The position numbers and the translations under genes were made by a program. 64,000 bases of DNA from NCBI RefSeq assembly GCF_024138125.1, contig NZ_CP099993.1, forward strand, positions 1,054,001 to 1,118,000. Direction: 5' to 3'. Shown piece after piece: positions 1 through 64,000 of the stretch. Source of the stretch: Halorussus salilacus (GTDB lineage Archaea > Halobacteriota > Halobacteria > Halobacteriales > Haladaptataceae). A model generated the notes under the pieces. It saw nothing but the letters and a program-made list of their open reading frames with translations. It was not told the DNA's origin and searched no databases. Every line of letters starts with the position of its first letter. Within the stretch, counting starts at the first letter, position 1.

Positions 1-291
1 CGGAACGTCAGCTTCGACCTGCGCGAAGACGAGCGCAGGCGACTGCAGGACGAGGCGCTCGCCGGGGCGATGGAACGGGCCAGAGAGAAGGCCGAGCGGG
101 TCGCGGCCAGCGAGGGTCTCGCGGTCGGCGGGGTGCTGGACGTGTCGACGACCGACGACGACGCGGGGATGTCGAGCATCGTCGACGACGCGCTCGCCGG
201 GAACGGGGGCGACGACCTCGGTCCGACCCCCGTCGTCGCCTCGGAGACCGTGGAAGTCGTCTACGAACTCGTCGACCCGGACGACGGATAG
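1..291 (+). CDS. SIMPL (DUF541) domain protein, C-terminal part only
   Basis: The reading frame is open from base 1 and stops at 289-291, so only the last 96 residues are present and the start lies outside the window. The pattern of a helix rich in Ala, Arg and Glu (EALAGAMERAREKAERVAA) followed by a Gly turn, a 'G-G-V-L-D-V-S' strand, an acidic linker and a final strand ending VEVVYEL matches the C-terminal half of SIMPL/DUF541 proteins. These are usually secreted or membrane-anchored oligomeric proteins of poorly known function. Any signal peptide would be upstream and is not visible. Confidence 0.7.
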   Translation, partial: RNVSFDLREDERRRLQDEALAGAMERAREKAERVAASEGLAVGGVLDVSTTDDDAGMSSIVDDALAGNGGDDLGPTPVVASETVEVVYELVDPDDG

Positions 292-326
292 GTCGATTTT
301 TCCGGCTCCCGCCCGGAGCCTCGCCC

Positions 327-1070
327 ATGACCGACATCCCCGAGGACCACCCGCGGTACCAGTCGCTGCTCACTCGCCACCGAATCGAGGAGGGCGTGGA
401 GTCGGGCATCACCAGCAAGCAGGGCCTCATCGCGGAGGGCCGCGGCGAGGCCTTCGACTACCTGCTCGGCGAGGAGACGATTCCGAGCGCCGAGGCGGCC
501 GCGCGCGCCGCGGCCGCCCGGCTCCTGCTGGCCGACCACCCGGTCGTCTCGGTCAACGGCAACGTCGCGGCGCTCGTGCCCGGGGAGACGGTCGAACTCG
601 CCGAGGCCGTCGGCGCGGACCTCGAAGTCAATCTGTTCAATCGCACCCCCGAGCGGATGGAGGCCATCGCCGACCACCTCCGCGAGCACGGCGCGGAGGA
701 CGTGAAGGGACTCGAAGCCGACGCCCGGATTCCGGGGCTGGACCACGAGCGCGCGAAGGTCGACGCCGAGGGCATCCACGCCGCCGACGCGGTGGTCGTC
801 CCGCTCGAAGACGGCGACCGCGCCGAGGCGCTGGCCGAGATGGGCAAGACCGAGGTCGTGATCGACCTGAATCCGCTGTCGCGGTCGGCTCAGACCGCCG
901 CGATTCCCATCGTGGACAACATCCTCCGGGCGGTGCCGAATATTACGGAACACGCCCGCGAACTGGAGGATGCAAGCCGGGAGGAACTGGAAGCCATCGT
1001 CGCCGAGTTCGACCGCGAGGCGGCGCTAGAGGAAGCGGAGAGGGCGATTCGGCGGGGCGACCTCGACTGA
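327..1070 (+). CDS. 4-phosphopantoate--beta-alanine ligase (archaeal phosphopantothenate synthetase)
   Basis: A 247-residue protein that matches the archaeal phosphopantothenate synthetase family (former DUF137). It joins 4-phosphopantoate with beta-alanine using ATP, the archaeal replacement for bacterial PanC/PanK order in coenzyme A synthesis; it acts in the cytosol. Visible family features are the N-terminal HPRYxSLLTRxRIEEG segment (residues 8-23), the VSVNGNVAALVPGE nucleotide-site segment (about 74-87), an EVNLFNRTPER segment and the VVVPLEDGDRAEAL and VIDLNPLSRSAQTA segments in the C-terminal half. Length equals the usual family length. The partner pantoate kinase is not in the window. 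It follows the SIMPL gene by 35 bp on the same strand. Confidence 0.9.
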   Translation: MTDIPEDHPRYQSLLTRHRIEEGVESGITSKQGLIAEGRGEAFDYLLGEETIPSAEAAARAAAARLLLADHPVVSVNGNVAALVPGETVELAEAVGADLEVNLFNRTPERMEAIADHLREHGAEDVKGLEADARIPGLDHERAKVDAEGIHAADAVVVPLEDGDRAEALAEMGKTEVVIDLNPLSRSAQTAAIPIVDNILRAVPNITEHARELEDASREELEAIVAEFDREAALEEAERAIRRGDLD

Positions 1071-1156
1071 GGAGCGGAACGCCTCGGCTCGCCGGGTCGG
1101 TCCTCGCCGCAAAAATCGCAGTACCGCGCGTCGCCCGGTGCGACGTGTCTTCCGAT

Positions 1157-1351
1157 TCAGAGCCGCTGGACGTTGGTCGCTCGCGGGCCCTTGTCGGCCT
1201 GTTCGATGTCGAATTCGATCTCCTCGCCCTCTTCGAGGTCGGGTCCGCCGACGTCCTCCATGTGGAAGAACACGTCGTCGTCCGCGTCGTCGGTCGAGAT
1301 GAAACCGTAGCCGCCTGTGTCGTTGAAGAAATCAACGTTTCCTTTCGCCAT
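1157..1351 (-). CDS. CspA-family cold-shock domain protein
   Basis: A 64-residue single cold-shock domain. RNP1-like KGNVDFFNDTGGYGFIST (residues 3-20) and RNP2-like DVFFHMEDV (about 26-34) are both visible, which form the nucleic-acid binding face of the OB fold. Such proteins bind single-stranded RNA and DNA in the cytosol and act as RNA chaperones; haloarchaea carry several. It is monocistronic, convergent with the pantothenate gene (87 bp apart) and divergent from the thi4 side. Length and motifs are normal for the family. Confidence 0.93.
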   Translation of the reverse strand: MAKGNVDFFNDTGGYGFISTDDADDDVFFHMEDVGGPDLEEGEEIEFDIEQADKGPRATNVQRL

Positions 1352-1500
1352 ACCAGAGGGAGGCGACGACCGCGGATAACACTTCCGAGGGTCGCGGTAT
1401 CACGGGTCTCTGGCGTTTCTGGGGCTATTGGTGTGGTGGGAATTCGTTTTGAGACTGTTTGCGCGAAGGAGCTAGCTACTCCCGTCACCGATGAGAGACC

Positions 1501-1650
1501 GCACCGCCCAGCACCGACCGTAACCGCGGCCACACGCCTCCCCAACCGACTGCGGTCCTCGACTGCTCGTTTCACTCACAGTCTGCGGTCCTCATCCCTC
1601 GCGCGAATGATGGCGCGGCCACGAGGGCCGCGCCAGCGCGCGCCGACTGT
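1501..1650 (+). repeat. intergenic repeat family 2, copy 1
   Basis: Fills the 400-bp gap between the cold-shock gene and thi4. It shares with 18851-19040 an almost identical core (CCTCCCCAACCGACTGCG at 1538-1555), a middle CTCATCC block, and a 3' hairpin with arms at 1611-1620 and 1626-1635 followed by AGCGCGCGCC. No protein is encoded. The 3' hairpin arm changes between the two copies while pairing is kept. Apart from this element I see nothing else in the gap. Confidence 0.65.
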
Positions 1651-1751
1651 GGAAGGTCTCACCGGCTACGGGATTGGCTGAAAACGGTCTCGCGTCCCCG
1701 AAATCCCATTCCGGAACCTCTTTCAACCACCCCGTGTTACCACAGAGTTGT

Positions 1752-2681
1752 ATGACCGAGTTCGAAAAGTTCAGCGAGGTCGGCGAGGCCGACGTGACCC
1801 GTGCCATCGGACAGGAGTGGACCGAGGAGTTCATGGACTTCTCCGACAGCGACGTCATCATCATCGGGGGCGGTCCCTCGGGCCTGATGGCCGCCAAGGA
1901 GCTCTCGGAACGCGGCGTCAAGACGATGGTCGTCGAGAAGAACAACTACCTCGGGGGCGGCTTCTGGCTCGGTGGCTTCCTGATGAACAAGGTGACCGTC
2001 CGGGACCCCGCCCAGCACGTACTCGACGAGCTGGACGTGGACTTCAAGCGCTCGCAGGACAGCGAGGGCCTCTACGTCGCCAACGGCCCGCACGCCTGCT
2101 CGGCGCTCATCAAGGCGGCCTGCGACGCGGGCGCGAAGATGCAGAACATGACCGAGTTCACCGACATCGTCATCCGCGAGGACCACCGCGTCGGCGGCAT
2201 CGTGATGAACTGGACGCCGGTCCACGCCCTCCCCCGAGAGATCACCTGCGTCGACCCCATCGCGGTCGAGGCCGACCTCGTCATCGACGCGACGGGCCAC
2301 GACGCGATGGCCATCAGCAAGCTCGACGAGCGGGGCGTCCTCGACGCGCCCGGCATCGGCGACGCGAGGGAGAACGCCACCGGGATGGACAAGACCGGCG
2401 ACGATTCGTACGGCGCGCCCGGCCACGACTCGCCCGGCCACGACTCGATGTGGGTCGGCAAGTCCGAGGACGCCGTTGTCGAGCACACCGGCCTCGTCCA
2501 CGACGGCCTCGTCGCCACCGGCATGGCGGTCGCGACGACCTACGGCCTGCCCCGGATGGGCCCGACCTTCGGCGCGATGCTGCTGTCGGGTAAGCGCGCC
2601 GCCCAGTGCGCGCTCGACGAACTCGGCGTCGACGCCGAACCGGTCGAGATGACCACCCGGGCCGCGTCGGCCGACGACTGA
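1752..2681 (+). CDS. thi4: thiazole synthase Thi4 (thiamine thiazole biosynthesis)
   Basis: A 309-residue Thi4-family enzyme that makes the thiazole half of thiamine from NAD and glycine with iron. The dinucleotide-binding motif GGGPSG is at residues 39-44 followed by an E at the end of strand 2 (VVEK), then LGGGFWLGG. Cys166 (REITCVDP) lines up with the active-site cysteine that acts as sulfur donor in yeast Thi4. I chose the ATG at 1752; an upstream in-frame ATG at 1674 would add a 26-residue extension unlike the family. No TPP riboswitch core was seen upstream. The regulator ThiR lies 5 kb away (7969-8871), which fits thiamine control of this gene. Confidence 0.93.
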
Positions 2682-2696
2682 GGACCCGAATCCGGC

Positions 2697-3470
2697 ATGT
2701 CGACGGTCGTCCTGTACCGCGCGCCGACCACGGTCGCCGACGCCGACGAGATAGCCGACTGGCTGCGCGACCGCGTGGGTTCGGCCGTCGAGGTCCGCGA
2801 CCGCTTTCTGGACGTGCACCGCGAGGGCCCAGACGACACCGAGGGGCTCGCCGAAGCGTTCGCCGATTCGCGCGTGCTCTCGCCCTACGAGCGCGAGACG
2901 GGCAACACCATGCTCGGAATCGTTCGCTACGAGGAGCGCGCGCTCGACCGACCCGAGCGCGAGGGCGGGGTCCTCTACGACGGCGCGGCGGTCCAGCGCG
3001 CGCTCAACGCCGCCCTCCCCGAAGACGAGAGCGCCCCCGACCGCCTCCACGTCGCCCTGCTCGACCGCGCTATCGGTACGTGGGGCGACCACGACGGCCG
3101 GTGGCACAAGCGCGTGAACGTCCTCGGCCAGCCAGCGCTCGTCTCCGTGCCGGGCCTCTACGAAGCGCCCGCCAAGCCCGAGGAGTACTACAGGGAACAG
3201 CAGAAGACGGCGTTGCTGTCGGGCGACGCGCCGCCACGCGAGGTCCTCGAAGAGCAGGTCGAGGGCGAGTTCCTCGTGGCCGACGACCCCCGGACCACCG
3301 AGGCGCTGAAGGGCTACGTCCTGCAGGCGGTCCACTGCTGGCGCACCGGCGAGGGGTTCTGCGACGAGGAGAGCTGTCGGCTCTCGAACCCCCACCGACA
3401 ACCGGGCGTGGTGGACGCACAGCTTCGGGACCCGGAGTTCTGCGAGGACCACGCCGAACTGTACGACTGA
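2697..3470 (+). CDS. conserved haloarchaeal protein with C-terminal Cys/His motif (possibly DUF6775-like)
   Basis: A 257-residue soluble protein 15 bp after thi4, so probably co-transcribed with it. The C-terminal 60 residues carry a regular Cys/His array: VHCWRTGEGFC, EESCRLSNPH, then PEFCEDHAELY, which looks like a zinc site. A charged segment GTWGDHDGRWHKR lies mid-protein. The Cys/His tail resembles that of a family of putative archaeal metallopeptidases of unknown function (DUF6775), but I see no clear HExxH motif, so enzyme activity is not supported. Its role is unknown; the thi4 link is by position only. Confidence 0.7.
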   Translation: MSTVVLYRAPTTVADADEIADWLRDRVGSAVEVRDRFLDVHREGPDDTEGLAEAFADSRVLSPYERETGNTMLGIVRYEERALDRPEREGGVLYDGAAVQRALNAALPEDESAPDRLHVALLDRAIGTWGDHDGRWHKRVNVLGQPALVSVPGLYEAPAKPEEYYREQQKTALLSGDAPPREVLEEQVEGEFLVADDPRTTEALKGYVLQAVHCWRTGEGFCDEESCRLSNPHRQPGVVDAQLRDPEFCEDHAELYD

Positions 3471-3508
3471 GACGGGTCGCGGGTGACGTTAGTCCCGAGC
3501 CTCGGCGG

Positions 3509-4765
3509 TCATTCCGAAACCCCCACGGTCACGTTCGCGTTCGACCCCGACGCGCTCGCCGACTCCACGAAGGAGGGATTCCCGAACAGCAGGACGACCG
3601 TCTCGTCGTCGACGCGTTCGACCCGGAACGCGGCGTCGCTTCCGGCCTCTCGCTCCTCGGCGAAGGTCGTCGCCGCAGATTCGAGTTCGTCGGCCTCGTC
3701 CGGGGAGTCCATGCGGAGCGTCCACGCGAAGCCGGGGTCCTCGTCGCCCTTGGTGAACCCGTAGAGGACGTCGTTGCCCCAGCCGGTGGCGGCCCCGCGG
3801 GCCGTCTCGGCGTCGAGTTCGCTCTGGAGGGTGGTGCGTGCGAACAGTTCGCCCATCGTGTCGTTCTCGGTCGTCGACCAAGTCCCGGATTCGTTCACCG
3901 AGACCGAGAGGTCGGCGGGTGGCTCTTCGTCCGGCGCGTAGCCGTGCAGGAGTTGCTCGGTCGTGTTCGGGCCGTCCTCGTAGACGCTGGCGAGGTTCGT
4001 CGGTGAGTCGATCTCGTCGTCGACGTACCGATACCCGAAGTGGTAGCGGGCGTAGAAGTACTTCGCTCCCGCCGACCCGTCCTCGTAGCGGTCGGCGATC
4101 CGCTCGGCGGGGTCCTGGTCGTCGAGGTACTGCTCGGCGTAGGCGTCGGTCACGAACACCGCGCCGCCCTCCATCAGCGTGAGTCGGGTCTGGAGCCGGT
4201 CGTGGGTGAGCCGAGGCTGGTCGATGGCGCTCATCCACGGGAGCATGCTGGCTCGATACTGGATCAGGTGCACGAACTCGTGGGCCAGCACGCGTTCGAC
4301 CTCGGCCGACGACCCGTCACCGGGATGGACGTAGACCTTGCCGTCAGGGGTCGCAAGTCCGCCGGGCTCGTCGGGGTCGAGCGTGACGTTCTCGACGCCG
4401 AGGTACCGAAGGACCGGCAGTCGCCCGGGTGCGTACTCCTTCCGTTCGGTGAGGTTGCGGACCTCGACCGGTCGCGGGCGGACGTCGGTGTCCAGCAGTT
4501 CCTGGACACGCCAGAACACCTCCGTCTGGTCGACCGAGAGGTTCCCGCCCGTGACCTCGACCGACTCGCGGCCGGACCGTTCCGTCGTCGTCTCGGTCGT
4601 CACGTCGGTGGACGTTTCGTTCGTCTGCTCGGTCGCGTCGGTGGAGTGGGTGGTCGGTTCCGTCGTCTCCGTCGCGTCCGTCGCGGGGCCGCCAGCGCCA
4701 CCACACCCCGCGAGGACGACCAAGAGGGCGAGTGCCATCGTCGTTACCTGTCGTCTTCCGTCCAT
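3509..4765 (-). CDS. Hvo_1808-family surface lipoprotein with HExxH motif
   Basis: A 418-residue exported protein. The N-terminus is a short charged region, a hydrophobic stretch and a lipobox LAGC with Cys21, followed by a Thr/Ser/Glu-rich linker (residues 25-70) typical of haloarchaeal cell-surface lipoproteins that may be glycosylated. The folded part contains LAHEFVHLIQY with HEFVH at 162-166, a zinc-metallopeptidase signature, and a downstream acidic domain. It matches the haloarchaeal Hvo_1808 surface family. The ATG at 4765 was chosen because it gives a proper signal peptide; the frame is open further upstream without one. Substrate unknown; peptidase activity is inferred from HExxH only. 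Confidence 0.85.
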   Translation of the reverse strand: MDGRRQVTTMALALLVVLAGCGGAGGPATDATETTEPTTHSTDATEQTNETSTDVTTETTTERSGRESVEVTGGNLSVDQTEVFWRVQELLDTDVRPRPVEVRNLTERKEYAPGRLPVLRYLGVENVTLDPDEPGGLATPDGKVYVHPGDGSSAEVERVLAHEFVHLIQYRASMLPWMSAIDQPRLTHDRLQTRLTLMEGGAVFVTDAYAEQYLDDQDPAERIADRYEDGSAGAKYFYARYHFGYRYVDDEIDSPTNLASVYEDGPNTTEQLLHGYAPDEEPPADLSVSVNESGTWSTTENDTMGELFARTTLQSELDAETARGAATGWGNDVLYGFTKGDEDPGFAWTLRMDSPDEADELESAATTFAEEREAGSDAAFRVERVDDETVVLLFGNPSFVESASASGSNANVTVGVSE

Positions 4766-4836
4766 ACTGGAGGGTGACAGGGAGGTTGTCAAAAGCATAA
4801 TGGTTCGGTTCGGGCTTCCCGGAGAGGTCCGCCGAC

Positions 4837-5511
4837 TCAGTCGACAGTTCCGCCGGTAAGCCGGACGATTCCCAGCGCGTGCTCGCCGTGAGTCACCTCC
4901 TCGGCGCGGGTCGAGAGCGCCCGGCGGGCGCTCTCGACCCGGTCGTCCAGCACGGTCCACGGCGCGCGCTCGTAGCCGTCCATCCCGGTCGGCGACGAGG
5001 CGACCACCAGTCCCCGGAACGCCTGATTGACCGGCCACCCGAACCGGCGGGTGGTCTGGGCGGCGTCCAGCAGGGCGAGGTGGCCGCCCGGCGCGAGCAT
5101 GTCGGCCCACCGCTCGACGGCCCCCGCGGGGTCGCCGAGCATCCCGACCACGAAGGTCGCCAGAATCGCGTCGGGCGGTTCCCGGAACTCGATTCGGGTC
5201 GCGTCGGCCTGCACGACGTGGACGTTCCCCCAGCCCTCGCGTTCGATTCGGTCCCGGGCGCGCTGCAGCATCCCGCGGGTGAAATCGATCCCGACCACCC
5301 GGCCGGTCGGTCCGACCCGCTCGCGGAGGTGCGGGAAGTTCGCGCCGGTGCCACATCCCATCTCGACGACCGTGTCGCCCGGTTCGAGCCCCAGCGCGTC
5401 GGCCGCGCGGTCGCGCAACCGTCCGAGTCCGGGCGTCGCGCGCGCGAGAATGTCGTACAGGTCGGCCCACCGACCGTAGAACCGCTGGGCCGCGGTCACT
5501 CCCCCCGACAT
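4837..5511 (-). CDS. class I SAM-dependent methyltransferase
   Basis: A 224-residue Rossmann methyltransferase. Motif I VVEMGCGTGANF is near residue 50, followed by the acidic residue of motif II (VGIDFTRGML), motif III VVQADATRIEF and motif IV region FREPPDAILATFVVGM. This is the UbiE/PhcB-like type acting on small molecules or lipids, but the substrate cannot be read from sequence. Start at ATG 5511 places a normal 45-residue N-terminal helix before motif I. It is divergent from the solute-binding protein gene at 5632. Confidence 0.85.
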   Translation of the reverse strand: MSGGVTAAQRFYGRWADLYDILARATPGLGRLRDRAADALGLEPGDTVVEMGCGTGANFPHLRERVGPTGRVVGIDFTRGMLQRARDRIEREGWGNVHVVQADATRIEFREPPDAILATFVVGMLGDPAGAVERWADMLAPGGHLALLDAAQTTRRFGWPVNQAFRGLVVASSPTGMDGYERAPWTVLDDRVESARRALSTRAEEVTHGEHALGIVRLTGGTVD

Positions 5512-5631
5512 GGACGGGGCTACGACCCACGGCGGCAAAAATCCGCCGAGAAAAATCCCCCACCGTCCGGTCCGATATTTGAAACAACGTACATGTGGTG
5601 GGGAGTTGATGAATGACTGGGGGACGAGGGT

Positions 5632-7113
5632 ATGAAAGACGACACGACAGAACGACGGGGAGGCGTGCGTACCGACTCCGGCGTGTCTCGACGCCGATTC
5701 ATCGAGGCCGCCGGAGCGTCCGGCATCGCCGCGGGACTGACCGGCTACGTCGGCGAGGGCGGCGTCTCCGGGAGCGTCCAGTCGCAGGGCACCACCATCC
5801 AGTGGGCCTCGGACCAACTGGCCGCCGACAACGAGGACGAGATAGTCCAGTCGCTGTACGACAACGGGCTCTCGGAGGACATCGAGATAGACATCCTCGC
5901 GGGCGCGTGGGGCGGCGGCCGACAGTCCCAGTACCAGCAGTGGCTGTCGTCGGGCCGAGAGAAGCCCGACGTGTTCATGATGGACACCGGGTGGACCATC
6001 CCGTTCATCGTCCGCGAGCAGGTCGTGGACCTGAGCCAGGAGCTACCGGAGGACGCGATCTCGACCATCGAGGACGACTACTTCCAGGCCCACGTCGACA
6101 CCGCGCGAGGACCGGAGGGGAACCTCCACGGCGTGCCGCTGTTCATCGACCTGCCGACGATGCAGTACCGCAGGGACCTCGTCGAGGACGCCGGGTACGA
6201 CCCCGAGGGCGAGAACTGGGCGACCGAGTCGATGACGTGGCAGGAGTTCTCCGAGATGGTGAGCGACGTACGGAGCCAGAACGAAGACGACATCGACTAC
6301 GGATTCACCTTCCAGGCGCAGTCCTACGAGGGGCTGGCGTGCTGTACGTTCAACGAGTTCATGACGAGCTGGGGCGGGGCGTACTTCGGGAACCCTCGGG
6401 AGAACCTCTTCGGACCAATCGGCGACCGACCCGTCACCGTGGGCGAAGAGCAGGTGGTCGACTCGGTCCGGATGATTCGGTCGTTCATCCACGGCTCGGA
6501 CGCCGAGGAGACCCTCGACGACTACCAGCAGATCTCACCGGCCGCGGTGCTCCAGTGGGACGAGGAGCCCTCCCGCCAGCCGTTCACCAGCGGGAACGCC
6601 GTGGCCCACCGCAACTGGCCCTACGCCATCAACGAGAGCGGGGCCGAGGACGCGCTCGGCGAGGACCTGGGCGTGATGCCCATTCCGTACGCGGCGACCG
6701 CCGAGGAGGCCGAGTACCCGGGAACCGGCGGGCCGGTCGCCGCGCTCGGCGGCTGGCACATGACGGTCAACCCGAACTCCCAGAACCGGGAGGAGGCGAT
6801 GGAACTGCTTCAGGTGATGATGGAACCCGACTTCCGGCTCTTGCTGTTCGAGGTCATCGGCTGGACGCCGCCCCAGCCCGAACTGCTGGAGACCGACCGC
6901 GCTGCGGAGGTGCCGGTCATGGGTCGGTACCTCGACCAGCTGCGAGTGGCTGGCGAGAACGCCATCTCGCGGCCCGTGACCGCCATCTGGCCCCAGCAGT
7001 CCCAGCGCATCGCCCAGCAGGTCAACGAGGCCTACAGCGAGGGCGGGAACCCCGAGGAACTGATGAGCCAGCTCCAGGGACAGTTAGAGCAACTGGAACA
7101 GCAGCAGGGATAG
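5632..7113 (+). CDS. extracellular ABC-type (sugar) solute-binding protein, Tat-exported, orphan
   Basis: A 493-residue substrate-binding protein of the family-1 (sugar) type. A Tat signal SRRRFIEAAGASGIAAGLTG spans about residues 21-40, without a clear lipobox Cys. The mature protein has the usual two-lobe pattern, with PDVFMMDTGWTIPFI in the first lobe, GVPLFIDLPTMQYRRDL at the hinge, and GGPVAALGGWHMTVNPNS and the MxPDFRLLL region in the second. The C-terminus ends in a Gln-rich helix. It should bind a sugar outside the cell and deliver it to a permease, but no permease or ATPase gene is adjacent; a strong hairpin follows 10 bp after the stop. Confidence 0.88.
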   Translation: MKDDTTERRGGVRTDSGVSRRRFIEAAGASGIAAGLTGYVGEGGVSGSVQSQGTTIQWASDQLAADNEDEIVQSLYDNGLSEDIEIDILAGAWGGGRQSQYQQWLSSGREKPDVFMMDTGWTIPFIVREQVVDLSQELPEDAISTIEDDYFQAHVDTARGPEGNLHGVPLFIDLPTMQYRRDLVEDAGYDPEGENWATESMTWQEFSEMVSDVRSQNEDDIDYGFTFQAQSYEGLACCTFNEFMTSWGGAYFGNPRENLFGPIGDRPVTVGEEQVVDSVRMIRSFIHGSDAEETLDDYQQISPAAVLQWDEEPSRQPFTSGNAVAHRNWPYAINESGAEDALGEDLGVMPIPYAATAEEAEYPGTGGPVAALGGWHMTVNPNSQNREEAMELLQVMMEPDFRLLLFEVIGWTPPQPELLETDRAAEVPVMGRYLDQLRVAGENAISRPVTAIWPQQSQRIAQQVNEAYSEGGNPEELMSQLQGQLEQLEQQQG

Positions 7114-7123
7114 CGACGGAAGC

Positions 7124-7163
7124 CGACCGGTCGAGTCCGACGACCGTCGGACTCGACCGGTCG
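7124..7163. terminator. 19-bp inverted repeat after the solute-binding protein gene
   Basis: Perfect 19-bp arms at 7124-7142 and 7145-7163 with a 2-nt spacer, starting 10 bp after the stop codon. No T-run follows, so terminator function is an inference from position and strength. Confidence 0.5.
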
Positions 7164-7237
7164 CTGGTCGCGTCGCTCGGCCACCGCCACCTCGCTCGGC
7201 CACCGCCGTAATGAGTCACGGGGTCGTCCCCACGACC

Positions 7238-7480
7238 ATGGCAGTCGAACTCACCGAGGGCGAGACGGACAAGGCGGTCGTGGACGGCGACGGCACGCGA
7301 GTCGGCACCGTCTCGGAGGTCGACCACGGCACCGCCCACGTCACGGCCGACGACCACGTCGTCGCGGAGATGAAGACGAAACTCGACGCCGGAAGCGTCG
7401 GCGAGGACACCGACGCAGTCCAGAACCACCACGTCGCCGAGGTGACCGACGACGAGATACGCCTGACCGAGGACCGCTGA
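7238..7480 (+). CDS. PRC-barrel-like small protein
   Basis: An 80-residue acidic protein (ATG at 7238; an in-frame ATG at 7211 would add nine residues). The strand pattern with VVDGDGTRVGTVSEVDHGTAHV resembles a PRC-barrel, a small beta fold used for protein-protein interaction, RNA processing or membrane association. It is a clear paralog of the gene at 7704-7946: both have the G-x-V-x-x-V-x-x-G-T-A-x-V core, a KLDxG segment and a terminal acidic strand. Specific role unknown. The start at 7238 fits the paralog better. Confidence 0.75.
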   Translation: MAVELTEGETDKAVVDGDGTRVGTVSEVDHGTAHVTADDHVVAEMKTKLDAGSVGEDTDAVQNHHVAEVTDDEIRLTEDR

Positions 7481-7533
7481 GTCGGCGCGGGAATCTCCGG
7501 CGGATGTCGGCGGGTGACGCAGTCAGCGAGAGA

Positions 7534-7582
7534 CGGCCGGTGGACCGCCCACAGGAAACGCCCGGCGGACCGTCCAGCGAGG
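7534..7582 (+). repeat. short tandem repeat, family 3 (two units)
   Basis: Two adjacent units of about 25 bp (7534-7558, 7559-7582) of the type CGGCCGGTGGACCRYCCA + GGAAA. The same motif is present in four tandem units at 27131-27235 and as a partial unit in reverse orientation near 23616-23640. No coding role. Confidence 0.5.
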
Positions 7583-7703
7583 CCGGGGACTTTCGGAAAC
7601 GTCACTCACGCGGTACCGATGGCGATGCCGAGCGGCCCCTTACTTCACTCCCAAAATTCGAAGAGGCCACAGCCGTCTTGTCCGCGCCCGTCGAACCACT
7701 GCC

Positions 7704-7946
7704 ATGCAGTTCACGAACGACGACGAGGGCAAGTCGGTGTTCGACGCCGACCGCGAGAAAATCGGCGTGGTCGCCGCGGTCCGGGACGGCACCGCCTACG
7801 TCGAACCCGAACCCAGCCTGACCCAGGAGTTCGAGGCGAAACTCGACCGGGGCGACCTCGAACCCGACGACGAGGCCTACCCCATCCGGGACGAGTGGGT
7901 CGAGGCGGTCGACGACAAGGAGGTTCTGCTTCGGACGAGTCCCTGA
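7704..7946 (+). CDS. PRC-barrel-like small protein, paralog of 7238-7480
   Basis: An 80-residue acidic protein. GKSVFDADREKIGVVAAV followed by DGTAYVEPEPS and a KLDRGDLEPDDEAY segment gives the typical PRC-barrel strand order. It parallels the upstream paralog along its whole length, so the pair probably arose by duplication, with repeat DNA now between them. The two genes are on the same strand but separated by 223 bp. Function unknown; such proteins in haloarchaea are often adaptor-like. Confidence 0.8.
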   Translation: MQFTNDDEGKSVFDADREKIGVVAAVRDGTAYVEPEPSLTQEFEAKLDRGDLEPDDEAYPIRDEWVEAVDDKEVLLRTSP

Positions 7947-7968
7947 AGGGAACGCGGTTTACAGACCC

Positions 7969-8871
7969 TCAGAGAAGGCTCCGAGCCATCTCTGCCACCT
8001 GCTCGGCGTCCTCGCCGAGCAGGTAGGTGATGGGCTCGATGCCGTAGCCGCCGGTGTGGTAGAGGACGGCCGCGTCGGGGGTCTCGCGCAGGGCCGCGCC
8101 GACCACCGCGTCGAGGTCGTCGTACTCGGCGTCGAACTCCGCGCTCTCGTGGCCGAGGGCTTCGAGCGCCGCGACGATGTCGGGGTCGTACCGGACGTTC
8201 ATCGCGGCCCGGAGGTCCTCGCGGCCGTTCCGTCTGGCCGCGAGCAACAGCGAGGCGACGTGTTCGCTCACGCCGAACTCGGGGTCGGCGGGGATGGTGG
8301 CCTGTCCCTTCACGTCGAAGATTCGGCCCGGCACGCCCGCCACGTCGTCGATGCCGTCGGCGTCGGGCGTGCACTCACAGAGGTTCGACCCCACCGCGGG
8401 GATGAGCGACGCGAACCCGCTGGCGCTCTCGACGATGGTCAGCCCCCGGCGCAGCGACGACCGGACGCGCTCGGTCACGCGGAGTTGCCCCTCGGGGTCG
8501 TGGACGTTGAAATCCCCGCCGTGGCCCGCGAGTTCGGGGAACGCCGCCTCGTGGAGTTCCGCGACGAGGTCCCGGTCCTCCAGTCGCCGAATCAGGACCT
8601 CGATCTCGACCAGCGCCTCGACCCGACTCGTGGTTCCCTCGGCGAGTCCGGCCCCGACTCGCGAGACGAGTTCCCGGACGCGCTCGTCGCCCAGCACGCG
8701 GTCGTTGCGCTCGACCTCGCCGTTTGCGTACTTCGAGACCGCGCTCTGGCTGATTCCCAGCAGGTCGGCGACCTCGCTCTGGGTCAGGCCGCGCTCGCGG
8801 AGGTCCTCGGCGAGCATCGACCGGACCGTCGGGAGGAACTCCTCGACGACGATCTCCTCGGCGAACTTCAT
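7969..8871 (-). CDS. thiR: ThiR-type thiamine-responsive regulator (HTH + ThiN domain)
   Basis: A 300-residue protein with two parts. Residues about 24-55 form a Cro/XRE-type helix-turn-helix ([20 protein letters not shown]). Residues about 130-298 match the ThiN domain, with [59 protein letters not shown] and a final [16 protein letters not shown]. ThiN is a thiamine-phosphate synthase domain; fused to HTH in archaea it is known as a regulator that senses thiamine phosphates and controls thiamine genes. Its ATG overlaps the dcd stop by 4 bp, so the pair is translationally coupled. thi4 in the same window is an expected target. Confidence 0.82.
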
Positions 8872-9506
8872 CTCGGGTCGCCCCCCTCGTTCGATTCGCG
8901 GTCGGCCGCAGCGCCCGACTTCTGGTCGCCGCCGAACTCGTGGTCGCTCTGGATGCGCGAGGCCTGCGGGCCCGACTGGCCCTGGTACTTCGACCCGCGC
9001 TCGGCCCCGTAGGGCCGGTCGGCGGGGCTCTTGAGTTCGGTGAAGGTGAGCTGAGAGACGCGCATCCCGGGTTCGAGCGCGACCGGCGCGGTGCCGAGGT
9101 TCGAGAGTTCGAGGGTTATCTGGCCCCGATACCCGGGGTCACAGAGCCCGGCGGTCGCGTGGACCACGACCGCGAGCCGACCCAGCGACGACCGGCCCTC
9201 GACGTGGGCGATGAGGTCGTCGGGAATCTCGACGCGCTCTTTCGTCGTCCCGAGCACGAAGTCGCCGGGGTGGAGGATGAAGTCGTCGCCGTCCTCGACG
9301 ACGGTCTCGGTGACGTACTCCGAGACCTCCTGCTCGCTCGTGGGGTGGATGCAGGGGATGTTGGTGCGCTGGAATTCGAGGAACTCCCGGCCGAGGCGGA
9401 GGTCGACGCTCGCGGGCTGTATCTGGAGGTCGGGGTCGTCGAGGGGGTCGACCACGAGGTCTCCCTCCGCCATCCGGGCCAGGATGTCGGCGTCCGAGAG
9501 TATCAT
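8868..9506 (-). CDS. dcd: dCTP deaminase
   Basis: A 212-residue trimeric dUTPase-fold enzyme that converts dCTP to dUTP plus ammonia for dTTP synthesis. Visible motifs are MILSDADI at the N-terminus, [27 protein letters not shown] (substrate phosphate and base site), [10 protein letters not shown] carrying the catalytic Glu, and GMRVSQLTF. The acidic C-terminal tail of about 40 residues (from [15 protein letters not shown]) covers the active site in the family. It is upstream of thiR in a two-gene operon, transcribed leftwards. Length and motifs are normal. Confidence 0.93.
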
Positions 9507-9620
9507 ATGCGGGGCTTGGCGCGGAGGTGCCTAAATGGCCCGGTCTCCCGGGCGAGCGGGCGGGCGGGCCGAGCAATCGCGGGTCGCCCGAGAGGCGACG
9601 GTATCGAGACGGCGGCCGAA

Positions 9621-9652
9621 CTCGCGTGAGGGCCGCGGGGCCCTCACGCGAG
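9621..9652. terminator. 14-bp GC-rich hairpin at the 3' end of the Yip1 gene
   Basis: Perfect 14-bp arms at 9621-9634 and 9639-9652 with a 4-nt loop. It overlaps the last three codons of the leftward Yip1 gene, whose stop is inside the stem. Terminator role inferred from position. Confidence 0.45.
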
Positions 9653-10369
9653 CGCGAACAGGAGGCCGAGGAACGCGACCCCGCCCCCGGCGAACGCGGC
9701 CGCCCCGGTCGGGAGTTTTCGAGCGTGCTTCAGCCCGAACGTCCAGACGTACCCCTGCCAGCACGCGACGGCCAGCGACAGCAGCGCGCTCTCGCCCTGC
9801 GCGCGCCGACTCAGCGACTCGATCCGGGAGGCCAGCAGTTCGGGGTCGCTCGCGGAGAGGTCGATGCCGTTCAGCGAGACCAGCAGGAGCGCGAGGCCCG
9901 CGAGGACCTGGAACGCGGTCGGGAGCATGCCCCACGCCGCGACCGCGAGGGTGTCGGCGAACGACCCCTCGCCGCCGAAGACGGCCGAGGCGACGTGGAG
10001 GCCGACCGCGACCAGCGGCCAGCCGACGAGGACGCCCACGAACACCGTCGGGAGGTGGTCGACGAACGCGTCCCAGAGCAGGTCGCCGACCGCGACGGTA
10101 CGGTGTTCGGGCTGGTCGCAGTCCTCGTGCATCCGCTCTTCGGCCTCGGTCTCGGGTTCGTCGTCGCACACCCAGTCGGGGGGTCGATTCTCGTTCGGGA
10201 CCTCGGTCGTCGCGGTGAGCCGTTCGCTGAGCACCCACCCGAACGCGCCGAGCGCGGCGGTCGTGACAACCGCGACGGCGAGGACGACGAGGGCGGCGCT
10301 GGCGAGGCTCAGCCCCGGCGCGCGCTCGCCGAAGAACTCGTCCGGGCGGAGGAGGGCGTCGAGGACCAT
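9644..10369 (-). CDS. Yip1-family membrane protein
   Basis: A 241-residue integral membrane protein beginning [18 protein letters not shown], the typical start of haloarchaeal YIP1-domain proteins, followed by about five transmembrane helices (roughly 20-45, 105-130, 135-165, 185-210 and 220-240). An acidic/Cys-containing insert lies at about 55-85. The family role in archaea is unknown. A paralog is encoded at 14273-14911. It is monocistronic, oriented leftwards, with a GC hairpin over its stop codon. Confidence 0.82.
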
Positions 10370-10446
10370 ACGGTTATTCGCCCGACAGGTCGGGATAATC
10401 CTGTCGGTTCCGCGCGGAACCGGGCGACGGTATCGAGCGAATCCCC

Positions 10447-10482
10447 CGGCGCGGGGCGACCCCGCGGGGTCGCCCCGCGCCG
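10447..10482. repeat. 36-nt perfect palindrome upstream of pth2
   Basis: A perfect self-complementary sequence of 36 nt with no loop, centred on CCCGCGGG, in the 153-bp gap between the divergent Yip1 and pth2 genes. It ends about 40 bp before the pth2 start. No protein or known RNA is evident. Confidence 0.7.
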
Positions 10483-10522
10483 AGTAGCCACCGATTTAAC
10501 CGCCCGGGACGTTCGCGGGGAC

Positions 10523-10861
10523 ATGAAGCAGGCCATCGTCGCCCGGACCGACATCGGGATGGGCCAGGGAAAGCTGGCGGCGCAGGTCGCCCACGCCTCG
10601 CTGTCGGCCTACGAGGAGACCGGAACCAAGGCGCGAAAGAAGTGGAAGGGAGGGGGACAGAAGAAGGTCGTCCTGAAGGGCGACGGCGAGAGCCAGCTGT
10701 TCGAGCTCGCCGAGAAGGCCCGCGCGGAGGGGCTTCCCCACGCCATCGTCCGCGACGCGGGCCACACCCAGTTGGAACCGGGAACCGTGACCGCGCTGGC
10801 GGTCGGCCCGGCCGACGACGACCTCGTGGACAGGGTGACCGGCGACCTCTCGCTGTACTGA
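10523..10861 (+). CDS. pth2: archaeal/eukaryotic-type peptidyl-tRNA hydrolase Pth2
   Basis: A 112-residue Pth2 enzyme, which frees peptides from stalled peptidyl-tRNA. The family core is clear: [26 protein letters not shown] at the start (conserved GKxAAQxxHA), [19 protein letters not shown] in the middle, then [19 protein letters not shown] with the conserved DAGxTxxxPGT and a final [10 protein letters not shown] segment. ATG at 10523 is the only start that fits the family N-terminus. Monocistronic, followed by a structured repeat before truD. Confidence 0.95.
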
Positions 10862-10934
10862 CCGTCCCTCGGAGAGCGCGAGCTGTGTCCCAGCCGCCGG
10901 TAGCGCGCGGGTGAATCGACCCACGGTCCGGGTG

Positions 10935-11062
10935 GACTGAAAGGGGCCGCCCGCTCGCGTTCAGCTTGCTCGTCTCGGCGTGGCCACTATTTCGCGCCCG
11001 CAGAACTGCGGGCGCGAAATATCCCGCCGAGCGAGCGCGAGCGGGCGGGGGCTTTCTACGCG
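10935..11062 (+). repeat. structured intergenic repeat family 1, copy A
   Basis: Occupies the 315-bp gap between pth2 and truD. It begins GACTGAAAGGGG. Outer stem arms are 10947-10959 and 11036-11048 (13 bp), a middle stem pairs CTCGGCG with CGCCGAG, and the inner hairpin has 15-bp arms at 10989-11003 and 11006-11020 framed by CCACTAT and ATATCCCG. It ends GGGGGCTTTCT. Other copies are at 18730-18846, 21980-22032, 23440-23585 and 27236-27372. Confidence 0.7.
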
Positions 11063-11176
11063 TTCGTCTCGGTCGTTGTGGCTGTCGCTTCGCCCACTCG
11101 ACGTTCGTGCATGGTTCCGACTCCGACTCGTCGCGGGAAGTCAGATACAAGCCGCCCGACCGCCAAGACCCGACGA

Positions 11177-12529
11177 ATGCGCGAGGCCTATCCAGTCGAG
11201 CGGGCGGTCGGCATCGAACGCTTCGTGACCGACGCCGAGGGAATCGGGGGCCGACTCCGCGCCGAGAACGCCGACTTCCGGGTCCGGGAGGTCGAGCGCT
11301 TCGACGCCGAACCGGCCGACGCCGACCCCGGGGCGTACCCCCACCTCGTGGTCCGGGCCACGCTTCGCGGGTGGGACACCAACGACTTCGCGAGGCGGCT
11401 CTCGGACGCGCTGGGAATCTCCCGCGAGCGCGTCTCGTGGGCCGGAACCAAGGACAAGCACGCGGTGACGACCCAGCTGTTCAGCCTCCGGAAGGTGGAC
11501 CCGGCCGACCTCTCGGACGTGGAAATCCGGGACGCCGACGTCGACATCGTCGGCCGGTCGGGCCGGGGACTGGAGTTCGGCGACCTCGCGGGCAACGCGT
11601 TCGAAATCGCGGTCAGAGACGCAGACCGACCCGAGAACGCCGACGAGATTCGCGAGCAACTGGCCGAGTTCGGCGGCGCGCCCGACGACGAACCGACCGC
11701 GGTCGGCGTCCCCGACTTCTTCGGCCAGCAGCGGTTCGGGAGTCGCAGGCCGGTCACCCACGAGGTCGGCCTCCGGGTCGTCCGCGAGGACTGGGAGGGA
11801 GCGGTCCGGGCCTACGTCGCCGACGCCTACGAGACCGAACCCGAAGGGACCCGCGAGGCGCGCCGGGAGGCCGCCGACGCCTTCGAGCAGCGCGATTGGC
11901 AGGGCGTGCTCGACGCGCTCCCGCGGCGACTCGGCTTCGAGCGCGCGATGGCCAACAGACTGGTCGAGAATGGCGGCGACGGCCCCGAGGACTTCCGCGC
12001 GGCGCTCGAAGCCGTCCCCTCGAACCTCCAGCGCCTGTTCGTCAACGCCGCCCAGTCGTACGCCTTCAACCGCATCCTGAGCGAGCGACTCGCGCGGGGT
12101 CTCCCGTTCGACCGGCCCGTCGAGGGCGACGTGGTCTGTTTCTCCGAGCGGGTCGACGGGCTGACCGTGCCCGACACCGACCGCCTGCAGGAGGTGACCC
12201 AGAATCGGGTCGAGACGGTCGCGCGCCACTGCGAGCGCGGCCGGGCGTTCGTGACCGCGCCGCTGGTGGGCACCGAGACCGAGTTGGGCGACGGCGAACC
12301 GGGCGAAATCGAGCGAGAGGTGCTGGACGAACTGGACCTCGAACCCGCCGACTTCGACCTGCCGGGGGAGTTCGGCTCGACCGGGACCCGGCGGGCGGTG
12401 CTGGTGCGGACCGACCTCGACGTGGCCGTCGAAGACGACGCGGTGACCTTCGCGTTCGCGCTCCCGAAGGGGTCGTACGCGACCGTAGTTCTGCGGGAGT
12501 TCATGAAGACCGACCCGGCAAAGGTGTGA
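11177..12529 (+). CDS. truD: tRNA pseudouridine(13) synthase TruD
   Basis: A 450-residue TruD-family enzyme that isomerises uridine 13 (or archaeal equivalents) in tRNA. The catalytic Asp93 lies in [13 protein letters not shown] (residues 88-100), the hallmark of the family. Other visible blocks are [10 protein letters not shown] near the start, [18 protein letters not shown], the [22 protein letters not shown] block and [19 protein letters not shown] in the TRUD domain, and [14 protein letters not shown] at the C-terminus. ATG 11177 gives the usual start (MREAYPVER); the frame is open upstream but into repeat DNA. Confidence 0.95.
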
Positions 12530-12615
12530 GTCTCGATAGGCGCTGAGACCCATTGATATTCCGAGTGGAAGTGGTACGCGAAAGCCAACGCGAGACTACC
12601 CATCTAGTAGCATAC

Positions 12616-12651
12616 AATTATATTTTTATATAATTCTACGAAAGTTTTATA
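12616..12651 (+). promoter_or_regulatory. AT-rich promoter with inverted repeat and TATA box
   Basis: An 8-bp AT inverted repeat (arms 12616-12623 and 12628-12635) is followed by a TATA-like TTTTATAT at about 12644-12651, placed 18-25 bp before the ATG at 12669. This spacing fits a leaderless haloarchaeal transcript. The inverted repeat could be an operator; that is inference. Confidence 0.55.
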
Positions 12652-12668
12652 TTCCCGTATAGAAGATC

Positions 12669-13001
12669 ATGGATTGGTTGTTACGAATGAAGTGGAGCCA
12701 GTACCTGAGTGCGACCATCGTCGCAACGTTTCTCGTAACTGCACTTGCTGGTAGTTTCGTTGGTGGTGCAGCCGTCTCGCCCGCGTACGACGTTAAGGAT
12801 ACCGATACCGATGCCTCGGTGTCCAGTTCGACCAACGCACATACCGTGGTCGGTGCTGCAATCGGTTACGCCGACACGGGTACTATGAAAGGCGCGGCCA
12901 AGAGTGGACTCATCAGTGCTGCAACTACGGCCCCGGTCTCCGCCGCTGCCTGTGGTGCCGGTCCCGGCGGTTGCACATTCGGTGCAGGCTACCTAGCGTA
13001 G
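12669..13001 (+). CDS. small secreted/membrane Gly-Ala-rich peptide, candidate bacteriocin-like (halocin) precursor
   Basis: A 110-residue protein with one N-terminal hydrophobic segment (about residues 11-38, resembling a signal peptide ending near SFVGGAAV), a polar spacer rich in Asp/Thr/Ser (about 39-57), then a hydrophobic, Gly/Ala/Ser/Thr-rich C-terminal region of about 55 residues with two Cys (AACGAGPGGC). Codon use is lower in GC than the surrounding genes. It is followed 45 bp later by a SpoIIM/DUF95 membrane protein. DUF95 proteins accompany circular bacteriocin precursors in bacteria, so a peptide-toxin precursor is a reasonable guess, not a demonstrated function. I do not recognise the peptide family. 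Confidence 0.6.
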   Translation: MDWLLRMKWSQYLSATIVATFLVTALAGSFVGGAAVSPAYDVKDTDTDASVSSSTNAHTVVGAAIGYADTGTMKGAAKSGLISAATTAPVSAAACGAGPGGCTFGAGYLA

Positions 13002-13046
13002 TCGACTGGTGGGTCGCAACCGAAGCGTCTCCATCCTCGCTATTTT

Positions 13047-13601
13047 ATGAGCAAGCTACCATCCCGAATCGTAGAGGCGATCAGACGCAACCATCTTTTT
13101 ATCCTCGCGTCTTCTGTCGTCTACTTCTCGGGCGTCATCGTCGGGATTCTCGCGGTCTCGACTATCGAACTTGAGAGTGTCCCGACGTTCGTCGAATCGT
13201 ATCGCGTGCGAGTAGACGGAACGATGACCATTTTCGAGACGAACGCTACGGTCCTCACCACGGTTCTGGCTGGCGCGCTGACGTTCTCCGGAACCAGCCT
13301 CGTCGGATTGTTCACGAGCGGGTTCGTACACGCTGCCGTACTCGTCTCGCTTCCCGTTTCCGTCTTCGAATTCGGGAAATTCTTCGTTCCGCACGCGCTC
13401 GTCGAACTGCCTGCGGTCTGGATCGGTGGTTCCGTGGGATTGCGCATCCCCTACGAGCTGGTTCAGTTCTTGCGTGGCGTACGAACCGAATCCGTATCGA
13501 AGCGAGAAGTGATAGATATGTTACTTCTTACGATAGTCGCGTACGTCGGCATCGCATTGGCGGCAGTGATAGAGGGTGCGCTGTTACGCTACGTGACTTG
13601 A
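13047..13601 (+). CDS. SpoIIM / DUF95 family membrane protein
   Basis: A 184-residue integral membrane protein. It has the SpoIIM/DUF95 pattern: an N-terminal transmembrane segment (about 17-40), an extracellular loop with FETNATVLTTVLAG, a following helix pair, and the signature FFVPHALVELPAVWIGGSVGLRI (central PHxxxELPA), then a C-terminal helix (about 155-180). In bacteria the family includes a sporulation engulfment protein and DUF95 partners needed for making or exporting circular bacteriocins. Here it sits directly after a small hydrophobic secreted peptide, which favours a peptide-linked export or immunity role. Moderate GC relative to flanks. Confidence 0.75.
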   Translation: MSKLPSRIVEAIRRNHLFILASSVVYFSGVIVGILAVSTIELESVPTFVESYRVRVDGTMTIFETNATVLTTVLAGALTFSGTSLVGLFTSGFVHAAVLVSLPVSVFEFGKFFVPHALVELPAVWIGGSVGLRIPYELVQFLRGVRTESVSKREVIDMLLLTIVAYVGIALAAVIEGALLRYVT

Positions 13602-13643
13602 GTGCACGACGGGATTCGCTACTCGGGCGAACTCAGGAGTCAC

Positions 13644-13877
13644 TCACGTCGCGTTTCGCTCACGAATCCAGATACCCACGCCGAGGAGCGCGAAGAACGT
13701 GAGAAGGCCCGTGACACCGACCGCGAATCCCAGTAGCTCCGGCGGTCCTTGAAGACCACGGTCGAATACCGGGAGTACACCGAAGAAAATGGTGACTACG
13801 ACCAAGGCCGAGACGAACATCGCGACCATCGATTCTCCCGGATACGTCCGAACTGTCGTATTTATCCTGCTGAACAT
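13644..13877 (-). CDS. small two-helix membrane protein
   Basis: A 77-residue protein with two predicted transmembrane segments (about residues 15-37 and 45-70) and a basic C-terminus (WIRERNAT). I prefer the ATG at 13877; an earlier in-frame ATG at 13955 would add 26 polar residues without family support. It is transcribed leftwards, convergent with the SpoIIM gene (42 bp between stops) and divergent from 14024. Function unknown; in this context it could be an immunity-type protein, which is inference only. Confidence 0.55.
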   Translation of the reverse strand: MFSRINTTVRTYPGESMVAMFVSALVVVTIFFGVLPVFDRGLQGPPELLGFAVGVTGLLTFFALLGVGIWIRERNAT

Positions 13878-14023
13878 CGTCGGGTGACCGGTCCGAAGTT
13901 TGTTCCCGATGAAAATAATCGTTTCTGTGGTCGGAGGGGAGGCGGTCTTCCGCACGCGTTCATACCACTTCTTAAACTGGCCTCAGCGGTAGATATAAAT
14001 CCTATACGCTCGATATTGTACGT

Positions 14024-14257
14024 ATGGCCGACGCACACCCCTCGATATTCGCCACCGACTGGGACGAATGGGAGCATCCAAAGCGGGCGATTGCCGCGAT
14101 TTGGACCTCGGTCGCCGTCGCAATCCTCCTGTTTTTCATCTCGTTACCGACGATATTCGATTCTGGCATTCACCCAGCCATCACCATCGGCATCGCGGTT
14201 ATTCTCATGTTCGCTATTCCAGTCATCACTGTAGCGATCGTAGCTCGATTCGACTAG
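14024..14257 (+). CDS. small two-helix membrane protein
   Basis: A 77-residue protein with an acidic, Trp-containing N-terminus (ATDWDEWEHPK) and two transmembrane helices (about 22-42 and 49-72). A TATA-like ATATAAAT at 13993-14000 lies 24 bp before the ATG, which fits leaderless transcription and supports the gene being real. It ends 15 bp before the convergent Yip1 gene. No family recognised. Confidence 0.6.
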   Translation: MADAHPSIFATDWDEWEHPKRAIAAIWTSVAVAILLFFISLPTIFDSGIHPAITIGIAVILMFAIPVITVAIVARFD

Positions 14258-14272
14258 ATCGGCGGGACGCCC

Positions 14273-14911
14273 TCAGAACCCCCTGAAGACCCAGTAGACG
14301 AATATGGCGAGGGTCGGAATTGTGGCCGCCAGTGTGGATTTTCGGAACGACAGCTCGTGTGCGTTCTTGACCGCAAACGTCCAGATGAACGCCATCCACA
14401 CCAGCCCTATCGTACTGATAATCCGCGTCAGGGTCATCAACGGATGGTTCGCCAGTACGGCGCTCAGATACTGTGGCGTGACCGACTCGGACCCGATGGC
14501 TGCGAGCGCCTCGGTGAGTATGTTGAATACGAAGACGGAGTTGACGACGTTCGCGAATACCATCGGCATAAATCCCCAGCCAGCCAAGAAGATGGTTTCA
14601 CGCAGGGAGCCCTCCCCACCGATGAAAAACGCGACGAAGTGGAGCAGTATCGACGAGACGATCCACATGCCGAAGATGGCTAACATCCCTCCGACCACGC
14701 TCAAACTACCGAAGATAGCCATATACGAGGTCACTTGGTCTGGCAAGGAAGAAGTGAGATAATAGAGAATCAGCATCGGAATAAGTGCAGTCGAGATAGC
14801 CGCGAAGACGACGACGAAAATCGGTTCGAGCGACGACAGCGTTTCCGCCTCACGGCGGAAGAATTCGTCCGGATCCAGAATCAACTTCACACTCATATCT
14901 CGTTCAGACAT
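14273..14911 (-). CDS. Yip1-family membrane protein (second copy)
   Basis: A 212-residue membrane protein starting with LILDPDEFFRREAE, matching the N-terminus of the Yip1 protein at 9644-10369, followed by about five transmembrane segments and the shared FIGGEGSLRETIFLAGWGFMP block and WTFAVKNAHELSF near the C-terminus. Codon use is less GC-rich than the first copy. It is the last member of the small membrane-protein cluster starting at 12669. Function unknown. Confidence 0.8.
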   Translation of the reverse strand: MSERDMSVKLILDPDEFFRREAETLSSLEPIFVVVFAAISTALIPMLILYYLTSSLPDQVTSYMAIFGSLSVVGGMLAIFGMWIVSSILLHFVAFFIGGEGSLRETIFLAGWGFMPMVFANVVNSVFVFNILTEALAAIGSESVTPQYLSAVLANHPLMTLTRIISTIGLVWMAFIWTFAVKNAHELSFRKSTLAATIPTLAIFVYWVFRGF

Positions 14912-15060
14912 ATATTGTTTCCGGTATTTAAACTCGGCGTAAAATCAGGTGGCGAACGAGACGCTCGGACTCGCTCTCACGTCTCTCGCCCGTAGCCTCA
15001 AACGATATACCCGCCGCCGACGTAGACCGTCGCCAGACCGATAGGAAGGGAATCTCAAGA

Positions 15061-15504
15061 ATGAGCTACACCCGCTCCGCCATAACCACCAGAAGCGAGC
15101 GCCTCCAGCGCGAGATCGACGACGCCATCGCCGAGGGGTGGAAGATAGAGACCGAGACGCCCGAGCGGGTCGTCCTAATCAAGCGGACCGTGGGGGACCT
15201 CGGGGTCCACGTCGTTCTCGCGGTCCTGACCGCGTGGTGGTCGTTCGGCCTCGTCAACGTGGTCTACGGCGCGTACAAGTACCTCAACGACTCCCAGCGC
15301 CGGGTCCTTCGAGACGACCGCGCGTGCCCGGAGTGTGGCGCGTCGGTCGCCGCCGACGCCGAGTACTGCTCGAACTGCGGGACCGAGATGCCCTCGCTCT
15401 CTGGCAGGTCCGGTACCTGCCCGGAGTGTGGAAGTCCGGTCCCCGCGGGCGCGAACTACTGCGGGACGTGCGGGGCCGACCTCGCGGGGACGACGAGCGC
15501 GTGA
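15061..15504 (+). CDS. membrane-anchored double zinc-ribbon protein
   Basis: A 147-residue protein with an N-terminal helical region (residues 1-35), a hydrophobic segment with VVLAVLTAWWSFGLVNVVYG (about 50-72) and two zinc ribbons at the C-terminus: CPECGASVAADAEYCSNCG (about 95-113) and CPECGSPVPAGANYCGTCG (about 120-138). Each gives a CxxC-x11-CxxC site. Such proteins are common in haloarchaea and have no assigned substrate. A terminator-like hairpin follows 6 bp after the stop. Confidence 0.82.
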   Translation: MSYTRSAITTRSERLQREIDDAIAEGWKIETETPERVVLIKRTVGDLGVHVVLAVLTAWWSFGLVNVVYGAYKYLNDSQRRVLRDDRACPECGASVAADAEYCSNCGTEMPSLSGRSGTCPECGSPVPAGANYCGTCGADLAGTTSA

Positions 15505-15510
15505 GTCGGC

Positions 15511-15539
15511 CGCGTCCTCGCCCGACGGGCGAGGACGCG
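15511..15539. terminator. 13-bp hairpin after the zinc-ribbon gene
   Basis: Perfect 13-bp arms at 15511-15523 and 15527-15539 with a 3-nt loop, 6 bp after the stop codon. No T-run; termination is inferred. Confidence 0.5.
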
Positions 15540-15600
15540 TCGACCCCGGACCCCGGCCGAAAGCACCGGGGTTAAGCCGTCGCCTCGGCTAGACCGGACC

Positions 15601-16320
15601 ATGGAGTGTCGGCAGTGTGCGTCCCCGCTGGAGCGACCGGGCGACTACTGTCTGGTCTGTCGGACGCCCAACGCCGACGCGGTGGTGCTCGACCTCGAAC
15701 GCGACCGCGCGACGCTGACGATGCTCGACGACGAAACGGTCGTCGGTGAGACCGTGGTGACGACCACGCCCGAGGACGGCGACGAGTCGGGCGTGGTCGA
15801 ACTCCGGAACTTCGCGGGCCGAATCGCAGACGAGGTCCGGCGCAAGCGCCCCGAGGAGGTGTACGCCGGGGGCGACCGGGAGGTGCTCCGGGCGACGCGG
15901 GGCCAGCTCCGGTACTCGTTCTACCGGGTCACCGACGACGACCCGGTCGCGGCCGTCCAGTCCCGGCGGGGCGACCGCGCGCTGGAGGTCGTCGACGCCC
16001 CGGTCGCCGAGAAGCTCGGCGGGAGCCACTCGACGCTCATCGGCGGACGGTCGGGCCGGAACGTGATCCAGACGGTCGCGGGCCACCCCCACGTCAAGAA
16101 GATCATCCCCGGCCCCATCGACGCGGGCGGGTCCGGGAGCCGGACCGGGGTGCGCGCGAAGGCCACCCGGGCCGACGAGAACGGCAACGTCCGGCTGCTC
16201 CTGCGGGACGGCTCCAGCGTGCAGGAGAACCGGGTGGTCACGACCGCGATGGACCGTGAGATGGGCGAGCGCGTCCGGTCGGACCTCAACGAGGTGCTGG
16301 CCGAGGCGGAGTTGCAGTGA
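15601..16320 (+). CDS. DUF2103 family metal-binding protein
   Basis: A 239-residue protein whose first 25 residues hold a zinc-knuckle (CRQCASPLERPGDYCLVC). The rest matches DUF2103: KLGGSHSTLIGGRSGRNVIQTVAGHPHVKKIIPGPI in the middle (residues about 140-176) and VRLLLRDGSSVQENRVVTTA near the end. The family is archaeal, predicted RNA- or metal-binding, without known function. Its last bases overlap a downstream open frame, but the next credible gene starts at 16464. Confidence 0.85.
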   Translation: MECRQCASPLERPGDYCLVCRTPNADAVVLDLERDRATLTMLDDETVVGETVVTTTPEDGDESGVVELRNFAGRIADEVRRKRPEEVYAGGDREVLRATRGQLRYSFYRVTDDDPVAAVQSRRGDRALEVVDAPVAEKLGGSHSTLIGGRSGRNVIQTVAGHPHVKKIIPGPIDAGGSGSRTGVRAKATRADENGNVRLLLRDGSSVQENRVVTTAMDREMGERVRSDLNEVLAEAELQ

Positions 16321-16463
16321 CGGAAGCTCGGACTATCCCGCCGAAGACCACGCGTAACCGCGAGTACGCGCCGCGTAGCTCCGACCGTCGAGCCCCGAGT
16401 CGGAACGCGGTCGGCGTCGCCGCCCCAAGCCTCTTGAACCTGCTAATTATATCTCATTACTCG

Positions 16464-16628
16464 ATGGTGGGGTACTACGACGCGGTCCTCGCGGCGATAC
16501 CGTTGCTCTCGGGGGGCGGGTATCTGGTCGGCCAGCTGACTGGACTGCCGGGCGCGATGGGCGGGCTGGTGGCCTCCTTGCTGGTCATCGGTCACGAGCT
16601 GTTCGACCCGCCGGTCGAGGGCGGGTGA
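16464..16628 (+). CDS. small hydrophobic membrane protein (54 aa)
   Basis: A 54-residue protein starting [20 protein letters not shown] with two short hydrophobic segments (about 5-20 and 30-45) joined by a Gly-rich turn and ending [11 protein letters not shown]. The ATG at 16464 is preferred to an in-frame ATG at 16317 because the upstream 49 residues look like translated intergenic DNA and AT-rich promoter-like sequence (TAATTATAT, about 16444-16452) lies just before it. Small proteins of this kind are widespread in haloarchaea; function unknown. Confidence 0.65.
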
Positions 16629-16702
16629 GCCGTCGCGCGACCACCCGGCGGCCGTCCCGACTCAAAGGCTTTATCAGCGCGCCGGAGTAAATTCGCAGTA
16701 CT

Positions 16703-16993
16703 ATGGCCGAAGACACTCAGAGCCGAACCGGGAGCGCCGGTCGGTTCGGTGCGCGATACGGGCGGGTCGCCCGCAAGCGCGTCGCCGAGATCGAGAGCGA
16801 CATGCACGACGACCACGCCTGCCCCGAGTGCGGGTCGACGGCAGTCGACCGACAGGGCACCGGCATCTGGCAGTGTGGCAAGTGCGACTACAAGTTCGCG
16901 GGCGGCACCTACCGCCCCGAGACGCCCGCGGGGAAGGCCGTCACCCGCTCCATCCGCGCGGCGCTCGGCGACGACGACACCGACGAAGAATGA
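16703..16993 (+). CDS. rpl37ae: large ribosomal subunit protein eL43 (L37Ae)
   Basis: A 96-residue ribosomal protein with the classical zinc ribbon [19 protein letters not shown] (CxxC-x14-CxxC, about residues 40-61). N-terminal segment [18 protein letters not shown] binds rRNA. A C-terminal acidic extension (DDDTDEE) is typical of haloarchaeal adaptation. Its stop overlaps the rpoP start by 4 bp (ATGA), an arrangement conserved in haloarchaea together with pcc1 and prefoldin. Confidence 0.96.
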
Positions 16994-17124
16994 GCTACAA
17001 GTGCTCGCGCTGCAAGCGCGACGTGGAGCTCGACGAGTACGGCGGCGTCCGGTGTCCGTACTGCGGCCACCGCGTCCTCCTGAAGGAGCGGAGCCGCGAC
17101 GTGAAGGAAGTCGACGTGAACTGA
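16990..17124 (+). CDS. rpoP: DNA-directed RNA polymerase subunit P (Rpo12)
   Basis: A 44-residue zinc-binding subunit of archaeal RNA polymerase, equivalent to eukaryotic Rpb12/ABC10-alpha. The zinc ribbon is [21 protein letters not shown] (CxxC...CxxC) followed by the basic [19 protein letters not shown] tail. It is below the length that simple scans report, but the 4-bp ATGA overlap with the eL43 gene and the clear motif make it certain. Confidence 0.95.
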
Positions 17125-17165
17125 CGCAGTCACCCACGTTTCTGCCGACCGCTTTAGCCGACAGC

Positions 17166-17420
17166 ATGACGACCGACCGACCTCACGACGCCGTTCTCCG
17201 GTTCGAGTACGAGTCGCCAGCGCGCGCTCGCGTCGTGACCCGCGCCGTTTCGCAGGAGGTCGGCGAAATCGAGGGCGACCGCTCGACCGCGACCGTCGAC
17301 CGCGAGGGGTCGACGGTCGCGGTCCGGGTGACCGCCGACGACCTCGTGGCGCTCCGCGCCGGGATGAACACCTGGGGGTCGCTGGTGGAGGTCGCCGAAC
17401 GGACCGTGGACGCCGCGTAG
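17166..17420 (+). CDS. pcc1: KEOPS complex subunit Pcc1
   Basis: An 84-residue Pcc1 protein, the dimerising subunit of the KEOPS complex that makes t6A37 in tRNA. The DAVLRFEYESPARARVVTRAVSQEVGEI N-terminus, the alternation ending VAVRVTADDLVALRAGMNTWGSLV and the final helix are the family pattern. It starts 41 bp after rpoP, in the conserved order eL43-rpoP-pcc1. The prefoldin gene that usually follows has been pushed 1.7 kb away by an AT-rich islet and repeats. Confidence 0.9.
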   Translation: MTTDRPHDAVLRFEYESPARARVVTRAVSQEVGEIEGDRSTATVDREGSTVAVRVTADDLVALRAGMNTWGSLVEVAERTVDAA

Positions 17421-17545
17421 CTGTCGCTGTGCGATTTTAATGGAGTTTAGTTATCACGTTCAGTAACCACGCTCACCCGAGGCTTGACTTCGGAATAACT
17501 CATTCAGTGGCGGTGATACCGAGATTGCAGAATCTGAAGTAACAG

Positions 17546-17719
17546 CTAATTGTAATCATTTTCTTCACGGTAGTTAGTAGAGATAGTTATACTACCGATT
17601 ATAGTTTCTATCTTAATATTAATTCGATTACTTCTCTCAGCCAGAAACCATACGGCGGGCAACACAACGAGCAAATTAGCTAGAATAAACGCAAATACGA
17701 GTGCAAGTGCCCATATCAT
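17546..17719 (-). CDS. small single-helix membrane protein (57 aa)
   Basis: Reading the minus strand from ATG 17719 to TAG 17546 gives 57 residues: a strongly hydrophobic N-terminal helix (IWALALVFAFILANLLVVL, residues 2-20), a Trp-containing cap, then a polar Ile/Asn/Arg-rich tail ending ENDYN. Base composition is AT-rich with AT-ending codons, unlike the neighbouring core genes, but the frame is clean and the hydrophobic helix is well formed. It lies in a 450-bp AT-rich stretch between pcc1 and the winged-helix gene. Function unknown; could be a chance frame, so confidence is moderate. Confidence 0.45.
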   Translation of the reverse strand: MIWALALVFAFILANLLVVLPAVWFLAERSNRINIKIETIIGSITISTNYREENDYN

Positions 17720-17866
17720 CGTTGCTCAAAAAATGTGATGCATACACCCAAAAGCTTCCGAACACCGGAGTTCAATTCTAATTGGTGAAATATTGAATAT
17801 TATTCCCGATTTTCAAGTTCGAAAATATGAGAAAGGTATTCAAATTTAGAATAATTGCCTACAAAT

Positions 17867-18367
17867 ATGGTAGAGTTCAAAACGCCCATGGTCGATCATC
17901 CACCAAGCGAAATCGAAGGAATTGAAGAAGGGAAATGGACGTTGATAACAGTCTCAGAAGATTGTGAACTGACGGATAAGCAATGGAATCAACTCACTCA
18001 TGGGACAATAAGACAACATAATAGAGATACTGGCCAAGGTGAAAATCTTAGGCCTATCAAATCAACAGAACCCAGCCCCGAGGGCGATCATATAGGCTGG
18101 ATAAAACTTAATATATCGGACCTTTATAAGGTCCTCTACGAGCATAAGCGTTATTCATCCGCCAAAGGTTTCTCCAATAGTGAAATGGATGTTCTCAGGG
18201 CGATTGAGGAAACGCGCGAAAATCGAGTGATGTTGCAGGATTTCAAACATGATTTTAGAGTGGAAGATTATGCAGAGTCGACAATTTATAATGCATTGAA
18301 TGGTCTTGTTGAGAAAGAGTTGCTTGAGCGAGTCGGACGGGGAGTGTATAGATATACAGGACCGTGA
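17867..18367 (+). CDS. AT-rich winged-helix protein of unknown family
   Basis: A 166-residue soluble protein with low-GC codon use. The C-terminal 70 residues look like a winged helix: FSNSEMDVLRAIEETRENRVM, YAESTIYNALNGLVEKELL and RVGRGVYRYTGP as wing. The N-terminal half (about residues 1-95) is acidic and has DLYKVLYEHKRYSS. ATG 17867 is chosen over a TTG at 17855; a TATA-like AAATTTAGA lies about 20-26 bp upstream. It is a foreign-looking gene in the islet that separates pcc1 from prefoldin. Target unknown. Confidence 0.6.
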   Translation: MVEFKTPMVDHPPSEIEGIEEGKWTLITVSEDCELTDKQWNQLTHGTIRQHNRDTGQGENLRPIKSTEPSPEGDHIGWIKLNISDLYKVLYEHKRYSSAKGFSNSEMDVLRAIEETRENRVMLQDFKHDFRVEDYAESTIYNALNGLVEKELLERVGRGVYRYTGP

Positions 18368-18481
18368 CTTTTGTTACAGTCACCAGAGGCTCATACGCAG
18401 AATATCAGATTTTATCAGAGAAGGCATAGCGGCTGAGCTAACAGAGTTATTTCTACTATAAATAAGCCGATATTTTCTCCA

Positions 18482-18625
18482 TCACCCCCACTCGTCTTCC
18501 CCACCCTCCAGATTCACCTCCGGCCACTCCGATAGCGACTCCCACCCGAGTTTGTCGCCGAGTCGCTCTAACGCTTCGCCGACGCTCTCGCCCCAAGGGA
18601 AGGTGATTCGATTCGATTTGACCAT
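18482..18625 (-). CDS. small haloarchaeal protein (47-50 aa)
   Basis: Minus-strand frame from ATG 18625 (or ATG 18634, three residues longer) to TGA 18482. It encodes VKSNRITFPWGESVGEAL, ERLGDKLGWESLSEWPEV, then NLEGGEDEWG. The amphipathic Glu/Leu helix, two Trp-containing segments and acidic composition look like a real short haloarchaeal protein or the tail of a decayed one, with normal GC codon use. No family recognised. It lies between the AT-rich islet and repeat copy D. Confidence 0.45.
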   Translation of the reverse strand: MVKSNRITFPWGESVGEALERLGDKLGWESLSEWPEVNLEGGEDEWG

Positions 18626-18729
18626 CAGAGACATCGACACGACCGACTCAACTCCAGAACAGTCCCAGAGAGCCCCCGGCCGGTCACGCGAGTGAAACGA
18701 GCGTGACGTTGTCGGAGCGTGCCTCCGAC

Positions 18730-18846
18730 AGAACTCGCGGTCGCTGACGCGGGATATTCAGGCCTCTCCGCAACACCCGGCCTGAATAGTGGCCCGCGCA
18801 GGCGACCAAGACGAGCGCGAGCGGCCGGACCCTTTCAATCCGACCC
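18730..18846 (-). repeat. structured intergenic repeat family 1, copy D
   Basis: Read on the minus strand it begins GATTGAAAGGG and has the same order as copy A. Inner hairpin arms are 18735-18744 and 18779-18788 (TATTCAGGCC with GGCCTGAATA), closed by a CGCGGG/CCCGCG stem with the CCACTAT/ATATCCCG junction. The outer stem is degenerate. It abuts repeat family 2 copy 2 tail to head. Confidence 0.6.
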
Positions 18847-18850
18847 GACA

Positions 18851-19040
18851 GCACCGCACCGCGACCGCAGGCCACATACCTCCCCAACCGACTGCGTTTC
18901 TCGGGCGCTCACTGCGTTCGCGCCCTGCGATACTCATCCACCGGGAGAGACGGGCTCTCCCGAGCCGTCGGTCGTTTACTCCCGACGACCTCGCACGCCT
19001 TGGCGCGGCGCAACACAGCTACGCCGCGCCAGCGCGCGCC
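18851..19040 (+). repeat. intergenic repeat family 2, copy 2
   Basis: Second copy of the element at 1501-1650, with the same core CCTCCCCAACCGACTGCG (about 18879-18896), the CTCATCC block and a 3' hairpin (arms 19001-19010 and 19022-19031) followed by AGCGCGCGCC. It lies about 90 bp before the prefoldin start. It is interrupted by an extra internal hairpin segment compared with copy 1. Confidence 0.65.
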
Positions 19041-19129
19041 GCCCCAATCGCGAACCCTGCGTTCGAGCGTTCGCCCAACCCCGAACCCGAAAGCGGGGGT
19101 TTTTCAGTCCGGGTCGCGTCGCTCTAGCC

Positions 19130-19531
19130 ATGCAGGGTAATCTGCCACCGGAAGCACAAGAGAAACTCGAGGACTTGCAGGACCTCCAGGAGACGGCCCA
19201 GCAGGTCGCGGCTCAGAAGAATCAGGCCGAGACCCAGCTCACCGAGGCCAAGACCTCCCTCGACGAGCTCGACGACATCGACGAGGACACCACGATGTAC
19301 CGCGAGGTCGGCGAACTCCTCGTCAAGACCGACTACGAGTCGGCTCAGGACGACCTCGACGAGAAGGTAGACAGCCTCGAAATCCGCGTCGAGACGCTCG
19401 AAAAGCAGGAAGAGCGCGTTCAGGAGCAGTTCGAGAGCCTCCAGCAGGAGCTCCAGCAGATGCTCGGCGGCGGTGGCGGACCCGGCGGCCCGCAGGGCCC
19501 CGGCATGGGCGGCGGCGCTGGCGGCGCGTAG
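19130..19531 (+). CDS. pfdB: prefoldin subunit beta
   Basis: A 133-residue prefoldin beta subunit, part of the hexameric chaperone that hands unfolded proteins to the thermosome. Two long coiled-coil helices are obvious (residues about 5-50 and 70-115) joined by the beta-hairpin region [18 protein letters not shown]. The C-terminus has a haloarchaeal Gly/Pro/Met-rich tail ([12 protein letters not shown]). ATG 19130 starts the usual [14 protein letters not shown]. The DUF3194 gene follows immediately with no gap. Confidence 0.95.
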
Positions 19532-19777
19532 ATGCCCAGCGACGACGAGGTCGTTCGGACGGCCGCCGAGGCCGCGGAAGGCGTCATCTTCTCGCGGTTC
19601 AAGCAGTCGGACGTGAAGGACTTCGACGTGACCGTCACCTTCGAGGACGGCGTCCTCGACGTGGACGTGTACCTCAACGTCCCCGGCGAGCGCTCGACGG
19701 AGGAGACGGTCGCCGAGGACGCCGCGCTGGCGGCGCGCTCGGCCGTCGACGACCTGTTCGCAGACGCCGAGGAATGA
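19532..19777 (+). CDS. DUF3194 family protein
   Basis: An 81-residue protein whose ATG follows the prefoldin stop codon directly. It has the DUF3194 pattern: N-terminal helix (DDEVVRTAAEAAEGVIFSR), then VKDFDVTVTFEDGVLDVDVYLN strands and a C-terminal helix. The family is archaeal and usually linked with the eL43-rpoP-pcc1-prefoldin cluster; function unknown. Confidence 0.9.
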   Translation: MPSDDEVVRTAAEAAEGVIFSRFKQSDVKDFDVTVTFEDGVLDVDVYLNVPGERSTEETVAEDAALAARSAVDDLFADAEE

Positions 19778-19924
19778 CTCGGTCCCGAGCGAACACCACA
19801 AAGCATTTCCCCGCCCCACGAATTGCGTTCAAACACCGCGGGTAGGGGTACGCGCGGTATGCGGCATTCTTTCGGCGCTACATCGGCTAGCCGTGCGTGT
19901 CGTCGGTGTCGAGACCGAGCAGTC

Positions 19925-21817
19925 TCACGCCAAGAAGAAGACGACCACGCTTATCGCCATCGCCGCGAGCACGACCGCGCCCGCCAGCGCCCCGCCCATC
20001 GAGATGACGGCGTTCGCGTGGCTCGCGAGCGTCTCGGTCCGGTCGTTGCCGAAGACGGTCACCTCGGCGCGCTCGCTCGCCATCCCGCCCTCGACGGGTT
20101 CGAGGTCCGCGCTGGCCTCGATCACGAGGTCCTCGACGAGAGCCACGAGATCGCCCTGCGAGATGGCCGCCCCGACCTGATTCTCGGACTTGGTCTTGTT
20201 GACGACGTGGTTGTCGGTGGTCAGCACCTCGACCGCGTCGACCGGTTCGGCGGCGTCGGCTCCGACCGCCGCCACGATGCGGTCCCGGAGGCCGGGTTCC
20301 ATGTTGTTGCCGTCGACGAGGACGTAGGCCGAGCGGTGGTCGCCGACCTCGAAGACCGCGACCCGGACCCCGAGCGGGCCGATTCCCTCGCGGGGCGTCC
20401 AGTCGGTCGGGTCCCACGCGGTCCCGAGGCGGAGGCCCTCCTGCGGGGTATCGGCCAGTTCGGACGCCGCGTCACGGGCCGCCTCCATCAGGTCGAACGA
20501 CCGCTCGCTACCGGGGTAGACGTGGCCGAGGTCCTCCACGTCGCTGAGGCCGTCGTTGCAGTTGTGGGCGTCGGCCAGCATGACCTCGTCGAACCCGCTT
20601 GACCGGGCCTCGGCGGCGGCCGAGAGGCCGACCGCGTACATCACGTCGTCGGCGAAGTTCGGGGCGTAGGTCGACGCGAGCAGGAGGTCGTCGCCGAACG
20701 CCTGCCCGATGACCTTCGCGTCGCCCGACCGGGTGCGGACGCTCGGAGTGGCGGTCTCGGCGTACTCGATGTCGTCGGCGACCGACTCGGCGGTCTCGAT
20801 GACGGTTTCGAGTTCGCGCTGGGTCACGAGGTTGAAGTCGTGGCCCGCGGTCGCGTGGGGCGGGAAGGCCAGTCCCTCGGCGGTCGCGGCCACGCGCTGG
20901 GGGAGGTTGCCGCCGCCTATCTCGCCCATCGGACCCGGGTGGATCATCGGCAGGACGAACCGGGCCTTCTCGGAGCCGTCTCCCCGGCGAAACGCGAGGA
21001 CGGTCACGGGAACGACGGCCTCCTCGCCGATCTGCTCGAAGAAGTCCTCGAGTTCGTCGGTGCCCTCTGCGATGTGGCCCACGAATCCGCGGAGGAAGTC
21101 GAGCATGCTCACCCCGAGGCTCCGCTCCCACGGCCGGTCGATGAACCGGACGAACGCCCACACCCCCGCGCCGTAGACCAGACACAAAATGCCGAGCAGG
21201 GCGAAGTCGACCGCGGCGATGGCACCGAGCGCCGGAGGTGCCTCGGCGGCCCGACGCATCGAGATGGCGACGAACGTCTCGACCAGCGGGCCGCCCCCGA
21301 GGTGGAGGTACTGCATGGTCCCGCTGTAGACGAACACGAGGACCGCGGCCGTGACGGTCTGGAGGCTGGCGGGGATGGCGGCGACCACCACAGACCTGCC
21401 CGAGATGGCCAGCACGACCAGTAGACGGAGCGCGAACACCGACGCCAGTCCCACGATGAGCGCGTCGAAGACGAACCCCTGAGCGAGTCGCTCGGACAGC
21501 ACCGCGGCCGCGCCCGCGACGGCCATGACCGCGACCAGCACTCCCTCGCAGGTCAGCGCGAGCAGCGACGAGCGATTGTAGGTGAGCTGGCCGCCGAACC
21601 GGCGGTCGACCGGCGTGGTGAGCAGGCTGGCGACGACGGTAGGGACGCCGATGAAGAACACGCCCTGCCACGCGTCCTCCAGCACGAATCCGGCGTCGAA
21701 CGCGCCGACGCCCGCGACAGCGGCGATGAGGAGCGCGAACGCGAGGCTGGTGTGCCACCGGGGCGCGCGGAAGATGAACCGCGACAGGCTGGCGAGGTCG
21801 CCCTGCGTCGCTGTCAT
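19925..21817 (-). CDS. DUF2070 family membrane protein
   Basis: A 630-residue archaeal protein with about seven N-terminal transmembrane segments (residues about 20-210), a long soluble domain (about 230-590) and two C-terminal helices (about 590-628). The soluble domain has VLPMIHPGPMGEIGGGNLP with HPGP and DAHNCNDG motifs, typical for DUF2070, which suggests a metal-dependent hydrolase-like site; the reaction is unknown. ATG 21817 fits the family start (MTATQGDLASLSRFIF). It is monocistronic and leftward. Confidence 0.88.
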   Translation of the reverse strand: MTATQGDLASLSRFIFRAPRWHTSLAFALLIAAVAGVGAFDAGFVLEDAWQGVFFIGVPTVVASLLTTPVDRRFGGQLTYNRSSLLALTCEGVLVAVMAVAGAAAVLSERLAQGFVFDALIVGLASVFALRLLVVLAISGRSVVVAAIPASLQTVTAAVLVFVYSGTMQYLHLGGGPLVETFVAISMRRAAEAPPALGAIAAVDFALLGILCLVYGAGVWAFVRFIDRPWERSLGVSMLDFLRGFVGHIAEGTDELEDFFEQIGEEAVVPVTVLAFRRGDGSEKARFVLPMIHPGPMGEIGGGNLPQRVAATAEGLAFPPHATAGHDFNLVTQRELETVIETAESVADDIEYAETATPSVRTRSGDAKVIGQAFGDDLLLASTYAPNFADDVMYAVGLSAAAEARSSGFDEVMLADAHNCNDGLSDVEDLGHVYPGSERSFDLMEAARDAASELADTPQEGLRLGTAWDPTDWTPREGIGPLGVRVAVFEVGDHRSAYVLVDGNNMEPGLRDRIVAAVGADAAEPVDAVEVLTTDNHVVNKTKSENQVGAAISQGDLVALVEDLVIEASADLEPVEGGMASERAEVTVFGNDRTETLASHANAVISMGGALAGAVVLAAMAISVVVFFLA

Positions 21818-21979
21818 TGTCGGGGGATACGAGAGGCGACGGTTAAAAGATGCCACTCGCGGCGAGAATTATAAACAAGACTACACGAATGCGAGGGGTC
21901 GATTGGCGACGGGGACCACCGGAAACGGCTGGCGCGACAAAACGCCGGGAAGCGCCGCCGACCTGACCGCCAGGGAAGG

Positions 21980-22032
21980 GACTGGGAGGGGCCGCCCGCT
22001 CGCGGGCCACCGGCCCGCGAGCGGGCGGGACG
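21980..22032 (+). repeat. structured intergenic repeat family 1, copy E (minimal)
   Basis: A short copy that keeps the GACTG start and GGGGCCGCCCGCTCGCG arm but lacks the inner stems. Its arms at 21992-22008 and 22012-22028 pair over 17 bp with a 3-nt loop. It is in the 299-bp gap between DUF2070 and guaAA, where nothing else is evident. Confidence 0.55.
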
Positions 22033-22116
22033 TTCGAGGAGTCCGTCGCCGACGAAAGACGGACGCAGATCGAACAGGGGGTTTCGAGAAGGGGACTACA
22101 GAAGAACCGGCCGACG

Positions 22117-22704
22117 TCAGGCCGACGACTCGGCCCGTTCCCGTTCGCCAGCGCGCTGCTCGCAGACCGCGACGAAGTTCTCGAAGAGCTGCTCGCCCTC
22201 GGCGGTGTGGGCGACCTCGGGGTGCCACTGGACGCCGTAGAGGTCCCGGTCGGTGTCGCTCATCGCCTCGACGCCGCAGACGTCGCTGGTGGCGGTCCGG
22301 GCGAACCCCTCGGGGACCGCCTTGACCTCGTCGGCGTGGCTGGCCCACACCCTGGTCTCGGGCGCGAGCGAACCCACCACGGGGTCGGAGTCGTCCAGAA
22401 TCTCGACGGTCACGTCGGCGTACCCGCCGTAGTCGCCCTCGCCGACCTCGCCGTCGAGGAGGTGGGCGATGGCCTGCATGCCGAGACAGATGCCCAGCAC
22501 GGGTACGTCGAGGTCGAGGTAGTCGGCGCAGTTGCCGATGTCGTCGATGTCGGGACCGCCCGAGAGGACGAGGCCGTCGGCGTCGATGTCTTCGGGGGGC
22601 GTGTCGTTGTCGAGTATCTCGGTGTCGACCCCCATGTCGCGGAGCGTGCGGTGTTCGAGGTGGGTGAACTGCCCATGGTTGTCGACCACGACGATGCGCG
22701 TCAT
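22117..22704 (-). CDS. guaAA: GMP synthase glutaminase subunit A
   Basis: A 195-residue class I glutamine amidotransferase, the separate archaeal glutaminase subunit that supplies ammonia to GMP synthase subunit B. The catalytic triad is visible: Cys73 in GICLGMQ, and His161 and Glu163 in VQWHPEVAHT. The N-terminal strand MTRIVVVDNHGQFTHLEHRTLRDMG and LVLSGGPDI oxyanion region are typical. The synthetase subunit gene is not in the window. Length is normal. Confidence 0.95.
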   Translation of the reverse strand: MTRIVVVDNHGQFTHLEHRTLRDMGVDTEILDNDTPPEDIDADGLVLSGGPDIDDIGNCADYLDLDVPVLGICLGMQAIAHLLDGEVGEGDYGGYADVTVEILDDSDPVVGSLAPETRVWASHADEVKAVPEGFARTATSDVCGVEAMSDTDRDLYGVQWHPEVAHTAEGEQLFENFVAVCEQRAGERERAESSA

Positions 22705-22764
22705 TGGGGAGTGATAGCCGGTTGGGCTACAAAAGGAGTTCGGAGACGCGCGAAATCCGCGCGG

Positions 22765-23298
22765 TCAGTCCCCGCGCTCGCGGTCGTAGCGCTCCGCGGC
22801 CGACTCGAAGGCGGCCTCGCGCTGTTCGCGGCTCCGACGCCCCTCCTTCTCCGCGATGGCCTCGGGGTCGGGGTTGGCGTCGTCGTCGATTCGCGCCCAC
22901 GACTTGTGGACCTTGGCGTGACACCACCGACAGAGGTAGACCGTGATTTCGTGGCTCAGGGTCTCTCCCGCCCCCGCATACGAGAGGTGGTGCTCTTCGA
23001 GCAGGGGCCGCTCGTCGGAGTGGGCCATCCGGCGCTCCTCCAGTCCACAGCGGATGCACTCCCGGTCGCGGTTCCGACACCGGAAGTGCGGGCACGACTC
23101 CCAGCTCCAGCCCTCGTCCGGGTCGGCCGCCGGGCACCGCAACTCATCCTCGCGGCGCTCGCGGGCGAACTCGGGGTCCTGCTCGGGGTGTTCGAAGGCG
23201 TACCGACACTTGCCCTCGTCGGTGAGGTGGTCGCAGACCCCCGCGTGGTCGTAGGGGTCGTCGACCCCGACGGGGGTCCCGGAGGGCGTCTCCTTCAT
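22765..23298 (-). CDS. Cys/His-rich HNH-like zinc protein
   Basis: A 177-residue protein with an N-terminal Cys-containing segment (VCDHLTDEGKCRYAFEHP), a second group CPHFRCRNRDRECIRCG, and an HNH-like core LLEEHHLSYAGAGETLSHE followed by VYLCRWCHAKVH (HH...CxxCH). The layout is that of HNH/zinc-finger proteins with possible nuclease activity; haloarchaea have a conserved uncharacterised family of this type. The C-terminal 40 residues are a charged helix. Its substrate is unknown; an enzymatic role is inferred only from the HNH-like spacing. Confidence 0.65.
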   Translation of the reverse strand: MKETPSGTPVGVDDPYDHAGVCDHLTDEGKCRYAFEHPEQDPEFARERREDELRCPAADPDEGWSWESCPHFRCRNRDRECIRCGLEERRMAHSDERPLLEEHHLSYAGAGETLSHEITVYLCRWCHAKVHKSWARIDDDANPDPEAIAEKEGRRSREQREAAFESAAERYDRERGD

Positions 23299-23439
23299 CG
23301 TCTGGTGGTGGGTGGGGCGTTCTGGAATAAAAACGTGTGGCTAGAAAACGGTGTTCGGAAAACGGTCGTCCGCGGACGAATTACTGACGACGTATCGGAC
23401 AACAGCTAGGAGGCCTCCGCCCGGTCGCGACGAACTCCG

Positions 23440-23585
23440 AGTTTCAAAACCGAGAACAGCCAGAAAGCCCCCGCCCGGTCGCGGTCGTTGCTCGACATAT
23501 CTCGGCCTCTCCGCACAACCCGGCCGAGATAGTGGCCGAGCAAGCGACCAAGTAAACGCGACCGGGCGGCCCCTTTCAGTCCCAC
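23440..23585 (-). repeat. structured intergenic repeat family 1, copy C
   Basis: Full-length copy on the minus strand in the 431-bp gap between the HNH gene and DUF192. Outer stem arms are 23471-23483 and 23557-23569, a middle stem pairs TTGCTCG (23488-23494) with CGAGCAA (23537-23543), and the inner hairpin arms are 23498-23507 and 23522-23531. The outer stem has GGTCG instead of GCTCG with the partner changed to match. A partial family 3 motif lies next to it. Confidence 0.7.
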
Positions 23586-23729
23586 CCAAGGCGGTTGGTC
23601 GGGGCTGTTTTGCGGTTGAATGTGTGACCGGCCGTTTCTCGTGGTTCGGGTCACCGAGCGCCGCCCGCCGGACCCCGGCCGCCGCGGGCCAACGCAACGC
23701 TTTTTTCGCCGCCGCGACCACCTCCCGTC

Positions 23730-24077
23730 GTGCGACTGATACGAGAGTCCGAGGGCGGCCGCGAGACGCTGGCCACCGAGGTCGAGACCGCCGACTCGTT
23801 CCTCTCGCGGGCGAGGGGCCTGATGTTCCGGCGGTCGATTCCGGACGACTACGCGCTGGTCTTCGAGTTCGACGGGGTGGCGAGCCGGGACGTTCACATG
23901 GTATTCGTCCCCTTCCCGCTCGACGTGCTGTGGCTCCGGGACGGCGAGGTCCAGAAGAAAGAGCGCCTCTCGGCGTGGACCGGGCTGGCGAAGGCCGAGG
24001 CCGACCGACTGGTCGAGCTTCCGGCGGGGGCCGCAGACGGCGTCTCGGTCGGCGACGAGGTGCGCCTCGTCGGGTAG
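23730..24077 (+). CDS. DUF192 family protein
   Basis: A 115-residue DUF192 protein starting at GTG 23730. The family core is visible: SRARGLMFRRSIPDDYALVF, then RDVHMVFVPFPLDVLWLRDGEV and a C-terminal ELPAGAADGVSVGDEVRL. The fold is a small beta barrel with a conserved GLMxR and a M-x-F motif; function is unknown, often exported in bacteria but here without a signal peptide. Stands alone between repeat copy C and the MFS gene. Confidence 0.88.
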   Translation: MRLIRESEGGRETLATEVETADSFLSRARGLMFRRSIPDDYALVFEFDGVASRDVHMVFVPFPLDVLWLRDGEVQKKERLSAWTGLAKAEADRLVELPAGAADGVSVGDEVRLVG

Positions 24078-24167
24078 TCACGCTCGCGGCTCCGAGTCGT
24101 CGTATTACGATTCGTCCGGTTCGGTCATAACAAAACATTTCAAGTCTGGAATCGCTCGTCTCGTGTG

Positions 24168-25409
24168 ATGGCACGCCACGAGCGGCCCGGGCGCGTTCCC
24201 GACGCCGTCGTCCTGAAGTACTACGCCTACAAGGCGACGAAAGCCGTCGAGTTCTACCGACCCGTGATGTACCTCTACTTCCTCTCGCAGGGGCTGTCGT
24301 TCACCCAAATCGCCGTCCTCGAAGCAGTCTACAACGTCACGACGGTCCTCGGCGAGGTGCCGACGGGGTACGTCGGCGACCGGGTCGGGCGTCGAAACAG
24401 CCTGCTCATCGGGACCGGTCTCATCACGGTCACGCTCGTCGGCATCGGCCTCTCGGGGTCGTTTGTCGGACTCCTCGGCCTGTACGTCTGCTGGTCGATG
24501 GGCTACAATTTCCGGTCGGGGAGCGAAGACGCGTGGCTCTACGACACCCTCACCGACGACCTCTCGGAAGGGCAGTTCTCGCGGGTTCGCGGGCGTGGCG
24601 AGTCGGTCTCGCTACTTACCGGCGTCGTCGCGGCCGTCGTCGGCGGCTACCTCGGAAGTCAGGACCTCTCGTACCCCTTCTTCGTCGCCGCGGGCGTCAC
24701 CGCGCTCGGGCTTCCGGCCCTCCTCTCGCTGTCGGAACCCGACACGTACGAGGCGACCGACCGAGACGACCTGTCGCTCCGCCGAACCCTCGGCATCGTC
24801 CGCGACGTGGTGACGAACCACCGAATTCGCGCGTTCATCGTCTATTACTACGTCCTGCTCGCGGCCGTCCTCTACCTCGTGTTCATGTTCGTCCAGCCGA
24901 TCTTCGAGACGGTCGTCGTGGACCTCGGAGCGCCACCGGCCCGCGTGGAATCGCTTCTGGGCTGGTACTACGCGGCGATCAGCCTCGTCGGGGCGGGAAT
25001 CAGTTACTACACCGGAGCCATCAAATCGCGAATCGGTCTCCGGCGATGGTTCCTCGTCCTTCCGTTCGCGGTCGGCGCGGCGCTGGTCGGGATGTACGTG
25101 GCTCCGGTACTCGCGCTCCCCGTCCTCCTGCTCGCTCGTGGGGTCGCAGACACGACCAAGGCACTCGCCAGCCAGTACATCAACGACCGCATCGAGTCGG
25201 TCGGGCGGGCGACCGTGCTGAGCGCGATGGCGATGGTGAGCGGAGTGACCGTGATTCCGTTCCAACTCGGAAGCGGCGTGGCCTCGGACGTCTCCTCGCC
25301 ACTGCTGGCGCTGGCGGTCGCTGGCGTCGTCCTCATCGCTGGCTCGCTCGCCGTCGTCGCGTGGGAGGTCCCCGTGGCGTCGGACGGGCCAGCGAGCGAA
25401 CTCGGCTGA
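24168..25409 (+). CDS. major facilitator superfamily transporter
   Basis: A 413-residue MFS permease with about 12 transmembrane helices. The A-like motif between helices 2 and 3 is GYVGDRVGRRNSLLIG (about residues 66-81), followed by the SMGYNFRSGSEDAWLYDTL block after helix 4, which is typical of the sub-group related to multidrug/unknown-substrate exporters. The central loop (about 185-210) is acidic. Start ATG 24168 chosen over the adjacent GTG. Substrate is not predictable. Monocistronic. Confidence 0.85.
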   Translation: MARHERPGRVPDAVVLKYYAYKATKAVEFYRPVMYLYFLSQGLSFTQIAVLEAVYNVTTVLGEVPTGYVGDRVGRRNSLLIGTGLITVTLVGIGLSGSFVGLLGLYVCWSMGYNFRSGSEDAWLYDTLTDDLSEGQFSRVRGRGESVSLLTGVVAAVVGGYLGSQDLSYPFFVAAGVTALGLPALLSLSEPDTYEATDRDDLSLRRTLGIVRDVVTNHRIRAFIVYYYVLLAAVLYLVFMFVQPIFETVVVDLGAPPARVESLLGWYYAAISLVGAGISYYTGAIKSRIGLRRWFLVLPFAVGAALVGMYVAPVLALPVLLLARGVADTTKALASQYINDRIESVGRATVLSAMAMVSGVTVIPFQLGSGVASDVSSPLLALAVAGVVLIAGSLAVVAWEVPVASDGPASELG

Positions 25410-25496
25410 GAACTGCCGGTCCGACAGACCCGCCTGTCACAAGGGGCCCTTTAGGCCCGTCGCAGAGAGAGGGTGCGGTGTGGTTTCGCATGACCC

Positions 25497-27050
25497 GTGA
25501 CCGATTTATTCGGGGATTCCCCGAATAGCACACCTCTCTCAGACCGCGACGTACAGCTTCTGGACACCACGCTCCGCGACGGCGAGCAAGCACCGGGGGT
25601 CTCGCTGTCGCCCGACGAAAAGGCAGAGATAGCCGCCGCGCTCGACCGCGCGGGCGTCGACGTCGTCGAGGCCGGGAGCGCCTGCACCGGCGACGGCGAG
25701 CGCGACGCCATCCGGCGGGTGACCGACCTCGACCTCGACGCCCGGGTCACAAGCTTCGCCCGCGGGGTCCGGGCCGACGTGGACCTCGCGCTCGACTGCG
25801 ACGTCGACGGCGTGAACCTCGTCGTACCCGCCAGCGACCGCCACGTTGAGGGAAAGGTCGGCACCACTCGGTCGGCGGTGGTCGAGACGACCGCCGACCT
25901 CGTGGCCCACGCCCGCGACCACGGCCTCTGGGTCGAGGTCGTCGGCGAGGACGGCTCGCGGGCCGACCTCGACTTCCTCGAACGCCTCGCGGAGGCCGCC
26001 CACGACGCGGGCGCAGACCGCTTCTGTGTCGCCGACACGGTGGGCCACGCCGGACCCGAGCGAGTCGGCGAGGCGGTCTCGCGGCTCGCCGACCTCGGGC
26101 CGACCAGCGTCCACACCCACGACGACCTCGGCCTCGCGGTGACGAACGCCCTCGCCGGTGTCTCTGCGGGCGCGAACCTCGTCCACGCCACCGTCAACGG
26201 CGTCGGCGAGCGCGCGGGCAACGTCGCGCTCGAAGAGGTCGCCATCGCGCTCGACCACTGCTACGGCGTCGAGACCGCCGAGACGACCGAACTCTACGAC
26301 CTCGCGCGCACGGTCGCAGACGCGACCGGCGTCCCCCTCGCGCCGAACAAGGCGGTCGTCGGCGAGAACGCCTTCGCCCACGAATCGGGCATCCACACCG
26401 ACGGCACCCTCAAGGACGAGGCGATGTACGAGCCCTACCCGCCCGAGAAGGTGGGCCGCGAGCGCCGCCTCGTCCTCGGCAAGCACACCGGCCGGGCAGG
26501 AGCGAAGGCGGCGCTCGCCGAGCACGGCGTCGAGGTCGGCGACGACGAACTCCGCGAGGTGGTCGCCCGCGTCCAGCGACTCGCCGAGCGCGGCAAGCGC
26601 GTGACCGACGCCGACCTGCTCGCGGTCGCCGACGACGTGCGGGGGATGGAACGCGACCGCCGTATCGAGCTCCGGGAGCTCACCGCGACCAGCGGCGGGC
26701 CCCTCCCCACCGCGAGCGTCCGCCTCGATATCGACGGCGAGGAGCGAGTCGCCTCCGGCACCGGCGACGGACCGGTCGACGCCGCGGTCGCGGCGGTCCG
26801 CGAGGCCGCGGGGTCGGCCGCAGACGCCGCGCTCGAATCCTACCGCGTCGACGCCATCACCGGCGGCACCGACGCCGTGGTCACCGTCGAGGTCGAGATG
26901 ACCCGGGGCGACCGGGCCGTCACCGTGCGAGCCAGCGACGGCGACATCACCCGGGCGAGCGTCACCGCGATGGTCGACGCCCTCGACCGCCTGCTCGCGC
27001 TCGGAGACGACTCGGAGGCCGACTCCGAGACCGCGGTCGCCGACGACTGA
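25497..27050 (+). CDS. leuA: 2-isopropylmalate synthase / (R)-citramalate synthase
   Basis: A 517-residue LeuA/CimA-type Claisen-condensing enzyme of branched-chain amino acid synthesis. The HMGL-like domain has LLDTTLRDGEQAPG (about 21-34), the VHTHDDLGLAVTNALAG metal-binding block and GVGERAGNVALEEV; then FAHESGIHTDG and a C-terminal regulatory LeuA_dimer domain (about 385-500) that senses leucine or isoleucine. Whether it condenses acetyl-CoA with 2-oxoisovalerate or pyruvate cannot be told. The GTG at 25497 is the likely start; an 8-bp inverted repeat ATTCGGGG/CCCCGAAT (25508-25526) sits within the first codons. Confidence 0.88.
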   Translation: MTDLFGDSPNSTPLSDRDVQLLDTTLRDGEQAPGVSLSPDEKAEIAAALDRAGVDVVEAGSACTGDGERDAIRRVTDLDLDARVTSFARGVRADVDLALDCDVDGVNLVVPASDRHVEGKVGTTRSAVVETTADLVAHARDHGLWVEVVGEDGSRADLDFLERLAEAAHDAGADRFCVADTVGHAGPERVGEAVSRLADLGPTSVHTHDDLGLAVTNALAGVSAGANLVHATVNGVGERAGNVALEEVAIALDHCYGVETAETTELYDLARTVADATGVPLAPNKAVVGENAFAHESGIHTDGTLKDEAMYEPYPPEKVGRERRLVLGKHTGRAGAKAALAEHGVEVGDDELREVVARVQRLAERGKRVTDADLLAVADDVRGMERDRRIELRELTATSGGPLPTASVRLDIDGEERVASGTGDGPVDAAVAAVREAAGSAADAALESYRVDAITGGTDAVVTVEVEMTRGDRAVTVRASDGDITRASVTAMVDALDRLLALGDDSEADSETAVADD

Positions 27051-27130
27051 GTCGCCGACTGCCGCGACCCAGACTCCCGCGACCGGCGGCGGCCGAGCGC
27101 GCCGCGCTCGGCGACGCGAACCACGGGTGT

Positions 27131-27235
27131 CGGCCGGTGACACGTTCTACCGGAAAACGGCCGGTGAATCATCCGCCGAGTATCGGCCGGTGGACCATCC
27201 ACCAGAAAACGGCCGATGACACAGCCGACCGGCGG
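27131..27235 (+). repeat. short tandem repeat, family 3 (four units)
   Basis: Four head-to-tail units of 26-27 bp starting at 27131, 27158, 27184 and 27210, each beginning CGGCCGRTG and ending near CCRCCAGAAAA. It directly precedes repeat copy B. Related units occur at 7534-7582. Confidence 0.6.
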
Positions 27236-27372
27236 GACTGAAAGGGGCCGCCCGCTCGCGGGTCGGAGACCCGTGGTCGCCTGACCGACCCCTATCTGCG
27301 CCGATGCGGTGCGTTGCGGTGAGGCGCAGATATGTCGGTCAGCGACCGCGAGCGGGCGGGGGCTTTCTGGGC
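27236..27372 (+). repeat. structured intergenic repeat family 1, copy B
   Basis: Best-formed copy, within the 610-bp leuA-tspO gap. Outer stem arms 27248-27260 and 27347-27359 (13 bp), middle stem CTGACCGAC (27281-27289) with GTCGGTCAG (27334-27342), and inner hairpin arms TATCTGCGCC (27293-27302) and GGCGCAGATA (27323-27332) around a 20-nt loop. It begins GACTGAAAGGGG and ends GGGGGCTTTCTGGGCG. Confidence 0.72.
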
Positions 27373-27540
27373 GTTCTTGGTTTTGGAAGTCGTCGTGGGT
27401 AGCGACCGCGAGCGGGGGCTTTCTGGGCGTTCTCGGCTTTGGAAGTCGTCGTTGGTAGCGAGCGGGCGGGGGCTTTCTGGGCGTTCTTGGTTTTGGAAGT
27501 CGTCGTTGGTAGCGAGCGGGCGGGGGCTTTCGGAAGCGTT
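27341..27540 (+). repeat. 54-60 bp tandem repeat of the 3' tail of repeat family 1
   Basis: The 3' arm and tail of copy B (AGCGACCGCGAGCGGGC...GGCTTTCTGGGCG...GGAAGTCGTC) are repeated in tandem: 27341-27400, 27401-27456, 27457-27510 and a partial unit from 27511. Only the first unit has a matching 5' arm. Open frames across it are artefacts of the repeat. Confidence 0.7.
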
Positions 27541-27660
27541 TGCGGTCCAGAATTCCCCGGTTCGTACCGCACGTATCGAGACGTTCCGCCCGATCACGAC
27601 TCGAATCCATCCGGTCCCTCGACTCCGAATTTATACCTCCGAGGACCGTAGTACAGCACC

Positions 27661-28161
27661 ATGAGCGTTATCGACGCGGCACGCCGGAACGCCGTCGACT
27701 GGCCCGCACTCCTCGCGAGCGTCCTCGTCTGCGAGCTCGCGGGAATCGTCCCCTCGATACTGACCGCGGGCGACGTTGCGACGTGGTACCCGACCCTCGC
27801 CAAGCCGTGGTTCACGCCGCCGAGCTGGGTGTTCGGCCCGGTCTGGACCACCCTCTACCTCCTGATGGGCGTGGCGCTGTACCTCGTCTGGAAGCGCGCG
27901 ACCGGCCGCCTCCGGCGGGTCGCGCTCGGCGTCTTCGCGGTCCAGTTGGTCCTCAACGCGGGGTGGACGCTCACCTTCTTCGGGGCGCGCGAGATACTCG
28001 GCGGGCTGGTCGTCATCGTCGCCCTGCTCGCGACCATCCTCGCGACGATTGGGGCGTTCGCCCGCGTCGACCGTCGGGCGGCCGCGCTCCTCGTTCCCTA
28101 CCTGCTGTGGGTCGGGTTCGCCACCGCGCTCAACTACGACCTCTGGCGGCTCAACGGCTGA
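27661..28161 (+). CDS. tspO: TspO/MBR family membrane protein
   Basis: A 166-residue tryptophan-rich sensory protein with five transmembrane helices (about 13-38, 55-75, 88-108, 112-135, 140-160). The family signature WYPTLAKPWFTPPSWVFGP (about 40-60) and LNAGWTLTFFGAREI are clear. TspO binds porphyrins and related ligands and is linked to stress and tetrapyrrole handling; in haloarchaea its ligand is unproven. The 3' end of the gene has been copied in tandem downstream (28143-28217). Confidence 0.92.
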   Translation: MSVIDAARRNAVDWPALLASVLVCELAGIVPSILTAGDVATWYPTLAKPWFTPPSWVFGPVWTTLYLLMGVALYLVWKRATGRLRRVALGVFAVQLVLNAGWTLTFFGAREILGGLVVIVALLATILATIGAFARVDRRAAALLVPYLLWVGFATALNYDLWRLNG

Positions 28162-28217
28162 GTGCCGCTGGCGGCTCAACGGCTGAGTGCCGCTGGCGGC
28201 TCGACGGCTGAACGCCT
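28143..28217 (+). repeat. 25-bp tandem repeat including the tspO stop region
   Basis: Three units of 25 bp (28143-28167, 28168-28192, 28193-28217). The first two are identical (CTGGCGGCTCAACGGCTGAG...), the third has a few changes. Unit 1 covers the last six tspO codons and the stop, so the array arose by slippage or duplication of the gene end. Confidence 0.8.
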
Positions 28218-28378
28218 CCGGCGACTCGACGACCGAGCGTCGGCGAGGCGTCCCCGGCGAGTATCCGGACGTTACGCGCCCGAACGCCCGCCCAACGACC
28301 GCCTGAACCCGGTTTGCCTGCCGTTACCGCCGGTTTTCCCGCCGTATAACAAAGTCGGGACGGGGCGTCGCGTGGGAC

Positions 28379-28780
28379 GTGTCGAATCGCTCCGTCAGCC
28401 GGTCGTCCGTCGGGGGAAGCGGTCGCTACGCGGTCGGCGCGAACCGCTACGCGCTGTTCGCGGTCCTGTTCGCGGGCAAGGCGCTCGACGCCGTCAGCAC
28501 CGTGACCGTCCTCTCGCTGCGGGACGACGTCTACGAGTCGATGTGGCTCACCCGAACCCTGATGGCCGAACTGGGGATGGTCACGGGCGTGTCGGTGACC
28601 GTCGTCATCGCGGTCGGCGGCGTGATGATGTTCGCCGAGAGCGGCGAGGTCGTCGCCAGAGCCGCGCCCGAGGAGTGGGCACCCGACGACTACCCCCCAG
28701 CGTTCCGGGTGATCACGTACTGCTCGGCCGGGGCGTGGTACGGGTTTCTGGGACTTCACAACTTCTCGTTGCTGTTCTGA
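28379..28780 (+). CDS. haloarchaeal membrane protein (DUF5658-like)
   Basis: A 133-residue protein with a short Ser/Arg/Gly-rich start and three or four hydrophobic segments (about 22-45, 62-88, 105-130). The block NRYALFAVLFAGKALDAVSTV followed by YESMWLTRTLMAELG is typical of a small haloarchaeal membrane family (DUF5658-like). The GTG at 28379 is the probable start. Function unknown. The tRNA-Ser gene follows on the other strand. Confidence 0.65.
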   Translation: MSNRSVSRSSVGGSGRYAVGANRYALFAVLFAGKALDAVSTVTVLSLRDDVYESMWLTRTLMAELGMVTGVSVTVVIAVGGVMMFAESGEVVARAAPEEWAPDDYPPAFRVITYCSAGAWYGFLGLHNFSLLF

Positions 28781-28862
28781 GCGGCACGCTCGCCGTCTCA
28801 TCGAGACGACCGTTCGACGAAACGGTCGCAAGCGTAGCTGGCAATCGTGAAATCCGGAGAAG

Positions 28863-28947
28863 CGCCGAGGGAGCGATTTGAACGCTCGAGTCCGTGAGGA
28901 CAGTTGCTCTCGAAGCAACCGCCTTGGCCGGGCTAGGCTACCTCGGC
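28863..28947 (-). tRNA. tRNA-Ser (anticodon CGA)
   Basis: Read on the minus strand: acceptor stem GCCGAGG (28941-28947) pairs with CCTCGGC (28864-28870), discriminator G at 28863. The anticodon arm is GTTGC-TTCGAGA-GCAAC with anticodon CGA, a long variable arm (class II) and a T arm GAGCG-TTCAAAT-CGCTC. CCA is not encoded. The long variable arm and anticodon identify serine. No intron. Confidence 0.95.
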
Positions 28948-29093
28948 TCACCACAACGTACCGCCCTCTCCGACTTAGTGGTTTCGATTCAGGCCGGGCG
29001 TACGGTGAGGACAGGCGTCGCCTGTCGGCGGTTTTCGGACCGACCAATCAGCCGACCGCCACCTTCAAGCGGTCACCGGCCCGGGAGTAGGGT

Positions 29094-30044
29094 ATGGACG
29101 TAACCGAGGCGAGCGAGCGGTGTGATTCGGTCCTCGACGCGGTCGGGAGCGCGGTCGTCGCCGACCGCGAGTTCCTGAAGACGGTGTTGCTGGGCGTGCT
29201 GGCCGACGGCCACGTCCTGCTGGAGGACGTGCCCGGCACGGGCAAGACCCTCACGGCCCGGGGGTTCGCCGACGCGCTCGGCCTCTCGTTCTCGCGCGTG
29301 CAGTTCACCCCCGACCTCCTCCCGGCCGACGTGACCGGGACCCACGTATTCAACGAGGGGACCCGGGAGTTCGAGTTCAGCGAGGGGCCCATCTTCGCCA
29401 ACGTGGTGCTGGCCGACGAGATAAATCGAGCGCCCCCGAAAACCCAGGCCGCGCTGCTCGAAGCCATGGAGGAGGCACAGGTCACCGTCGACGGCGAGAC
29501 CCACGACCTCCCACGGCCGTTCTTCGTCATCGCGACTCAGAACCCGGTCGAACAGGAGGGCACCTTCCCCCTCCCCGAGGCGCAGGTCGACCGCTTCGCT
29601 GTCAAGTCGTCCATCGGCTACCCCGAGGCCGACGGCGAGTACGAACTCCTCCGACGGCGGGCCGGACGCTCGGCCCAGAGCCCCTCGGTCGAGACGGTGC
29701 TCGACGAGGACCTCGTGACCGACCTCCGGGAGGTGCCCGAGACGGTCCGGGTCGACGACGACCTGCTGGAGTACGTCGCGAACGTCGCGCGCGCGACCCG
29801 CCGGGACCGGCGGGTCGCGGTCGGGGTCTCCCCGCGCGGGACCCAGCGGCTGTTCGAGGCCGCCAGGGCCTACGCCGCGATGGAGGGCAGGGAGTTCGTG
29901 ACCCCCGACGACGTAAAGCGCGTGGCCCACCCCGTGCTGGCCCACCGAATCGTGCTGACGCCGGACGCGCAGGTCGACGACGTCGAGAAGTCGGCGATAG
30001 TCGGGCGCGTCCTCGACGAGGTCGAAGTGCCGACCGTGGAGTAG
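29094..30044 (+). CDS. MoxR-family AAA+ ATPase
   Basis: A 316-residue MoxR ATPase. Walker A DVPGTGKT is at residues 45-52, Walker B VVLADEINRA at 104-113, sensor-1 FFVIATQNP and the EGTFPLPEAQVDRF block with arginine finger follow, and the C-terminal lid contains VGVSPRGTQRLFEAARAYA. MoxR proteins act as chaperone-like ATPases that activate substrate proteins, usually with a DUF58 partner. The DUF58-DUF4129 operon is 0.4 kb away on the opposite strand, convergent rather than co-directional. Confidence 0.93.
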   Translation: MDVTEASERCDSVLDAVGSAVVADREFLKTVLLGVLADGHVLLEDVPGTGKTLTARGFADALGLSFSRVQFTPDLLPADVTGTHVFNEGTREFEFSEGPIFANVVLADEINRAPPKTQAALLEAMEEAQVTVDGETHDLPRPFFVIATQNPVEQEGTFPLPEAQVDRFAVKSSIGYPEADGEYELLRRRAGRSAQSPSVETVLDEDLVTDLREVPETVRVDDDLLEYVANVARATRRDRRVAVGVSPRGTQRLFEAARAYAAMEGREFVTPDDVKRVAHPVLAHRIVLTPDAQVDDVEKSAIVGRVLDEVEVPTVE

Positions 30045-30121
30045 GTCGCCGACCGTGGCGCGAGTTTCACTTTCGCCCCGGTTGGCTCGATTTTATATCA
30101 CCTCCTCGACCATCCCGGAAC

Positions 30122-30289
30122 ATGGACGCAGAGGACGACGACCGGGAGGGGTCGGACGGCGACGCCGACGCGACCGATGCTGGCTCCGCCGAGGACGAAC
30201 CCCGCGAACTGTCGGACCTCGACCCGAACGCCGAGGAGGCGGCTCGGAAGGTCGACCGGCAGTTGCGGCGACTCCGACTCGGGGAGTGA
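30122..30289 (+). CDS. small acidic haloarchaeal protein (55 aa)
   Basis: A 55-residue protein: an extremely acidic N-terminal half (DAEDDDREGSDGDAD...), then ELSDLDPNAEEAARKVDRQ and a basic amphipathic end RRLRLGE. A TATA-like TTTTATAT at 30091-30098 lies 24-31 bp before the ATG, fitting leaderless transcription. The C-terminal helix is typical of a family of small haloarchaeal proteins of unknown function. A 19-bp tandem repeat starts in its stop codon. Confidence 0.6.
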   Translation: MDAEDDDREGSDGDADATDAGSAEDEPRELSDLDPNAEEAARKVDRQLRRLRLGE

Positions 30290-30361
30290 GGGCCGCCAGC
30301 GGAAGTGAGGGCCGCCAGCGGAAGTGAGGGCCGCCAGCGGAAGTGAGGGCCGTCAACGGGT
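30286..30361 (+). repeat. 19-bp tandem repeat (3 perfect units plus 1 degenerate)
   Basis: Units GTGAGGGCCGCCAGCGGAA at 30286-30304, 30305-30323, 30324-30342 and a degenerate fourth unit 30343-30361. Begins inside the last codon and stop of the small acidic protein gene. No coding role. Confidence 0.85.
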
Positions 30362-30456
30362 ACGCTCCGCGTCGGCGAGTCGGCGACTCGCCGACGCGGA
30401 TGCGGCCCGCAGACGTTCGAAAATGGTGGAACCGGAGGCGAACCGCGACCGTCGGC

Positions 30457-30957
30457 TCACGTCCGGAGCGCCGAGGTCAGCGCGAGCGCCGCCAGCAGGA
30501 GGAACACCAGCGCGGTCACGGGCTGGCCGCCAGACGCACCGAGGTAGATGGCGTATCCGAGTCCGCCAGCGCCGACCCCGACCACCGTGCTCGCGGCGGC
30601 GTGCGTCGCTTCGAGGTTGGTCGTGTCGGTCTCGCGGCCCAACTGCTCGCCGACGTTGATGGCCTGCTCGCCGAAGTCGTAGGCCAGTATCGCGCCGATG
30701 ACCCCCGGCAGGAGGAGGTGGGCGAGCGGCGCGACCACGCCGCCGAACAGCGCCCCGACCAGCAGGGTCGCCGACCCGAGGGTGACCGCCCGGCGCGACC
30801 CCCGGACGACGCCGAGGAGGACTGCGAGGAGCCCCGCGGCCCCGACCGCGGCCGCAGCCGACGCCGCGAGCGCGCTCGCGCCGACCGACACCGTGGCGGC
30901 CGAGAGCGCGAGCCCCGCCGAGAACCGGGCGGGCGAGCGGTCGATCTCGCGGGTCAC
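30457..30957 (-). CDS. DUF7519-type membrane protein
   Basis: A 166-residue membrane protein starting at GTG 30957, with a 4-bp GTGA overlap with the upstream DUF58 gene. It is almost wholly hydrophobic with about five Ala/Val/Leu/Gly-rich helices (about 12-35, 37-52, 57-77, 80-100, 125-164) and the segment AYDFGEQAINVGEQLGRET between helices. It occupies the last position of the DUF4129-DUF7269-DUF58 operon, where haloarchaea carry a conserved protein (DUF7519). Function unknown. Confidence 0.75.
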   Translation of the reverse strand: MTREIDRSPARFSAGLALSAATVSVGASALAASAAAAVGAAGLLAVLLGVVRGSRRAVTLGSATLLVGALFGGVVAPLAHLLLPGVIGAILAYDFGEQAINVGEQLGRETDTTNLEATHAAASTVVGVGAGGLGYAIYLGASGGQPVTALVFLLLAALALTSALRT

Positions 30958-32225
30958 GCCCGCCACCTCCGGGCGGTCCGCTCCAGCGCGGCCCCGAGCG
31001 CGTCGTCGGTGTCCCAGTCGACGACCCGGAGGCCGCTCGCCCGGAGGTCCGAGACCCGCCGGGCGCGCAGGGTCCGCGCGAGTCGCTGGCCCGGCGTCCC
31101 GACCGCGGTGGGGTCGGGAGCGAGGACGGTCACGAGGTGGCCCTCGGCGTCGAGCCTGCGGGCGGCCGTCGCGGCGAAGTCGTCGCACAGCGGCGAGACG
31201 AACAGGACCTGCGAGGAGGCGGGCAGGCGCTTGCGGAGCCACGCGAGCCGGGTGGTCGGGTAGAAGGCCCCCTCGGACGGCGCGGGCGAGAACGCCGGAT
31301 GGGTCGCGAGCAGGTCGCGGACCCTCGCGCGGTGGTCGTTGCCCGACCCCGGCGCGAGCCAGCAGGTCACCGGCCCGAACGCCGCGATTCCGACCCGGTC
31401 GCCCGCGTCGAGGAGCCTCGTCACCGCCTTGCCCGCGGCGTCGACGCCGTGCTGGACCGCGTTGCGCTCGCCCTCGCCGGGCGCGAGGTAGGCCTCCTCG
31501 CGGGTGTCGACGACGACGACCACGCTCGCGGCCCGCTCCTCGCGGAACTCCACGGTGGTGAGGTCGCCCGTGCGCGCGAGTCGATTCCAGTCGACCCGCG
31601 AGAGGGGGTCGCCCCGGCGGTACTCCCGGGTGCCGTAGAACTCCACGCCCGACCCGCCGGTGTCGGTGGTGACCCGGCCGGTGTACCGCGTCGTCTGGGC
31701 GCGCAGGGGCACGTCGACGGTGGTCCCGAGCTTCGGGACGCAGGTCAGGGTCGTCTCGCACTCGACCTCGGTCTCGACCTCGGTCGCGCCGCTGAAGTCG
31801 CGGGCGACGACCTGCACCGGGTCGAACGCGTGGTCGCCGCGCTCGGCCTCGACGGCGTAGGTGAGGTGGGCGGTCTTGCCCGGTCGGAGCGCGGTCCCGA
31901 GCCGGGCCGACCCGTCGGTCACGGGGAGGGCGTCGGGGACGCCGTCGACGACCCGGAGGTCGGCGAGCGTGGCGTCGCCGACGTTCTCGACCGCCAGCTG
32001 CACCGCGACCTCGTCGCCGGGGAGGGGTTCGTCGTCGCTCACGGTCCGGGTCGCGTCGAGCGCGACCGCTGGGGTCCCCGCGGTCCGGGTGTAGGCCGCG
32101 AACGCCACCCCGACCACGCCCGACAGGAGGACCAGCGGATTGTTGAACACGATGCCGAGCCCGCCAGCGAGCAACGCGACCGCGCTGACGCCGCGCCAGC
32201 GGTTGGTCTCCCTGACCACCGTCAC
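30954..32225 (-). CDS. DUF58 domain protein
   Basis: A 423-residue protein starting at GTG 32225. Two N-terminal transmembrane helices (about residues 12-45), a beta-sandwich region (about 60-190) with VENVGDATLADLRVVDGVPD, then the DUF58 signature VEFYGTREYRRGDPLSRVDWNRLARTGDLTTVEF (about 195-228) and a VWA-like domain (VVVVVDTREE) to the end. DUF58 proteins are partners of MoxR ATPases, and the operon resembles MoxR-DUF58-DUF4129 modules acting at the cell envelope. The transglutaminase (TgpA-like) gene often in such modules is not in this window. Confidence 0.88.
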   Translation of the reverse strand: MTVVRETNRWRGVSAVALLAGGLGIVFNNPLVLLSGVVGVAFAAYTRTAGTPAVALDATRTVSDDEPLPGDEVAVQLAVENVGDATLADLRVVDGVPDALPVTDGSARLGTALRPGKTAHLTYAVEAERGDHAFDPVQVVARDFSGATEVETEVECETTLTCVPKLGTTVDVPLRAQTTRYTGRVTTDTGGSGVEFYGTREYRRGDPLSRVDWNRLARTGDLTTVEFREERAASVVVVVDTREEAYLAPGEGERNAVQHGVDAAGKAVTRLLDAGDRVGIAAFGPVTCWLAPGSGNDHRARVRDLLATHPAFSPAPSEGAFYPTTRLAWLRKRLPASSQVLFVSPLCDDFAATAARRLDAEGHLVTVLAPDPTAVGTPGQRLARTLRARRVSDLRASGLRVVDWDTDDALGAALERTARRWRA

Positions 32226-32866
32226 GGTTCGGCCTCCCGCCGGGTGGGCGTGTCTTCTCCCGACTCCGCGGAGGTTCCGCCGGGCGCGCGGGCGGCGGGC
32301 GCGCCGACGCCCGCCGCCCGCGCGACCGCGTCGGCGGTCCGGCGTATCCGGACCTGATGGCCCGACCGGGGACTGGCGACGAGTCGCAGTCTGGCCGAGA
32401 GCGGCGGTTTCGGCGCGTCCGAGTCGCCGAGGAACGACGCCGCGAAGGCGTCGTCGGTCCACGTCCCGGCCTCGATTCGCTCGCGTGCCTCCTCGCGCGA
32501 GACGTGGTCGCGGTCGGCGACCGCCGGGATGGCGGCCTCGCGCAGTCGGTCGCGGAGGTCGTTGCGCTCGCGGAGGGTGCTCCGGCGCGGCCCCGCCCGG
32601 AGCGTCGCCACCCGGTCGTCGAACTCCTCGCCGGGCACGGGCATCGACTCGACCGTCTCCACGTCGGGGGTCTCCGCGCCGCGCAACTCGGTCGCCCGCC
32701 GGGTGCGCGCGATCCGGACGCCTTGGACCAGCGCGAGCACGCCGATCAGGACGACCGCGGTGTAGTCGGCGGCTATCGCGGCCGCCAGACCGGGTTCGAG
32801 CACCATCAGCACCCCCAGCGCGACCGCCGCGACGCCGACCGCGGTGAGGACGGGATGGTCGCTCAC
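32222..32866 (-). CDS. DUF7269-type membrane protein
   Basis: A 214-residue protein with two N-terminal transmembrane helices (about 8-28 and 33-50), then a charged cytosolic region rich in Arg/Glu with RAGPRRSTLRERNDLRDRLRE and SREEARERIEAGTWTDD. Overlaps both neighbours by 4 bp, so it is translationally coupled within the operon. The C-terminal 35 residues are Ala/Pro-rich and are encoded by a long palindrome (arms 32285-32301 and 32308-32324). Function unknown. Confidence 0.75.
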   Translation of the reverse strand: MSDHPVLTAVGVAAVALGVLMVLEPGLAAAIAADYTAVVLIGVLALVQGVRIARTRRATELRGAETPDVETVESMPVPGEEFDDRVATLRAGPRRSTLRERNDLRDRLREAAIPAVADRDHVSREEARERIEAGTWTDDAFAASFLGDSDAPKPPLSARLRLVASPRSGHQVRIRRTADAVARAAGVGAPAARAPGGTSAESGEDTPTRREAEP

Positions 32867-33855
32867 GGGCGACCCTCCCCGCGGTTCTCGCCGCGACCCT
32901 CACCGCGGGCACCCTCGCCACCCTCGCCGTCGGCGTACTGGTCCTCGATGCGCCGGAGGGCGTCGAGCGCCCGGCGCTCGCGGTCGTCGGTCGGGGCCTC
33001 GCCGCCGTACCGGACCTCCTCGAACAGCGCGGTGAGTTCCCCGACGTCGTCGGGGTCCATCCCGGCCTCGACCGCGGCGGCCGCGAACTCCGCGGGGGTG
33101 CTCGACCGGGGGTTGGCCACGGCGAGGTGGTCGGTCATCTCGCGCCACGCGCGGTACACCTCGTTGGTCACGTCGGTTGCGTCCTCGATGCGGTCGGCGG
33201 CCGCGCCCGCGGCGCGGCCGACCGCGGCCACGTCGCTGCTGTCGGGGTCGGGCGAGTCCTCGACGGGGTCGGGGTCGTTGCCGCCCGAGGAGACGAACAG
33301 CAGGGCGACCGCCGCGGCGAGCGCGACGCCGAGTCCGACCAACAGCAGGACCGAGGGGTCGGTCAGGGTGGTGCCGGTCCCGGTCCCGGGCGCGCCGCTG
33401 CCGCCCGACGGGAGCGACGTGTCGTTCGCCCCGAACATCCCGACGTTCATCTCCTCGGGCGTCGAGGTCGTGCAGGTGGTGAGCAGGGCGTGAGCGAACA
33501 ACAGCGGGAACCCGACCGGGCCGACGTACGCCATCGCGCCCAGCGGGCCCGCCCGCCGGTAGGCGAGGGCCGCGCCCCCGAGGAATCCGCCGACGAGCCC
33601 CGCGATGGCCCACCACTCGGTGAGGACGGGGTAGCAGGGGAAGTCCAGCGGCGCGCCGAACTCGCCCGACTCCCCGCCGAGGCTGGCGTCGGGGTCCTCC
33701 TGGTCGGGCACGCCAGGGTCGGGCGCTGGCTGGCCGACGCCGAAGCCGCCGCCGGAGTCGGTCTCGACCGCCGAGTCGAGGGTGGCGGCGGCCACGCCGA
33801 TGGCGAGCACGCACAGGAGCGCGAGGACGATGGGGCGTACGGTATCGCTGTCCAC
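32863..33855 (-). CDS. DUF4129 domain protein
   Basis: A 330-residue membrane protein: signal/TM at 7-26, a Gly/Asp-rich extracellular part, two mid helices (about 82-102 and 108-128), a TM at about 170-190, and a C-terminal DUF4129 domain with YRAWREMTDHLAVANPRSSTPAEFAAAAVEAGMD and LTALFEEVRYGG. DUF4129 is the C-terminal part of TgpA-type transglutaminases in bacteria and a separate partner here. It is the first gene of the four-gene operon. The tail is Gly/Glu/Arg repeats. Confidence 0.85.
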   Translation of the reverse strand: MDSDTVRPIVLALLCVLAIGVAAATLDSAVETDSGGGFGVGQPAPDPGVPDQEDPDASLGGESGEFGAPLDFPCYPVLTEWWAIAGLVGGFLGGAALAYRRAGPLGAMAYVGPVGFPLLFAHALLTTCTTSTPEEMNVGMFGANDTSLPSGGSGAPGTGTGTTLTDPSVLLLVGLGVALAAAVALLFVSSGGNDPDPVEDSPDPDSSDVAAVGRAAGAAADRIEDATDVTNEVYRAWREMTDHLAVANPRSSTPAEFAAAAVEAGMDPDDVGELTALFEEVRYGGEAPTDDRERRALDALRRIEDQYADGEGGEGARGEGRGENRGEGRP

Positions 33856-33917
33856 ACTGGTGGGTAGCGCGATTGATAACTTAGGGTTTCGGTCTCGGCG
33901 GGCGACCGGCGGTACGT

Positions 33918-33956
33918 GGCGGGCGGGTCGGCCGCCGCGCGGCCGACCCGCCCGCC
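33918..33956. repeat. 18-bp inverted repeat in the 313-bp gap before the phosphodiesterase gene
   Basis: Perfect 18-bp arms at 33918-33935 and 33939-33956 with a 3-nt loop. The gap 33856-34168 separates divergent operons and should hold both promoters; nothing else is evident in it. Confidence 0.6.
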
Positions 33957-34168
33957 GAACCCGGCTCGGATCGCCTCCGGCGAGGGCGGGAAACGGCGTA
34001 TGCCCCGATTGGTCGCGTCCAACGACCCCTTTCCAGCGGTCGGTCGCGGCGTCCCTCGAACCGGGCCCCGGTTACCGAGACCGGTTCCGGCGACACCGGC
34101 CGATTCCCGACCATAGCCAGACAGTAACTAATAGGTGAGGAGTTGACACATCCGCAGGAATATCAGAC

Positions 34169-35791
34169 ATGAGAACGCTCGTCATCGGTATCGACGCCGC
34201 GTGCCGGGAGGTACTGCAACCGCTCTTCGAAGCGGGCGTGACGCCCCGTCTCCGGAGCGTCTTCGGGGGAGGTGCGAGCGGCCCGTTGAAATCGGGGATT
34301 CCGCCGTGGACCGCGAGCGCGTGGCCGACCATCTACACCGGCAAGAACCCCGGGAAACACGGGGTGTTCGACATGCTCGCGTACGACGGCTACGACTGGG
34401 ACGTGGTGAACGCGACCCACGTCCGGGCGCGGCCGGTCTGGGAACTCCTCGACCGATTCGGATTCTCCAGCGTCGCGGTCAACGTCCCGGTGACACATCC
34501 GCCGGGGTCGTTCGACGGCGCGCTCGTCCCCGGGTTCCTCGCGCCGAACGCGCCGCGGTGTCACCCCGAGGGGCTCCTCGGCGAGGTGCGGGCGGAAATC
34601 GGAGATTACCGCGTTTACCCCGACGACCGCGCACTCCGCGCGGGGAACACGGAGTCGGCGCTGAGAGTTCTCCGGATGCGCGGGGCGGCGTTCCGGTATC
34701 TCGCCGACCGGTTCGACCCCGACTTCGGGTTCGTGGAGTTCCAGCAGACCGACGCGGTGTTCCACAAGCGACCCGGCGACCGCGAGGCGGTCGAGGCCGT
34801 CTACCGGACGGTCGACGAGCAGGTCGGCGCGATTCTCGACGAGCTGGACCCCGACAACGTCCTCGTGGTCAGCGACCACGGCATGGGTCCCTACGACGAC
34901 TACGAGTTCCGAATCAACGAGTTCCTCCGGGAGCGGGGGTTCGTCACCGCCAAGAGGGGCGGGCAGGGGATGCCCGCGTGGACCACCATCAAGGAGGAGC
35001 GACTCGCTCTCGACAGCCCCGGTCCCCGCGGTCGGCGACCGCTCGAATCCCGCGGGCGACGCCTGCTCGAAGCGGGCGTTGCGGCCGCCGCTCGGGTCGG
35101 CGTGACGACCCAGCGCGTCGCCGACCTGCTCGATTCGCTGGGGCTCGCCGAGGCGGTCGGCAGGCGGGTCCCCCACGGCCTGCTACAGGCCGGGAGCGAG
35201 CAGGTCGACTTCCCCGCCTCGCGGGCCTACGCCCGGTCGCGGAGCGAACTCGGCGTCAGGCTCAATCTCGAAGGCAGGGAACCCGACGGGACGGTCCCCC
35301 GGTCGGCCTACGAGGCGGTCAGGGCGGAGCTCGTCGAGGCGCTCGAATCGGTCCGGACGCCCGACGGCGACCCCGTGTTCGAGGCGGTCGGACCCCGAGA
35401 GGCGTTCTTCGAGGGCCCCCACGTCGAGGACGCGCCGGACGTCGTCACCGTCCCGAACGGATTCGAGCAGTTGCTCAGCGTCCAGTTGGCCGGAGACGTT
35501 TTCGGGGAGCCGACCGAACCGTACAACCACAAGCGACACGGCATCGTGGCCGCGACGGGCGAGGACATCGACGCCGAGGCCGGAGTCGAGGGCGCGCACA
35601 TCCTCGACGTGACGCCGACGGTGCTCGCGACGTTCGACGTGCCGAGGGGGACGGAGATGGACGGCAGACCGCTCCCCGTCGTGGCCGACCCCGGCGAGCG
35701 CGAGTACCCCGATTACGACGCGACCCGAACCGAGCGGACGGACAGCCGACGAATCGAGGCGCGACTCTCCGAGCTAGGATACATCGAATAG
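34169..35791 (+). CDS. alkaline-phosphatase superfamily (type I phosphodiesterase) protein
   Basis: A 540-residue enzyme of the AP superfamily. Metal and nucleophile motifs are visible: VIGIDAACREV (Asp8), IPPWTASAWPTIYTGKNPGKHG with the Thr nucleophile region, FVEFQQTDAVFHKRPGD, VVSDHGMGPYDDYEFRINEF, and the final NHKRHGIVAATGEDI. The family cleaves phosphodiester or phosphonate bonds; in haloarchaea these genes often sit in envelope or glycan loci. Its stop shares one base with the FemX start, so the two proteins likely work together. Substrate unknown. Confidence 0.87.
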   Translation: MRTLVIGIDAACREVLQPLFEAGVTPRLRSVFGGGASGPLKSGIPPWTASAWPTIYTGKNPGKHGVFDMLAYDGYDWDVVNATHVRARPVWELLDRFGFSSVAVNVPVTHPPGSFDGALVPGFLAPNAPRCHPEGLLGEVRAEIGDYRVYPDDRALRAGNTESALRVLRMRGAAFRYLADRFDPDFGFVEFQQTDAVFHKRPGDREAVEAVYRTVDEQVGAILDELDPDNVLVVSDHGMGPYDDYEFRINEFLRERGFVTAKRGGQGMPAWTTIKEERLALDSPGPRGRRPLESRGRRLLEAGVAAAARVGVTTQRVADLLDSLGLAEAVGRRVPHGLLQAGSEQVDFPASRAYARSRSELGVRLNLEGREPDGTVPRSAYEAVRAELVEALESVRTPDGDPVFEAVGPREAFFEGPHVEDAPDVVTVPNGFEQLLSVQLAGDVFGEPTEPYNHKRHGIVAATGEDIDAEAGVEGAHILDVTPTVLATFDVPRGTEMDGRPLPVVADPGEREYPDYDATRTERTDSRRIEARLSELGYIE

Positions 35792-36876
35792 TGACCGTCG
35801 ACATCAGACCCCTGCGACCGAGTCGAAGCGACCGCTGGGACGGCCTCGTGGAGCGTTCGGAGCGCGCGAACACCTTCTACCTGTTCGATGCGCTCGAACT
35901 CCAGGCCGAGGACACCGGGACCGAACTCCACCCGCTGGTGGGCTACGACGGGGAGACGCCGGTCGGCGTCTTCCCCGTCTTCGAGGTCCGCAAGGGGCCG
36001 ATGACGGGGGCGTTCTCGCCGCCGCCCAAGTCGTGGAGCACGCCGCTCGGTCCCGCGCTGGTCGGAGACGACGCGGCCGGAGACGACCACGCGGTCGGAG
36101 ACGACGCGACCGGAGACCACGAACACCACGCGACGGTCCGGCGCTCGCGCCGGACCGTCGCGTTCGTCGAGGCGTGTCTGGACTGGCTCGACGACCGTCT
36201 CGGCCCCCACTACCAGCAGTTCCTCCTCGCGGGAATCGACGACGTGCGACCCTTCCAGTGGAACGGCTTCGAGGTGTCCCCGCGGTTCACCTACGTCGTG
36301 GAACTGGGCGACGAGGAGGCCCTGCTCGCGGAGTTCAGCCGCGACGCGCGACAGAACGTCCGGAACGCCGACGCCGAGCGCTACCGCATCGAGCGCGGCG
36401 GGCCGGACGCAGTCAGATACGTCGTCGAGCGCGTCCGCGAGCGCCACCGCGAGCAGGACATCCCCTTCCAGCTCGACGCCGCGTTCGCTGTCGCGCTCTA
36501 CCGACGCCTCCCCGAGGGGACCGTCCGGCCGTACGTCTGCCGGGTCGACGGCGAGCGAGTCGGCGGCCTGCTCGTCCTCGAACACGGCGGGACGGTCTAC
36601 CGGTGGCTGGGCGGGGTGAAGCCCGACGGCGACCCCGATCTCCCCGTCAACGACCTGCTCGACTGGCACGTCATGCGAGAGGCGACCCGGCGGGGCCTCG
36701 ACGAGTACGACCTCGTCGGGGCGGGCGACCCGTCCATCAACCGCTACAAGGCGAAGTTCAACCCCGACCTCCGAGCGAACTACGTCGCGCGAAACGGGAC
36801 CGCGGGGGTTCGGGGACTCGTGGACCTCTACAGTCAGGCCCACTTCCTCGGGTCGAAGCTACGGGGCGTGCTGTAG
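35791..36876 (+). CDS. FemX-like GNAT/lipid II:glycine glycyltransferase-type protein
   Basis: A 361-residue protein starting GTG at 35791. It has the double GNAT-like FemAB fold: PLVGYDGETPVGVFPVFEV in the first domain and VDGERVGGLLVLEHGGTVYRWLGG followed by LLDWHVMREATRRGLDEYDLVGAGDP in the second. In bacteria such proteins transfer amino acids to cell-wall precursors; archaea lack peptidoglycan, so the acceptor is unknown. An Asp/His repeat insert (about residues 90-112, GDDAAGDDHAVGDDATGD) and a 14-bp palindrome (36131-36144/36147-36160) interrupt the first domain. A decayed copy of the 3' end is at 38210-38363. Confidence 0.85.
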   Translation: MTVDIRPLRPSRSDRWDGLVERSERANTFYLFDALELQAEDTGTELHPLVGYDGETPVGVFPVFEVRKGPMTGAFSPPPKSWSTPLGPALVGDDAAGDDHAVGDDATGDHEHHATVRRSRRTVAFVEACLDWLDDRLGPHYQQFLLAGIDDVRPFQWNGFEVSPRFTYVVELGDEEALLAEFSRDARQNVRNADAERYRIERGGPDAVRYVVERVRERHREQDIPFQLDAAFAVALYRRLPEGTVRPYVCRVDGERVGGLLVLEHGGTVYRWLGGVKPDGDPDLPVNDLLDWHVMREATRRGLDEYDLVGAGDPSINRYKAKFNPDLRANYVARNGTAGVRGLVDLYSQAHFLGSKLRGVL

Positions 36877-36920
36877 GATTTTTAATATACCTACGTGAGT
36901 AATCTACTGAATGAAATATA

Positions 36921-37382
36921 TTATAAGTCAGTTTCAAATGACTCTTCGCGAACTTGTCTATTGATCTGCTCAACGTACTCTGTGGAGCTACCTTCAAAAT
37001 TGAGTTCTACATCCCCACCGCTATTAACTGTCATTCCAGATACGGTTGTGTCATCATTCCAAACGGATTGGTACGTAGCCTGAATCTTTCGTGGAGTATC
37101 TTCAGTTTCGCGTTTTGCACGAACTCCGACAGCAAACGACGCCCCATCGCATCCATAACCACATGCATCCCAATCACTATACGACCACATTGCCCCGTTG
37201 AAAGACGACTGCACTAGGTGAACATTAGTAGCATCTTCGGTGAAAGTGCCATCTTCTGGCAGATCGTAATCCTCTGACTTCCAAGAGAGGGTTACAACAT
37301 CATTGTTCTTCTCGCCAGTTCCATAGCCACCATCCAGCTCTATATGGTAGTCGGAGACAGTATGTGTGTAGTCTCCACCCAT
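36921..37382 (-). CDS. AT-rich secreted-type protein, frame open upstream but without a start codon
   Basis: From the first ATG (37382) the protein has 153 residues, acidic and beta-rich, with WSYSDWDACGYGCDGASFAVGV and a Cys pair. The same frame stays open to about 37680 and encodes KALKVVGTGLSISGLSAVGAATREE, which looks like a signal peptide, and then DLEDIYWQARKIRDETGSQ; it has no ATG, GTG or TTG. An ATG at 37690 in another frame could be joined by one frameshift at the GGGGAAAA run (about 37660-37667). So the intact protein was probably about 250 residues and the present gene may be frameshifted. Family unknown. Confidence 0.5.
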   Translation of the reverse strand: MGGDYTHTVSDYHIELDGGYGTGEKNNDVVTLSWKSEDYDLPEDGTFTEDATNVHLVQSSFNGAMWSYSDWDACGYGCDGASFAVGVRAKRETEDTPRKIQATYQSVWNDDTTVSGMTVNSGGDVELNFEGSSTEYVEQINRQVREESFETDL

Positions 37383-37724
37383 GGTGAGTGTTGCAGTCAG
37401 ATTTGATGACTCAACTTTTTCGCTGGAAACATCCTCTGACTGTTTGGTGTAGTGTGGTTTTTGTACCTCATCCGTATAGGATTCAACCCCAACACAATGT
37501 GCCCGTAGATATTCAACAAACCTCTCTTGACTTCCCGTTTCGTCGCGTATTTTGCGAGCTTGCCAGTAGATATCTTCAAGGTCTCTTTCTTCGCGAGTTG
37601 CGGCTCCGACCGCCGAAAGTCCACTGATACTGAGACCAGTGCCGACTACTTTTAGTGCTTTTCCCCGGCCAACCCAATTATTACTACCATTTATATTTTA
37701 TAACTCTATTATTTACATATAAAT

Positions 37725-38057
37725 CTAATTATTAATGTTCCTTTTGTTTATATACACAAATACACCACCACCTAAACCGGAAGTGAACAGGAGATAGATG
37801 GACTTCTCAACAAGAGGATGAACTAATTGCCACCAGTTTCGAACTTCATCTGACGCAGTCCCATCTACCAATCTTATGATTGAGACAACACTAATAACCC
37901 CAAGACCAACAATCGTTCCGTATTTTGCGCCCGATTCAATAGAATCTCCTTCTAAATAACCAACTATTCCACCGGCAATAAAAGCGCCACCAGAAGTGGT
38001 TGGGAGAATAAGAGCGGTCACTATTCCGACTAGAACGGTAGACCATCTTTTTTGCAT
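37725..38057 (-). CDS. DUF5518-like small membrane protein
   Basis: A 110-residue protein with AT-rich codons. It begins MQKRWSTVLVGIVTALILP, then GGAFIAGGIVGYLEGDSIESGAKYGTIVGLGVISV, which fits the DUF5518 pattern (GGxxAGYLxG...G) of haloarchaeal small membrane proteins. Three hydrophobic segments (about 5-25, 27-35 with the Gly turn, 45-62) and a C-terminal helix (about 88-105). It is in the AT-rich islet between FemX and its decayed copy. Function unknown. Confidence 0.6.
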   Translation of the reverse strand: MQKRWSTVLVGIVTALILPTTSGGAFIAGGIVGYLEGDSIESGAKYGTIVGLGVISVVSIIRLVDGTASDEVRNWWQLVHPLVEKSIYLLFTSGLGGGVFVYINKRNINN

Positions 38058-38209
38058 ACGCCAGATATTTTGAACACTATATTGGATTAATTACTCGATT
38101 TTGTTCTATCCGTATATGGTAGTGAATATTGTTATGGGACTTCAAACAGGAGCGCCAAAATCGTGACCCGGCTCTTAGAGACCCACGAGCATCACGGCGT
38201 GGTTTTCGA

Positions 38210-38363
38210 CCCGGGATCGTCCAGCCGTACGTCTATGGGTAGACGGCGACCATGATTTCTGGGCGAACTACGTCGCGAGGGACGCCAGCACGAGGATTCG
38301 GGGACTCGTGGACCTCTACAGTCGGGCCCACTTCCTCGGGTCCAAGTTGCGGGGCGTGCTGTA
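38210..38363 (+). pseudogene. remnant of a second FemX-like gene
   Basis: Bases 38274-38363 encode NYVARDASTRIRGLVDLY and SRAHFLGSKLRGVL before a stop, nearly the same as the end of the intact FemX gene at 35791-36876. Further upstream CCGTACGTCTATGGGTAGACGGCGAC resembles the FemX segment PYVCRVDGE but contains a stop and lacks the following 70 codons. So this is a second FemX copy with a large internal deletion and no start. The AT-rich islet lies between the two copies. Confidence 0.75.
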
Positions 38364-38423
38364 GGCGATGGGCGGCCGGAGGACCGCCTCCATCGCCACA
38401 CCGCACCGGCCACAGCGTGCGAT

Positions 38424-39560
38424 TCAGAGGGCGCTGACGAGCTTTCCGAACACGTTGCCCGACCCGTACTTCATGCTGTTGAAGAATCCGTTTCCGCTGA
38501 CGGATATCTGCCCGGAATCGTAAGCGTCGGCCGCCTTCGACATCGGGTCGTCGGCGCCGCGGATGTCCGCGAGCGTGGACTCGTCGACGACGATATCCGC
38601 GTCCGAGGAGCCCTGTTCGACGACCTCGTAGGCCGTGATCGCCCCCGAGGAGTCCGTGTCGAACCATCGCACGGTCAGTTCCGCGCCGCCGGACGCCTCG
38701 GTCCGCAGGTGGAAACTGTCCCCCGCGATGCGGTCGAACAGCACGTTCGGCACGCTGTCGCGGACCTCCGAGACGCGTTCGTTGTAGATGGCGACGGCGG
38801 CCGGGAAGTCGAGGATTACTCCGTCGGTGACCGCGGCGTGGTGTTCCTCGACGACGCTCTCGATGGCCTCCGCCACGTCGAGAACGGACTGGGCGTTTTG
38901 CTTCACCCGTTCGGCGGCCTGCTTCGCGTTCGGATGTATCCCGCTGTACGCCGACGGGGCGATGTCCGCCCAGCGTTCGACCCACTCGAACTCGCCGAGG
39001 ACCGCCGAGAGGTCGGCCAGCGCATCTCCCAGCGCCTCGACGTTCGAGTCCGAGGGGTCGCTCGCGCACGCGTCGGCCCGGTCGGTGACGGTTTCGCACG
39101 CCTCGACCGCGCCGTCGAGTTCGTCGCGGGCGTCGGCCATTCCGTCCCCGTTCGCTCCCCGGAAATCGTCCGTGGGCGACTCCGTCACACCGCGGTCGGC
39201 GACCATCGCGAACCCGCTCTCGTCGCCGACCGCCCGGTACCACGACAGTTTCTCGGCGAGTTCGACGGCATCGCCGACGAGTCCCGGCACGAACGATGCG
39301 ACCGTCGGGGTGTAACTCTCCTCGAACCGGTGTGCGAGGTCCTCGTTGCTCGGCGGGTCGAACAGGGGAGTCAGTTCGTCGAACGCCCAGCCCATCTCGG
39401 ACGAGACCTTCGCGACGTATCGCGCCTGCTCGCGTCGCAACGTCTCGTCATCGATGTCCACCTGAGATGCGCCACGGACGCTACCAGTGACCCCGAGGGT
39501 TCCGGCGGCCACGACCGCTCCGCAGGTCCGAACGAAGGCACGTCTGGTTTGGTCAGTCAT
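38424..39560 (-). CDS. Tat-exported protein of unknown function
   Basis: A 378-residue protein with a Tat signal (TRRAFVRTCGAVVAAGTLGVTG, residues 5-26). The mature part is acidic and mainly alpha-helical up to about residue 260 (Ala/Glu/Asp-rich helices, no transmembrane segment), then more beta-like with ELTVRWFDTDSSGAITAYEVVE and a C-terminal SGNGFFNSMKYGSGNVFGKL. No domain recognised. It is monocistronic and normal in base composition. Confidence 0.75.
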   Translation of the reverse strand: MTDQTRRAFVRTCGAVVAAGTLGVTGSVRGASQVDIDDETLRREQARYVAKVSSEMGWAFDELTPLFDPPSNEDLAHRFEESYTPTVASFVPGLVGDAVELAEKLSWYRAVGDESGFAMVADRGVTESPTDDFRGANGDGMADARDELDGAVEACETVTDRADACASDPSDSNVEALGDALADLSAVLGEFEWVERWADIAPSAYSGIHPNAKQAAERVKQNAQSVLDVAEAIESVVEEHHAAVTDGVILDFPAAVAIYNERVSEVRDSVPNVLFDRIAGDSFHLRTEASGGAELTVRWFDTDSSGAITAYEVVEQGSSDADIVVDESTLADIRGADDPMSKAADAYDSGQISVSGNGFFNSMKYGSGNVFGKLVSAL

Positions 39561-39602
39561 TTTCTGTAGTAATTATACCTGCAGTTCGACTTAGTAGTTT
39601 TG

Positions 39603-40280
39603 TCACGTTGCGGAAACTGCAGGCGAGAGGGGTAGAGTCCCGCACTTCGACGGAATCGGCGATGGACACCCCCACCGACGACCGTCGCTCACCGCGAGCG
39701 CGAACTCCCGGAGACGGTCCCCCGACCCGTCGAGGAGGCGGTACCACCCTCCCCCGAGAATCCCGGGACCGACGAGCGCGACGACCGCCTGCAGGAGGAC
39801 CGCCCCCGCGGTGAGGACGGAGATTCCACAGAAGCCGAGAATGCACGCCTCCGCGCCGCCGAGGTGGAAGAATGCGACGCGACCGACTCCGCCGGGGGCG
39901 ACGAAGAGACCGAAGACGGCGAGCATCGCGACCGGCCAGCCGTACGTCGCGTAGCGCAGGGCGGTCTCCGAGTCGAGGCCCCCGGCGCGCCGGAGGAGCC
40001 AGCGACCGACCAACAGCGGGAGCGCCGCGAGCAGGAGGCCCGAGAGCGCGCCGACGACGAGGAGGGTGACGGTCCGCGAGACGCCCGCGCCGACCGACCA
40101 GAGGACGAAGACGCCGAGGAGGTACAACAGCGTGGTCTGGAGGGCGGCCACCCACAACGCTCGCGCGAACGGTCGCGCACCGCTTCGATGGGAGCGGTGT
40201 GCGGTGAGTGCTACCGGTACCGAGACGCCGACGGTGAGGACGAAGGCGAGGGCGGGGAGCAGTCCAGACCACTCGGTCAT
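39603..40280 (-). CDS. multi-pass membrane protein
   Basis: A 225-residue protein with about six hydrophobic helices (about 5-25, 42-62, 68-92, 112-132, 138-158, 160-178). No recognisable domain; the C-terminal 35 residues are polar and Pro/Ser/Cys-containing (WGCPSPIPSKCG), unlike the rest. It lies 42 bp after the Tat-protein start region on the same strand, but the order (39603 gene upstream) makes co-transcription possible. Function unknown. Confidence 0.6.
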   Translation of the reverse strand: MTEWSGLLPALAFVLTVGVSVPVALTAHRSHRSGARPFARALWVAALQTTLLYLLGVFVLWSVGAGVSRTVTLLVVGALSGLLLAALPLLVGRWLLRRAGGLDSETALRYATYGWPVAMLAVFGLFVAPGGVGRVAFFHLGGAEACILGFCGISVLTAGAVLLQAVVALVGPGILGGGWYRLLDGSGDRLREFALAVSDGRRWGCPSPIPSKCGTLPLSPAVSAT

Positions 40281-40473
40281 GTTGAATATGTGAATATTTC
40301 GGCCAGAAATACGTTTGCCCTACTCGGAACTATCCAGCACGGAGAAAACGACGCTGATGAGCTATGACGGTCAGAGGCTACTAATAGATACCCTGATTCC
40401 AAAGAGTTTTGCATGAAATAGTACCCCTTTCAGAATCAGACGACCGACATCGAGACGACCTATCGTCGAAAAA

Positions 40474-40737
40474 CTACAGCACGACCTTTATGACTGCTGT
40501 CAAGAAACCGATTACCGTAGCGATGGGATTTTTATTCTCTTGAGCTACTGACCAGACGTTCCTGACCGGTTCTCGCCACGGAGCTTCGTACTGCTTGCGA
40601 TGACGTTCACGAACCTCCTCCATACTAATTCCGTGTAATTCAGATTTCCGTAGCTTAGTGAGCAAAGCCAAGCTTTCCTGTTCTTCCGGCGGAACGCCCC
40701 AAATGAACCGCTTGATGCGCTTGATTATTGACCGCAT
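40474..40737 (-). CDS. small basic protein with C-terminal hydrophobic segment
   Basis: An 87-residue protein with lower GC. It has a basic N-terminal helix (RSIIKRIKRFIWG), a Glu/Lys/Arg-rich middle (TKLRKSELHGISMEEVRERH) and a C-terminal hydrophobic end ATVIGFLTAVIKVVL, which could be a tail anchor. No family recognised. The 40738-40984 stretch upstream has no convincing gene. Confidence 0.45.
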   Translation of the reverse strand: MRSIIKRIKRFIWGVPPEEQESLALLTKLRKSELHGISMEEVRERHRKQYEAPWREPVRNVWSVAQENKNPIATVIGFLTAVIKVVL

Positions 40738-40984
40738 ACCGACTGATGGCTCGTCGCCACATAAAAGAGTCCGTATGGATAAACGACAGAGAACTCAGTG
40801 TCAGCTACATTTTCATCGTACTTCATACATCTCCTCGTCAGTCGGTTTACTCGGATACCCAGCCGGTAGATATTGACTATCCGGAGAATACATCTCTGTC
40901 GCGTTCTCGTCCCGGTGTACCGACAGGAACTCTGTGCGGAAAGAATGGTTCGTGACTGAACGAACCTACGTATTCACTGTCTGG

Positions 40985-41170
40985 TTAGGAGTCCGAACCC
41001 TCGGCGTCTTCTGCAGCGATGTCATCGAGGTCTGCGAACGTTTGTTCGATCAGACCAAGTGCCCGAGTGAGTGCGTACTCGTCTCCGGGAGAATCGATGT
41101 GCTCGTTCGCGGTCTCGATGATTGCCTGTACGTGTGCGAGCCGTCGGCGGACAACCGTTAGGTCTGACAT
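40985..41170 (-). CDS. small acidic helical protein next to a HTH gene
   Basis: A 61-residue protein from ATG 41170 (an earlier ATG at 41233 would run through the operator region). It is two helices: SDLTVVRRRLAHVQAIIETANE and YALTRALGLIEQTFADLDDI, with an acidic end AAEDAEGSDS. Divergent from the winged-helix gene at 41321, with three palindromic sites between, one only 15 bp upstream of its start. Likely co-regulated with it. Function unknown. Confidence 0.55.
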   Translation of the reverse strand: MSDLTVVRRRLAHVQAIIETANEHIDSPGDEYALTRALGLIEQTFADLDDIAAEDAEGSDS

Positions 41171-41184
41171 AGTACCTCGATAAA

Positions 41185-41316
41185 TGTCTCTAGCGACACC
41201 CCCCCCATGAATCTTTTTGTTGGCAACACACATGCCGGAATAAGCGGGTTAATGTCGCTGGCGACAAGCAACTCGCCGCTTCCTGAACTTGGAATGGAGA
41301 AATGTGCGTAGCGACA
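41185..41316. promoter_or_regulatory. three near-palindromic operator sites between divergent small genes
   Basis: Three 14-bp sites: TGTCTCTAGCGACA (41185-41198), TGTCGCTGGCGACA (41253-41266, perfect except the centre) and TGTGCGTAGCGACA (41303-41316). The first is 15 bp before the leftward start and the third 5 bp before the rightward start, so both leaderless transcripts would be covered. The helix-turn-helix product of 41321 is the obvious candidate binder. Confidence 0.6.
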
Positions 41317-41320
41317 TGTA

Positions 41321-41551
41321 ATGAGTGGCAGGAAACCGAGAATCACCACCGACGACGTACTCGAATGCTTCGAGGAAAACGACGACCGATGTGAACCGTT
41401 TACCGCACCGGAGATTTCCGAGATGTTGAATTGCCACCGCAACACTGCGAGAAACAAATTGGATGATTTAGTGTTTACTGGCGACCTCGACACGAAAAAG
41501 GCGAGTGCAAGCGGCAGAGTGTACTGGCGGCCCTGCTCAGAAGAACCGTAG
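41321..41551 (+). CDS. small winged-helix DNA-binding protein
   Basis: A 76-residue winged-helix protein: TDDVLECFEENDDRCEPFTA as helix 1, EISEMLNCHRNTARNKLDDL as helix-turn-helix, and ASGRVYWRP as wing. Such small regulators are common on haloarchaeal mobile elements and in virus-related islands. It starts 5 bp after a palindromic site that occurs three times in the divergent promoter region, so autoregulation is likely. Ends 161 bp before the secretion ATPase gene. Confidence 0.75.
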   Translation: MSGRKPRITTDDVLECFEENDDRCEPFTAPEISEMLNCHRNTARNKLDDLVFTGDLDTKKASASGRVYWRPCSEEP

Positions 41552-41712
41552 GTCGCTCTTTCTCGACAGAAGACACATTTCTCACAACGTCAGTAACGCC
41601 TTCGGTATCGCGGGATAGGTGCGGATTCGACATCCACGATCAAGCCCACCTCTCAAAACCCGATTAGTTCCAAAAGACTAGATTTAAATTTAATTGGGAA
41701 GGAACCCACCCC

Positions 41713-43932
41713 ATGAGCGAGGTATCGAGTGACGGACCATCCGGAGACGAAACACCGTCGCCGGAGGTCCCACCCCCCATCCCGCCCGATGACCCCGAGG
41801 CGTGGTACGCCCCGGACGTGCGCGCCCAGTACGAACTCCACCCCGGCGTGGTCGCGACCATCCGTGATACCGACGACGGCTTCGACTATCTGGTCCGGGA
41901 GCCGTCGCTGTCGCCCGCGGGCGAGGACGCCCTCGCCCGCGTCGCCGACCACTTCTCGACCGCGAACCTCGAGCGGCCGCTGACCCGCGAGGGCGCGACC
42001 GAGCGCATGGCCGCCGGGTTCGACCCGAAGTACCGCCGGATAATCGACCGGCTGACCGACCTGCCGCCCGACGCCCGCAGGCGGGTCGAGTACCGCGCGC
42101 TCCGGGACCTGCGGTGTCTGGGCGACCTCACGCCGCTGGCGCTCGACGACGGCATCGAGGTCGCCGACACCGCGGGCGAGAACCTCGTGGTCCACACCGA
42201 CGACTACGCGCCCGCCGACACCCGCCTCCCGTCCGACGCCGACTTCCTGGAGCGGTTCGCCAGCGAGCGCGTCGAGACCCACACCGTCGACTTCCGGAGC
42301 TTCCGGGTCCCGGTAGTCGTCTATCGCGAGCACTTGCTCGCGAACGACGCCTTCACGACCAAGTACGCCGTGCTCGAACCCGACCTCCTGCCGGGCGACG
42401 AGGAACTGATACGGGAGTGCAAGGACCGCATCTGGGAGACCAACGTCGACGGCGTGGTCGAGGACCGCGCGGCGTTCGTCCGCGAGCGCGCCCGGACCTT
42501 CCTCTCGCGGCGGTTGACCGCGCGCAACACCCGGGCGTGGCTCGACGCCGCCGCCTACCGGGCCCGGACCGCGCTCGCGGAGTACGACCTAGCGGTCCCG
42601 CCCGTCAACCACCGGTTCTCGACCGACCGGCTCTCGGACCTCGTCTACTACGTGATGCGCGACTTCGTGGGCCACGGCAAGCTCACGATTCCGATTCGCG
42701 ACGACCTCTTAGAGGACATCGAGGCCAACCGGGTCGACGAGCGCATCAAGGTGGTGCCCCGCGGCCGGGAGATCGGTCACGGCGAGCGCATCCCGACGAA
42801 CCTCCGGTTCGAGGACGAGTCGGCGTTCGTCAACGTCGTGACCCAGATGGCCGCGAGCGACGGCACCGAACTCAACGCCTCGAACCCCAGCGCGAAGGTC
42901 AACCTCGACCCGGCGGGCGTTCCGGACGGGACCACCATCCGGTGTGCGGTCGCGCTGGGCGTCATCAGCGAGGACGGCCCCCACATCTCCATCCGCAAGC
43001 AGGCCCCCGAGGCGATGACGCCCGTGGACCTGCTCGAATCCGACAGCCTCTCGACCGAGATGGTGACCCTGCTCTGGCAGGCCTACGAGCACCACGGCGT
43101 CGTGCTGTTCTCGGGGCCGACCGGCGCGGGCAAGACCACGCTGATGAACGCTCACATGCCGTTCGTGCCCTACCGCGACCGACCCATCTCCATCGACGAG
43201 GGGTCCCGAGAGGTGCGCCTGCCCCACGAGACGGGCGTCTCGCTCACCACCCGCGACCACGAGAGCGACTACAAGCGGGTCACGATGGCCGACCTCATGA
43301 CCGAGTGCAACTACCTGAATCCCGACGTGGAGGTCATCGCGGAGATAAACACGCCCGCGAGCTTCGAGACGTTCGCCGAGACGCTCAACACCGGCCACGG
43401 CGTCATCGGGACGACCCACGCCGAGGACGTCGAGAAGCTGGTCAACCGCGTCATCGAGCAGGGCCTGCCCTCGTACCTCCTGCAGGAACTCGACCTCGTG
43501 GTCTTCCCCCAGCGCGTCGACGGCGAGCGCTACGTCGGCGAGGTTGTCGAACTCCTCACCGAGTCGGAGTTCGCGGACCTCGACTCGGCGCGCGCCCGCT
43601 GTGGGACCGTCCGAAAGGACGACGTGACCGTCTACTGGAACACTGTCGCGTGGCGCGATACGGAAGGAGAGTTCCACCTCGCGTACGACCACCCGCGACT
43701 CGACGGCGGAGGCGACGAGCGCGCTCGTCGCCTCCGCTTTTTCGACAGGCTCGCGAATCGGACCGACCGGACGGTCGAGGAGGTGGAAGCGGAGTTCCAC
43801 CGCAAGCACGGCTACGTCCAGTATCTGGAGCGGGAGGGCATGGACGACTTCGACGAACTGTTCGGGTTCCTCTCGGACCTCCAGACCAACGAGGCCGCGA
43901 CCGTCGAGCGGGCGGGGCGAGGAACTGTCTAA
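41713..43932 (+). CDS. type IV pilus/secretion ATPase (PilB/TadA-like)
   Basis: A 739-residue archaeal type II/IV secretion ATPase that powers assembly of pili or a related system at the membrane. Walker A GPTGAGKT is at residues 468-475; Walker B/Asp-box VEVIAEINTPASFETFAETLNTGHGVIGTTHAED follows. The N-terminal 250 residues are the usual archaeal helical domain. Near residues 665-676 a 32-nt perfect palindrome plus T5 (43706-43742) encodes an Arg/Glu/Gly insert. The membrane partner at 48543 is separated from it by a 4.6-kb insertion. The C-terminus EAATVERAGRGTV matches a short fragment at 48026-48070. Confidence 0.9.
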   Translation: MSEVSSDGPSGDETPSPEVPPPIPPDDPEAWYAPDVRAQYELHPGVVATIRDTDDGFDYLVREPSLSPAGEDALARVADHFSTANLERPLTREGATERMAAGFDPKYRRIIDRLTDLPPDARRRVEYRALRDLRCLGDLTPLALDDGIEVADTAGENLVVHTDDYAPADTRLPSDADFLERFASERVETHTVDFRSFRVPVVVYREHLLANDAFTTKYAVLEPDLLPGDEELIRECKDRIWETNVDGVVEDRAAFVRERARTFLSRRLTARNTRAWLDAAAYRARTALAEYDLAVPPVNHRFSTDRLSDLVYYVMRDFVGHGKLTIPIRDDLLEDIEANRVDERIKVVPRGREIGHGERIPTNLRFEDESAFVNVVTQMAASDGTELNASNPSAKVNLDPAGVPDGTTIRCAVALGVISEDGPHISIRKQAPEAMTPVDLLESDSLSTEMVTLLWQAYEHHGVVLFSGPTGAGKTTLMNAHMPFVPYRDRPISIDEGSREVRLPHETGVSLTTRDHESDYKRVTMADLMTECNYLNPDVEVIAEINTPASFETFAETLNTGHGVIGTTHAEDVEKLVNRVIEQGLPSYLLQELDLVVFPQRVDGERYVGEVVELLTESEFADLDSARARCGTVRKDDVTVYWNTVAWRDTEGEFHLAYDHPRLDGGGDERARRLRFFDRLANRTDRTVEEVEAEFHRKHGYVQYLEREGMDDFDELFGFLSDLQTNEAATVERAGRGTV
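43706..43742 (+). terminator. terminator-like palindrome plus T-run inside the pilB-like gene
   Basis: Perfect 16-bp arms 43706-43721 and 43722-43737 without a loop, followed by TTTTT (43738-43742). The form is that of an intrinsic terminator, but it lies within the coding frame. It may attenuate transcription or be a palindromic insertion. Confidence 0.5.
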
Positions 43933-44031
43933 GCCTCTTTGACGACGCATTTCATCTCCAAATCTAATTTATGTATTGGTTATAATTAGTCCCAAAACTT
44001 ATGTTGTTCTCCTCCGTCAGTATGTTTTGCA

Positions 44032-44184
44032 ATGTCACACGACATTCCCACTTCGCTCGAATCGGAGTACGAGCCCGCCCACAACGAGACCGACAAGCAA
44101 GTCGTCGTCGGAAGTTCGAGCTGTTACATCAGCGACGACCCGGTGTGTAACAGTCCGGGCGACGACTACGAAAAGCGCTTCTGA
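44032..44184 (+). CDS. candidate lanthipeptide precursor peptide
   Basis: A 50-residue peptide, too short for usual gene scans. Leader-like acidic part is residues 1-23 (SHDIPTSLESEYEPAHNETD). The probable core, from about residue 24, is VVVGSSSCYISDDPVCNSPG with Ser at 28-30, 34 and 41 and Cys at 31 and 39: the Ser plus Cys composition needed for two lanthionine rings. The remaining tail DDYEKRF is polar. It is 65 bp from the end of the convergent LanM gene and downstream of the ATPase gene. No double-Gly cleavage site is visible, so the leader boundary (perhaps after Gly27) is a guess. No exporter gene seen. Confidence 0.7.
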   Translation: MSHDIPTSLESEYEPAHNETDKQVVVGSSSCYISDDPVCNSPGDDYEKRF

Positions 44185-44249
44185 ACTGTCGGTCGACGGC
44201 CGGTCGACTCCGTTTTCACGACCACGCTACAGAGACCAGCCCCCGAGTG

Positions 44250-47200
44250 TCACTCCAGTCGCATCACGTTCGGCAGGGCGATGTCCCTGTCGCGAACCGT
44301 CAGCTGTAGCGCGACGTAGCCGACGCCCGCCAACCCGGTGAACAGACCGAACCGGGGAAGCATCGGCAGGTGATTTCCGATTCGGAACCGTCCTTCCGCC
44401 TCGGCGCGTTCGAGCGTCTTTTCGAACAGTGTCTCGCCCTTCGACGTGAGTTCGGGGTCCCCAAGGGTCTCGCCCGCGTCGACCATGACCAGCGCCCGTC
44501 CCATGGACCCACAACACAGCGAATCTTCCAGACTGGGTTCGGTTCGGAGATTCTCGCGGGGAATCGAGATGTCCGTCGGCACCTCGCGTCCGGCCGTCTC
44601 TGCGACTACGACGTGCCCGAGTGTGACTCCGACCGCACCGTTACACCAACCCCAGATGGTTCCGCTCTCGTCGTCGTACAGATTCTCGCATTCCGGGTCG
44701 GTCTCGCGTCGCCACCGTTCGGCGTCGCACCGGAGGGCATTCTCGCCGACGCGGGCGTACGTCTCCTCACCGGTCGCCGCGCTCAGTTTCACGAGCGCGG
44801 CCCCGATTCCGCCAGCGCCGTGTGCGAAGGCAAAACGCGGGTCGTTCCCCTCACTCGTGGGGATTCGATACCCGTCCCCAGTTTCGGCCGTCGCTTCCAG
44901 CAGGTGGTCACCACACCAGCGCGCGCGTTCGAGCGCGCCCCCGTCGCCCGTCCGCTCGTGTACAGCCAGTTGCGCGAGCAGTTCGCCAGCTGTGCCGCCG
45001 ACGACGTCGAGTTCTGTGTCCGACTCGATCTCCTCGCGGGTAGTCCGACCGGCGACGCTCCGCCCGGCTTCGAGCAGTTCCGAGTCGTCGAGCAGTTCAC
45101 CGGCTGTCACCAGCCCGTAAGCGACTGACCCCTTGCCGGTCGCCCCGCCGATTCGGAGGTGGTCTGCGTTTCCGTCCTCGAACGCGGTCTGAATCGGTTG
45201 CAGAACGCGGCGACTCCGGGCGGCGAGTCGGTCGTCGTCGCGGACGGCCGCCGCCGCTGCGAGGAACACCCCCACGCCAGCGTATCCTTCGTAGAGGTTC
45301 AGCTGCGGTTCTTGCAGGAGGAACGCGTCGTCGGGCGACGACCGCGCTAGCTCCGCCCACCGGTCGCTCCCATCTGGATATTCGGTTGTCACGTTCTCCA
45401 AGTGGGCCACGACGTTCGAGACGACCTCCGGAGTCGCGTCGGCGTCCGAGACCGACGCCCCCGAACTCGGTCCATTCTCGGACGGGGCGGCTACAGGGTC
45501 CGGGACCGTCGAACTCGTGAACGCGAGGTCGAGCAGTCGGAGTTGCGTCTCTATCCAGTGTTCGTCGAGGTCTTCGACGCGCTCGCAGGCGTGGTCGAGC
45601 GGCGACTGGTCCACGAACGCGCCTTGCGGTTCGCCGTGGCCGTCCCGAAGTTCGTGGCCGGTCGCATCGACGGTGAACCGCGGGATGGCGAACCGCCGGA
45701 GCGTCGCTTTCTCGGCTTCGACGCAGTTGATGAGGCCGTCTTCGCTCTCGGGAAGGAAAATCCGGTAGAGCGATTCGAGCGCGAACGACCGCTGGATTCC
45801 GGACCGAAGTTGCGAGGAGTACGCGCTCTCGATGAGTTTCGAACTGTAGTGGCCCGTCGGTCGGACCAGATACCGAATCTCACACCCCTCGAACGACCGG
45901 AGCGGCCCGTCTCGGAACCCCTCTCGGTCGGCCGAGATCGCGTCCACAGCGTCCCTGAATCCGCGTTTCAGTTCGTCGACATACTCCGAGGTCCCCCGAA
46001 TCTCGCCGTCGAGTCGGGGGAGGTTCGTTCCGTCGAGGCGGCGTTCGTCTCGGAACGACATCTCCATGCCGTCGGTGTTCGGATCGGAGAAGGCGGGTGA
46101 CTTCCGTTCGTACTCCACGTCGTCCAACTTCGTCAGCCCACTGTTCGTGACCGTCTGGGAGTCGCCCTCGGTGACCGCAGTCGTGAACGGCACGAGCACG
46201 GTTTCGAGAATCGACCGCTCGACGAGCGACGACAGCGCGGGCGACGACGGCGAAATTGGTGCGTCGAACCGCGGCGAGAGCACGGTTTCGTGGTCCACGA
46301 TGATCGGTTGGTCGCCCGCGGCGACGATGTTCTCCTGGTGGAGGTCGGTCGAGCCGAGGACAAACGCCAGCGCGCTCAGCGCGCCCATCCGCTCGAAGTA
46401 TCGCTCGACTCCCTCGGCCGAGTCGCACTCCGCGTGAGTGACGACCTCCATCCATCCGTAGTCGTCGCGGTCGAGGACGCGCGGCGCGTAGAGGTCCGGC
46501 ACGTCGGTATGTTCGTTCGTCCAATCGAGTACGTCGGCGAACGCTTGCTCGCCGCCGACCGACCGAGGCTTGTAGACGACCGAGCAGTCGGCTTCGAAGT
46601 CGATCCGCCAGACGATTTCGCCGTCGCCGTGTGGGTCGTCGGAGAGGGCGGCCACGTCGGCCACGCGACCGAGTTCCTCACCGTCGTTGAACTGCTCGGC
46701 CAGCACCCCGCCGTCTGCCGCCAGTCGTTCGTCCAGTCGACTCACGGCGGTGTGCCACTGTTCGACGATCCTACCGAGCAACTCGAAAAGCACGGGATAC
46801 GTCTCGAAGATGGCGTCGTAGTCTCCGTATCGCCGAACGAACTCGTCGTACACCGTCGTCGAGTCAGTCGTCTCCTCGAAGTCTGCGTCCGGGTACTCCC
46901 GTCGCTGGTACGCCTTGAACAGGATGAACAGCGGGTGCTGAAACGCGGTCGTCAGGCGTTCAAACAGCCAGTCGGTCAGCGAGTCGAGCGCGACCGACGA
47001 GAACTCGCTTTCAAGGTCGGTTCCCGCGGTTCCAGCGTCCGCGAGCGGTGCCACGAGGTCCACGAATGGCGACGTCTCGTATCTCGACGCGAGGGGTCGC
47101 GGTCGCTCCAGTTCGACCGCGCGCGCCACGACTTCACCGGCGGTTTCGAGCGCCGACGGGACGACATCGGAATCGCCCCGCTGGAGGGCCTCGAATCGCT

Positions 47201-47399
47201 CGCGCAGCCCCTCGACGGTGTACCCCGAGAGCGCGAGGCGTTCGGCGAACGCCCCTTCCGAATCGAACACGTCTCGCCAGTCGGCGAGGAACTCCTCGAA
47301 GTCGAACGCCGACGGGAGCGGCGGGTTCGCCTCAGAGTCGAGGTACGAATCGAGTGGCGTCGTCCGGGCGGCCGATTCCGAGAGGAGCGACTGTCGCAT
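44250..47399 (-). CDS. lanM: class II lanthipeptide synthetase LanM
   Basis: A 1049-residue LanM, which dehydrates Ser/Thr of a precursor peptide and then cyclises with Cys. N-terminal dehydratase (DUF4135) has CSVVYKPRSVGGEQAF, then FVLGSTDLHQENIVAAGDQPIIVDHETVL, a kinase-like active region. C-terminal LanC-type cyclase has FAHGAGGIGAAL, IWGWCNGAVGVTLGH (Cys about 919) and DSLCCGSMGRAL (Cys about 962-963). The CCG rather than CHG gives three Cys zinc ligands, as in ProcM-type cyclases. ATG 47399 is the start; TTAACTTA about 25-30 bp upstream fits a leaderless promoter. Convergent with the precursor gene. Confidence 0.92.
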   Translation of the reverse strand: MRQSLLSESAARTTPLDSYLDSEANPPLPSAFDFEEFLADWRDVFDSEGAFAERLALSGYTVEGLRERFEALQRGDSDVVPSALETAGEVVARAVELERPRPLASRYETSPFVDLVAPLADAGTAGTDLESEFSSVALDSLTDWLFERLTTAFQHPLFILFKAYQRREYPDADFEETTDSTTVYDEFVRRYGDYDAIFETYPVLFELLGRIVEQWHTAVSRLDERLAADGGVLAEQFNDGEELGRVADVAALSDDPHGDGEIVWRIDFEADCSVVYKPRSVGGEQAFADVLDWTNEHTDVPDLYAPRVLDRDDYGWMEVVTHAECDSAEGVERYFERMGALSALAFVLGSTDLHQENIVAAGDQPIIVDHETVLSPRFDAPISPSSPALSSLVERSILETVLVPFTTAVTEGDSQTVTNSGLTKLDDVEYERKSPAFSDPNTDGMEMSFRDERRLDGTNLPRLDGEIRGTSEYVDELKRGFRDAVDAISADREGFRDGPLRSFEGCEIRYLVRPTGHYSSKLIESAYSSQLRSGIQRSFALESLYRIFLPESEDGLINCVEAEKATLRRFAIPRFTVDATGHELRDGHGEPQGAFVDQSPLDHACERVEDLDEHWIETQLRLLDLAFTSSTVPDPVAAPSENGPSSGASVSDADATPEVVSNVVAHLENVTTEYPDGSDRWAELARSSPDDAFLLQEPQLNLYEGYAGVGVFLAAAAAVRDDDRLAARSRRVLQPIQTAFEDGNADHLRIGGATGKGSVAYGLVTAGELLDDSELLEAGRSVAGRTTREEIESDTELDVVGGTAGELLAQLAVHERTGDGGALERARWCGDHLLEATAETGDGYRIPTSEGNDPRFAFAHGAGGIGAALVKLSAATGEETYARVGENALRCDAERWRRETDPECENLYDDESGTIWGWCNGAVGVTLGHVVVAETAGREVPTDISIPRENLRTEPSLEDSLCCGSMGRALVMVDAGETLGDPELTSKGETLFEKTLERAEAEGRFRIGNHLPMLPRFGLFTGLAGVGYVALQLTVRDRDIALPNVMRLE

Positions 47400-47580
47400 G
47401 TGTGTTTCGACAGAGAAAGTATCGTAAGTTAAGAATTTTTGTCGGGCATTCGGACATAAGTGAAACCTCCGACAGATAAGCAAACTATATTTCACATCGT
47501 GTCTTCAGTGAGATACCGTTCGCGCGTCCCGTCTGTCTCCCCCTGATTATAATTTAATTTTAAATACTGGAAGGGGTAAA

Positions 47581-47765
47581 GTGGGCCATGAGCCCACCGA
47601 GGAGGACCGCGCGGTGAACGCCACTGGCGACGGATCGAGGACGCGCTCGCTCTCTGTCCTCGACCGCGCGGTCTACGCCCTGTTCTCCAGACATGCCGAC
47701 AGGTCGCGCCACGATGCCGACCGCAAGCGCTACCGCGCGACCGACGTGACCGCCAGCTTCGACGT
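47581..47765 (+). pseudogene. truncated 5' end of a second pilC-like gene
   Basis: Encodes LSVLDRAVYALFSRHADRSR and HDADRKRYRATDVTASFDV, which matches the N-terminus of the intact gene at 48543-50444, and the similarity includes the sequence before the start (GGCCATGA and GGAGGA). It stops abruptly after GCCAGCTTCGACGT at 47765; a short unrelated tail follows to a stop at 47790. Identity is high but not perfect, so this is a diverged allele rather than a fresh duplication. It is just after LanM and in the same orientation as pilB. Confidence 0.82.
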
Positions 47766-47979
47766 GTCCCTTCCAGCGGCGTCCTGCTAGCCGGTACTTC
47801 TCTTTCGTTCGGTCGGAGTTGTACTTCTCAAAGAGATACTCGGTCAGGAACGTCTCGTAGGTGTTATCGCCCTCGTACTGATCGTGGAATTGTTCAAGAC
47901 GTCGCTTGGGAGAAACGTCGTTTAACTGTTTATACACGCCCATCCGGTCCAACGGGTCTGGAGATTGCGTTCGAGTCAT
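47764..47979 (-). pseudogene. truncated integrase-like gene (N-terminal fragment)
   Basis: From ATG 47979 the frame encodes 72 residues: DPLDRMGVYKQLNDVSPKRR, then NTYETFLTEYLFEKYNSDRT and KEKYRLAGRRWKGH, which resembles the N-terminal SAM-like (core-binding) part of haloarchaeal tyrosine recombinases. It then runs directly into antisense pilC fragment sequence at 47764-47766, so the catalytic domain is missing. The family assignment is by pattern only. The breakpoint coincides exactly with the end of the pilC fragment. Confidence 0.5.
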
Positions 47980-47999
47980 GGTTCACGGGCCACTTGTTT

Positions 48000-48024
48000 G
48001 CGGCCGTCACCCGTTGACGGCCGC
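48000..48024. repeat. 10-bp inverted repeat next to the pilB fragment
   Basis: Perfect arms GCGGCCGTCA (48000-48009) and TGACGGCCGC (48015-48024), 5-nt loop, immediately before the pilB 3' fragment. Possible recombination or insertion scar. Confidence 0.5.
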
Positions 48025-48025
48025 G

Positions 48026-48070
48026 AACGACGAGGCCGCGACTGTGGAGCGCGTGAAGCGGGAGACGTGA
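48026..48070 (+). pseudogene. 3' end fragment of a second pilB-like gene
   Basis: Fifteen codons NDEAATVERVKRET plus TGA match the end of the intact pilB-like protein (NEAATVERAGRGTV), including the characteristic EAATVER. Upstream bases do not continue the match, so the fragment is short. Its position, before a full pilC-like gene, is where the 3' end of an original pilB would be. Confidence 0.6.
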
Positions 48071-48107
48071 CTGAACTCTTCGCTCGAAAAATGGGGGACA
48101 GTCGATG

Positions 48108-48362
48108 CTACCCTGCGCACCGACAACCGTCGTAGCAGTCGTACGGACAGTCACTGCAGTCGTACACGCAACAGTCCGGGTTCTCCTCGCAGAACCCGTC
48201 GTCCGGTTCGACTTCTTCGAGTCCGTTCTCCGTCACGCGATACTTGAACTCGACGTCGTCGAGATTCTTCGGTTCGGAATCCGATGCGCCTGCGGCACCC
48301 ACCAGCGCGAAGGTCGACCCTGCACCGGCGGCGAGTCGCTTGAGTGCGGTACGTCGTTTCAT
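48108..48362 (-). CDS. Tat-exported Cys-rich small peptide
   Basis: An 84-residue precursor from ATG 48362. The N-terminus MKRRTALKRLAAGAGSTFAL is a Tat signal ending near GAAGASDSEP. The mature part is about 55 residues: an acidic KNLDDVEFKYRVTENGLEEV section, then a Cys-dense tail with nine Cys in the last 27 residues (CEENPDCCVYDCSDC, then CYDGCRCAG). A Tat leader with a Cys-rich C-terminal peptide is also the layout of some halocins (for example C8), but I see no sequence match, so a metal-binding or antimicrobial peptide are both possible. It is opposite in strand to the pilus operon. Confidence 0.7.
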   Translation of the reverse strand: MKRRTALKRLAAGAGSTFALVGAAGASDSEPKNLDDVEFKYRVTENGLEEVEPDDGFCEENPDCCVYDCSDCPYDCYDGCRCAG

Positions 48363-48542
48363 GAACGACCACATCAGCATTTCTCGTCATAAATAATTAA
48401 TTTTCTGCCTAACTATATTGTGTTAACATCTAATCCGATTTCGAACTGCTCTTCCGATTCGTTCACCATCCATATCGCTAAACCTTAAGTACCAGAGCGA
48501 AGAGAGGAACGGCCATGAACGCGACTGGAGGAGGACGACGGA

Positions 48543-50444
48543 GTGAACACGTCTGCTAACGCTAATCACGGCGCATCGACCCTCTCGGTCCTCGACCGCG
48601 CGCTCTACGCCCTGTTCTCCAGACACGCCGACAGTTCGCGCCACGACGCCGACCGCAAGCGCTACCGCGCGACCGACGTGACCGCCAGCTTCGACGTTTA
48701 CCTCGCCAGAACGTACGGCCTGTCGTGGCTCGCGTTCGCGCTCGTGGCGTTCTGGGCGTTCGCCGTCGCGGTTGCGCTCCCCGACGCGACCGTCGCGGCG
48801 GCCACCGCCTTCGTCCGCCGAGGAGTGCCCGGCCTCGAAGCCGTCCGGACCCCCGACCTCACGCGGACCACCGCGGCAGTCCTGACGGGCGTCGCGGCGG
48901 GGTTCGCGGGGAAACGCGCCACGGTCGCGCTCGGCGGGCTCTACCTCAAGTGGACCGCGAGCGCCCGCGAGTCGAGCATCGAGCGGACCCTCCCCGGCGC
49001 GGTCCGGTACCTCCACGCGCTGTCGTCGGGGAGCGACGACGGCGCGGCGATGCTCCGGAAGGTCGCCGACCGCCAGCAGGCGTACGGCGAGACCGCGGTC
49101 GCCTTCCGGAAGGTGCTCAACAAGGCCATCCTGACCGGGAGCCTCGACGAGGGGCTTCGAATCGTCGCCCGCGACACCCCCTCCCGGGACGCGCTGGCTC
49201 CGTTCCTCGTGAAGTTCCGCGAGCACTCCGAGCAGGGGCCCGACGCGCTGGCCCAGTACCTCCGGATGGAGGGTCGGATGCTCAGCCACCGCCAGTCCCG
49301 GACCCGCGAGCAGGCCGGGGACTTCCTCGAACTCCTCGCGGAGATGTTCATCGTCCTGCTGGTGATGCCCGCGCTGCTGGTCATCGTGATAACCGTGATG
49401 AGCGTCCTCGCGCCCGGCCTCAACGAACCGACGCCGACGCCGTTCGGTTCCGTCTCCGCCCGGGCGGTGCTGGTGTACGGAAGCGCGGCGTTCATCCTCG
49501 TGGTCGGTGCGGGCGCGGCCGCGCTCGTGGGAGCGCTCCGCCCGGCCGACCAGTCGGGCCCCACCTACGACCGGCCCGCGAGCGCGCTGGCGACCGTCGC
49601 CAGCGCGCTCGCCAACCCCGCGAGTTCGGTGGTCGCGTTCGCACCCCTCGCGGTCGCCGTCGCCGGGTTGCTCCGGTCGGTCGGCTACGGACCGGTCGAC
49701 GTGGTCCTGCTTGGCTACGTGTCGTTCGCGCTCCCGGTGGGACTGGTCGCGCTCCGGCGCGCCAGAATCGACGACGCGAAGGACCGAGAGATAAAGGACT
49801 TCGTCCACGCCGTCTCGGGCCACGTCAGCCTCGGGCGACCCTTCTCGGAGGCGGTCGAGCGCGTCGCCGGGAACGTCGACCTCGGCGCGCTGAACCCCGA
49901 CGTCGCCGACCTCGCGTTCAACGCCAACCTCACGACACGCGAGGGCGACCTGCGGGCGTCGGCGCTCTCGCGGTTCGTCGACCGGGTCGGCACCCCGCTC
50001 GCCGACCAGACCATCGGACTGGTGACGGGCGCGCTGGACGCGGGCGGAGACGCCGAGGCCGTCTTCGAGACCCTTCAGGTCGAGATCGGGCGGCTCTACC
50101 ACGAGCGAAAGGCGCTTCGCGCGAACATGCTGGTGTACGTCGCGGTGGGGTGGACCACCGCCCTGCTCGTCGTCGGCATCATGGTCGCGGTCAACGGCTA
50201 CGTCCTCGACAGCTTCGCCCAGCTGTCGTCGCTGTCGACCGCCGACGCGGGCATGGCCCTCGACCCCGACGCGGTCCAGCCCGCCCGCGACCGCCACCGC
50301 TTCTACGTGGTGACTCAGGCCACCATGCTCGCCTGCGGGTGGTTCGCCGGATACGCGAGCAGGGGTCGCTACGAGGCGATGCTCCACTCGGCCGCGCTGG
50401 TCGGAATCGCCCACTTCGTGTTCGCGGGAGTGGGGATGATCTGA
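48543..50444 (+). CDS. type IV pilus/secretion membrane platform protein (TadC/PilC-like)
   Basis: A 633-residue archaeal T2SF-type membrane protein starting GTG 48543. It has two T2SSF halves, with hydrophobic helices at about 60-80, 95-115, 270-295, 320-345 (first half) and 360-410, 535-560, 600-630 (second half). LSVLDRALYALFSRHADSSRHD at the N-terminus is repeated in the truncated fragment at 47581-47765. With the ATPase at 41713 it forms the engine of the system; the downstream five small proteins are its likely substrates. Its stop overlaps the next start (TGATG). Confidence 0.88.
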   Translation: MNTSANANHGASTLSVLDRALYALFSRHADSSRHDADRKRYRATDVTASFDVYLARTYGLSWLAFALVAFWAFAVAVALPDATVAAATAFVRRGVPGLEAVRTPDLTRTTAAVLTGVAAGFAGKRATVALGGLYLKWTASARESSIERTLPGAVRYLHALSSGSDDGAAMLRKVADRQQAYGETAVAFRKVLNKAILTGSLDEGLRIVARDTPSRDALAPFLVKFREHSEQGPDALAQYLRMEGRMLSHRQSRTREQAGDFLELLAEMFIVLLVMPALLVIVITVMSVLAPGLNEPTPTPFGSVSARAVLVYGSAAFILVVGAGAAALVGALRPADQSGPTYDRPASALATVASALANPASSVVAFAPLAVAVAGLLRSVGYGPVDVVLLGYVSFALPVGLVALRRARIDDAKDREIKDFVHAVSGHVSLGRPFSEAVERVAGNVDLGALNPDVADLAFNANLTTREGDLRASALSRFVDRVGTPLADQTIGLVTGALDAGGDAEAVFETLQVEIGRLYHERKALRANMLVYVAVGWTTALLVVGIMVAVNGYVLDSFAQLSSLSTADAGMALDPDAVQPARDRHRFYVVTQATMLACGWFAGYASRGRYEAMLHSAALVGIAHFVFAGVGMI

Positions 50445-51166
50445 TGGACAGAGCCCAGTCGAACGTCGTCGGCGTCGCGCTCCTCCTCGGCGTGGTCGTC
50501 GTCTCGCTCGGGGCGCTGACCGCGGGCGTCGGGACCGTGGTCGAGGAGAACGCCGCCACCGCCGACGCGACCCGGGTCGCCGCCGACCTCGACGCGGCGC
50601 TCGACCCGGTCGAGGCGACCGGCGTCCACCGCGGCCGGGTCTCCTTCTCGGAGGGCCAGCTACGGACGGTCGAGCGCGACCTCCGGGTGCTGAACGACTC
50701 GGGGGTCGTCCGGACCGTTCCGGTCGACGCGCTGGTGTTCACCGGGGGCGACCGCCGGGTCGCGTTCCTCGCGGGCGCGGTCGTCCGCGGCCCGGAGGGG
50801 AACGCGCGGGTCCGGACCCCGCCGCCGATTACCTCCTCGCGGTCGGGCGGTCCCGAGGGCGTGCTCGTCGTCGGCGCGCCCGAGCTCAACGGGTCGGCGT
50901 CGGTCTCGGCGACCGGCGGCGGGTCGGCCCTCGTCCGGACCGAGGTCACTCACCACCGCGAGCGCCTCGGCAACGAGACCTTCCGGGTCGCGGTCGAGAC
51001 CTCGACGCCCGGCGCGTGGGAGCGCCACTTCCGGGACGAGAACGCGACCGTGACGACCCGGGACTTCGACGGCGACGGCGTCGACAGCGTGGTCGCGGAG
51101 TTCCCCGGCGAGCGCGTGGCCTACCTCGTGGTCCACGACATGCGGCTGGAGGTGCGGAATGGCTGA
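50444..51166 (+). CDS. pilin-like membrane protein (DUF7289-like)
   Basis: A 240-residue protein starting MDRAQSNVVGVALLLGVVVV. The class III signal-like form (charged residues, then a hydrophobic helix at about 8-28) matches archaeal type IV pilin-related proteins, followed by an extracellular beta-rich domain. It is translationally coupled to the membrane platform gene (TGATG overlap). The family is conserved in haloarchaeal operons of this type (DUF7289-like); exact role unknown. Confidence 0.75.
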   Translation: MDRAQSNVVGVALLLGVVVVSLGALTAGVGTVVEENAATADATRVAADLDAALDPVEATGVHRGRVSFSEGQLRTVERDLRVLNDSGVVRTVPVDALVFTGGDRRVAFLAGAVVRGPEGNARVRTPPPITSSRSGGPEGVLVVGAPELNGSASVSATGGGSALVRTEVTHHRERLGNETFRVAVETSTPGAWERHFRDENATVTTRDFDGDGVDSVVAEFPGERVAYLVVHDMRLEVRNG

Positions 51167-51749
51167 GGGCCGACGGGTCGGTCGCGGTCGGAACGACCGC
51201 GACCGACTCGAGAATCCGGACCGGCCCGGGAATTCGAACCGACCCGAGAATTCGAAGCGAACCCGGTTCCGGCGCTCGAACGAGCGCCGGAACCGCGAGG
51301 AGGACCGCGCGGTCGCCCCGGTGGTCGGCAAGGCGCTGGAGGCGGGCATCGTCGTCCTCTACATCTCGCTGCTCGGGGCGGTCCTGTACGGCGGGCTGGT
51401 CCCGGACTACCGGACCGCCGCGGGCGCGGAGGTCGGCGAGCGCGTCCTCTCCCAGTCGGCCCAGCGCGTCCAGCAGGCCGTGCCCGCCGCGACCGGGCGA
51501 GTCGCGGCCCGAACCGAGGTGTCGCTCCCCGCGACCATCCGCGGTCGGGGGTACGAGGTGCGGGTCGAGGGTCGAACCCTCGTCCTCGACCATCCCCGTG
51601 ACGGCGTTGGCGGTCGGACCCGCCTCGCGCTACCCGAGACCGTCGACTCGGTGGAGGGGGAGTGGTCGAGCCGGGACCCGGCGTTCGTCGCGGTCCGAGG
51701 CGACGCCGAGGGACTCGCGGTCGTCCTCGAATCGGGTGAGCCGACGTGA
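51159..51749 (+). CDS. DUF7266-type pilin-like protein
   Basis: A 196-residue protein with an Arg/Asn-rich N-terminal extension of about 45 residues, then REEDRAVAPVVGKALEAGIVVLYISLL as the hydrophobic helix (about 47-73), and a beta domain. Overlaps its upstream gene by 8 bp and the next by 4 bp. The extension is partly encoded by a 15-bp palindrome (51264-51278/51281-51295) in frame. The DUF7266 pattern (AVAPVVGKALEAG) is typical of haloarchaeal operons with DUF7261-7263. Confidence 0.78.
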   Translation: MAEGRRVGRGRNDRDRLENPDRPGNSNRPENSKRTRFRRSNERRNREEDRAVAPVVGKALEAGIVVLYISLLGAVLYGGLVPDYRTAAGAEVGERVLSQSAQRVQQAVPAATGRVAARTEVSLPATIRGRGYEVRVEGRTLVLDHPRDGVGGRTRLALPETVDSVEGEWSSRDPAFVAVRGDAEGLAVVLESGEPT

Positions 51750-52423
51750 ACCGCGCCCAGATGAACCTCCCTGCGCTGGCGGTCGCACTGCTCGTCGTGA
51801 CCGCGGTCGCGGTCGTGAGCTTCGGGATGGCCGACCGGGCGTTCGTCTCTGCGGACCGCGACGCCGACGAGCGCCGGGTCGCGGTCGCGCTCTCGGAGCG
51901 ACTGGTCGGGGCCGAGACGCCGCTGACCGCGCGACCGAACGTCCTCGACGCCGACGAACTCGACGGGATGGACGCCGAACGCCTCCGGTCGCTGTTCCCG
52001 GTCGTCGACGAGCGCGACGTTCGGGTCCGACTCGGGAACCGGACGCTCGCCGAGTCGGGCGACCCGACCGGCGGGACCGCGGTACGGCGAATCGTGCTGG
52101 TCGAGGACCGCGAGGAGGTGTCGCTGACCCCCGACCTGTCGGCCGACGAACCGACGGTCACGCTCCCGCGGCGGTCGCCGCGCGCTCGTCTCGCAATCGA
52201 CCCGCCCGAGGAGACGACGGTGACGGTCGTCCGCGCGAACGACCGGGTCGTCCTCCGGAACGCCTCGGGATTGTCGGGAGCGTTCGAGGTTCGGCTCTCG
52301 GAGTTCGAGACGACCGCCCTGACCTTCGAGTCCGAGGGCGACCTCTCGGCCGAGAGCGTCGAGGTGACCTACTACCCCGCCGAGACCCGCAAGGAACTGC
52401 TGGCGGTGACCGTCGATGCGTAG
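51746..52423 (+). CDS. DUF7263-type membrane-anchored protein
   Basis: A 225-residue protein starting MNRAQMNLPALAVALLVVTAVAVVSFGMADRAF: a pilin-like hydrophobic N-terminal helix (about 6-30) followed by an acidic extracellular domain rich in beta strands. 4-bp overlap (ATGA-type) with the previous gene and 8-bp overlap with the next. Part of the conserved five-gene set after the platform protein. Function unknown, presumably a minor pilin or secreted subunit. Confidence 0.76.
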   Translation: MNRAQMNLPALAVALLVVTAVAVVSFGMADRAFVSADRDADERRVAVALSERLVGAETPLTARPNVLDADELDGMDAERLRSLFPVVDERDVRVRLGNRTLAESGDPTGGTAVRRIVLVEDREEVSLTPDLSADEPTVTLPRRSPRARLAIDPPEETTVTVVRANDRVVLRNASGLSGAFEVRLSEFETTALTFESEGDLSAESVEVTYYPAETRKELLAVTVDA

Positions 52424-52856
52424 CCCGCGAGCGCCGAGCGCGCGGCCAGCGAGCGACCGCGCGCAACTCTCGCTGTCGGTCGTGGAGGCCGGAGTCGGCG
52501 TGGTGCTGATTCTGGCGGTCGCGATGGGGTTCGCGCTCGGGGTGGCCCCGCCCGACGACCGGAGCGCGCAGTTGGAACTGTACGCCGAGGACGGCGCGAC
52601 CGTGCTGGCTGGCGAACAGCCCCGCCACCGGGGGACGACCCGGCTGGCGGAGGTCGTCGCCTCGCCCGAGGCGTTCGACCGCGAGCGCGACGCGCTCGAA
52701 CGCCGGGTCGCGCGCATCCTGCCCGACAACCTCCTCTTCCGCGTGCAGACGCCCCACGGGTCGGTCGGCTACCGGCGGCCCGCGGGCGTGGCGGTCGGCT
52801 CGGCGACCGTCACGACCGGTGGCGGCGACGTGACCATCTGGGTGTGGTACGCGTGA
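52416..52856 (+). CDS. DUF7262-type pilin-like protein
   Basis: A 146-residue protein with DRAQLSLSVVEAGVGVVLILAVAMGFALG (residues about 14-42) as a pilin-like helix, then an extracellular part ending VTIWVWYA. Overlaps its upstream gene by 8 bp. Belongs to the same set (DUF7262). Function unknown. Confidence 0.75.
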   Translation: MRSPRAPSARPASDRAQLSLSVVEAGVGVVLILAVAMGFALGVAPPDDRSAQLELYAEDGATVLAGEQPRHRGTTRLAEVVASPEAFDRERDALERRVARILPDNLLFRVQTPHGSVGYRRPAGVAVGSATVTTGGGDVTIWVWYA

Positions 52857-53386
52857 CCGAGAGCGAGCCGTCCCGACGCGAACGCGCCCAGCTCGTGCTC
52901 GCCGCCGCGGCGGTCGTCGCGGTCGCGCTCGCGCCGGTCGTGGTGGCGTACGTCCAGTTGGGCTACCACGCCGACGTAGACGCCAGCGAGGACTACGACG
53001 CGCCCGCCGAGAACGCCGACCGGGTACTCACCCGTGCCGTCCACGGGGCGGCCGCCGACACCTCCGGCGAACACGCGTGGCCGGACCGCGGCGACGCCGT
53101 CGCCGCGGTCCGGTCGTCGCTCGAATCCGACCTCGACGCGCTCCGATCCTCCAGAGTCGAGTCCGGGACCGTCTATCGCGTCGAATACAATCGGACCGCG
53201 GCCGAGTCGTGGCGGGAGTCGAACTGCCCCAGCGGTCCGAATCGGCAGTTCGGCGACTGCGAGGCGCAAGATGGCGTCGTCGTGCAGGAGCGCGCGGGCG
53301 AGACCCACGTTCTGGCGGTGGCGTTCGACGTGCGAGTCACGAGCGAGCGCAACGAGTTCGACCTGACCATCGTCGTCGAGCGGTAG
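52853..53386 (+). CDS. DUF7261-type membrane-anchored protein
   Basis: A 177-residue protein from GTG 52853, which overlaps the previous stop by 4 bp (an in-frame GTG at 52844 would add three residues). One N-terminal hydrophobic helix (RAQLVLAAAAVVAVALAPVVVAYV, about 11-34) and an acidic extracellular domain with CPSGPNRQFGDC as a Cys pair. It is the last gene of the pilus-type operon; a 24-nt repeat of an earlier operon segment occurs 33 bp after its stop. Confidence 0.76.
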   Translation: MTESEPSRRERAQLVLAAAAVVAVALAPVVVAYVQLGYHADVDASEDYDAPAENADRVLTRAVHGAAADTSGEHAWPDRGDAVAAVRSSLESDLDALRSSRVESGTVYRVEYNRTAAESWRESNCPSGPNRQFGDCEAQDGVVVQERAGETHVLAVAFDVRVTSERNEFDLTIVVER

Positions 53387-53495
53387 TCGGTCCGCAAGTG
53401 CCGAGTGAACGGTTCCGGGTCGCGGCCCGAACCGAGGTGTCGAGACTCCAACTGCTACCCTGACATTCTTAGTGCCCCGGTATCACAAATGCGAT

Positions 53496-54596
53496 ATGAA
53501 CCCGAATCGAGAGGTGGACACGTCGGCGGACGCCGACGGTGACGCGGTGGACGCGAACGAGTTACGGGGCTTGGGGCTGGTAGGCCTCTACGCCTCGGAG
53601 CAGGAGTTCGACGTCGGTGAGTCCACGGAGGTCAGGGTCGATATCGCGGGGCCCGAGGAGTACGACGGCGAAATCGCGGCGGACGTAGAGATCACCGTCC
53701 CCTCGGGCGTCCGACTCGACGCCGACGACGGGGATTCGGCGACGGACACCGTCGTGAGCCGACACGTCGTGCTCGAACCGGGGGGTGAGGAAACGACGGT
53801 ATCGGTTCCGGTAAGAGGGCAGCGAGACGGAGAGCACACCGTCGCGGCGGACGTGACGTACTACCCGGTGGGACACGAAGAGCGCTCCCGGTCCATCAGC
53901 GGGTTGGAATTTTGGCTGACCGTCGGCGACGCCGAAAGCGACGCCGACCCCGCCGTTCCGCGGGAGGATTCCGACGGGAAGGCGGATTTCGACGAGGAAG
54001 CGGATTTCGACTGGGATGGCTACGACTCGGAGACCGAGTGGACCACCGAGAGCGACTGGTCGTCGACCGACGACCACGGGTCCGGGTTCGGTCGCGTTCA
54101 GGGCGTGGCGGTGGACCTCGGTAGATGGGCGCAGGCCCGTCGAATCACCGTTCTCAAGGTCGTGTTCGCGTGGTTCATGGTCCCGCAGGCGAGCGTGGAG
54201 GTCGAGGACGCCATACCGGTGTCGAGCCACTTCGCCGAGGTCGGACTCCGCGCGGTCGGGACGCTCGCCGGGGTCCTCGCGGGCGGGGCCGCGATACTGA
54301 GCCGTCCCGGGTCGTTTCTGACACACCCGCTGACGGGGTCCCCGCCAGCTGGCGACGCGAGCGTACTCGTCGCCTCGGCGGCCATCGCGAGCCTCGGCGT
54401 TCTCCTGGTGGCGTTCCAGTTCGTCTCGTTCGTCAGCCCGGGGCTGTTCGACGAGGAGCGCGACGGCGTGTTCACGGCGACGCTCGCGCTCCAGATTCCG
54501 GCGTTGGTGGGCCTACCGGCCGTGTGGGCGCTCGGGACCGCGCTCTCGGTCGGCACGAATCTGTGTACGGCCGTCGTGATGCGCGGATTGAGATGA
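53496..54596 (+). CDS. membrane protein with N-terminal beta-sandwich domain shared with neighbours
   Basis: A 366-residue protein: soluble N-terminal beta-sandwich (about 28-150, with ADVEITVPSGVRLDADDGDS, then EDGEHTVAADVTYYPVGHEERS-type ending), an acidic linker (about 155-200), then four or five transmembrane helices (about 222-365). No signal peptide, so the N-terminal domain is likely cytosolic or inserted by the helices. The V-P-S-G-V...G-x-x-x-V-x-A-x-x-x-Y-Y/W-P-x-G-H pattern recurs in the proteins at 54714, 56900 and 59441. Function unknown. Confidence 0.7.
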   Translation: MNPNREVDTSADADGDAVDANELRGLGLVGLYASEQEFDVGESTEVRVDIAGPEEYDGEIAADVEITVPSGVRLDADDGDSATDTVVSRHVVLEPGGEETTVSVPVRGQRDGEHTVAADVTYYPVGHEERSRSISGLEFWLTVGDAESDADPAVPREDSDGKADFDEEADFDWDGYDSETEWTTESDWSSTDDHGSGFGRVQGVAVDLGRWAQARRITVLKVVFAWFMVPQASVEVEDAIPVSSHFAEVGLRAVGTLAGVLAGGAAILSRPGSFLTHPLTGSPPAGDASVLVASAAIASLGVLLVAFQFVSFVSPGLFDEERDGVFTATLALQIPALVGLPAVWALGTALSVGTNLCTAVVMRGLR

Positions 54597-54713
54597 TGGC
54601 CGAGCAACGTCGAGCGGCCCACCGCTACTTCGGTCCGACCGGCCGGATTTCCCGAGGGAACGGCAGTACGAATTCGACAAGACTCATATGTCCCCCATCC
54701 TCATAAGCCCCCA

Positions 54714-56657
54714 ATGACACGTCTACTCGAATTACTATCGGTACTGGTAATTCTCGTCGGGGCGGTCGCGTTCGTCCCGGCCCCGGCGAGCGCCCACTGC
54801 GAGGAGATAGGGGTCGACCACTCGTTCAAGGACGGAAGCGAGGGCCGAGCTGGCGCCAAGACCATCGACAGCGGCGACTTCGTCGGTCTCGAATCGAACA
54901 CCGGTTCGGGCCGGTGGTTCAAGCTGTACGTCGAGGAGCCGGGGAGCGCGATAGTGCCGACCGACTGGTGCATAGAGACCGACGAGGACTACACGTTCTC
55001 GCTGTACCGCGAGACCGGGGACGACGCCGAGGAGATCGGCGAGTGGGGATGGGACGAGTTCAGCGAGGAGTACACTCCCCAGAGCTATCCGACGCTGAAC
55101 GAGTCGGGGTGGTACTACATCCACATCGACTTCTACGAGTCGTTCACCAACGAGGAGAACCACGTCCAGTTCGAGGTCCAAGAGTCGAGTTCCGAGAAGT
55201 TCGCCGTGACCGAGTTCGAGCAGTACCCCTCGACCCTGGCGGCTGGCGAGAACGTCACGACGCGGCTCCGGGTCGAGAACACGAACGCTGGCCTCGACTA
55301 CGACCGGGAGAAGGCGGGCGACTTCGTCGACGAGGCGAACGTGACGCTCCGGGTCGGCTCGCGGGTCGTCGGTAGCAAGGCGGTGTCGCTCGCGGAGGAC
55401 GAGTCGACCGACGTGGAGTTCACGTACGGCCTGTCGACCGAGGACGAGGGCCAGACGACGCTCACGGCGGAGGTCGTCCCGAACTGGGCCGAGTCGGGAA
55501 CGACCGAGACGCGGCAGGTCGAGGTGGAGGTCAACGACCTCGACGACGACGGCCTCATCGACAGCCGCGAGGAGGAACTCGGGACCGACCCGCGGAACGC
55601 GGACACCGACGGCGACGGCCTCGACGACGGCGAGGAGGTCGAGAAAGGGACCGACCCGACCGAGGCCGACACCGACGACGACGGCCTCGACGACGGTGCG
55701 GAAATCGAGGAAGGGACCGACCCCCTCGTGGCGGACTCCGACGACGACGGCGTCGAGGACGGGACCGAGGTGGAGCTCGGTTCGGACCCGCTCGAAGCCG
55801 ACACCGACGACGACGGGCTCGACGATGCGACGGAAGTCGAGGAGGGGACCGACCCCACGAAGGTCGACACCGACGACGACGGGCTGAACGACTCCGAGGA
55901 ACTGTCGTTCGGTAGCGACCCCACGAAGGCCGATACCGACGACGACGGGCTCCCGGACGGGAAGGAGTACGAACTCGGCACCGACCCGACCGACCCGGAC
56001 ACCGACGACGACGGGCGCGAGGACGGCGCGGAGGTCGAGAAGGGCCTCGACCCCCTGGAGAACGAGTCGCGCGAGACCGAAGCCAGCGCCAGCGACGACA
56101 GCGACGACAGCGACGCGGTCGAAGAGGAGTCGCTCAACGTCGAAAGCGACCGCGTCAACCTCCTGCTACGCGGCGAGAAGACCATCGTCGGCCCGGACGA
56201 GCGCGCGATTCTCTCGTTCAGCGGGTCGAACCTCATCTCCAACGACGACGTGATGCACGTCCAGTTGATCATCGAGACGCCCAGCGGCGTCTCGGTCGAG
56301 GGGACCGGATTCGCCGACAGCGGGAGCGGCCAGTACGTGCGGACGATAGACCTCGACCCGGGCGGTACGAAGGGGATGGAGATCGAACTGTCAGCCAACG
56401 AACCGGGCCGGTTCGGCATCACGGGCCACGCCGTCTACTACCTCGGCGAGGACAAGGAGAACGCGACCAGCAGGTCGGTCACTATCCCGTTGCAGGTCCT
56501 CACCGAAGAACAGGCGAGCGACGGGGACGACGGTGACGACGGGAACGGTAGCGTCGTCAACTCCGGCGAGATACCGGGCTTCGGCGTCTTGGCGGCAGTC
56601 CTCGCGCTCGCGGCCGCCCTGGGACTCCTCGCGCGGAATCGAACGTACGGACGTTGA
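54714..56657 (+). CDS. secreted surface protein with calcium-type TSP3 repeats and PGF-CTERM tail
   Basis: A 647-residue secreted protein. Sec signal at 1-27 (ends ASA), an N-terminal beta domain with Cys pair (about 28-150), CARDB-like domain (about 150-275, [18 protein letters not shown]), then about eight thrombospondin type 3-like repeats (about 280-450; [10 protein letters not shown] type, 22-25 residues each), an acidic linker, the shared beta-sandwich domain (about 480-605), and a C-terminal [20 protein letters not shown] helix with PGF-CTERM and basic end, for archaeosortase ArtA processing and lipid anchoring. The repeats should bind calcium. Confidence 0.85.
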
Positions 56658-56899
56658 GACGTTCCGGTAACGGAAATTAATCCGACACGTATCCGCTCGG
56701 CGTCTCGGGCGGTCGGCGAACGAGTCGGTCGCCGCCGGTTCACCGGCCTCGGAAGGTTCGGGCGGTTCGAGGCCGCTACGACCGTTTCGTTCGTTTCGAT
56801 CCGAGGTCGAATCCCGGTCGTTTTCTCGTAACACTATACGAATAACTTTACTCGTAAAATATATATGGGTAGCGTATAATTACCGAATGTGGAGAAAAG

Positions 56900-57676
56900 A
56901 TGACTGACACGAACTTCCGCTCGGCGCTCGTCGTCGGCATGGTGTTTCTGCTCGCGTTGGGAACGGGAATCGCTGCGCCCGCGTCGGCGCAGTTGGACGG
57001 ACCGTACTCCCAGGACTCCGCGAACTCGACGCAGACCACCACCGACACGGGCGACGAGTCGAGCGACGAGGCGACGTGCGATCCCGGCTCTGACGAACCG
57101 AACATGGAGCAGGCGCGGCTGTACGCGCCCGAGAAGACCATCGACGAGGGGTCGCCCGGTGAGGTCGCGGGCGGCTTCCAGGTCGACCCGACCGCCGAGT
57201 GTCCCGCCGTGGTCCACATCACGATGAGCGTCCCGAGCGGGATGACCATCGAGGGTGCGTCCGACATCTTCTCCAGCGGCGCGGGAATGGTCACCGCGAC
57301 GTTCGAGGTCCCGCCGCAGGGCGGCGTCAAGGACATCGCCGCGTCGGTGTTCAGCACGAACACCGGCGACCGCACGGTGACCGCCGACATCACCTACTGG
57401 CCCAAGGGCCACGAGGACATGAGCAAGGAGATCGACGGCATGTCGTTCACGTTCGACGTGGTCGAGCCGGTCGAAGCCGGGGACGTCGAAGAGACCAACG
57501 GGTCGAACCAGACGACCGACGAGGCTGGCGGCGACGGCGGCGACACGGAAGACAACGGCCTCCCCGTCTCGACCAACGTGATGGTCATCCTCGGACTGAT
57601 GAGCGTCCTCGCGCTCGCGGTGCTGGCGATGACGCGGATGAGCCCGCGGGACATCAATATCGGGGTCAAGAAGTAA
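56900..57676 (+). CDS. secreted protein with the shared beta-sandwich domain and C-terminal membrane anchor
   Basis: A 258-residue protein with a Sec signal (about 1-30), an acidic Thr/Ser linker, a beta-sandwich domain (about 65-195: VHITMSVPSGMTIEGASDIF and VTADITYWPKGHEDMSKEI) and one C-terminal transmembrane helix (about 225-247) with a basic end. A TATA-like AAAATATATATGG (about 56857-56869) and GTATAAT lie upstream of its ATG. The domain matches those at 53496, 54714 and 59441. Ends 50 bp before the JAMM gene. Confidence 0.78.
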   Translation: MTDTNFRSALVVGMVFLLALGTGIAAPASAQLDGPYSQDSANSTQTTTDTGDESSDEATCDPGSDEPNMEQARLYAPEKTIDEGSPGEVAGGFQVDPTAECPAVVHITMSVPSGMTIEGASDIFSSGAGMVTATFEVPPQGGVKDIAASVFSTNTGDRTVTADITYWPKGHEDMSKEIDGMSFTFDVVEPVEAGDVEETNGSNQTTDEAGGDGGDTEDNGLPVSTNVMVILGLMSVLALAVLAMTRMSPRDINIGVKK

Positions 57677-57725
57677 CCACCCGCGGCGCTCGCGCGCCGC
57701 CGGGCAACGAGGTGAACTCAAAGCT

Positions 57726-58595
57726 ATGTTCGACCGATTTTTCGGCGGAAGCGACGACTCCGAGGAGTCAGATAGTGCGCAGAACGAACAGCAGGGCATC
57801 GAGGTTCACACGAACGCGGGCGCGTGGGGAACCGACGTGAACGTCACGACCGGCGACCCGTCGGGGATACTCGACGACGACTCGTGGTTCGAGACCCACA
57901 CCTTCGAGGTGGATTTCGACGACGAATCGAGCACGAGCGCGGGACCGTCGCGTTCGACCGCCACCCCGCCGACCGGAACCGGCAGGACGGTCCGGCCCGA
58001 GACCCCGCCGGAGGACTCGCCGCTCGACCCCTCGGCCCCGCGCGGGACGTTCTCGTTCCCGGCCTCGAAGCCGTTCATGCAGGCGCTGGAGACCCGCGGG
58101 AAGAACGGGGCTCACGAGCGGGTCGAGACTGTCTACGTGCTGACCGGCCAGTCGTACACGACCCCGACCGAACTGTTCGGACTCGACGACCCCGAGTACT
58201 ACGCGTCGGCGACCAGACGTAGCGTGACGACCAAAGAGGGGAAGATCGCCCGACGCGTCGCCGCCTCGTATCCCGCCGGGGAGACCCCGAACGTGGTCGC
58301 GCGGTTCCACACCCATCCCGGCGGGTCGACGGTGCCGAGCGACACCGACGTTCAGAGCGCCGAGAAGATAGAGCGGTGCTACGAGCAGGCGTTCGGGACG
58401 GACGACTTCGAGTTCTTCCACGGGATACACGCCTACGTCGACCAGTCGGGGACGCCGTCGGTCGAGGACCGCCACGACCCGACCGCGCTGAACGGCGGGG
58501 TGTCGTGGCGGGGCGAGCAGTACCGCCACGAACTCGCGCTGTTCGGGCCGCGGTTCAGGAACTCGCGGAGCGTGGTGATCGCCGATGGGTCGTGA
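57726..58595 (+). CDS. JAMM/MPN-type metalloprotease-like protein
   Basis: A 289-residue cytosolic protein. After an acidic, Ser/Thr/Pro-rich N-terminal 120 residues comes a JAB/MPN domain with the complete JAMM motif ARFHTHPGGSTVPSDTD: His195, His197, Ser205 and Asp208 (HxHPx6SxxD). Such enzymes remove ubiquitin-like (SAMP) or other isopeptide-linked tags, or act as Cys desulfurase-type partners in sulfur transfer. A conserved upstream Glu cannot be fixed with certainty. It overlaps the winged-helix gene by 11 bp and sits within the surface-protein cluster. Confidence 0.82.
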   Translation: MFDRFFGGSDDSEESDSAQNEQQGIEVHTNAGAWGTDVNVTTGDPSGILDDDSWFETHTFEVDFDDESSTSAGPSRSTATPPTGTGRTVRPETPPEDSPLDPSAPRGTFSFPASKPFMQALETRGKNGAHERVETVYVLTGQSYTTPTELFGLDDPEYYASATRRSVTTKEGKIARRVAASYPAGETPNVVARFHTHPGGSTVPSDTDVQSAEKIERCYEQAFGTDDFEFFHGIHAYVDQSGTPSVEDRHDPTALNGGVSWRGEQYRHELALFGPRFRNSRSVVIADGS

Positions 58596-59127
58596 CCCGT
58601 CGGCCGTGCTGGCGGAACTCGACGACGACCTCCGGGAGGCGCTCGCGTCGCTCGCCGAGAACGACCCGGCGCTGTTGCGCGAGACGCTGGTCGACCTCGG
58701 GTACCTCGACGCCGACGACGGCCAAGAGATCGTCGAGAACCGCGAGGCCGTCGAGCTCACACCCGCCCAGTCCCGGCTTTCGGAGCTCCTCTCGTCGATG
58801 GGCAACCCCCGGAGCACCACCGACATCATCGACCTGCTCGGCGAGCAACACGCCGAGTTCTTCGACACGTACAAGTCGGCGCGACACCGGTCGTGGATGT
58901 CGAACCAGCTGAACGCGCTGGTCAACGCCGGGGAACTCGGTCGGTACCGGGACGGCCGGAGCGTGTTGTACACCCCCGATATCACCGGCGCGGTCCGGTA
59001 CTGGGGACTCAAGAACGACTACTTCGTCGAGGACCTGACGACGAGACACGTCGGTCGGATCGCCTCCGACACCGGGATGCCCCGGTGGGTCGTCCAGCGC
59101 GCCATCGCCCGGTTGTCCGAGGACTGA
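58585..59127 (+). CDS. winged-helix protein coupled to the JAMM gene
   Basis: A 180-residue cytosolic protein that overlaps the JAMM gene end by 11 bp. N-terminal helical part (about 1-55, DDDLREALASLAENDPALLR), then two winged-helix-like parts: RLSELLSSMGNPRSTTDIID with YKSARHRSWMSNQLNALVNAGELGRYRDGRSVLYTP (about 70-130), and GAVRYWGLKNDYFVEDLTTR... to the end (about 135-180). Likely a transcription regulator or adaptor for the surrounding surface genes. No family name recognised. Confidence 0.68.
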   Translation: MGRDPSAVLAELDDDLREALASLAENDPALLRETLVDLGYLDADDGQEIVENREAVELTPAQSRLSELLSSMGNPRSTTDIIDLLGEQHAEFFDTYKSARHRSWMSNQLNALVNAGELGRYRDGRSVLYTPDITGAVRYWGLKNDYFVEDLTTRHVGRIASDTGMPRWVVQRAIARLSED

Positions 59128-59326
59128 CCGCCGAGAGCCAGCCATCCCGTCCCGAACCTCCAAAAATATAGTATTCCTGTCCTATCCGGAATCGGGCTTC
59201 ATCCGACAGAGAACCCGTCGCTCGGCAATCAACGGGTTTATCAGTATCTGATATGTCCGTAGGAATATGACAGTCGGGGGTCTGGGTCACGGACGGTCGG
59301 TCTCCCCGTCCGGGAGTCAGACGCCT

Positions 59327-59384
59327 AGCGGCCGGAGTTCCGCGACCGACGCCGTCCGGCGTCGGTCGCGGAACTCCGGCCGCT
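59327..59384. repeat. 27-bp inverted repeat in the 313-bp gap before the PKD protein gene
   Basis: Arms 59327-59353 and 59358-59384 pair perfectly over 27 bp (28 counting the G-C at 59354/59357) with a tiny loop. The gap 59128-59440 otherwise has an AT-rich stretch after the winged-helix stop (about 59160-59175). The hairpin could be a terminator or regulatory site; no T-run follows. Confidence 0.6.
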
Positions 59385-59440
59385 CGACCTCGAACGCCAC
59401 GCGAACCGCACATCCGAATCACGCATGAGGAAACACGACG

Positions 59441-62371
59441 ATGACCGGACGTAGTCTTCGAACGGGCTTCACCGCGATGATCGCGCTCCTGCTCGTGACG
59501 ACGCCCGTCGCGGGTGTGGCGTCGGTCAGCGATGCGGGAGGGATGTCCGAGGCTCGACAGTCCCTCGACCGAACCCCCGCCGCGACCGACGGGGACGCCG
59601 CGTCGCGACCGGAGACGGGCGCTCGCATCCTGAACACTCAGCAGGAAACGGGCGCTCGCATCCTGAACACTCAGCACGCCACGGGGTCGTTCGAGGAGGG
59701 AGAGGAGGTCACGACGGAGGTGGAGGTCGAGAACACCGGCTACAGCACGCACACGTTCTTCGTCGGGTACGGCGTCAAGGGGCCCGACGGCGAGCGGTAC
59801 AACAACGACGAGGAGACCGGCAAGACGGTGACTCTCGAACCGGACGAGCGCGAGTGGGTCACGGTCAGCTGGCGCGTCGAGGACGACGCACCGACCGGGA
59901 CCTACGACTCGGAGGTGGCGGTCTGGAAGGAGAGCGACCGGGACGACCTCAACACGCGACTCGCCGGTAGCCTCCTGTCGGACGCCTTCGAGGTGGTCGA
60001 GCCGCCGAACCAGCCGCCGTCGGCCGACATCCAGTGCACCGACTCCGAGGTCGAGGTCGGGGAGGACATCACCTGCGCGGCCGACCGCTCGACCGACGAC
60101 GACGGGACCATCACGTCCTACGAGTGGGACTTCGGCGGTCGCGCGTCCGAAAGCGGGGAGGTCGCGTCCCACAGCTTCAGCGAGAGCGGGGACTACACGG
60201 TCGAAGTGACGGTGACCGACGACGAGGGCGCGACCGACACCGCGTGGATGACGATTCACGTCGAAGACGTCGAGGAACCGCCGTCGGCCGATATCAGCTG
60301 TACGCCCACCGAGGCGACGACCGACGACACCGTCGAGTGTTCGGCCGCCGATTCCACCGACCCCGACGGCACGCTCGACTCGTTCGAGTGGGACTTCGGC
60401 GACGGCCACTCCGACGACGGCGAGTGGACCGCCCACCGGTTCGACGACCCCGGTTCGTACACCGTCGAACTCGAGGTCACCGACGACGACGGCCTGAGCG
60501 ACACCGCCACCGAGACGGTCGACATCGAGGAAGTCAACGAACCGCCGTCGGCCGACATCAGCTGTACGCCCACCGAGGCGACCACCGACGACACCGTCGA
60601 GTGTTCGGCCGCCGATTCCACCGACCCCGACGGCACGCTCGACTCGTTCGAGTGGGACTTCGGCGACGGCCACTCCGGCGACGGCGAGTGGACCACCCAC
60701 CGGTTCGACGACCCCGGTTCGTACACCGTCGAACTCGAGGTCACCGACGACGACGGCCTGACCGACACCGTCACCGAGACGGTCGACGTCGAGGAAGTCA
60801 ACGAACCGCCGTCGGCCGACATCAGCTGTACGCCCACCGAGGCGACCACCGACGACACCGTCGAGTGTTCGGCTGCCGGGTCCATCGACGAGGACGGCAC
60901 CCTCTCAGCGTTCGACTGGCAACTGGGCGACGGGACCACCGACGACGGCGAGTACGTGACCCACACGTTCGAGGAGTCCGGAACGTACACCGTCGAACTC
61001 GCCGTCACCGACGACGACGGCATGACCGACACCGTCACCGAGACGGTCGACGTCGAGGAGGTCGAGGAGCCGCCGACCGCCGCCGTCAGTTGCACCCCCT
61101 CGGAGGTGACGGTCGGCGAGTCAGTCGAGTGCTCGGCCGCGGACGCGACCGACCCGGACGGTCGCATCGAGACGTTCGACTGGGCCTTCGAGGACGGCTC
61201 CTCGGGGTACGGCGAGCGGGTCGACCACACGTTCGACGAGCCGGGGACCTACACCGTCGAACTCGCCGTCATCGACGACGACGGGCTGAGCGCCAGCGCG
61301 ACCGAGGAGGTCACGGTGATCGAGGACAACGAGGGGCCGACGGCCGACATCTCCTACTCCCCGTCGGACCTCGAACGCGGCGACACGGTCCGACTCGACG
61401 CGAGCGATTCCACCGACCCCGACGGCGAGGTCGACGGGTACGAGTGGCGGCTCGGCGACGACGTGAAGTACGGCGAGACCGTCGAGTACGCCCTCGACGA
61501 CACCGGCAGCCACACCGTCGAACTCGTCGTGACCGACGACGACGGCGCGACCGACACCGCGACCCAGTCGCTGTCGGTCCAGCGTCGGCCGACGGCCGCC
61601 TTCGACGTCTCGCCCGAGCAACCCAACTCCGGACACGGCGTCTCGTTCGAGGCCGAGCAGGACTCGCGGATCGAGCGCTACGAGTGGGACTTCGACGGCG
61701 ACGGCGAGTACGAGGCCACCGGCCGGAAGGCGACCCACCGGTTCGACTCGTCCGGGAAGTCCCCGGTGGAGCTCCACGTCGTCGGCAAGGACGGCATCGA
61801 GAACACCGCGACCGAGATCGTCACCGTCCAGCAGAACGCCTACTTCCAGTTGACCGCCGACCGCGCGACGGTCGAGGGGGACTCGGGGACGACCGTGGTG
61901 CAGTTCAGCGCGTCGAACCACGTCAACGACGAGCGCCTCCAAGTCAAACTCGAACTCGACCTGCCAGACGAGAGCGTCTCGATAGAGAGCGTGGCGGGCG
62001 AGTCGCCCGCGAGCAGGAAATCCACCGGCTTCTTCGATGTCGGTCCCGGCGAGGACAAGAGCTTTCGCGTCCGCCTGCAGGTCAACGAACCCGGCACGTA
62101 CGACGTCGGCGGCAGGGCGGTCTACTACTACGGCGACCAGGAGGACCGCCGGGACCGCGACGTCGGCCCCATCACCGTCGGTACGGAGGCCGATGGGGCG
62201 GACGCCGAAGCGCAGGACGAGGACGAAAACGAGGACGAAGACGAGGGAGACAGGGATTCCTCCGAGACCCGGACCGACGACGTGACCACCGACGACGTGC
62301 CAGGGTTCGGTCCCATCGTCACCGCCGCCGGGGTGATCCTCGCGGTCTGGATCGGAAGAAGGCGGCGCTGA
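59441..62371 (+). CDS. large secreted protein with seven PKD domains, shared beta-sandwich and PGF-CTERM tail
   Basis: A 976-residue surface protein. Sec signal (about 1-30), an 11-residue duplication (RPETGARILNTQ twice, from a 33-bp tandem repeat at 59612-59677), a CARDB-like domain (about 75-185), seven PKD domains (about 190-805; seven YEWDFG-type centres), the shared beta-sandwich (about 805-910), an acidic linker and a DVPGFGPIVTAAGVILAVWIGRRRR tail (PGF-CTERM). PKD 2, 3 and 4 repeat with an exact 264-bp (88-residue) period from 60278, 60542 and 60806. PKDs 1-5 each hold a Cys pair about 13 residues apart. Adhesin or S-layer-associated role likely. Confidence 0.87.
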   Translation: MTGRSLRTGFTAMIALLLVTTPVAGVASVSDAGGMSEARQSLDRTPAATDGDAASRPETGARILNTQQETGARILNTQHATGSFEEGEEVTTEVEVENTGYSTHTFFVGYGVKGPDGERYNNDEETGKTVTLEPDEREWVTVSWRVEDDAPTGTYDSEVAVWKESDRDDLNTRLAGSLLSDAFEVVEPPNQPPSADIQCTDSEVEVGEDITCAADRSTDDDGTITSYEWDFGGRASESGEVASHSFSESGDYTVEVTVTDDEGATDTAWMTIHVEDVEEPPSADISCTPTEATTDDTVECSAADSTDPDGTLDSFEWDFGDGHSDDGEWTAHRFDDPGSYTVELEVTDDDGLSDTATETVDIEEVNEPPSADISCTPTEATTDDTVECSAADSTDPDGTLDSFEWDFGDGHSGDGEWTTHRFDDPGSYTVELEVTDDDGLTDTVTETVDVEEVNEPPSADISCTPTEATTDDTVECSAAGSIDEDGTLSAFDWQLGDGTTDDGEYVTHTFEESGTYTVELAVTDDDGMTDTVTETVDVEEVEEPPTAAVSCTPSEVTVGESVECSAADATDPDGRIETFDWAFEDGSSGYGERVDHTFDEPGTYTVELAVIDDDGLSASATEEVTVIEDNEGPTADISYSPSDLERGDTVRLDASDSTDPDGEVDGYEWRLGDDVKYGETVEYALDDTGSHTVELVVTDDDGATDTATQSLSVQRRPTAAFDVSPEQPNSGHGVSFEAEQDSRIERYEWDFDGDGEYEATGRKATHRFDSSGKSPVELHVVGKDGIENTATEIVTVQQNAYFQLTADRATVEGDSGTTVVQFSASNHVNDERLQVKLELDLPDESVSIESVAGESPASRKSTGFFDVGPGEDKSFRVRLQVNEPGTYDVGGRAVYYYGDQEDRRDRDVGPITVGTEADGADAEAQDEDENEDEDEGDRDSSETRTDDVTTDDVPGFGPIVTAAGVILAVWIGRRRR

Positions 62372-62372
62372 G

Positions 62373-63293
62373 ATGCTCGATTCACCGCTATCGGTCTCGC
62401 TCCCGCCCGAGGAACTCTCGGTCGCCCGACGAGTCCCCGGGGGCGTCGAACTCAAGTTCAGTTGGCGACACCGCGACCTCCTCGTCGGCGAGCGCGACCT
62501 CGACGCCCTCCTCGACGACGCGGGCGTGGACGCCGAGCGGATCGCGACCGTCCACCTCCCGCCCGGGACCGAGACCCGCGGCGGGAACGTCGGGATGGCG
62601 CTCACACGCGCCAACCGCGGAGCAATCGCAACGTTCGTCCACTCGCAGTTATCGTGTCTCCCGGCGGCCGACCTGGTCGCCCACCCGCCCAAGCGGGCGG
62701 GCTACGGCGAGTCGATACCCGTCCTCGCGAGCCTGCTCGATATCACCGACAGGACCATCGCGGTCGAGAACACCTCGGCCGAGTCGGCGTGGTACGCGCC
62801 CGAGGACCTCGGGTTCGTCGCGGTCCTCGCCGAGCGGTACGAGCCGCTCTCGGACCTCCGGCTCACGGTCGACAGCGCCCATCTCCCGCGCGACGGCCGA
62901 CCCGGGGTGACCCCCGAGCGCGTCGACGCGATTCGTGAGCGACTCGGTCCGGACGTGCCCGCGGTCGCGCTCGACTTCGAGCGGGAACTCCGCGACCGCC
63001 TGCCGGACGAGTGGGACCCGAGCGTGGTCGAGAGCCCGTACTTCCCCCTGCTCGCGAGCGTCCACCTAGCCGGGCAGGCCGTCCGGTCGGTCCACCTGAA
63101 CGACCCTCGGGACGACGGCGTGCCCCGGCTCGACCCCCACGCCGACGACCCGGCGCTCGACCGGGCGCTGGCGGCGCTCGCCGACCGGGGTGCAGACGTC
63201 GTGGTCGAACCCGACGCCGGACTGCGCGAGCAACCCGAGGAGCTCCGAGCGCGCGTGACCGCCCTCCGTGACCGGATGGCGGCCGTTCGGTGA
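62373..63293 (+). CDS. TIM-barrel (AP endonuclease 2 / sugar isomerase-like) protein
   Basis: A 306-residue protein starting 2 bp after the PKD gene stop. It has the xylose-isomerase/AP-endonuclease-like TIM barrel pattern: VELKFSWRHRDLLVGERDL, IATVHLPPGTETRGGN, TIAVENTSAESAWYAPEDLGFV with a Glu ligand, LRLTVDSAHLPRDG with Asp/His, and VRSVHLNDPRDDG with His, then VVVEPDAGL near the end. Metal-dependent isomerase or DNA repair activity cannot be told apart. Position directly after a surface protein gene may be chance. Confidence 0.75.
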   Translation: MLDSPLSVSLPPEELSVARRVPGGVELKFSWRHRDLLVGERDLDALLDDAGVDAERIATVHLPPGTETRGGNVGMALTRANRGAIATFVHSQLSCLPAADLVAHPPKRAGYGESIPVLASLLDITDRTIAVENTSAESAWYAPEDLGFVAVLAERYEPLSDLRLTVDSAHLPRDGRPGVTPERVDAIRERLGPDVPAVALDFERELRDRLPDEWDPSVVESPYFPLLASVHLAGQAVRSVHLNDPRDDGVPRLDPHADDPALDRALAALADRGADVVVEPDAGLREQPEELRARVTALRDRMAAVR

Positions 63294-63380
63294 CCGTCGC
63301 TCGGCCCCTCGGCGACGCCGAGACCTACCGAAACCCCGATACGTTTAAATCGCTCGCGCGAGCACCACGACGGGACCGCC

Positions 63381-64000
63381 ATGCGACTCCTGTTGCTCCA
63401 CGACCTCCACTTGGGTCCGAGCGGGGACCCGCCGTCGTACGCCCGGCCCGCCATCAACGAGGCCAAGTTCGACGCCATCGTCACCGCGGGTGACGTCATC
63501 GACGAGAACCGCGACCACGCCAAGTCGGCCGCGGCTGGCGAGCGCTACGAGGGACTCGGCCGGGCGTTCTACGAGTTCCTCCACGAGGAGTACGACCTCC
63601 CGATACTCGCGGTGCCCGGCAACCACGACCCGCTCGGGTGCGCCGAGCGCCTGACCGAGGGGCTCGACCGCGCGGTCGTCGCCCACGACCGGGTCGTCGA
63701 CGAGCGGGCGTTCCCGGGCGTCGACGCCGACTTCGACGGCTTCGCCTTCGCCGCCTGGGGCTGTGAGGGGTTCGACCAGGGGCCCGAGGTCCGGTACACC
63801 GAGTTCCCGGCGACCGACCCGCTCGCGGACGCGACCAGCGACACCATCGACCACGTCGCGGCCGAGCGCGCAGACGCCGTCGAGTCGGCCGCCGAGCGGT
63901 TCCTGACCGGCGACCTCGACGCTGGCGGGGTCGCCGACGAACTCGGCGTCTCGGCGAACCGACGCCGCGAGCTGTTCGACCAGCTGGACGAACTCGAAGC
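63381..64000 (+). CDS. metallophosphoesterase, N-terminal part (runs off the window)
   Basis: From ATG 63381 the frame is open to the window end (206 codons). Motifs of the calcineurin-like fold are visible: LLLLHDLHLGPSGD (Asp-x-His), AIVTAGDVIDENRDH (GDxxD) and ILAVPGNHDPLG (GNHD). Only the first two thirds of the usual domain are present; the remaining His motifs would follow. Substrate unknown: possible exonuclease or nucleotidase. Preceded by AT-rich CGTTTAAATCGC (63345-63356), a possible promoter. Confidence 0.8.
   Translation, partial: MRLLLLHDLHLGPSGDPPSYARPAINEAKFDAIVTAGDVIDENRDHAKSAAAGERYEGLGRAFYEFLHEEYDLPILAVPGNHDPLGCAERLTEGLDRAVVAHDRVVDERAFPGVDADFDGFAFAAWGCEGFDQGPEVRYTEFPATDPLADATSDTIDHVAAERADAVESAAERFLTGDLDAGGVADELGVSANRRRELFDQLDELE

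Follow-up and report, generated by a model that had tools for sequence, protein, structure and literature searches.

A candidate archaeocin cassette with SpoIIM and Yip1 genes in Halorussus salilacus and other archaea

A five-gene island beside TruD

The window analysed here, a stretch of 64,000 nucleotides from Halorussus salilacus, contains a cassette of five genes, recognized from open reading frames and Pfam matches, that encode a small peptide, a SpoIIM (DUF95) protein, two tiny 2-TM proteins and a Yip1-family protein (Table 1). All five features had been named in a preliminary description of this DNA and were found where it had placed them. Its family assignments also hold, as SpoIIM matches PF01944 with 51.9 bits (E 1e-13) and Yip1 matches PF04893 with 64.9 bits. 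The SpoIIM gene follows the peptide gene after 45 bp. The two 2-TM proteins, with a putative role in immunity, are about 77 aa each (the probable start of the ORF at 13644-13955(-) is at 13877), and neither they nor the peptide matched any family in Pfam or NCBIfam. No ATP-binding protein is encoded between 12538 and 14985, and none was seen in the other haloarchaeal cassettes. All five genes recur with the same order and orientation at L180 (G453:C10) in an unrelated haloarchaeal genome, in a different family and a different context, with identities of 47% for SpoIIM, 31-48% for the small proteins, both of which are conserved, and 48% for Yip1.

Table 1. Features of the cassette in the window, and cassette loci elsewhere in haloarchaea
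Feature	Position	Strand	Basis or remark
Low-GC inserted island with five-gene cassette	~12538..14985		congener comparison and GC
AT-rich promoter region 5' of peptide gene	12611..12660	+	sequence; TTTTATAT at ~12646-12653
Precursor peptide gene, 104 aa	12687..13001	+	homologue L180:5398-5712; ATG at 12669 also open
Leader: hydrophobic helix and polar spacer	12687..12833	+	31% identity to L180 homologue
Core: 55 Gly/Ala-rich residues, two conserved Cys	12834..12998	+	67% identity to L180 homologue
SpoIIM/DUF95 integral membrane protein, 184 aa, mostly helical	13047..13601	+	PF01944
Small 2-TM protein, immunity candidate	13644..13877	-	L180 homologue in matching place and orientation; ORF open to 13955
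Small 2-TM protein, immunity candidate	14024..14257	+	stretch DWDEWEHPKRAIAAIW identical in L180 homologue
Yip1-family membrane protein	14273..14911	-	PF04893; 48% identity to L180 copy
Second cassette in the same genome	L074:5935-9000; G000:C1:1824900-1828400 (C1:1826550)		two peptide genes
Cassette locus, G196			peptide and SpoIIM; Yip1 not found beside
Cassette locus, G161
Cassette loci, G177			four complete, one without peptide
Cassette locus, G371			Haloarculaceae archaeon H-GB1-1
Cassette locus, G169			weaker peptide, GTG start
Cassette locus, L114			Natrinema gelatinilyticum
Cassette loci, G402 (two), G428, G453 (two), G467

The lower GC content claimed for this region is evident (0.54-0.56, against ~0.70 around it), and TTTTATAT, upstream of the peptide gene, is by its position a candidate TATA box. 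The island is bordered on its 5' side by TruD, a conserved gene present in 18/18 species of the genus searched, and on its 3' side by a gene for a zinc-ribbon protein. We compared ~1.5 kb beyond TruD in 17 congeners. In most of them, the zinc-ribbon homologue (window ~15086; in two species the alignment runs from 14985-14991) or the next gene (window ~15560-15600) lies within tens to several hundred bases of TruD, and in a few the downstream gene was not recognised. Nothing matching 12540-14985 follows TruD within this distance in any of the 17, which makes the cassette an insertion; a search for flanking repeats gave nothing convincing at its ends.

Two more GC dips occur in the window, at 17000-19000 (0.52-0.54), with a 170-aa ORF (17855-18367) that gives a weak AbiEi-type HTH match, and at 37000-38000 (0.44). 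A second Yip1-family protein is encoded near TruD (9644-10369(-)); as this region is conserved in several congeners, the gene looks chromosomal and unrelated to the cassette.

Leader and core of the peptide

The peptide ORF (12669-13001(+), 110 aa) displays the three parts attributed to it in the preliminary description, namely a leader-like hydrophobic helix at the N terminus, then a polar spacer and 55 final residues rich in Gly and Ala. The alignment with the L180 homologue favours a start at 12687 (104 aa). The two peptides are 50% identical overall, with 15/49 identical positions in the leader and 37/55 in the last 55 residues, and they share the two core Cys. The corresponding pN is 0.20 in the core and 0.42 in the leader, values of which only the direction was used since dS is near saturation. 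Among haloarchaeal homologues, L064 compared with L114/L195 gives a peptide dN/dS of 0.40-0.42, with dN at 0.13-0.15 for the leader and only 0.054 for the core. These comparisons indicate purifying selection on the peptide, which in the haloarchaeal homologues acts more strongly on the core, and the division of the precursor into leader and core is derived from this pattern of conservation. The single-sequence AlphaFold model contains one helix, at residues 4-25, and is of low confidence overall (pLDDT 45).

Neither a pattern scan with the window peptide, which gave no relative, nor a class-wide protein search, which gave weak Gly/Ala noise only, led to the L180 homologue; it was reached via SpoIIM. 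We also used a detector based on composition (60-140 aa, hydrophobic helix at the N terminus, weakly charged tail rich in Gly/Ala/Ser/Thr/Val), whose thresholds were chosen after the window peptide had been seen. Its single match in the 64-kb window is the 12669/12687 peptide gene, which is also the only match in 175 kb of background loci; elsewhere in the haloarchaeal DNA scanned, it matched only genes adjoining cassette SpoIIM genes. The bacteriocin models of Pfam and NCBIfam, including PF09221, PF12173 and TIGR03651, gave no match in window, haloarchaeal or Archaeoglobi-type peptides; the positive control, one precursor of Priestia megaterium plasmid p2, does match PF09221 and TIGR03651, lying just above the cut-off for both. 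The window peptide likewise had no halocin match above cut-off in these two libraries, neither of which was seen to contain a model dedicated to halocins. In viral contigs, the window Yip1 has no relative; for an L068-type peptide, the single match obtained is short and weak.

Related cassettes in haloarchaea and other archaea

The SpoIIM genes that are the best haloarchaeal matches are preceded by short ORFs rich in Gly and Ala, with a helix at the N terminus. The recurring haloarchaeal unit consists of Yip1 (often divergent), the peptide, one small 2-TM ORF and SpoIIM, and peptide, SpoIIM and Yip1, with or without the small membrane ORF, were found at another ~17 loci, spread over 11 haloarchaeal genomes. 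The second cassette of the H. salilacus genome (L074) encodes two different Gly/Ala peptides (93 and 98 aa), SpoIIM, Yip1 and, downstream, an HTH regulator; such regulators also adjoin cassettes in G177 and G453.

Most of the genomes surveyed carry canonical SpoIIM genes as well, either stand-alone or as frames of 300-600 aa, which belong to the same Pfam family, have no peptide and generally no Yip1, and lie among other neighbours. A pattern scan could be based on the alignment of a SpoIIM subset, that of the full set being too diverse. With the SpoIIM profile, cassette copies score 99-162 bits in leave-one-out runs and canonical ones up to 138; because these ranges overlap, the two kinds were told apart by context. 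We recorded the neighbours of 122 distinct SpoIIM genes, each flanked by at least 1.2 kb of sequence. An upstream peptide and a nearby Yip1 occur together at 26, one alone at 5 and 8, and neither at 83 (Fisher p ~8e-15, an indicative value as the SpoIIM genes are related by descent). A few SpoIIM/Yip1 loci have no recognisable peptide. Thus, the co-occurrence of such peptides with DUF95 that the preliminary description proposed to look for does exist in archaea, and Yip1 and small 2-TM genes travel along. Its reading was to fall if SpoIIM genes of relatives were stably linked with unrelated genes and had no small peptide before them; the canonical haloarchaeal SpoIIM genes do lack the peptide, but form a separate set with other neighbours.

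A phylum-wide search with the SpoIIM of Methanomethylovorans hollandica led to an Archaeoglobaceae-like family (f15) with one to four SpoIIM copies per genome, most of whose loci have the haloarchaeal cassette layout. The 19 distinct Archaeoglobi-type peptides have a common leader, MYAVKNWNEEVxKWLAVGMxLAMVGMAVMP, and divergent Gly/Ala-rich cores (column entropy 1.29 bits in the leader and 2.10 bits in the rest), which is the layout typical of bacteriocins and RiPPs. One of these cores aligned with the haloarchaeal L068 core with a score of 125 (shuffles, 48 +/- 6.8); judged by this alignment, the cores of the two groups are homologous beyond composition. One Archaeoglobaceae-like locus (L230, G573:C11:6000-18000) has three tandem SpoIIM cassettes with similar leaders and three different cores, an apparent peptide arsenal. 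Internal stops occur in some Archaeoglobi-type SpoIIM copies (L204/L234 in G615, and G489, G663 and G643), which suggests turnover or decay of cassettes. The M. hollandica gene itself lies on plasmid pMETHO01 (L163, 88023-98430) with YIP1, a regulator and two near-identical 66-aa hydrophobic ORFs, and ABC-transporter genes are found a few kb away; this set is possibly a methanogen bacteriocin cluster with a short leader.

In a tree of 67 SpoIIM proteins, the M. hollandica and Archaeoglobi-type sequences form a supported group (96/82), which also includes one long-branched Clostridium sequence. The haloarchaeal cassette SpoIIMs fall into several supported groups near it, mostly on branches separate from those of the canonical haloarchaeal proteins, 15/18 of which cluster together. 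With many long branches and unsupported deep forks, this tree is compatible with a single origin of the cassette SpoIIMs without showing it, and gives no firm grouping of the archaeal ones with those of bacterial bacteriocin clusters. No PDB sequence matched the SpoIIM profile. Structures in the PDB resemble the AlphaFold model of the window SpoIIM (pLDDT 87.8) only weakly (best E 1.9 with Foldseek; Z 5-7 with VIA-align), with several ABC-importer permeases among unrelated helical bundles, and we therefore read no function from the fold.

Likeness to bacteriocin clusters and probable function

For the circular bacteriocins of bacteria, SpoIIM is described as the partner that defines the class (PMC13289728). 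A precursor, a DUF95 protein and an ATP-binding protein are encoded in every known cluster (PMC8534725), and a Yip1 protein is a common, not an obligatory, member (PMC8659200). Plasmid p2 of P. megaterium is annotated with YIP1, four circular bacteriocins of the uberolysin/carnocyclin type and SpoIIM, with ABC genes around. Together with these reports, it supports the parallel with circular bacteriocins drawn in the preliminary description. A SpoIIM match in Clostridium psychrophilum (L139:1738-5517) lies together with a 75-aa hydrophobic ORF (no Pfam/NCBIfam match), a 502-aa membrane protein and an ABC ATPase, a set that resembles a cluster for a circular bacteriocin.

The archaeal cassettes are similar to such clusters (uberolysin/carnocyclin type, cerecyclin) in having a small precursor with a hydrophobic core, an adjoining SpoIIM gene and a Yip1 gene in the cluster, and their small hydrophobic 2-TM proteins may correspond to immunity proteins; some of the bacterial clusters have tandem precursors, and L074 has two. 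The main structural difference is that the archaeal cassette has no ATP-binding subunit. In addition, its leader is longer than those of the Priestia precursors, its peptides do not match PF09221, PF12173 or TIGR03651, and its host is an archaeon; cyclisation of the product is putative. The ABC transporter that the preliminary description had suggested seeking in the clusters of relatives is absent from the haloarchaeal cassettes. Its reading of the locus as precursor, export protein and immunity candidates is partly supported, by the co-occurrence and by the Yip1 and 2-TM partners.

Like halocins, the cassette peptide is a hydrophobic, secreted-type haloarchaeal peptide, and it would functionally be an archaeocin; unlike them, it has no database match to any named family, and we found no mention of SpoIIM or Yip1 in connection with halocins in the literature searched. 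Another parallel is offered by YknW, a Yip1-family protein that is part of a transporter shielding Bacillus from the SDP toxin (PMC4887032). There too, a Yip1-family protein is tied to a hydrophobic peptide toxin, and SDP has one disulfide, to be compared with the two conserved Cys of the window core. The window cassette differs in having no MFP or ABC components, and SpoIIM is not named as a component of YknWXYZ. Against the YknW model (NF052650, cut-off 110), cassette Yip1 homologues score 15-19 bits and that of M. hollandica 26 bits, and the window Yip1 gives no match.

SpoIIM and Yip1 could be ordinary envelope genes that have come to lie by chance beside a structural membrane peptide without any antagonistic role, given that both families are common in haloarchaea and canonical SpoIIM genes occur in most genomes. 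However, canonical SpoIIM loci lack the peptide, the association is strong and the five-gene order is conserved in unrelated genomes; judged by synteny, a fortuitous neighbourhood appears largely refuted and is very improbable. A pheromone-like, non-killing peptide for signalling or kin recognition, with SpoIIM and Yip1 as export and response apparatus, would fit the leader/core precursors, the diversified cores and the HTH regulators beside some cassettes equally well. We nevertheless consider it unlikely, as a membrane-active peptide would better explain the strong hydrophobicity of the Gly/Ala cores and the small membrane proteins beside them, the cassette has no receptor or kinase, and the bacterial parallel in Priestia is antimicrobial.

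The peptide could also act inside its producer, restrained by the 2-TM and Yip1 proteins, as in a toxin-antitoxin system or a phage-triggered depolariser. The sporadic island, the small hydrophobic peptide with several membrane partners and the glycine-zipper-like stretches in some peptides (L070, weak PF05433 match) agree with such a role, but PADLOC gave no relevant match to the cassette proteins, phage or defence neighbours were not noticed in the cassettes looked at, and an N-terminal leader with the SpoIIM/Yip1 pairing points to export. A cell-internal system thus seems quite unlikely.

We consider it likely that this is a mobile archaeocin cassette working like a bacterial circular-bacteriocin cluster, yet it is not classifiable as one, having no ATP-binding subunit and no match to bacteriocin models; its product is probably an archaeal antimicrobial peptide. 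The sequence comparisons establish the gene content, its recurrence, the insertion, the conservation of all parts and the leader/core division; from the bacterial parallel, we infer the following course of maturation, export, killing and protection. The 104-aa precursor would consist of a membrane-directed leader (~49 aa) and a core of ~55 aa, and SpoIIM, alone or with a host ATPase, would bind it at the membrane and take part in its maturation and export. The cassette would either borrow a host ATPase or function without one. Cleavage of the leader would release the hydrophobic Gly/Ala core, perhaps as a head-to-tail circle and/or with a bridge between its two Cys, and this core would insert into the membranes of competitors, and Yip1 and the two 2-TM proteins may shield the producer or help to build the export complex. 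More tentatively, and with some doubt, one may suppose an archaeal family of leader-bearing antimicrobial peptides, cyclised head to tail, which SpoIIM and Yip1 would mature and export with no dedicated ATPase. Such a family would have spread laterally through the haloarchaea, and in Archaeoglobaceae it would have expanded by diversifying its cores behind a common leader.

As a kind, the SpoIIM/Yip1-linked bacteriocin cluster is known from bacteria; the host domain, the peptides and the missing ATPase are new. We found no link between SpoIIM and archaeal antimicrobials in the literature searched, and an earlier mention in a survey of archaeal toxins or archaeocins is possible. The peptide antimicrobials reported from archaea are only halocins, sulfolobicins and a few lanthipeptides (PMC10105419). 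If our reading is true, a SpoIIM/Yip1-linked precursor family in two archaeal classes would offer a rule by which many more could be sought, and would connect the archaeal and bacterial machineries of circular bacteriocins. For the latter, no enzyme is known for leader removal and core cyclisation (PMC8659200), a question that could become tractable in a small system, as the cassette is a minimal set of five genes without a dedicated ATPase.

Follow-up and report, generated by a model that had tools for sequence, protein, structure and literature searches.

A probably working class II lanthipeptide cassette of the pellan family at a pilus-locus insertion hotspot in Halorussus salilacus

The window analysed here, a stretch of 64,000 nucleotides from Halorussus salilacus (genome G000; the other G labels denote the relatives compared), contains a type-IV-pilus-like locus in which the pilB-like and pilC-like genes lie 4.6 kb apart. 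The pilB-like gene (positions 41713–43932, plus strand; 739 aa) encodes a T2SSE ATPase (Pfam, E=6e-22) and is one of six T2SSE genes in the genome. The pilC-like gene (48543–50444, plus strand) encodes the T2SSF membrane partner (Pfam, E=3e-16) and is followed by pilin-like genes with Pfam domains DUF7289, DUF7266, DUF7263 and DUF7261. In the gap, lanA (44032–44184, plus strand), a gene for a 50-aa pellan-family precursor, converges with lanM (44250–47399, minus strand), which encodes a class II lanthipeptide synthetase of 1049 aa. Beyond lanM come a relic of a first pilC, comprising its 5′ part and promoter-like element (about 47557–47775, plus strand), a two-gene tyrosine-recombinase module of which the 5′ end of the small gene is left (47756–48025, minus strand, with the gene's 5′ end at 47979–47770), and the 3′ end of a second pilB (48026–48070, plus strand; NDEAATVERVKRET up to the stop). 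A complete gene for an 81-aa peptide with a Cys-rich C-terminus and a Tat signal, assigned from its RR motif, follows (48108–48353, minus strand). The gap ends with the promoter-like element and leader of the intact pilC (48483–48542, plus strand; CTTAAGTACC, CATG, GGAGG), delimited by an alignment of pilC upstream regions. The first-pass annotation had described this block as a lanthipeptide cassette with a short precursor, a full LanM, and peptide and mobile remnants between pilB-like and pilC-like genes, and all of these components are present.

The assembly consists of four contigs and the window lies well within one of 3.04 Mb, which excludes a contig-end artefact. We set aside an assembly artefact more generally because the gap is far from contig ends and on its right side closely resembles the corresponding spacer of G020; a misassembly is improbable. 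A search for related loci across genome contigs returned none. In the relatives, genes were called by a simple codon score, and the Pfam check covered eight proteins.

LanM scores 604.7 bits against NCBIfam TIGR03897 (cut-off 304). It combines DUF4135 (PF13575, 3.3e-93) with a LanC-like domain (PF05147, 2.5e-33), that is, an N-terminal dehydratase fused to a cyclase, and both the two-domain architecture and the dehydratase-motif and zinc-ligand residues of class II LanMs are in place. From its probable start, the ATG at 47399, the frame runs through 1049 codons without an internal stop. An alignment with 19 other LanMs revealed that VYKPR, TDLHxEN, VDxET, RPT, WCNG and CCG are all retained, and the protein can be aligned with the solved LicM2 and CylM. 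The catalytic roles of these motif residues we take to be those of their CylM counterparts. Comparison of lanM codons with those of four relatives gave dN of 0.29–0.34 and dS of 0.81–0.91; the resulting dN/dS of about 0.34–0.38 indicates purifying selection.

The precursor can be divided into a leader (MSHDIPTSLESEYEPAHNETDKQVVVG), a core (SSSCYISDDPVCN) and a C-terminal tail (SPGDDYEKRF), with the limits of the core placed by analogy with pellan. In pellan itself, from Halorussus pelagicus RC-68, the core is STGCYISDKPVCI and the rings are formed via Thr2, Cys4, Ser7 and Cys12 (PMC12144867). LanM is adjoined by two full-length LanA homologues in each of G015 and G020 and by one in G024 (54–60% identity), and a truncated copy lies beside LanM in G011; the precursor proposed in the first-pass annotation thus has homologues next to LanM in all four other carriers. 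Across the LanA alignment the leader pattern MSxDIxxSLEsEYEPxxxETD...VG is conserved while the core varies; the YEP motif of the leader and both core cysteines are invariant. The window core keeps Ser2, Cys4, Ser7 and Cys12, all four ring-forming positions of pellan, and LanA has the sequence features of a pellan-family precursor: a short protein encoded beside LanM, with the leader and the Ser/Thr2, Cys4, Ser7, Cys12 arrangement.

The comparison with the pel cluster (PMC12144867) can be made directly through G020: the core of one of its two LanAs is identical to that published for pellan. This LanA shares the leader pattern with the window protein, and its adjoining LanM is 60% identical to that of the window. 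The window peptide resembles pellan in having a 13-residue core with the same ring positions but differs from it in core sequence (SSSCYISDDPVCN versus STGCYISDKPVCI) and in its tail, whose YEKRF ending is unlike the EMEF/LQF tails of relatives. The two loci differ as well: the window cassette has one lanA, whereas that of G020 has two, and it lies between pilB and pilC rather than between hyuA and ABC transporter genes upstream of pilB. Judged by sequence, the cassette is a new member of the known pellan family and its peptide a natural variant of pellan.

By analogy with pellan, the window peptide is predicted to be a two-ring product. LanM would bind the conserved leader, dehydrate Ser2 and Ser7 of the core (pellan numbering) and, using Cys4 and Cys12, close two thioether rings. 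Leader and tail would then be cut off by host proteases, and a non-dedicated exporter would release an intertwined bicyclic peptide of 13 residues. For the core after two dehydrations the predicted monoisotopic mass is 1352.501 ([M+2H]2+ 677.258). No dedicated transporter or protease gene was found beside the cassette. An ABC permease–ATPase pair near the cassette of some relatives was considered as a lanthipeptide transporter and rejected, because four cassette-free genomes also carry it, between hyuA and pilB, and it is therefore a gene pair of the locus; in the window genome, the nearest homologue of this permease shares 42% identity with it and is some 0.8 Mb distant.

We asked whether the cassette might instead be an inert remnant without a product, passively carried along in a degenerating, recombination-prone locus. 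In the gap, pilC, pilB and a recombinase gene have indeed left relics, pilB or pilC is broken in several relatives, the LanA tail is unusual and a transporter is absent from the site. However, LanM is full length, retains all checked motif residues and has the dN/dS given above, and LanA has both its leader motif and its ring residues intact, all of which makes such decay unlikely. Our preferred reading, to which we give a probability of about 0.78, is that the block represents a minimal, probably working class II lanA–lanM cassette of the pellan family residing at a type-IV-pilus-like insertion hotspot. Pellan was not found in the wild-type strain of the study that described it (PMC12144867), and the window cassette may therefore be silent.

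The relics bear on how the present arrangement arose. The pilC relic consists of the TATA-like TTTTAAATAC, GAGGAGG, a GTG start and roughly 55 codons. Over 122 bp, seen as a direct repeat and by blastn, it shares 94% identity with the intact pilC, and its promoter element is common to intact pilC genes. The relic of the second pilB is 78% identical to the 3′ end of the intact gene and continues unbroken into the sequence that also follows the intact pilB in G020. Moreover, positions 48026–48610 are 84–96% identical to the G020 spacer made up of the pilB 3′ end, the Tat-Cys gene and the start of pilC, whereas identity over the flanking pilC is lower (mostly 64–92%). The simplest reading, drawn from relics as short as 122 bp and 45 bp, is that two pilB–pilC spacers were fused head to tail with loss of the genes in the middle. 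The product of such a fusion would run from the first pilB through lanA, lanM and the start of the first pilC, across the recombinase relic, to the end of the second pilB, the Tat-Cys gene and the second pilC; the order of events behind this layout is one that we infer. The clean insertion suggested by the first-pass annotation does not fit these observations, as the second pilB 3′ end and the extra pilC 5′ end led us to reject the entry of a single cassette into an intact pilB–pilC operon.

The recombinase remnant, which is 80% and 79% identical at the amino acid level to proteins of G016 and G007, ends exactly at the start of the second pilB relic. In G007 and G016 the small gene is followed by one for a phage-integrase-family protein, the two standing just before a pilB 3′ fragment, and the complete pair appears to interrupt pilB there. 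This raises the idea that a recombinase module specific for pilB/pilC brought in lanA–lanM as cargo, since a module of the same family has left its 5′ remnant in the window gap. Yet the remnant lies outside the lanA–lanM unit, between the two spacers; the gene lists of G011, G020 and G024, with names assigned from sequence only, include no recombinase near the cassette; inspection by eye of the cassette borders in the carriers brought out no repeated end sequence; and the best full-length integrase homologue in the window genome is just 32% identical. With neither a recombinase nor terminal repeats seen to bound lanA–lanM, and a 5′ remnant as the one recombinase trace, we regard delivery by such an element as quite improbable. 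A plasmid-borne cassette was also considered and rejected, the best LanMs in the plasmid collection being about 30% identical, and the relic region had no plasmid match.

How typical is a long interval between pilB and pilC? Outside the family, the two genes are at most 500 bp apart in 44 of 47 genomes of the order, in agreement with the first-pass view that they are normally adjacent. Within the family, such separation is common: the gap exceeds 1 kb in 11 of 22 genomes, compared with 3 of the 47 others (gaps corrected for unaligned ends; Fisher p=8e-5, which serves as a guide only, shared ancestry being uncorrected). The cargo varies: several genomes carry glucanase genes of the Tat type (GH16 and GH81), G022 an asparagine synthase gene, and G013 dehydrogenase E1-like genes together with two Cys-rich genes. 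The Tat-Cys peptide gene of the window also lies between pilB and pilC in G020 and G013 (98% and 67% amino acid identity) and, among 394 genomes of the order, occurs in these three alone, always in this gap.

Wherever the spacer is at least 150 bp long, pilC is preceded by a conserved TATA-like TTTAAATA element, which is missing where pilC abuts pilB; in nearer relatives, CATG and GAGGAGG lie between this element and the pilC start. We infer that it is an independent pilC promoter, which would let the gap accept insertions and, if so, would explain the shuffled pilus loci of the family. A separate promoter for pilC argues against control of the cassette by the pilus operon, which had been raised as a possibility for a block placed inside a secretion-type operon. 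Such control also conflicts with lanM being antisense to pilB and pilC and with the cassette of relatives being upstream of pilB; the cassette genes do not jointly have the common strand and shared promoter expected of pilus-operon members. Rather, lanA and lanM would be driven by their own promoters independently of the pilus operon, with pilC and the downstream pilin-like genes served by the promoter-like element. The arrangement resembles the PilB1-C1 and PilB3-C3 loci of H. volcanii (PMC6491452) in having a T2SSE ATPase gene followed by a T2SSF gene and pilin-like genes, but differs from them in the 4.6-kb separation and in the promoter-like element of pilC.

Next, we considered how the LanMs are distributed. 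The window LanM and those of G011, G015, G020 and G024 form a single, fully supported clade confined to one genus. The window protein is 59–63% identical to the other four and at most 34% identical to any LanM beyond the clade in the 394 genomes searched. The archalans and other haloarchaeal class II lanthipeptides (PMC10105419) likewise have a LanM with LanC and DUF4135 domains, and the CCG zinc motif was found in nearly all haloarchaeal LanMs compared. LanMs outside the clade have no pil linkage in the genomes searched, as judged from the T2SSE matches listed. All five clade LanMs, in contrast, have the pilB of this locus no more than 7 kb away, at three or four different junctions, a count that does not amount to five independent events, as the carriers are related members of one genus. 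In the four other carriers the cassette is upstream of pilB, at 0.1 kb (G011), about 1 kb (G015), 3.4 kb (G020) and 6.7 kb (G024); only in the window is it between pilB and pilC, with lanA downstream of and co-directional with pilB. The adjacency sought in other haloarchaea is therefore seen for pilB within this genus, whereas the position between pilB and pilC is peculiar to the window.

The junctions are hyuA and the ABC genes in G020 and G024, hyuA and a 116-aa gene next to pilB in G015, and, in G011, pilB and a different membrane-protein gene cluster that is also present in the cassette-free G019. Since the cassette-free G013, G014, G021 and G022 retain the order hyuA, ABC permease, ABC ATPase, pilB, lanA–lanM is an added unit. 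Its history also differs from that of its neighbor. By pilB, the window genome and G011 are mutual nearest rows, but the LanM tree pairs the window genome with G015 and rejects its grouping with G011 (p-AU 0.022, quick tree), and on this ground we rejected vertical co-inheritance of LanM with pilB. This mismatch suggests that lanM was exchanged at the locus or that a duplication was followed by loss.

The association with an envelope machine raised in the first-pass annotation is thus somewhat strengthened as physical linkage; a functional link is a possibility. The lanthipeptide could act on or with the pilus system, as a surface signal, as a regulator of adhesion or motility, or as cargo that leaves by way of the envelope machine, and selection would then hold the cassette beside pilB. 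The five-of-five linkage despite differing junctions is in line with this idea, as is the position of the other LanMs of the order, none of which was seen by eye within 30 kb of the T2SSE genes listed (at least 36 kb among these matches; a general link between LanM and pil genes was rejected on these grounds). Moreover, with the pel cluster H. volcanii showed higher motility and archaellin expression (PMC12144867). However, that host was heterologous and the effect was one on archaella and cell shape, and linkage within one genus may simply be inherited. In addition, unrelated cargo enters the same locus, pil genes are damaged in some carriers (pilC truncated in G024, pilB split in G015) and are kept in cassette-free genomes. 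Functional coupling is accordingly doubtful. Archalan alpha is an inhibitor of haloarchaea (PMC10105419), and by analogy with it and with pellan the most likely function of the window product would be that of a narrow-spectrum or signalling lanthipeptide.

A broader idea, for which we see only a slim chance, is that the pilus locus of the genus is a standing exchange site at which lineages swap cassettes for secreted peptides and enzymes, with pellan-type ones kept through a shared surface or motility programme. In the literature searched, on pilB/pilC of haloarchaea and on lanthipeptides together with pilB, no title or abstract linked lanthipeptides to pili, and no paper described the linkage of the pellan clade to a pilus locus or the pilB–pilC gap hotspot; pili and pilins go unmentioned in the main text of the pellan paper (PMC12144867). 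The lanthipeptide parts are thus mostly known, and what is new is the repeated tie of the peptide kit to the pilus locus. Two archaeal lanthipeptides, pellan among them, are reported to increase host motility, and the finding that the pellan clade always lies near one pilus locus offers a concrete target for the question of how motility is affected. The pilB–pilC gap is likewise a place to seek secreted peptides and enzymes. Finally, in G024 a relic of the N-terminal part of a second LanM adjoins pilB.

The gap between pilB and pilC in the window also carries, on the minus strand (48108–48353), a gene for a peptide of 81 aa that has a Tat signal and is rich in Cys in its C-terminal part. The peptide is 98% identical to its copy in G020, another lanM carrier, as compared with 81% for G020 pilC. 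It was found in 3 of the 394 genomes searched in the order, and in every case its gene lies in the pilB–pilC gap. As a guess, it may be a microhalocin-like peptide, Cys-rich and secreted.

Two further lanM carriers, G015 and G011, encode membrane-like proteins of 116–120 aa (L075:7405–7755 and L063, about 10134–10493) that share 52–54% identity. Among the fetched regions, such proteins occur only in these two carriers, located between lanM and pilB in G015 and within the pilB–pilC gap in G011. At the level of a guess, they are candidate immunity proteins.

The pilB–pilC gap of relatives has other contents. In G012, G017, G026 and G005 (L065, L085 and other regions) it is filled by Tat-type GH16 and GH81 glucanase-like genes, the GH16 assignment having been checked with Pfam in G012 and G005. 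A GH81-like gene is present in the G013 gap too, as is a gene for a 145-aa protein (L067:15854–16291) whose C-terminus is very rich in Cys and which had no match in a Pfam search.

Part of the family seems able to do without this pilus locus, since G001, G007, G014, G015, G016, G024 and G026 have a split or truncated pilB or pilC, or one of the two genes could not be located there. In G016 (L077) and G007 (L086), pilB is apparently interrupted by a two-gene tyrosine-recombinase module, which precedes a pilB 3′ fragment starting at about residue 556–563.

Follow-up and report, generated by a model that had tools for sequence, protein, structure and literature searches.

In Vibrio cholerae, homology-facilitated illegitimate recombination has been described for displaced T6SS immunity arrays, for which displaced old cassettes have been proposed (PMC5361080). 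The locus described here appears to have the same pairing of a homologous with an illegitimate end and an older module kept beside a newer one. It differs in being an archaeal pilus locus, with lanthipeptide and Cys-rich genes, among which no effector-immunity pairing is seen, and with the debris of an integrase cassette. A second likeness is to the streptococcal prophages in comYC and other competence genes (PMC4774983), where an integrase lineage likewise repeatedly hits one conserved site in a pilus-machinery gene across species, whereas here it is pilB, the gene of the haloarchaeal assembly ATPase, that is hit, at three or more breakpoints seen in the sequence.

The SNJ2-type integrases of haloarchaeal pleolipoviruses (PMC8371274) also combine a tyrosine integrase with two small ORFs, the integrase coming first (orf1) in an operon, ahead of Orf2 (111 aa) and Orf3 (140 aa). 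The cassette considered here likewise has two small ORFs, one of about 140 aa, but they precede the integrase, the second is about 150 aa, and insertion is into a protein gene and not into tRNA-Met; membership in the SNJ2 group is, on the position of the small ORFs, unsupported. A tblastn search of the cassette against phage records gave no match at 1e-5, the presence of SNJ2 among those records being unconfirmed. Finally, the genus Halorussus has been described before as rich in LanM (PMC12144867), and its class II lanthipeptide clusters (PMC10105419, PMC12144867) have the same LanM with short adjoining LanA precursors. Compared with these, only the placement is unusual here, in that this LanM clade goes with the pil locus, and the window's member sits in the pilB-pilC gap.

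The window is the whole stretch of DNA that was analysed, 64,000 nucleotides from a 3.6-Mb Halorussus genome in four contigs. Its pilB and pilC both have their closest relative in G010 (89% and 83%, respectively), and the features between and including them are as follows.

41713-43932, plus strand: pilB, intact pilus ATPase (T2SSE/FlaI-like), 739 aa (PF00437, E=6e-22)
44032-44184, plus strand: lanA, lanthipeptide precursor, 50 aa, like precursors adjoining LanM in relatives
44250-47399, minus strand: lanM, class II lanthipeptide synthetase, 1049 aa (TIGR03897, 604.7 bits, cutoff 304)
47584-47765, plus strand: pilC', the pilC 5' end with its own mini-ORF and start, about 57 codons (alignment to pilC)
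47765-47766: J1, junction of pilC' and the int accessory ORF, microhomology around TCGAAGC
47766-47979, minus strand: intA fragment, first 72-76 or so codons of an accessory ORF of about 157 aa in a tyrosine-integrase cassette (matches in G017 and G022)
47980-48024, minus strand: intA leader with the inverted repeat GCGGCCGTC..GACGGCCGC (48000-48024), as in the G017 and G022 element leaders
48024-48025: J2, junction of the element leader and pilB codon ~722; att and pilB ~558-721 absent
48026-48070, plus strand: 'pilB, 3' end (14-15 codons) of another pilB allele (NDEAATVERVKRET, then stop), running on as the G005 pilB end
48108-48362, minus strand: cysP, Cys-rich peptide, 84 aa, with G005 and G002 homologues in the same gap
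48484-48565, plus strand: promoter-like box of pilC, mini-ORF (ATG at 48515) and GTG start, G005 type
48566-48582: probable homologous crossover from G005-like DNA to native pilC, where identity falls from 100% to 87% to 81%
48543-50444, plus strand: pilC, intact (T2SSF), 633 aa (PF00482, E=3e-16)

The anatomy of the fragments between LanM and the intact pilC is real. The order given in the original prediction (LanM, pilC 5' fragment, integrase-like piece, pilB 3' fragment, Cys-rich gene, pilC) stands, with all four pieces scoring above chance. The joints in 47400-48600 are read from the assembled sequence. Misassembly is unlikely, and an artefact of assembly or contamination is the least credible of the explanations weighed here, given the four contigs at 99.95% completeness, the divergence of every piece from all relatives, and the private mutations in pilC'. 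We propose instead, with a probability of roughly 0.6, that the locus is a recombination scar, left when a foreign block joined a native pilB-lanA-lanM-pilC locus through homology at one end and microhomology at the other.

The native side of this proposal includes the lanthipeptide genes. The short lanA precursor, with Ser/Thr and Cys in its core, is conserved beside LanM in three relatives (G001, G005, and G007; 54-60% identical), and together with LanM it is best read as a class II lanthipeptide cluster. The five closest LanMs, namely the window's own and those of G001, G005, G007, and G010 (59-63%), are each encoded close to this pilB; in the four relatives the lan genes are to its left (upstream), and their placement between pilB and pilC is peculiar to the window. 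The original prediction saw in the locus two alleles in tandem. Two alleles of one junction do now stand in tandem. The right one exists as pilB-cysP-pilC in G005; for the left one, lanA-lanM between pilB and pilC, and with it the allele pilB-lanA-lanM-pilC, was found in 0 of 18 Halorussus genomes, and a prior allele of this kind is presumed. For 47395-47600, from lanM to pilC', no informative relative was found.

What is the integrase-like piece between the two pilus fragments? It had been taken for a 72-codon integrase N-terminus ending at pilC'; it does come from an integrase cassette and end there, but it belongs to the accessory ORF directly before the integrase and not to the integrase itself. 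The 78-aa translation of the frame 47979-47746 (minus) is 78% identical over 77 aa (E=1e-37) to a 157-aa ORF in G017 and 74% to one in G022, and the match extends up to the pilC junction. In G017 this ORF stands directly before a PF00589 tyrosine integrase (E=4e-11), with a 4-bp ORF overlap, and in many relatives an ORF of about 140 aa comes first, giving the order p140-intA-intB. The intA family is present in 45 of 392 genomes drawn from the order. The 45 bp upstream of the window's intA, inverted repeat included, are 82-86% identical to the G017 and G022 leaders and belong to the element itself. The catalytic tyrosine integrase is absent from the window, which retains no more of the cassette's ORFs than the N-terminal half of the accessory one. 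For intA and cysP no family was found in Pfam, NCBIfam, or PHROG, and among viral contigs 37 pattern matches yielded 0 confirmed cases. There is no sign that this piece carried in the peptide cassettes. Both of its edges are microhomology junctions (short at J2, 2-5 nt) and not att sites.

In Halorussus, Haladaptatus, Halorubrum, and a Haloarcula MAG, relatives of the cassette interrupt pilB at about codon 557. In G058, an element of about 9.8 kb with a primase-helicase gene splits pilB into codons up to 562 and from 557, and comparison with the uninterrupted G047 gene gives an 8-bp shared core, ACACGGGC, seen in this one intact case. This core lies upstream of the cassette and outside the gene, for which reason an SSV-type suicidal integrase (attP in the int gene, splitting it) was dropped. 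Next to the cassette, the C-part of pilB begins near codon 555-563 in G017, G022 (Haladaptatus salinisoli PSR8), G058, and G390 (Halorubrum alkaliphilum DSM 23564), and likewise in the Haloarcula MAG and the uncultured A07HB70; in G372, the cassette lies within the roughly 22 kb that separate pilB 420-563 from 555-736. Fixed-site integration in pilB is seen at G017, G022, G058, G390, L137, and L140. On the integrase tree, the ten pilB-linked rows make 4 label changes against 8.8 when shuffled (0 of 500 as low), two of the ten labels being weaker: Halorarius, whose pilB N-part is tens of kb off, and Halorientalis, with a remnant at the second site only. In G269 (L106:193-384) a cassette lies beside a 62% remnant of the pil operon's last gene, and a close pilB relative was sought in that genome and not found. 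The integrase-like piece in the window is, on this comparison, the leftover of an element family integrating inside pilB.

The breakpoint at codon ~557 also bears on whether the whole segment could be an integrated element, with attL at the pilB 3' end (43889-43911), attR at 48030-48052, lanA-lanM as cargo, and int at one end. The two pilB ends do share 20 of 22 bases and int lies near one of them. This explanation is highly improbable all the same, because the break in the split relatives is not at the 3' end, the leader directly abuts the pilB tail, which is what a deletion joint would give, and the 22-bp match is ordinary pilB homology. The 22-bp direct repeat was dropped as a candidate att on the position of the relatives' breakpoint.

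Other breaks in pilB fall elsewhere. Remnants in G022, G012, Halorientalis marina, and Halosimplex salinum start at nucleotide 1434, just after Walker A (L068:14076-14228, L074:8294-8428, L132:7671-7811, and L133:7646-7905, in four genera), and the N-part remnant of G017 stops at that nucleotide. This coincidence of position makes nucleotide 1434 a probable second att site, with no integrase tied to it. The pilB of G001 is interrupted at codon ~240, where both ends carry the 12-bp match CGCATCTGGGAG (L095:18040-18723, L037:12679-14196), and an integrase of another type comes next; on the other contig at this break the genes look phage-like by eye. At least three recurrent or precise breakpoints are seen in pilB. 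The literature searched, whose coverage was partial, contained no mention of integration into pilB in archaea, though this falls short of proving novelty.

To the right of J2, the block is close to G005. The predicted pilB 3' fragment (48026-48070) aligns only marginally with the window's own pilB end (score 34, shuffle maximum 30); it is a pilB tail because its match to the G005 pilB end and 3' flank (92% over 65 bp) runs on unbroken through cysP (96%), and it is this continuity that settles the point. The predicted Cys-rich gene is likewise confirmed as cysP (48362-48108, minus), with homologues in the G005 and G002 gaps. Its 84-aa peptide, which has a twin-arginine-like start and 8 Cys within the last 28 residues, is 98% identical in G005 and 66-68% in G002, and the gene is found in the pilB-pilC gap of G000, G005, and G002. 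Elsewhere, L056 (G011) holds two adjacent Cys-rich peptides with twin-arginine-like starts, weakly cysP-like, a possible secreted mini-protein family. Against G005, the pilB tail is 92% identical, cysP 96%, the spacer 89%, and 48511-48565 100%, and pilC after 48565 falls to 87%, 81%, and 82%, placing one junction within extended homology at the pilC start; the other, J1, has microhomology only. The box and mini-ORF overlapping the pilC start (48484-48565) occur also in other Halorussus alleles, and not in the ATGA-overlap alleles (G003, G008).

The pilC 5' fragment was predicted to end at 47765, and its homology to pilC indeed breaks at 47765/66. The region 47584-47772 aligns with 48511-48704 at a local score of 217 (best of 200 shuffles, 29), and past 47765 the similarity is to the int accessory ORF on the opposite strand. 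The junction match expected between 47581-47765 and the pilC start was borne out by blastn over 122 bp (94%, E=1e-49); to 48582-48697, pilC' is 94-96% identical. The two copies are mutual closest matches, agreeing at about 110 of 115 sites, whereas pilC' is 76-89% identical to the pilC of other species, and 4 of their 5 differences are private to pilC' when compared among 15 relatives. The mini-ORF at the pilC' start is of the G010 type, ending on GTGA, and that at the window pilC start is of the G005 type. The segment identities, private differences, and mini-ORF types trace the right block to a G005-like lineage, with a probable crossover ending it at about 48566-48582, and show pilC' to be a decaying copy of native pilC, both it and the pilC body being native.

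These origins weigh on the direction of the exchange. In the reverse direction, a resident element-split pilB-cysP-pilC would have received a conspecific pilB-lanA-lanM-pilC', which took the place of the split pilB and of most of the element, with homology on the left, an illegitimate joint at J1, and the old cassettes pushed downstream. The end product would be identical, no duplication of pilC would be needed, the loss of the rest of the element would be accounted for, and pilB would be repaired; the T6SS arrays provide a model precedent (PMC5361080). We nevertheless regard this course as rather unlikely, since pilC' and the pilC body are both native and the G005-like, foreign-looking right block is bounded by a crossover inside pilC, so that an extra earlier exchange would be required.

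In the preferred reading of a foreign block pasted into a native locus, whose mechanism is judged from the end product, a G005 relative would have carried pilB-cysP-pilC, and an element with the three-ORF tyrosine-integrase cassette would have entered pilB of this lineage at codon ~557. A later deletion would have brought the int-cassette leader up against the final 15 codons of pilB (J2). The donor block (int accessory ORF fragment, 'pilB tail, cysP, pilC start), presumably as a linear fragment, would then have entered a genome with the native pilB-lanA-lanM-pilC, recombining at its right end by homology within the first 15 or so codons of pilC and at its left end by an illegitimate joint of few-base microhomology at codon ~57 of native pilC (J1), so duplicating a short pilC stretch. 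The outcome would be whole pilB and pilC, with the lanthipeptide genes kept and cysP gained, and with pilC', int', and 'pilB remaining as relics. Such a donor intermediate is hypothetical, as no genome with int in pilB plus cysP was found.

Is the pilB-pilC gap then a hotspot for swapping peptide cassettes, as originally predicted? It is a genuine insertion hotspot, and peptides are only part of the cargo. The gap exceeds 1 kb in 8 of the 14 Halorussus genomes with intact ends, window included, reaching 14 kb, and the remaining 6 have an ATGA overlap or a gap under 0.5 kb. Within the family, 2 of 7 non-Halorussus genomes have a gap above 4 kb; outside it, the gap is at most about 220 bp among the genomes measured. 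Between pilC and the next gene the junction is 173 bp or less in 27 of 28 genomes; in the remaining one, G007, pilC itself is truncated. A Fisher test of 8/14 against 0/13 gave p = 0.002, the genomes not being independent. The survey of gaps in relatives found a peptide gene, cysP, in those of G005 and G002, and the pilB fragment has its match in a relative; neither outcome named in advance as contrary came true. The peptide part of the claim is diluted by mixed cargo, which includes GH16 and GH81 glucanases (laminarinases), GH97, metabolic genes, an Asn synthase like lasso cyclases (308 bits, below the 525 cutoff), and two CAAX-protease-like proteins. The lasso-cyclase-like enzyme lies at L035:2414-4318 in the G015 gap, accompanied there by the two CAAX-protease-like proteins, which are membrane proteins.

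More broadly, and tentatively, several integrase lineages may favour pilB as a target, breaking the pilus at three conserved codons in the manner of the comYC prophages, and hosts of the window's type may have regained a working pilB while gathering peptide cassettes in the gap. This could be an archaeal parallel to the inactivation of pilus and competence genes by mobile elements in bacteria, with candidate att sites defined in culturable species. The normally translationally overlapping pilB-pilC pair would also become an exchange site for putative secreted-peptide, lanthipeptide, and polysaccharide-degrading genes.
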